A stretch of 11,226 nucleotides of DNA from Streptosporangiaceae bacterium (GTDB taxonomy: Bacteria > Actinomycetota > Actinomycetes > Streptosporangiales > Streptosporangiaceae): NCBI GenBank assembly GCA_025934635.1, contig JAICWX010000276.1, positions 1 to 11,226 on the forward strand, in the 5' to 3' direction. The notes under the pieces are model-generated. The model had not been told where the DNA came from and ran no database searches. It saw only the letters and a list, made by a program, of their open reading frames with translations. Positions 1 through 11,226 of the stretch are shown here, in pieces. The position numbers were made by a program, and so were the translations under genes. Positions within the stretch are counted from its first letter, which is position 1, and each line of letters opens with the position of its first letter.

Positions 1-1
1 C

Positions 2-658
2 GGCGGTGACATCGGCAGCACGGTCATGCCGCCGACGGTGGCCGGCTACCAGAAGTTCGACCTGTACGAGGCGACCACCAAGACCCAGGGCGACCCGGCC
101 AAGGCCAAGCAGATGCTGTCGGCCTGCGGCAAGCCGAACGGGTTCTCCACCGGTCTGGCCTACCGCAGCGACCGGCCCACCGAGACCCAGGGCGCCCAGG
201 CTCTCGAGCAGGCGCTGTCGGCGGTCGGCATCAAGACCACCTTGCACGGGTTCCCGACGGCGTCCTACTTCAACACCTTCGCCGGCGTGCCGAAGTACAT
301 GGAGGCGCACAACATCGGGATCGCCTTCGGCGGCTGGGGTGCCGACTGGCCGGACGGGTACGGCTTCCTGGACGAACTGGTCGCCGGGAACACCATCGTC
401 CCCTCGGGTAACACCAACATCGGGATGCTCAACGACCCGGTGGTGAACAACCTGTTCACCAAGGCCGCGGGCATCACCGACGCGACCCAGCGGAACGCGA
501 TCTGGGGCCAGATCGACAAGCAGGTCATGAAGGACGCGGTGATCGTGCCGATCGTGAACGCCAAGGCGCTCATCTACCGGCCGCCGACGCTGAGCAACGT
601 CTACTTCAACCAGGCCTACCAGGCCGACAACTACGCCGTCATGGGCGTGACCGGCTGA
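2..658 (+). CDS. ABC transporter substrate-binding protein, family 5 (C-terminal part)
   Basis: This is the C-terminal 218 or so residues of an extracellular solute-binding protein of the peptide/nickel (SBP_bac_5) family; the reading frame is open to the window edge, so the start and lipoprotein signal lie outside. Visible family features are the closing-lobe segment with TQGAQALEQALSAVGIKTTL, where a second copy of the alpha/beta lobe begins, followed by an FGGWGADWPDG segment typical of the ligand-binding hinge, then WGQIDKQVMKDAVIVPI near the end, which matches the usual 'aqe.i..dap.vPl' closing motif of the family. Such proteins capture oligopeptides, nickel chelates or sugars outside the membrane and deliver them to a DppB/DppC-type permease. 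The substrate cannot be told from this part. Downstream, where the permease genes should follow, only a deleted dppB remnant remains, so this binding protein may be an orphan. Confidence 0.9.
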   Translation, partial: GGDIGSTVMPPTVAGYQKFDLYEATTKTQGDPAKAKQMLSACGKPNGFSTGLAYRSDRPTETQGAQALEQALSAVGIKTTLHGFPTASYFNTFAGVPKYMEAHNIGIAFGGWGADWPDGYGFLDELVAGNTIVPSGNTNIGMLNDPVVNNLFTKAAGITDATQRNAIWGQIDKQVMKDAVIVPIVNAKALIYRPPTLSNVYFNQAYQADNYAVMGVTG

Positions 659-703
659 CCGGCCAGACCGGATCCGCAGCGAGCAGAGAAAGCGGGTGAG
701 AGT

Positions 704-743
704 GCCGGCGCCCGGCCGGGGCGATTCCCGGCCGGGCGCCGGC
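704..743 (+). terminator. Perfect 17-bp hairpin after the substrate-binding protein gene
   Basis: Bases 704-720 and 727-743 are perfect reverse complements (arms beginning GCCGGCGCCC) around a 6-base loop (gcgatt). No T-tract follows, which is common for actinobacterial terminators. It lies 45 bases after the binding-protein stop and just before the permease remnant. It could end transcription or partly attenuate it, as stem-loops after binding-protein genes often do to keep binding protein in excess over permease. It could also stabilise the mRNA 3' end. Confidence 0.7.
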
Positions 744-750
744 GCACGCC

Positions 751-918
751 GTGGTTATATTCATCATCCGGCGGCTGATCGGCACCGTCTTCCTGCTGAT
801 CGACCAGGACCTGCCCGAGATCCTCGGGGTGACCATGCTGGCCGCGTTCTTCATCGTGGTCGCCAACATGATGGTCGACGTGCTGTACGCGATCGTAGAC
901 CCGCGGGTCAGGCACTAA
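751..918 (+). pseudogene. DppB-type ABC permease remnant with internal deletion
   Basis: A 55-codon open frame starts with GTG and reads VVIFIIRRLIGTVFLL, the typical amino terminus and first membrane helix of a DppB/OppB permease. It then passes directly into DLPEILGVTMLAAFFIVVANMMVDVLY and ends DPRVRH, which is the typical carboxyl terminus of the same family (last helix plus the D-P-R-x-R end). A normal DppB has over 300 residues, so roughly the middle 260 are missing while both ends remain in one frame. The junction is near base 800. I read this as an in-frame internal deletion that leaves a non-functional stub, since the conserved EAA loop and middle helices are absent. No DppC or ATPase genes follow; the next gene is convergent. 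Confidence 0.75.
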
Positions 919-975
919 GGACGTGCGGGAGATCGAGGTGGCGACCCTGGCGGCCCGGTGCGGGATGGTCCGCTG

Positions 976-1971
976 TTACCCGTGGTCTGCGCGCTCAGCT
1001 CGCAGCCGGTCGAGCAGCTGGACGCAGGCATGCACGGTGCTCGTATGCGGGACGTCGACGCCTAGGCGCGCGGCGAGTTCCACGATCGCGCCGGTCATGC
1101 ACTCGAGTTCGAGCCGCTTGCCGGCTTCCAGGTCCTGCAGCATCGACGTCTTGTGGTCGCCGACCGCGATCCCGGCCTCGAGGCGCCGGTCTAGCGACAC
1201 CGGGAAGCTGACGCCGAGACGAGCGGCCACCGCGGCGGACTCGGCGAACAGGGCGCGCAGCAGATCGTGCATGGCCGGGAGCGTGCCGAGCTGGCCGAGT
1301 GTGGCCCCGGTCAGCGCCGTGATCGGGTTGAACGCGACGTTGCCCACGAGCTTGAGCCAGATCTGATCGCGCAGCCTGGCGTCGACCGGTGCGCGCAGGC
1401 CGCCGGCCGCGAAGGCCCGGGAGATCGCCCGGACCCGCGGCGAGTCCGACCCGTCCGGCTCGCCGATCGTGAACCGGGTGCCCTCGACGTGCCTGATGAC
1501 GCCGGGCTCGACGATCTCGGTGGAGCAGTACACGACGCAGCCGATGTTGTGGCCGGGGCTGATCGAGGCCGCGATCACTCCGCCCGGATCGACACTCTCC
1601 AGGCCGGTCAGCCCGGCGGCGGCCGCGGGCGGCGGCAGGGACTGGAAGTACCACCAGGGAATGCCGTTCTGGGCCCAGATAGCCGCGGCGCCGGGGGCCA
1701 GCAGGCGGCCGAGCTGCGGCGCGATCGCAGGCAGGCTGTAGGCCTTCAGCGCGACGAAGACGACGTCGGCGTCCGCGACCGCGTCAATGTCGCCGGTGAC
1801 CTCCGGGCGGGCGCAGAAGTCACCGCGCGGCGACTGGACCCGCACGCCGTGCTCGGCCATCGCCTGCCGGTGGGCACCCCGGGCGATCAGCGTGACGTCA
1901 GCGCCGCCGCGGGCCAGGGCGGCACCGACATACGCGCCGATCGCCCCGGCGCCGAGCACCGCGAACTTCAT
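976..1971 (-). CDS. 2-dehydropantoate 2-reductase family protein (ketopantoate reductase-like)
   Basis: A 331-residue NAD(P)H-dependent reductase of the PanE/ApbA family, cytoplasmic; the founding member reduces ketopantoate to pantoate for coenzyme A synthesis. The protein opens with a Rossmann dinucleotide motif, LGAGAIGAYVG (residues 6-16), has the QNGIPWW segment at 101-107, and carries the C-terminal helical domain with K207 in LKLVGNVAFNP (catalytic lysine position), N211, and GDHKTSMLQDLEAGKRLELE, where E288 aligns with the catalytic glutamate of PanE. Length is close to the family norm. The ATG overlaps the stop of the upstream CoA-ligase gene by four bases (ATGA), so translation is probably coupled and the two enzymes probably share a pathway. 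That pairing, rather than pan genes, suggests a paralogue acting on another 2-keto acid; the true substrate is unknown. Confidence 0.9.
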   Translation of the reverse strand: MKFAVLGAGAIGAYVGAALARGGADVTLIARGAHRQAMAEHGVRVQSPRGDFCARPEVTGDIDAVADADVVFVALKAYSLPAIAPQLGRLLAPGAAAIWAQNGIPWWYFQSLPPPAAAAGLTGLESVDPGGVIAASISPGHNIGCVVYCSTEIVEPGVIRHVEGTRFTIGEPDGSDSPRVRAISRAFAAGGLRAPVDARLRDQIWLKLVGNVAFNPITALTGATLGQLGTLPAMHDLLRALFAESAAVAARLGVSFPVSLDRRLEAGIAVGDHKTSMLQDLEAGKRLELECMTGAIVELAARLGVDVPHTSTVHACVQLLDRLRAERADHG

Positions 1972-3533
1972 GCGCCGGCCCGGCGCTGCGCGACGAACTC
2001 CCCGACCCGGCGCCGCTGAACCTTGCCCGTAGGCGTGCGCGGGATCTCCTCGAGCACGTCGATCTGGGCCGGCACCTTGAAGGCCGCGAGCTGCCCGCGG
2101 CAGTGCTCGATCAGGTCACGGGGCTCGGCGTCGGCGCCGAGCGTCACCGCCGCTCCGACGAGCTCTCCGTACTTGGCGTCCGGCACGCCGAAGCAGACGG
2201 CATCGCGCACCGCCGGATGGGAGGCGAGCACCTGCTCGATCTCCGCCGGGGCGATGTTCTCGCCCCCGCGGATGATCATCTCCTTGATCCGTCCTTCGAG
2301 GTAGAGGTACCCGTCACGCAACACACCGCGGTCGCCGGTGCGGAACCAGTCGCCGAAGAACGCCTCGTCGGTGGCGGCCGGGTTGCTCACATATCCCGAC
2401 ATCACCCCGGGCCCGCGGATCACGACCTCGCCAGCGCGGTCGGCCGGCAGCGGCGTGCCCGCCTGGTCGACGATGCGAACCTCGGTGCCAGTCGGCACCC
2501 CGACCGAGGTCGGGATCCTGCCCGCCGGCGGCAGCGGGTTGGACGTCATCTGATGGCTGGCCTCGGTCATCCCGTAGGCCTCGAGCATCGGCGCCTGGTA
2601 GGTCTGCTCCGCCCGTTCCAGGAGCGCGGGCGCCAGCGCGGAACTGCACGACCGGACGAACCGCAGCGTGCCGGGCGGGCCGCCGTCGCCCACCCGGTCC
2701 AGGATCATCTGATGCAGCGTCGGTCCCGCCGACAGCCAGGTGGCGCCGTGCTCGCGGGCCTGAGGCCAGAACCGCTGCGGCGTGAAACGGCGCGGAGCGA
2801 TGACGGCGCCGCCCGCGCCCAGCGCCGCGAACGTGGATGCCACCAGGCCGTGAATGTGGAACAGCGGCATCACGCAGAACGACACATCCGCCTGGCCCAG
2901 CCGGTAATGCGCGGCGATCGTGCGGGCCGAAGCCATGAGGTTGCGCTGCCGCAGCGGGACCTGCTTAGGCCGGCTCGTGGTTCCGCTCGTATGCAAGATG
3001 AGCGCGACATCCTCCGGGCTGCCCGGCTCGAACGCGCGCTGAAGCGTCGCCGCCTGGCCGTCCGCCAGCAGTTCCGGAGGCCCGTCCCCCGACGGCCGGA
3101 GGCCGGAGGAGGTCTCCCCGGACGGCCGGACGCCGAGCACGGTTATCCCGGTGGCGGCTGCCGCGGTGGTGGCGGCTGCCGCGCCGCTGGCCGGTATCAG
3201 CATCAGCCGGGGAGCGATGTCGGTCAGGAAGAACTGGTACTCGGCCGCGGTGTAGGCGGGGTTCAGCGGAGCCGCCGCGGCACCGAGAGCGGTCACGGCG
3301 AGCAGCAGCAAGACAACGTCCGGGCCATTGGGCAGCGCGAGAGCAACCCGGTCTCCGCGGCGCACGCCCAGCCCGGCGAGCCGCTGGGCCAGCGTCTCGA
3401 CCCGCGCAGCGACCTGCGTGTAGGTGAGCACCTCGCCGCTGTCCGGCACGATGAGCGCCGGATGCCCGGCCGCACCACCCGCCAGCAGCGCCAGCAGCGA
3501 CTCGCCTGCCGCCCGGCCGTTCTCCTCCGACAA
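1968..3533 (-). CDS. Adenylate-forming acyl-CoA ligase, oxalate-CoA ligase (AAE3/Pcs60)-like
   Basis: A 521-residue ANL-superfamily enzyme that activates a carboxylic acid with ATP and transfers it to coenzyme A. Core motifs are HTSGTTSRPK (181-190, phosphate-binding loop), PLFHIHG (223-229), YGMTEA (320-325), GDWFRTGD (394-401), GRIKEMIIRGGE (414-425, hinge) and PTGK with catalytic K504. The stretches VRSCSSALAP and MTEASHQMTSNPLPP closely resemble oxalyl-CoA synthetases AAE3 (plants) and Pcs60 (yeast), so a small diacid is a plausible substrate; this comes from memory of the family, not a search. I chose the TTG at 3533 because an AGGAGG lies 9 bases upstream and the protein then has normal length without overlapping the upstream gene; the longer open frame to 3644 would. 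A Gly/Ser/Pro-rich insert at about 136-152 contains a short repeat (RPSG twice). Confidence 0.88.
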   Translation of the reverse strand: MSEENGRAAGESLLALLAGGAAGHPALIVPDSGEVLTYTQVAARVETLAQRLAGLGVRRGDRVALALPNGPDVVLLLLAVTALGAAAAPLNPAYTAAEYQFFLTDIAPRLMLIPASGAAAATTAAAATGITVLGVRPSGETSSGLRPSGDGPPELLADGQAATLQRAFEPGSPEDVALILHTSGTTSRPKQVPLRQRNLMASARTIAAHYRLGQADVSFCVMPLFHIHGLVASTFAALGAGGAVIAPRRFTPQRFWPQAREHGATWLSAGPTLHQMILDRVGDGGPPGTLRFVRSCSSALAPALLERAEQTYQAPMLEAYGMTEASHQMTSNPLPPAGRIPTSVGVPTGTEVRIVDQAGTPLPADRAGEVVIRGPGVMSGYVSNPAATDEAFFGDWFRTGDRGVLRDGYLYLEGRIKEMIIRGGENIAPAEIEQVLASHPAVRDAVCFGVPDAKYGELVGAAVTLGADAEPRDLIEHCRGQLAAFKVPAQIDVLEEIPRTPTGKVQRRRVGEFVAQRRAGA

Positions 3534-3604
3534 TCGACCCGCCTCCTGCTCTCTGGTGCCGCATGAAAATGGTACGACGCCCGGTCTGCGGCAGAAGCGA
3601 CGTT

Positions 3605-4234
3605 CTACGGCGCTCGGAGCGGTGCCAGATCGAGCAAGTACCACGCCATGATCGCCGGGTCGCAGTCATCGTCCCACCGGCTCATCCGTTCGATCTCAAA
3701 TGAGCGAAGCACCTTGCCCGGCTCGCCCACACGAGCCCGTCCCGGGCCGCCGGGAACATAATTGATCTGCCGGTGCTCGATCTTCAGCCGGTGCACGTAC
3801 CAGTCGCTGCGCAGATCGGGCAGGCCGAATGCATCCCACTCGTAGTCGCCCACCACGCTGAGGGCGCACTGCACGGTAACACGCGAACCCGCAGCGACCA
3901 TGGACGCAGGTCCTGCCGTACGGGCGACAAACGCCTGATCGCCGGCAGTGATCACGAACTCCGAGCCGATATGCCGCTGCCCGGGCCCATCGCCGGCGTG
4001 CACATCTGCGGCAGGCCCGGCCATTCCGGTCAGTTCATAGCGGTGACCGGCGGGCTCCTGGCTGCCGCGGGGGTCTGCGAGTTCCGCGATGCCGTCCGGC
4101 ACCGTCCGGGCCGGGCCAGCGCTGAGGCAGTCGGCCCGCAGGCCCACGCCGCGCAGCTGCGAGCCGCGGGCAAGTTCGGCCGCGCCATCCTTGACGATCC
4201 AGGTCTCCATATACACCCACACGATTGACATCAT
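3605..4234 (-). CDS. Hypothetical protein, first gene of the minus-strand operon
   Basis: A 209-residue protein (208 if the second of two consecutive ATG codons is used) that I do not recognise. It starts MMSIVWVYMETWIVKDG and has no clear signal peptide or membrane helix. The sequence is rich in short alternating hydrophobic segments (SEFVITAGDQAFVARTAG, SRVTVQCALSVVGDYEWDAF), suggesting a mostly beta fold, and ends with an acidic WDDDCDPAIMAWYLLDL segment. The frame opens further upstream to 4270, but that extension (Arg-rich) looks non-coding. The ribosome site before the double ATG is weak (cacgggg). It ends 71 bases before the CoA-ligase start on the same strand, so co-transcription is likely. 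It is divergent from the RiPP operon and shares its 238-base upstream region, so a regulatory or accessory link to that operon is possible but unproven. Confidence 0.6.
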   Translation of the reverse strand: MMSIVWVYMETWIVKDGAAELARGSQLRGVGLRADCLSAGPARTVPDGIAELADPRGSQEPAGHRYELTGMAGPAADVHAGDGPGQRHIGSEFVITAGDQAFVARTAGPASMVAAGSRVTVQCALSVVGDYEWDAFGLPDLRSDWYVHRLKIEHRQINYVPGGPGRARVGEPGKVLRSFEIERMSRWDDDCDPAIMAWYLLDLAPLRAP

Positions 4235-4375
4235 CCCCGTGCGCGGCCGTGCCCGTATCTCGCGGCGCACTCAGCCCGGCAAGAACTGCGCGCTACGCGG
4301 CAGCAGAAGATCACGCTGGCCACTTCCGTGTACACCGAAATTGCCGTAATTTCAGCCGCGCTTCAATCCCCGTTT

Positions 4376-4402
4376 CAGCACGGTATCAGCACGGTATCAG
4401 CA
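4376..4402. repeat. Tandem 11-base repeat upstream of precursor A
   Basis: CAGCACGGTAT occurs twice without a gap (4376-4386 and 4387-4397) and is followed by a third partial unit, CAGCA (4398-4402). A period of 11 bases puts each unit on the same face of the helix, as expected of a regulator site with repeated half-sites. A related GGTAT lies about 20 bases further on. It sits 70-97 bases before the start of precursor A. It may be an operator; a chance repeat is not excluded. Confidence 0.5.
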
Positions 4403-4457
4403 TCTAGCGAAATCATCCCGGTATCGCGTGGCGATTTTTCGATTCGTACGGGATTAA

Positions 4458-4467
4458 AAGGAGGTGA
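4458..4467 (+). promoter_or_regulatory. Near-perfect ribosome binding site of precursor A
   Basis: AAGGAGGTGA matches the 16S rRNA anti-Shine-Dalgarno tail along its whole length and stands 5 bases before the ATG at 4473. The same AGGAGGTGA with the same 5-base spacing precedes precursor B. Most other genes here have weak sites or rely on overlap, so the two peptides are set for unusually high translation. This also fixes the start of the small gene. Confidence 0.85.
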
Positions 4468-4472
4468 CATAC

Positions 4473-4589
4473 ATGAGTTCATGGACCACGCCCGAGATCC
4501 GGAGCGACGAATTCTCGGCGATGATGTTCCTTACTGGGTGCTCCTGCGAGTGCCAAGGCGGTGCCGGAGCGGGTTCCGGCGTACCGTAG
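4473..4589 (+). CDS. RiPP precursor peptide A, Cys-x-Cys-x-Cys type
   Basis: A 38-residue peptide at the head of the operon. It has a leader starting MSSWTTPEI (residues 1-9), a variable stretch with EF, then MFLTG (18-22), three alternating cysteines C23, C25 and C27 in GCSCECQ, and a small-residue tail GGAGAGSG (29-36) followed by VP. Precursor B at the other end of the operon matches it at 24 of 33 ungapped positions (WTTPEI through GSG). Identity covers the leader motif, MFL, all three Cys and the entire tail; five of the eight tail codons differ synonymously, so the peptide rather than the DNA is conserved. The start is fixed by a near-perfect ribosome site. WxxP near the amino terminus recalls PqqA, and the adjacent radical SAM and PqqD genes fit such a leader. 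Presumed product: a crosslinked, exported peptide; the precursor family is not one I recognise. Confidence 0.88.
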   Translation: MSSWTTPEIRSDEFSAMMFLTGCSCECQGGAGAGSGVP

Positions 4590-4613
4590 CCGAGTTCGGC
4601 GCATTAACTGCCT

Positions 4614-4668
4614 GGAAACCCGTCCGGGCTGTTCATTGGCTTCTGTCGGCCTGCCCGGGCGGGTTTCC
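4614..4668 (+). terminator. Hairpin between precursor A and the radical SAM gene (probable attenuator)
   Basis: Bases 4614-4629 (GGAAACCCGTCCGGGC) pair with 4653-4668 over 16 positions, 15 Watson-Crick and one G-U, around a 23-base loop. No T-tract follows. It lies 24 bases after the precursor stop and 47 before the maturase start, and no ribosome site is inside it. Partial termination here would leave many short precursor transcripts and few full operon transcripts, a common arrangement for RiPP clusters. It might instead protect the precursor mRNA from 3' decay. Confidence 0.7.
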
Positions 4669-4715
4669 GCGAGACACCTTGCCCCGTCCATCCGAGTTCC
4701 ACCAAGGGAAATATC

Positions 4716-6173
4716 TTGCTCACTGACCTTCTCTCGTCAGCGTGCGTCCCGAAGGACCTTGTCTACTTCAGGGACGGCGCACGTAATCTCGTCGTCAATC
4801 CAGAACTGGGTGCCTGGGAGGTGCTCGACGATTCCGAGCTCGGCACACTCCGCAGTGTGGCGAACGATGAGCCGCTCGCGGACGCTGATCGGCAGCCGGT
4901 CGAGCGCACCCTTGCCCGGCTGGTCCTCGGCTGGGTCATCTACTTGCCAGGAAAGCAGCCCGTTCTGCGTCAGGTCGATTCCTCGCTGAAGATGGTGTAC
5001 TACGCCATCACCGACGGCTGCAATCTCCGCTGTCCCTACTGCTACGCCTCTTCGGAGAAGCCGCTTCCCGGCGAGCTGACCACCGCCCAGTCCCTGGATC
5101 TTGTGGATCAGGCCGCCGACATGGGCGCCGAGGTCATGGTGTTCACCGGCGGCGAGCCGATGCAGCGCCGGGACCTCTTCGATATCGCCGCCCGGGCCAC
5201 CGAACGCGGGATGCGGGCGAACATCATCACCAACGCCACCCTCATCCGCAAGCCGGAGATGGCGCGAAAAGTGGCCCGTACCTTCTCAACGGTCACCGTG
5301 AGTATCGACGGCGGAACGGCCGAGATCCACGAACGTACCCGGGGAAAGGGAACCTTCGCCAAGTCCGTCGCCGCCTTGCGCATGCTCAACGCGGAAGGCG
5401 TCCGGCCGATCATCAACCACGTGATCACCCAGGAGAACGTGGACCTCGTCTCCGAGCTGGCCGAGTTGGCAGCCGGCATCGACGTCGCCCGGGTGCGCAC
5501 CATGTACCACAGCGATCTCGGCCGTGGCGCCTCCGACAGTGACTCCTTCGGCTGGGCCGAGTACAAGCGGCTGCACGAATTCATGTGGACGGATCCGAGG
5601 GCGGCGAATCTCCTGCCCGATGGCCCGCTGGGCCAGAAGTCGTGCCAGACCCGGGTCAACTGCGGACTGGGCGGCAACGAGATCTACGTCAACTCGCTGG
5701 GCGACGTCTATCCGTGCAAGCTCGTTACCGGGCGGGAGCACCGGGCGGGCACCGTGAAGGAAACCCCGCTGCGCGAGCTTTTCGCCTCTCCCGTGCTGGC
5801 TGACCTGCGGTCCAACGCGGTGTTCGCGGGCGACAACCTGACCGACTGCCGGCGCTGCTACATCCGCGGGGCCTGCGCCGGCGGCTGCCGCGCCTACCAC
5901 ATGGCCGAGTCGGGCAGCCTGAAGCGGAACTCTCGCGCACTGTGCCGGATGTTGCGCCACCAGATGATCACCTCGATGTGGATGGGCGCGGGCTCGGGGC
6001 GGGAGACCATCGTGGACAACGAGGATGAAGCGTTCCGTCCGCTGCTGGTGGCCACCGGCGAGCAGCACCCGGTGTATGAGGACTGGAAGGCAGAGCAGGC
6101 CACCGCCGGGCTGACGGCTGGTGCGGCCCGGCGGCGGCAGCTGCCGCTGAGCGTCGTGGCAGGTGCGCGATGA
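4716..6173 (+). CDS. Radical SAM/SPASM peptide maturase
   Basis: A 485-residue enzyme predicted to modify the two small precursors by radical chemistry. The SAM-binding iron-sulfur motif is C102-NLR-C106-PY-C109, followed by FTGGEP (143-148), where SAM is bound. The carboxyl half has a full SPASM domain for two extra clusters: C316, twelve residues, G329, C334 (G-x4-C), then C378-x2-C381-x5-C387-x3-C391, and a last C410; C310 is extra. SPASM enzymes include PqqE and sactipeptide/ranthipeptide synthases that form thioether or carbon-carbon links. The first 90 residues (for example NPELGAWEVLDDSELGTL) look like a small winged-helix or RRE-like domain. The start is the TTG at 4716 with AAGGGA six bases before it; no better start is in frame. 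The stop overlaps the PqqD-like gene by ATGA. Which bond it makes is inferred at best. Confidence 0.93.
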   Translation: MLTDLLSSACVPKDLVYFRDGARNLVVNPELGAWEVLDDSELGTLRSVANDEPLADADRQPVERTLARLVLGWVIYLPGKQPVLRQVDSSLKMVYYAITDGCNLRCPYCYASSEKPLPGELTTAQSLDLVDQAADMGAEVMVFTGGEPMQRRDLFDIAARATERGMRANIITNATLIRKPEMARKVARTFSTVTVSIDGGTAEIHERTRGKGTFAKSVAALRMLNAEGVRPIINHVITQENVDLVSELAELAAGIDVARVRTMYHSDLGRGASDSDSFGWAEYKRLHEFMWTDPRAANLLPDGPLGQKSCQTRVNCGLGGNEIYVNSLGDVYPCKLVTGREHRAGTVKETPLRELFASPVLADLRSNAVFAGDNLTDCRRCYIRGACAGGCRAYHMAESGSLKRNSRALCRMLRHQMITSMWMGAGSGRETIVDNEDEAFRPLLVATGEQHPVYEDWKAEQATAGLTAGAARRRQLPLSVVAGAR

Positions 6174-6466
6174 GGTGGGCGGTCAACCCCAGTGTCGTCT
6201 GGTCGGAGTCCGGCGAGGAGATCCGGTTGTACGACACGGCCAGCGGCGACTTCCATACCCTCAGCCCGACCGGGTCGGCGATCTGGCGGCGCATTGCGGA
6301 CACCGGCGACCAGGACGCGATCGTGGCCGCCCTTGCAGAGGAGTTCGGAGCCCAAGATGACAATCAGCGGCACCTCATCGCCAACGACACCGAGCGATTC
6401 ATCCGCGGCCTCGTCGAAGTCGGACTCATCGTCGAGCAGCCGTCCGGTGCCGCGCTCCCTCAGTGA
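6170..6466 (+). CDS. PqqD-like RiPP recognition element protein
   Basis: A 98-residue stand-alone member of the PqqD family, the three-strand, three-helix winged-helix fold that binds RiPP leader peptides and presents them to the modifying enzyme. The family pattern is visible: VVWSESGEEIRLYDTASGDFHTL (beta hairpin), then SPTGSAIWRRIADTG, matching the usual 'l..tg..iW.li..g' core, then an Asp/Glu-rich helix and a final hydrophobic helix FIRGLVEVGLIVEQ. Length is normal for PqqD (about 90). Its ATG lies in an ATGA overlap with the radical SAM stop, so the two are probably made together and act as a complex. The likely ligand is the shared WTTPEI leader of precursors A and B, by analogy with PqqD and PqqA. 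Confidence 0.9.
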   Translation: MRWAVNPSVVWSESGEEIRLYDTASGDFHTLSPTGSAIWRRIADTGDQDAIVAALAEEFGAQDDNQRHLIANDTERFIRGLVEVGLIVEQPSGAALPQ

Positions 6467-7241
6467 GAACTCCTCCGCCGGTCTCATCGAGCTGGTCGTC
6501 AGCGGGCTGGCCGCTCGCGGGCGGGTGACGATCCCGGTCAGCGGCACGAGCATGCTGCCGACGCTGCGATCGGGCGAGCGCGTGACCTTGTACCCCGCGC
6601 GGCCTGATGCCATCCGGCCGCAGGATGTGATCGCCTTCCGCGCGTCAGGCCAGCTCGGCCTGCACCGGGTGCACGCGGTGTTCCCCGACCGGGTCATCAC
6701 CGCGGGCGACAATTACGGTCTCTTCGATCCCCCGCCGGTGCCGATGGCGGCGGTGATCGGCGTCGCCCGGGACGTCCCCGGGCGGGCGGCACCGCGGCGA
6801 TGGCCGCGCCAGCCGGGGCCGATCGCCGCCGATGTCTGGCTGATTGGCGGCCCCGCCGGCCCCCGGAACCAGGAGGGCGGCGCCGCGCCGGCGGGATGGC
6901 GGCTGCACCGGCGGCAGGCCGAGGGCATCGGCGTCTCGGCGGAGGTACTCGCGGAGCTTCAGGCCGCGGCCGCCGGAAGGCCCTGCGTCGGCGTGACCGA
7001 ACACGCCGTGCACGCGGCCTCCGACGTTCTCAGCGGCCTGCCCCCGCAGACCCAGGTGCTGGTGGGCTGCTCCTTCGGCCGCCTGAAGCCAGCCCTGGCG
7101 CAAACGCTGCCCGGCAACCTGGTGCCGACCGAGATCGCCGACGTGTTCGTCCGGCTGGGGCCGCCCGGGGTTCCGGTCAGCGCCGCCGATGCCCTGCGCG
7201 AACTGGCCGCCCTGGTCGCACCCGGGGAAGGTGCCGCATGA
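6447..7241 (+). CDS. S26-like (signal-peptidase-fold) protease with an unknown C-terminal domain
   Basis: The first 110 residues match the S24/S26 serine peptidase fold: SGTSMLPTL (32-40) with the catalytic serine at S35, GERVTLYP, QDVIAFR, LHRVHAV (72-78) with H73, and ITAGDNYGLFD (84-94). The lysine usual in bacterial signal peptidases (K-G-D) is replaced by A86, so the pairing would be Ser-His, as in SEC11/SipW-type enzymes. No membrane segment is seen, unlike true leader peptidases, so it probably works in the cytoplasm. Residues from about 150 to 264 form a second domain that I do not recognise; it contains VGVTEHAVHAASDVL and QVLVGCSFGRLK. The start is taken as GTG at 6447, 20 bases inside the PqqD-like gene; its ribosome site is weak, so the start is uncertain. 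The stop overlaps the ATPase start by ATGA. A role in trimming the modified precursor is inferred from context. Confidence 0.78.
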   Translation: MPRSLSENSSAGLIELVVSGLAARGRVTIPVSGTSMLPTLRSGERVTLYPARPDAIRPQDVIAFRASGQLGLHRVHAVFPDRVITAGDNYGLFDPPPVPMAAVIGVARDVPGRAAPRRWPRQPGPIAADVWLIGGPAGPRNQEGGAAPAGWRLHRRQAEGIGVSAEVLAELQAAAAGRPCVGVTEHAVHAASDVLSGLPPQTQVLVGCSFGRLKPALAQTLPGNLVPTEIADVFVRLGPPGVPVSAADALRELAALVAPGEGAA

Positions 7242-8185
7242 CCGCGATCGTCGCGGCGCGGTCGCTGACCAAGCGGTACAAGGGAATGGACCACCCGGCG
7301 GTGGACGCCGTCACCCTTGACATCGATGAAGGCGTGGTGGTCGGGCTGCTCGGCCCGAATGGCGCGGGCAAGACCACGCTGGTCAAGCTGCTGTGCGGGG
7401 TAACGATGCCCACGAGCGGGGAGATCAGGGTGCTCGGCGGCGATCCCGTCGCCGACGCGGCAGCGGTCAAGCAGCGCGTCGCGGTGGTGCACCAGCTGAT
7501 GCCGGTCGACAACATGCTGCCGGCCGTCGACAACGTGAAGATCGCGGCCGCGTTCCGCGGGTTGCGCTGGCGGGAGGTGCGCTCCCGGGTTGACGAGATG
7601 GTCGTTCAGTTCGGCTTGACGGATGCCATGGGCCAGCTGGCGTTTACCTTGTCCGGCGGGCAGCGTCGGCGCCTGCAGCTTATCCGCGCGCTCCTGGTGG
7701 TGCCCCGGCTGCTGATGCTGGACGAGCCGTCCGCGGGCCTGGATGTCCAGGGGCGCCGGCAAATGTGGGACGTGATCGGCAAGCTGAACTCCGAACATGG
7801 CACCACCATCATCTGGACCAGCCACTACATCGAGGAGATTGAGCGCAACTGCTCCCGGGTCCTCATCGTCGATGGCGGGTCGCTGATCCGGGACGAGCCA
7901 CCGGCCGTGCTGGTGCGCGAGTTCGGGGAGCGATCGATCCGGGTGCTCCTGCCTGAGGCGGCCGACCGTGCCCGGTTGCTCGCGCTCCTCCCGGCGGAAT
8001 GCGTCACCGCCTCGGCTGAACACGAGATAGAGATCGAAGGCCCGGACGCCGACCGGCACTTCGCCGCCGTGGTCGAGCTGGTCCGGGACGCCGCCGGGCG
8101 CGGCGCGACCATCGAGTTCCGCGTGCCGTCGCTCGAGGACGCCTACATCGCACTGGTGGATCGTCAGCAGGAGCCGGCCCGATGA
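7238..8185 (+). CDS. ABC transporter ATP-binding protein, ABC-2 type
   Basis: A 315-residue cytoplasmic ATPase of the DrrA/CcmA-like exporter class. Walker A is GPNGAGKTT (39-47), the Q-loop is VVHQ (83-86), the signature is LSGGQ (138-142), Walker B is LLMLDEP (158-164), and the switch histidine is H196 in TSHYIEE. After the nucleotide-binding domain there is a C-terminal region of roughly 90 residues ending in FRVPSLEDAYIAL, the usual end of drug/peptide-exporter ATPases. It starts at the ATG overlapping the S26-like gene stop and ends overlapping the permease start (ATGA both times), so stoichiometric production with the permease is expected. It should power export of the matured peptides and may also give self-protection. 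There is no fused C39 peptidase domain, so leader removal must be done elsewhere. Confidence 0.94.
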   Translation: MTAIVAARSLTKRYKGMDHPAVDAVTLDIDEGVVVGLLGPNGAGKTTLVKLLCGVTMPTSGEIRVLGGDPVADAAAVKQRVAVVHQLMPVDNMLPAVDNVKIAAAFRGLRWREVRSRVDEMVVQFGLTDAMGQLAFTLSGGQRRRLQLIRALLVVPRLLMLDEPSAGLDVQGRRQMWDVIGKLNSEHGTTIIWTSHYIEEIERNCSRVLIVDGGSLIRDEPPAVLVREFGERSIRVLLPEAADRARLLALLPAECVTASAEHEIEIEGPDADRHFAAVVELVRDAAGRGATIEFRVPSLEDAYIALVDRQQEPAR

Positions 8186-9006
8186 CAAGTATCCTGACCC
8201 GGGCAACCTCGGACGCTGGCCTGGACGAGCTCAGGCGGCCACGGCACAACGCGATGCGCGCCATTATCTACCGGGAGTTCCTGCTCCTGACCAGGAACCG
8301 CACCAATCTCCTGCTGGCGATCCTGCCCACCACGATTTACCTCCTGCTCTTCTCCACGTCCCTGAACGGGCTGGTAGGACAAATCCGCTATCACGGGGCG
8401 CTGGTGGGCTACCCGGAGTTCACCATCCCGGCGATCATGCTGTCTTCGATGCTCGCTGCGTCCACCACGACGGGGACATCCTTGTTCCAGGAGGAGACCG
8501 GCGGCATGGCGGTGGAACTGTGGTCCTACCCGCTGAGCCGGACGGCCTACATCTCGGGAAAGATCATCGCCACGACACTTCTGGTGCTGGTGCAGAGCGT
8601 GGCCGCGCTCCTGCTGGGGGTCCTCATCTTCCACGTCGGCTGGCCGGCTAGCCACTGGGTGGCCCTCGGGGTGGGGACCCTGATCGCTTCCCTGACGTTC
8701 AACGCCTTCTTCCTGATGCTGGCGTCATTCGTCCATGACTTTCAGCGTTTCATGGTGCTCATCAACGTGATCGGGCCGATGCTGCTGTTTTCCAGCCCGT
8801 CGTTTTATCCGGTTGATCGCATGCCGTCAGCGCTGCGACTGTTTTCCGTCATCAATCCCGTGACCTACGGAGTCGAATGCCTGCGCGAAGGCGCGATCTT
8901 CGGCTTTCGCGCGATGTGGCCCTTCGCGGTGGGCCTCGCCGTGGCCTCGGTGGGCCTAGCGGCGCTGATCGTCGGCGTGCTAGCCCGCCGCCTCCGCGAG
9001 CTATAA
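8182..9006 (+). CDS. ABC-2 type transporter permease
   Basis: A 274-residue integral membrane protein with six predicted helices, around residues 42-60, 80-101, 128-150, 158-183, 190-211 and 246-267, after a cytosolic N-terminal stretch of about 35 residues containing a membrane-proximal amphipathic REFLLLTRNR. The pattern and the loop sequence SFYPVDRMPSALRLFSVINP are characteristic of ABC-2 permeases such as DrrB/NodJ, in which a proline-rich turn precedes the last helix. It pairs with the ATPase encoded just upstream through an ATGA overlap to form the exporter, probably as a dimer of permease and dimer of ATPase. The precursor B gene starts 35 bases after its stop. The likely cargo is the matured RiPP, by position only. 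Confidence 0.93.
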   Translation: MTSILTRATSDAGLDELRRPRHNAMRAIIYREFLLLTRNRTNLLLAILPTTIYLLLFSTSLNGLVGQIRYHGALVGYPEFTIPAIMLSSMLAASTTTGTSLFQEETGGMAVELWSYPLSRTAYISGKIIATTLLVLVQSVAALLLGVLIFHVGWPASHWVALGVGTLIASLTFNAFFLMLASFVHDFQRFMVLINVIGPMLLFSSPSFYPVDRMPSALRLFSVINPVTYGVECLREGAIFGFRAMWPFAVGLAVASVGLAALIVGVLARRLREL

Positions 9007-9027
9007 AGCCCCCGCCCGGATACCGAG

Positions 9028-9036
9028 AGGAGGTGA
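9028..9036 (+). promoter_or_regulatory. Strong ribosome binding site of precursor B
   Basis: AGGAGGTGA sits 5 bases before the ATG at 9042, the same core and spacing as the site before precursor A. The bases between it and the start (aaata) and the first codons are unusually A+T rich for this window, which keeps the start site unfolded. Confidence 0.85.
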
Positions 9037-9041
9037 AAATA

Positions 9042-9152
9042 ATGGAGTGGACCACACCAGAAATCCACCTTAAGGAATTCCAGGCAGAGATGTTCCTCGT
9101 CGGTTGCATTTGCGGATGCCATGGCGGCGCCGGAGCTGGCTCAGGTAATTGA
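9042..9152 (+). CDS. RiPP precursor peptide B, Cys-x-Cys-x-Cys type
   Basis: A 36-residue peptide at the distal end of the operon, homologous to precursor A. The leader reads MEWTTPEIHLKEF (1-13), then MFLVG (17-21), the alternating cysteines C22, C24 and C26 in GCICGCH, and the tail GGAGAGSG (28-35) plus a final Asn. Against precursor A the residues between the cysteines change (S to I, E to G) and so does the one after the last (Q to H), while everything around them is fixed. That is the pattern of a product whose ring framework is conserved and whose exposed positions vary. Its A/T-ending codons (ACA, CCA, GAA, CTT, GCA) are unlike its neighbours, perhaps to keep the start accessible. The ATG at 9042 is set by the strong ribosome site; longer in-frame extensions upstream overlap the permease and are spurious. 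It is followed directly by the operon terminator. Confidence 0.88.
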   Translation: MEWTTPEIHLKEFQAEMFLVGCICGCHGGAGAGSGN

Positions 9153-9169
9153 GCATGCCCCGTACGTGA

Positions 9170-9205
9170 AAGAGCCGGTGACGCGGGATCGCGTCACCGG
9201 CTCTT
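9170..9205. terminator. Perfect 16-bp terminator hairpin closing the RiPP operon
   Basis: Bases 9170-9185 (AAGAGCCGGTGACGCG) and 9190-9205 are perfect reverse complements around the tetraloop GGAT. The stem begins with A/T pairs and ends CTCTTCT on the plus strand, close to a classical intrinsic terminator. It is 17 bases after the precursor B stop and, since the gene on the far side is convergent, it may stop transcription from both sides. Confidence 0.85.
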
Positions 9206-9306
9206 CTAGCTGGCCAGCGAGCCCAGCCAGCCGGCCTCGAACTGGTCGCGTGAAATCCGTTCCGGCGGACCAGCGACAATCCGGCGACGGTGACGGCTGG
9301 GATCAG

Positions 9307-10029
9307 TTACTCGGGCCTGGCCTGGTTCGGTGCTGAGGGCGGGTTCAGGTTCTTGCCGTGGCCGTGGGGGCAGGAGCCGTATCCGGTCCGGGATACGTGC
9401 CAGTGCTGGTGGCAGTAGGGGGCGTCGCAGCCGGGGCAGAATCCGGCGTCGTCGTAGAACCCTGCCTGGTGGACCCGGGCGAAGCGCAGCGGAGACCGGA
9501 ATGCTGAGGCGATCTGCCCGGCCCGGGCGGTGTCGATGAGGTCGCCGTAGCCGTTCCCGTCGGCCGGTCCGGTGACCAGGAGGTGCCACTGGCCGGGCTG
9601 GCGCTGCCGCGAGATGCTGGCCTGTACGGTGCCGGGCCACTGGTCCCACTGGGCGGGCAGCGCTCCGGGGGCGACGAGCTCGATCCGGGCGGAGGGGGTT
9701 CCGCAGGCCGCGCACGGCGGGGTGATCATGATCGGCTCGGCCATGCGGGCCCAGTCCGTGGCCGGGTGTTCTGGTTCCGGGGCCAGGGTCTGCGGGTGCT
9801 GGCGTCCCTGGTCCGGGCGCGGCTCGGCGGCTTCGGGGTTCAGGGTGCGGTAGCCGCGGCTGGTGCGCTTCCACCGGCCGGCGGCGCATAGTTCAGCCGC
9901 GGTGATCGTGGCCTGGAGGCCCAGGTCGTTCAGGTGCTCGAGGTAGTCGTCGGGGACGAACCCGGGATGATCGCCGGACGCGGCGTGGGCGGTCGCGCGG
10001 ACCTGGAGGTCGTAGGCGGACCAGGACAT
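9307..10029 (-). CDS. Hypothetical protein with zinc-binding-type Cys/His clusters
   Basis: A 240-residue protein of unknown function. The first 65 residues (SAYDLQVRATAHAASG through GRWKRTSRGYRTL) look helical, possibly a small winged-helix-like domain; a Pro/Glu-rich linker follows (66-95). The rest has CAACG (C106, C109), then FCPGCDAPYCHQHWH (C198, C201, C206, H207, H209) and CPHGHGK (C220, H222, H224), arranged like treble-clef or zinc-ribbon sites. The middle (WPGTVQASISRQRQPGQWHLLVT) is probably beta sheet. Start: ATG at 10029 with AGGA 8 bases upstream gives a clean amino-terminal domain; a GTG at 10089 has a somewhat better site (AAGGTGA) and would add 20 residues. It is convergent with the RiPP operon, so a functional link is not implied. 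A regulatory or nucleic-acid role is only a guess. Confidence 0.65.
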   Translation of the reverse strand: MSWSAYDLQVRATAHAASGDHPGFVPDDYLEHLNDLGLQATITAAELCAAGRWKRTSRGYRTLNPEAAEPRPDQGRQHPQTLAPEPEHPATDWARMAEPIMITPPCAACGTPSARIELVAPGALPAQWDQWPGTVQASISRQRQPGQWHLLVTGPADGNGYGDLIDTARAGQIASAFRSPLRFARVHQAGFYDDAGFCPGCDAPYCHQHWHVSRTGYGSCPHGHGKNLNPPSAPNQARPE

Positions 10030-10175
10030 CGTGCATTCCTGCGCGTCCGGCGGATCGCCGCCACTCAGGCTGGCCAGGGCAGAACTCACTGCGTCACCTT
10101 CCGCTGGACGAGTTCCCCGGCCTTGCCTCACCGATTGTGACCGGCACCGGGCCCGCAGCGGAAGATGACGCGCGA

Positions 10176-10307
10176 CTACGTAAGGGAACCGAAATGGGTG
10201 AATCTGTCGGTGATCTGGCCCTCGCGGGCGATCCGGATCTGCTGCCAGGTGGCCATGGCCCCTGCGACGACAAACAGTGCGGCCAGAACCTGAAGAAGCT
10301 GGTTCAG
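10176..10307 (-). pseudogene. N-terminal remnant of a membrane-anchored protein
   Basis: On the minus strand the frame reads LLQVLAALFVVAGAMATW, one membrane helix, then QQIRIAREGQITDRFT, and stops eight codons later after unrelated residues (HFGSLT). The helix followed by R-E-G-Q-I-T-D/E-R-F/Y-T is the usual beginning of actinobacterial membrane-anchored proteins, often with pentapeptide repeats after it; here everything downstream is gone. It begins where the TetR remnant stops, so it has no start region of its own. I read it as a broken gene fragment, recognised from memory of the motif rather than from a search. Confidence 0.5.
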
Positions 10308-10456
10308 GGTGCAGGTCGGAGGCCGTCCATCAGGATGTTCAGCAGGCGGCTTGCCCTGGCGTGGTGTCCGGGCGGGCGGGCCACGGTGAAGATGCCGATG
10401 AGGCTGGCGGCGATGTCTTCGGCGGTGACGTCGGCGCGGAGTTCGCCCGTCACGCC
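10304..10456 (-). pseudogene. C-terminal remnant of a TetR-family regulator
   Basis: About 50 codons on the minus strand read GELRADVTAEDIAASLIGIF, then HHARASRLLNILMDGLRP and a stop. This is the typical end of the ligand-binding domain of TetR-family repressors (x-L-R-x-D-V-T-x-x-D-I/L-A-x-x-L-x-G followed by R-x-L-x-x-L-x-D-G-L-R-P). The DNA-binding helix-turn-helix and roughly three quarters of the protein are missing. The homology ends at about 10456, and the neighbouring dehydrogenase remnant begins at about 10464 on the opposite strand. Confidence 0.65.
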
Positions 10457-10463
10457 GGCCAAC

Positions 10464-10628
10464 GGCGCCAACGCCGCCCCCGGCGCCATCGAGGAGATCG
10501 CCCGCCTGGTCGCGGCCGGCCAGCTCCGTGTGCCCATCGCGGCAACCTTCCCGGTCGGGCAGATCCGCGCTGCGGTCGAGCTGCAAGCCGGCCGGCACGT
10601 CCACGGCAAGGTCGTCATCGACCTCTAG
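10464..10628 (+). pseudogene. C-terminal remnant of a zinc-type alcohol dehydrogenase/quinone reductase
   Basis: Some 54 codons end with the typical carboxyl terminus of medium-chain NADPH-dependent oxidoreductases: EEIARLVAAGQLRVPIAATF, then QIRAAVELQAGRHVHGKVVI and the stop. A complete enzyme has over 300 residues, so the catalytic domain and most of the Rossmann fold are absent. The frame is open further left, but that part overlaps the antisense TetR fragment and is not related to the family. A 7-bp hairpin follows at once (10628-10646), probably the old terminator. Confidence 0.7.
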
Positions 10629-10646
10629 CTGTGGCACCCCCACAGC
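10628..10646 (+). terminator. Small hairpin after the dehydrogenase remnant
   Basis: GCTGTGG (10628-10634) pairs perfectly with CCACAGC (10640-10646) around CACCC, starting within the stop codon of the dehydrogenase remnant. There is no T-tract. Its position suggests the former terminator of that gene. Confidence 0.45.
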
Positions 10647-11030
10647 CCCGGCCGACCCGGCCACCACACGTCACTTTGCCTGACCGGTAACTGCGCGAAC
10701 GGCCGGACCAGCGGGGCACGCGCCGGCGGGGGCCGCAGCACCCCGCCCCGTTCGGGCTCATGCCTGTCCCGGGGGCCGAACGGGCCTGCGTTCACGCCTC
10801 GATCGCGCTGTCACCCCGTGGTGTCCGCGGCGTCACCCAGGTCCGCGTCGCGCACGAGCAGCGCCCAGCGCCGCCGCCGGCCTCCGCGACCGCCCAGGCA
10901 CTGCTGGCCAGGAACGTTCCCCGGGCGCTGCATGACCTGATGATCACAGTCGGGCCGGGCGCCAGCGGCATCATCGCCAGCTCACGCCGCCGGCTGCTCG
11001 CTGCCCCGGGCGAAAGCGCCGTCTGACGCA
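10647..11030. other. Stretch with no convincing gene
   Basis: About 380 bases without a gene I can support. Open frames of 79-88 codons exist on both strands (for example 10760-11026 plus), but they are antisense to one another, are rich in Arg, Ala and Pro as expected of random high-GC sequence, have no good ribosome site and show no recognisable motif. A loose inverted repeat, CCCGTTCGGGC near 10746 and GCCGAACGGG near 10776, is present. Most likely this is degraded sequence between the gene remnants and the tRNA. Confidence 0.5.
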
Positions 11031-11031
11031 C

Positions 11032-11049
11032 CCAGCCGTGGTCGGCTAG
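11032..11049 (-). terminator. Possible terminator of the tRNA-Gly gene
   Basis: On the minus strand a 7-bp stem (AGCCG with CGGCT, extended by a G-U and a C-G pair) with a 4-base loop lies 8 bases past the CCA end. It has no T-tract, so the call rests on position and the stem alone. Confidence 0.35.
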
Positions 11050-11057
11050 TAGATTCC

Positions 11058-11131
<74 letters not shown>

Positions 11132-11226
11132 AGCCGCCGCCGACCGAACCACCCGAAACAGCCGGGCGCCGAACATCGCAGCTGACACCCGTAGCGTACC
11201 GTCTCCCGCCCCGCGACCGTTACCCG

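What the first reader, a model, noticed from the sequence alone, without database searches (positions are those of the whole stretch)
4458..9205. Complete RiPP operon bracketed by two homologous Cys-x-Cys-x-Cys precursor genes
Seen: two peptides of 38 and 36 residues, 24 of 33 aligned positions identical, each with a near-perfect Shine-Dalgarno at the same spacing. One is the first and one the last gene of a unit encoding a radical SAM/SPASM enzyme, a PqqD-like protein, an S26-fold protein and an ABC exporter, closed by a perfect terminator. The five middle genes are joined by overlaps. Known: radical SAM-SPASM plus PqqD is the standard maturation pair for PQQ, mycofactocin and sactipeptide/ranthipeptide systems. 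Inference: one maturase acts on both peptides, giving two related products. The leader motif WTTPEI only loosely recalls PqqA, and I know of no described family with this CxCxC plus GGAGAGSG precursor.
Basis: partly seen in the sequence, partly recalled or inferred. Interest (0 to 1): 0.93.

Follow-up and report, generated by a model that had tools for sequence, protein, structure and literature searches.

The report
Two-precursor sactipeptide operon with fused protease
This actinobacterial gene cluster belongs to the already described StsA/StsB sactipeptide family; it carries two related precursor-peptide genes, one at each end, which a single radical enzyme is predicted to cross-link and an unusual two-domain signal-peptidase-like protein would likely trim.

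Summary
In detail: precursor genes at 4473-4589 and 9042-9152 bracket five overlapping genes and a 16-bp hairpin. 'No described family' does not hold: the radical SAM enzyme passes the StsB cut-off (693 vs 625 bits) and the upstream precursor passes StsA (46.3 vs 42); the downstream one just misses (40.4). StsA/B/C is a known actinobacterial sactipeptide system whose StsC binds a WxxP leader motif (PMC12710340) that both precursors carry. Most likely one maturase serves two peptides.

Two features are less ordinary. A downstream precursor is seen in 3 of 16 StsA-type loci, exactly the window's clade. The 'S26' gene is a soluble signal-peptidase-like protein with invariant Ser, His and Asp residues plus a C-terminal domain whose predicted fold resembles SPOUT methyltransferases (sequence profiles disagree). 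It sits in 5 of 10 clusters reached without searching for it. Precursors of clusters with it carry [F/I]xAx[M/L] before the first Cys in 15 of 17 cases, against 0 of 5 without it and 5 of 34 long precursors. I infer leader removal there; untested.

The parts
4460..4467 (+). Shine-Dalgarno GGAGGTGA of the upstream precursor
   Evidence: sequence; 8-nt SD match
4473..4589 (+). upstream StsA-type precursor, 38 aa, WTTPEI leader, CSCEC core
   Evidence: NF045558 StsA 46.3 bits, cut-off 42; the only 3 database relatives found, P0030-P0032
4614..4668 (+). hairpin between precursor and stsB, 16-bp stem; likely a partial terminator that keeps precursor mRNA above maturase mRNA (inferred)
   Evidence: z -4.35 over 4605-4690, -2.90 over the whole gap 4590-4715; the same gap in L001, L002, L004, L006 folds with z -2.4 to -3.4
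4716..6173 (+). StsB-type radical SAM/SPASM sactisynthase (TTG start, 485 aa)
   Evidence: NF045574 693.3 bits, cut-off 625; Radical_SAM and SPASM Pfam hits; in one 100/100 clade with StsB of S. sparsogenes
6170..6466 (+). StsC-type discrete PqqD-fold leader-binding protein (RRE), 98 aa
   Evidence: PF05402 50.8 bits; TIGR04353 39.1 bits, cut-off 35
6447..7241 (+). soluble S26-type signal-peptidase-like protein (GTG start, 264 aa; Ser35, His73, Asp88, Asp94) with SPOUT-fold-like C-terminal domain
7238..8185 (+). ABC exporter ATPase (DrrA-like), 315 aa
   Evidence: PF00005 105.7 bits; TIGR01188 243.8 bits, below its cut-off 312
8182..9006 (+). ABC-2 membrane subunit, 274 aa
   Evidence: PF01061 92.1 bits
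9029..9036 (+). Shine-Dalgarno GGAGGTGA of the downstream precursor
   Evidence: sequence; 8-nt SD match
9042..9152 (+). downstream StsA-like precursor, 36 aa, WTTPEI leader, CICGC core
   Evidence: NF045558 40.4 bits, just under cut-off 42; orthologue at the same place in L001 with the same CICGCHGGAGAGSG core scores 43.4
9170..9205 (+). perfect 16-bp stem-loop closing the unit
   Evidence: sequence; 9160-9215 z -5.61; not listed by the terminator scan

Best explanation
This is a StsA/StsB/StsC-family sactipeptide gene cluster in which one StsB-type radical SAM enzyme, guided by a StsC-type PqqD protein, is predicted to cross-link two StsA-like precursors encoded at its two ends. Shown here: family membership by curated models, gene order, conservation of the paired precursors, and selection on both. 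Inferred: (1) StsC binds the WTTP leader motif of both peptides and presents them to StsB; (2) StsB joins the three Cys of each CxCxC core to alpha carbons in the Gly/Ala/Ser tail, up to three sactionine bonds per peptide; (3) the S26-type protein cuts the leader near the [F/I]xAx[M/L] motif just before the first Cys, and its SPOUT-like domain may bind SAM or the peptide; (4) the ABC-2 exporter ships both products; (5) the hairpin after the first precursor lets that precursor be made in excess. My estimates: (1)-(2) about 0.85 for the upstream and 0.8 for the downstream peptide, (3) about 0.5, (4) about 0.8.
For: StsB model 693.3 bits (cut-off 625), StsA model 46.3 and 40.4 bits (cut-off 42). 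L004 of S. sparsogenes: StsB 816 bits, StsA 84.5 bits; its precursor fits the published StsA numbering, in which the W(-15)/V(-14) and K(-13)/P(-12) double-Ala variants lost StsC binding (PMC12710340 passages). StsB tree: window + L001 + L002 100/100, inside a 10-row short-precursor clade 100/100. Downstream precursor at the same place in window, L001 and L002; same-position copies of window and L001 are closer (dS 0.44 and 0.95; 0.61 to L001's second upstream copy) than copies at the two ends of one genome (dS 2.26 and 2.11), so the pair predates their split; dN/dS about 0.13 to 0.36 over the six pairs computed. Ser 21 of 21, His 24 of 24, both Asp 26 of 26 where covered in A1, and invariant in the 17 rows of A4 down to 26% identity. 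The profile aligns with human SEC11 catalytic subunits over these residues. Motif [F/I]xAx[M/L]: 15 of 17 precursors in clusters with the S26 gene, 0 of 5 in short-precursor clusters without it, 5 of 34 long precursors; the S26 profile finds nothing in 9 of 9 long-precursor loci examined out of 31.
Against: No chemistry was measured. The downstream precursor falls 1.6 bits short of the StsA cut-off, and both L002 precursors fall well short (27.6 and 23.2). The motif was picked after looking at the sequences and the rows are related, so Fisher p 0.0008 overstates it; with only the loci reached without the S26 search it is 7 of 9 against 0 of 5, p 0.02. Two S26-cluster precursors (L001 second upstream copy, L002 downstream) lack it, and long precursors in L016, L034, L039, L040 and L041 have it; of these loci, L034 and L040 were examined more widely (L093, L094) and no S26 gene was found. 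Six of the 11 S26 loci were found by searching for the S26 protein itself. In one of those (L084) the C-domain reads in another frame after a stop. S. sparsogenes lacks the S26 gene, so the family does not need it. Of 9 strong S26 relatives in 394 Streptomycetaceae genomes, 2 have no StsB beside them.
Confidence: 0.8

Rival explanations
1. [quoted passage not shown]
For: Two distinct cores kept at two fixed places in three loci under purifying selection; the window and L001 downstream cores are identical over CICGCHGGAGAGSG while upstream cores vary. Thuricin CD is a precedent for two-component sactipeptides (PMC12093266 abstract and passages).
Against: Only 3 of 16 short-precursor loci have a downstream copy; L001 also has two upstream copies, and L082 and L084 have tandem upstream pairs, which looks like general precursor multiplication. 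I found no activity for any Sts product in what I read.
Confidence: 0.25
2. Only the upstream precursor is a working substrate; the downstream copy is a spare, decoy or regulatory peptide.
For: The downstream copy scores just under the StsA cut-off, and no downstream copy was seen in 13 of 16 loci.
Against: Same Shine-Dalgarno and spacing, all three Cys, WTTPEI leader; dN/dS 0.16 to L001's copy.
Confidence: 0.1
3. The S26-type protein is not the leader peptidase but a LexA/UmuD-like self-cleaving or regulatory protein, or a self-protection factor resting on its SPOUT-like domain.
Against: The general base is His within LHRV, and by sequence the profile best fits SEC11-type signal peptidases, whereas LexA/UmuD use Lys (recalled). 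No DNA-binding domain in the Pfam scans. Correlation with the junction motif.
Confidence: 0.35
4. The bond is not a sactionine: StsB-like enzymes here make another crosslink, or act like MftC or PqqE.
For: The maturase also scores 136 bits with the mycofactocin and 97 bits with the PQQ maturase model.
Against: Those scores are far below their cut-offs (265 and 381) while StsB is above its own; the precursor Cys pattern is that of StsA.
Confidence: 0.1

Closest known systems
StsA/StsB/StsC sactipeptide system (NCBIfam NF045558, NF045574; PMC12710340, citing Precord et al. 2023; that it is from Streptomyces sparsogenes is recalled)
   Same: StsB model above cut-off, discrete PqqD protein, WxxP leader, CxCxC-GGAGAGSG-type core, DrrA/ABC-2-type exporter genes downstream in L004
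   Different: S. sparsogenes locus L004 has one precursor and no S26-type gene; the window has two precursors, one after the exporter, and the S26-SPOUT-like gene
StsA-related long precursors (NF045559, aroma-sacti domain NF045560)
   Same: StsB relatives at 51-57% identity with a PqqD gene beside them
   Different: about 90-residue precursors with C.C(G/A/S)xWSG cores; separate 31-row StsB clade, 100/100; no S26-type gene in the 9 loci examined
thuricin CD (Trn-alpha/Trn-beta)
   Same: two sactipeptide precursors in one cluster, three thioether-forming Cys each (PMC8172795 and PMC12093266 passages)
   Different: two radical SAM enzymes that form a complex, here one; a separate PqqD protein here
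SEC11-type (S26) signal peptidases
   Different: no transmembrane segment (max KD19 1.28) and an extra C-terminal domain; LexA and UmuD match the fold about as well
SPOUT methyltransferases (RlmH, TrmH, TrmD, thiostrepton-resistance)
   Different: no Pfam match and no profile similarity; joined to a protease-like domain in a peptide cluster; SAM binding untested

Membership tests
StsA/StsB/StsC sactipeptide family | maturase passes the curated StsB model | tested here: met
   693.3 bits, cut-off 625
StsA/StsB/StsC sactipeptide family | upstream precursor passes the curated StsA model | tested here: met
   46.3 bits, cut-off 42
StsA/StsB/StsC sactipeptide family | downstream precursor passes the curated StsA model | tested here: not met
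   40.4 bits, cut-off 42; its L001 orthologue passes with 43.4. On this ground I call the downstream gene StsA-like, not StsA
StsA/StsB/StsC sactipeptide family | discrete PqqD-fold leader-binding protein next to StsB | tested here: met
   PF05402 50.8 bits, gene overlaps stsB
StsA/StsB/StsC sactipeptide family | WxxP recognition motif in the leader | tested here: met
   WTTP in both; W..P in 22 of 22 short precursors compared
StsA/StsB/StsC sactipeptide family | S-to-alpha-carbon thioether (sactionine) in the product | not testable with these tools
   needs mass spectrometry or NMR
[quoted passage not shown]
   one radical SAM gene among the seven genes of the unit
two-component sactipeptide (thuricin CD type) | synergy of two products | not testable with these tools
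   needs purified products
PQQ / mycofactocin systems | maturase passes the PqqE or mycofactocin radical SAM model | tested here: not met
   97.3 vs 381.35 and 136.2 vs 265 bits
S26 signal peptidase | catalytic Ser with His (or Lys) and conserved Asp | tested here: met
   invariant in A4, aligned with SEC11C/SEC11A
S26 signal peptidase | passes a curated signal-peptidase or S24/S26 score | tested here: not met
   TIGR02228 33 vs 51.85; PF00717 14.1 vs 23.3 and PF10502 12.5 vs 22.9; relatives P0025 and P0040 pass PF00717 with 24.5 and 26.9
S26 signal peptidase | membrane anchor | tested here: not met
   no window above KD19 1.6
SPOUT methyltransferase | alpha/beta-knot fold | tested here: inconclusive
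SPOUT methyltransferase | sequence profile similarity | tested here: not met
   no Pfam SPOUT hit in the scan of 26 members; hhalign against 9 SpoU domains probability 0.6%
SPOUT methyltransferase | SAM binding and methyl transfer | not testable with these tools
   needs an assay

The most novel reading that the evidence does not exclude
A single soluble enzyme that joins a signal-peptidase-type Ser-His protease to a SPOUT-type methyltransferase finishes both sactipeptides: it cuts the leader at the FxAxM site and methylates the freed peptide, and the two products act as a pair. That would be a new class of RiPP protease, a peptide-modifying SPOUT enzyme (a 2022 review knows one protein-modifying member, Sfm1; PMC9508554 passages), and a two-component sactipeptide made by one maturase.
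Probability: 0.1. Interest if true: 0.8.

Novelty: new variant of a known kind. Interest (0 to 1): 0.5.

Why it matters
It places a seemingly orphan cluster in a characterised sactipeptide family. It also turns a vague 'S26' gene into a testable candidate for the leader peptidase of part of that family: a review of RiPP leader proteases has no occurrence of S26 or signal peptidase in its main text (PMC10885120; weak evidence, since 'sactipeptide' is absent there too). The paired precursors give a natural test of whether one StsB serves two substrates. If the SPOUT-like domain is active, it would add a methyltransferase class to RiPP chemistry.

Tried and rejected
Rejected: PQQ- or mycofactocin-like system (scores far under cut-offs). 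Rejected: precursors are chance ORFs (0 of 400 shuffles; codon-position pattern). Rejected: bracketing is a private duplication of this window (same-position copies in L001 and L002). My first patterns missed the downstream precursor of L001; it was seen in raw sequence and confirmed. ORFs with a C.C motif downstream of the exporter in L003, L004 and L007 lack the leader motif and were not taken as precursors. A tree of ten precursors resolved nothing (0 of 7 branches starred), so orthology rests on position and dS. SPOUT membership by sequence failed; RlmH family PF02590 gave no match in the 4 genomes searched.

Led nowhere: no whole genome is held for the window; Precord et al. 2023, the primary StsB paper, is not held, so its content is recalled; I saw only its reference line and what PMC12710340 says of StsA/StsC (passages). 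Pfam gave no hit for six precursors even at E 10, although P0030-P0032 carry a precomputed PF28249 label. PMC10635010 was searched for S26 and gave nothing of use (passages). Paper searches for StsA/StsB, CxCxC sactipeptides, S. sparsogenes sactipeptides, StsC, GggB/sactionine, the Precord title, S26 with RiPP, SPOUT with RiPP, and Nonomuraea/Streptosporangiaceae sactipeptides listed no paper that I recognised as describing the bracketed layout or the S26-SPOUT-like protein; the library is open-access only and I saw listings, so absence in print is not shown.

Slips: one search translated one base out of frame (right frame); the active-site columns were misread and the script stopped (redone); the first row used wrong coordinates and is dropped; L078 is the same locus as L005, and L008-L011 repeat L001, L002, L004 and L043, so they were not counted twice. 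Two of 32 genomes (G045, G046) gave no locus and are not in the tree. For that reason and the frame break in L084 I lowered step 3 from 0.55 to 0.5 and the novel case from 0.12 to 0.10.


Full report
WHAT IS THERE. The window holds, on the plus strand, a precursor gene (4473-4589), a radical SAM/SPASM gene (4716-6173), a PqqD-fold gene (6170-6466), a signal-peptidase-like gene (6447-7241, GTG start; database relatives P0007 and P0008 have exactly this 264-residue length), an ABC ATPase (7238-8185), an ABC-2 membrane protein (8182-9006) and a second precursor gene (9042-9152), closed by a 16-bp perfect hairpin at 9170-9205. The precursors read MSSWTTPEIRSDEFSAMMFLTGCSCECQGGAGAGSGVP and MEWTTPEIHLKEFQAEMFLVGCICGCHGGAGAGSGN. 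The W..P-CxCxC-Gly pattern is found twice in the window and in 0 of 400 shuffles.

IT IS A KNOWN FAMILY. NCBIfam scores the maturase 693.3 bits with the StsB model (cut-off 625) and the upstream precursor 46.3 bits with the StsA model (cut-off 42); the downstream one scores 40.4, just under. The mycofactocin and PQQ models are far under their cut-offs. L004, Streptomyces sparsogenes ATCC 25498, carries a 59.6%-identical StsB and the precursor MEKPAWVKPEMLPVEFGVELPCSCDCSGGAGAGSGNAESEQRLEI (84.5 bits). [quoted passage not shown] The L004 leader fits that numbering, so I take L004 as that system; the passages name no species and the accession could not be looked up, so this is inference plus recall. 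The primary paper, cited there as Precord et al. 2023, is not held; from recall its abstract says that StsB of S. sparsogenes was shown to form sactionine bonds. StsB relatives at E <= 1e-100 occur in 32 of 341 genomes of the family of G002 (Nonomuraea), 5 of 391 sampled from the order of G003 (S. sparsogenes), and 5 of 394 sampled from the class, the last five all seen before.

WHERE THE WINDOW SITS. A tree of 41 StsB proteins puts window, L001 (Streptosporangiaceae MAG, 92% identical) and L002 (Nonomuraea endophytica) together at 100/100, inside a 10-row clade with short StsA-type precursors (100/100), apart from 31 rows of the long-precursor type; a long-type precursor is seen in all 31 of those loci, two each in L013, L018 and L034. 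The place of L043 beside the window's clade is weak (83/18). I examined 16 distinct short-precursor loci: the window, L001-L007, L043, L045, L079-L084; the last six were found through the S26 protein and are not in the tree.

TWO PRECURSORS. A precursor after the exporter is found in 3 of 16 loci: window, L001 (13291-13404) and L002 (14199-14318), the three members of the window's own clade (downstream searches covered about 2 kb or more and needed a C.C motif, most also an aromatic-xxP motif, so a divergent copy could be missed). L001 also has two tandem upstream copies; L082 and L084 have tandem upstream pairs. Downstream cores of window and L001 share CICGCHGGAGAGSG. Synonymous divergence between same-position copies of window and L001 (0.44 up, 0.95 down) is well below that between the copies at the two ends of one genome (2.26 and 2.11), so the pair is older than the split; dN/dS is about 0.13 to 0.36 over six pairs. 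Both peptides are therefore kept by selection. Whether they work together is open.

LINK OF THAT PROTEIN TO THE PATHWAY. Of the 10 loci reached without searching for it, 5 have it: window, L001, L002, L005, L043. It is missing in L003, L004, L006, L007 and L045, where only 18-114 nt separate the StsC and ATPase matches. A search of 394 Streptomycetaceae genomes with the S26 profile gave 30 genomes at E <= 1e-8; of the nine best places (E <= 2.5e-22), seven lie between StsC and the ABC ATPase of an StsB cluster (one of them L005 again), and two (L085, L086) have no StsB nearby. In one of the seven (L084) the protease domain is open but a stop ends that frame and a C-domain-like stretch continues in another frame. 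The nine long-precursor loci I fetched at 14-15 kb, of 31 in the tree, have none. Precursors from the 11 S26 loci carry [F/I]xAx[M/L] shortly before the first Cys in 15 of 17 cases, those from the 5 loci without it in 0 of 5, and long precursors in 5 of 34. Without the six loci found through S26 it is 7 of 9 against 0 of 5, p 0.02. The motif was found by eye first and the rows are related, so this is a hypothesis with a test, not a proof. It suggests that this protein removes the leader and that clusters without it use another protease. A review of RiPP leader proteases (PMC10885120, searched by term only) has no occurrence of S26, signal peptidase or SPOUT, but none of sactipeptide either.

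REGULATION. The 126 nt between the first precursor and stsB hold a 16-bp-stem hairpin (4614-4668; z -4.35 for 4605-4690, -2.90 for the whole gap); the same gap folds with z -2.67, -2.38, -3.43 and -2.42 in L001, L002, L004 and L006. A partial terminator that favours precursor mRNA is the ordinary reading, by analogy with other RiPP operons (recalled). No sigma-70-type promoter match was found (0 found, 0.4 expected).

VERDICT. A sound observation, an over-stated novelty. The cluster is a new variant of the Sts sactipeptide kind; the surprise lies in the S26/SPOUT-like gene and in the conserved downstream precursor, not in the precursor motif.

Noticed in passing
L085 5316-6158 (minus) and L086 3528-4373 (plus): Relatives of the S26-SPOUT-like protein with no StsB, StsC or Sts exporter match nearby, both with a TetR regulator in the neighbourhood. 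What they act on is unknown; L086 is a 5.2-kb contig.
   Followed up: partly
L088 1505-3224, L090 2387-4106, L093 3405-5064: Some long-precursor clusters have Sts-like ABC exporter genes upstream of the precursor or on the other strand; the other six of nine fetched showed none or only weak or partial matches within 14-15 kb.
   Followed up: no
L013, L018, L034: Two long StsA-related precursors per locus, in tandem or divergent: precursor multiplication also occurs in the long-precursor clade.
   Followed up: no
L084 3640-4460 and L082 (minus strand): Divergent C-domains of the S26-type protein share a stretch like LLIGGxIGEGAAGTxDFIPSAL; in L084 it reads in another frame than the protease domain.
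   Followed up: partly
L045 (pSCAT of Streptantibioticus cattleyicolor): An Sts cluster lies on a 1.8-Mb linear plasmid typed as mobilizable, so the system can travel.
   Followed up: partly
window 10137-10628: ORF matching only part of a zinc-binding dehydrogenase domain (PF13602 positions 48-134): possibly a gene remnant.
   Followed up: no
window 976-3644 and 26-658: Flanking genes are ordinary: ketopantoate-reductase-like and AMP-binding enzyme (minus strand), end of a family-5 solute-binding protein; a tRNA gene at 11061-11131 minus.
   Followed up: yes
P0030-P0032: Precomputed Pfam label PF28249 on upstream-precursor relatives, while the Pfam copy held here gives no hit for P0030 at E 10: probably a newer Pfam family for StsA-like peptides.
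   Followed up: partly
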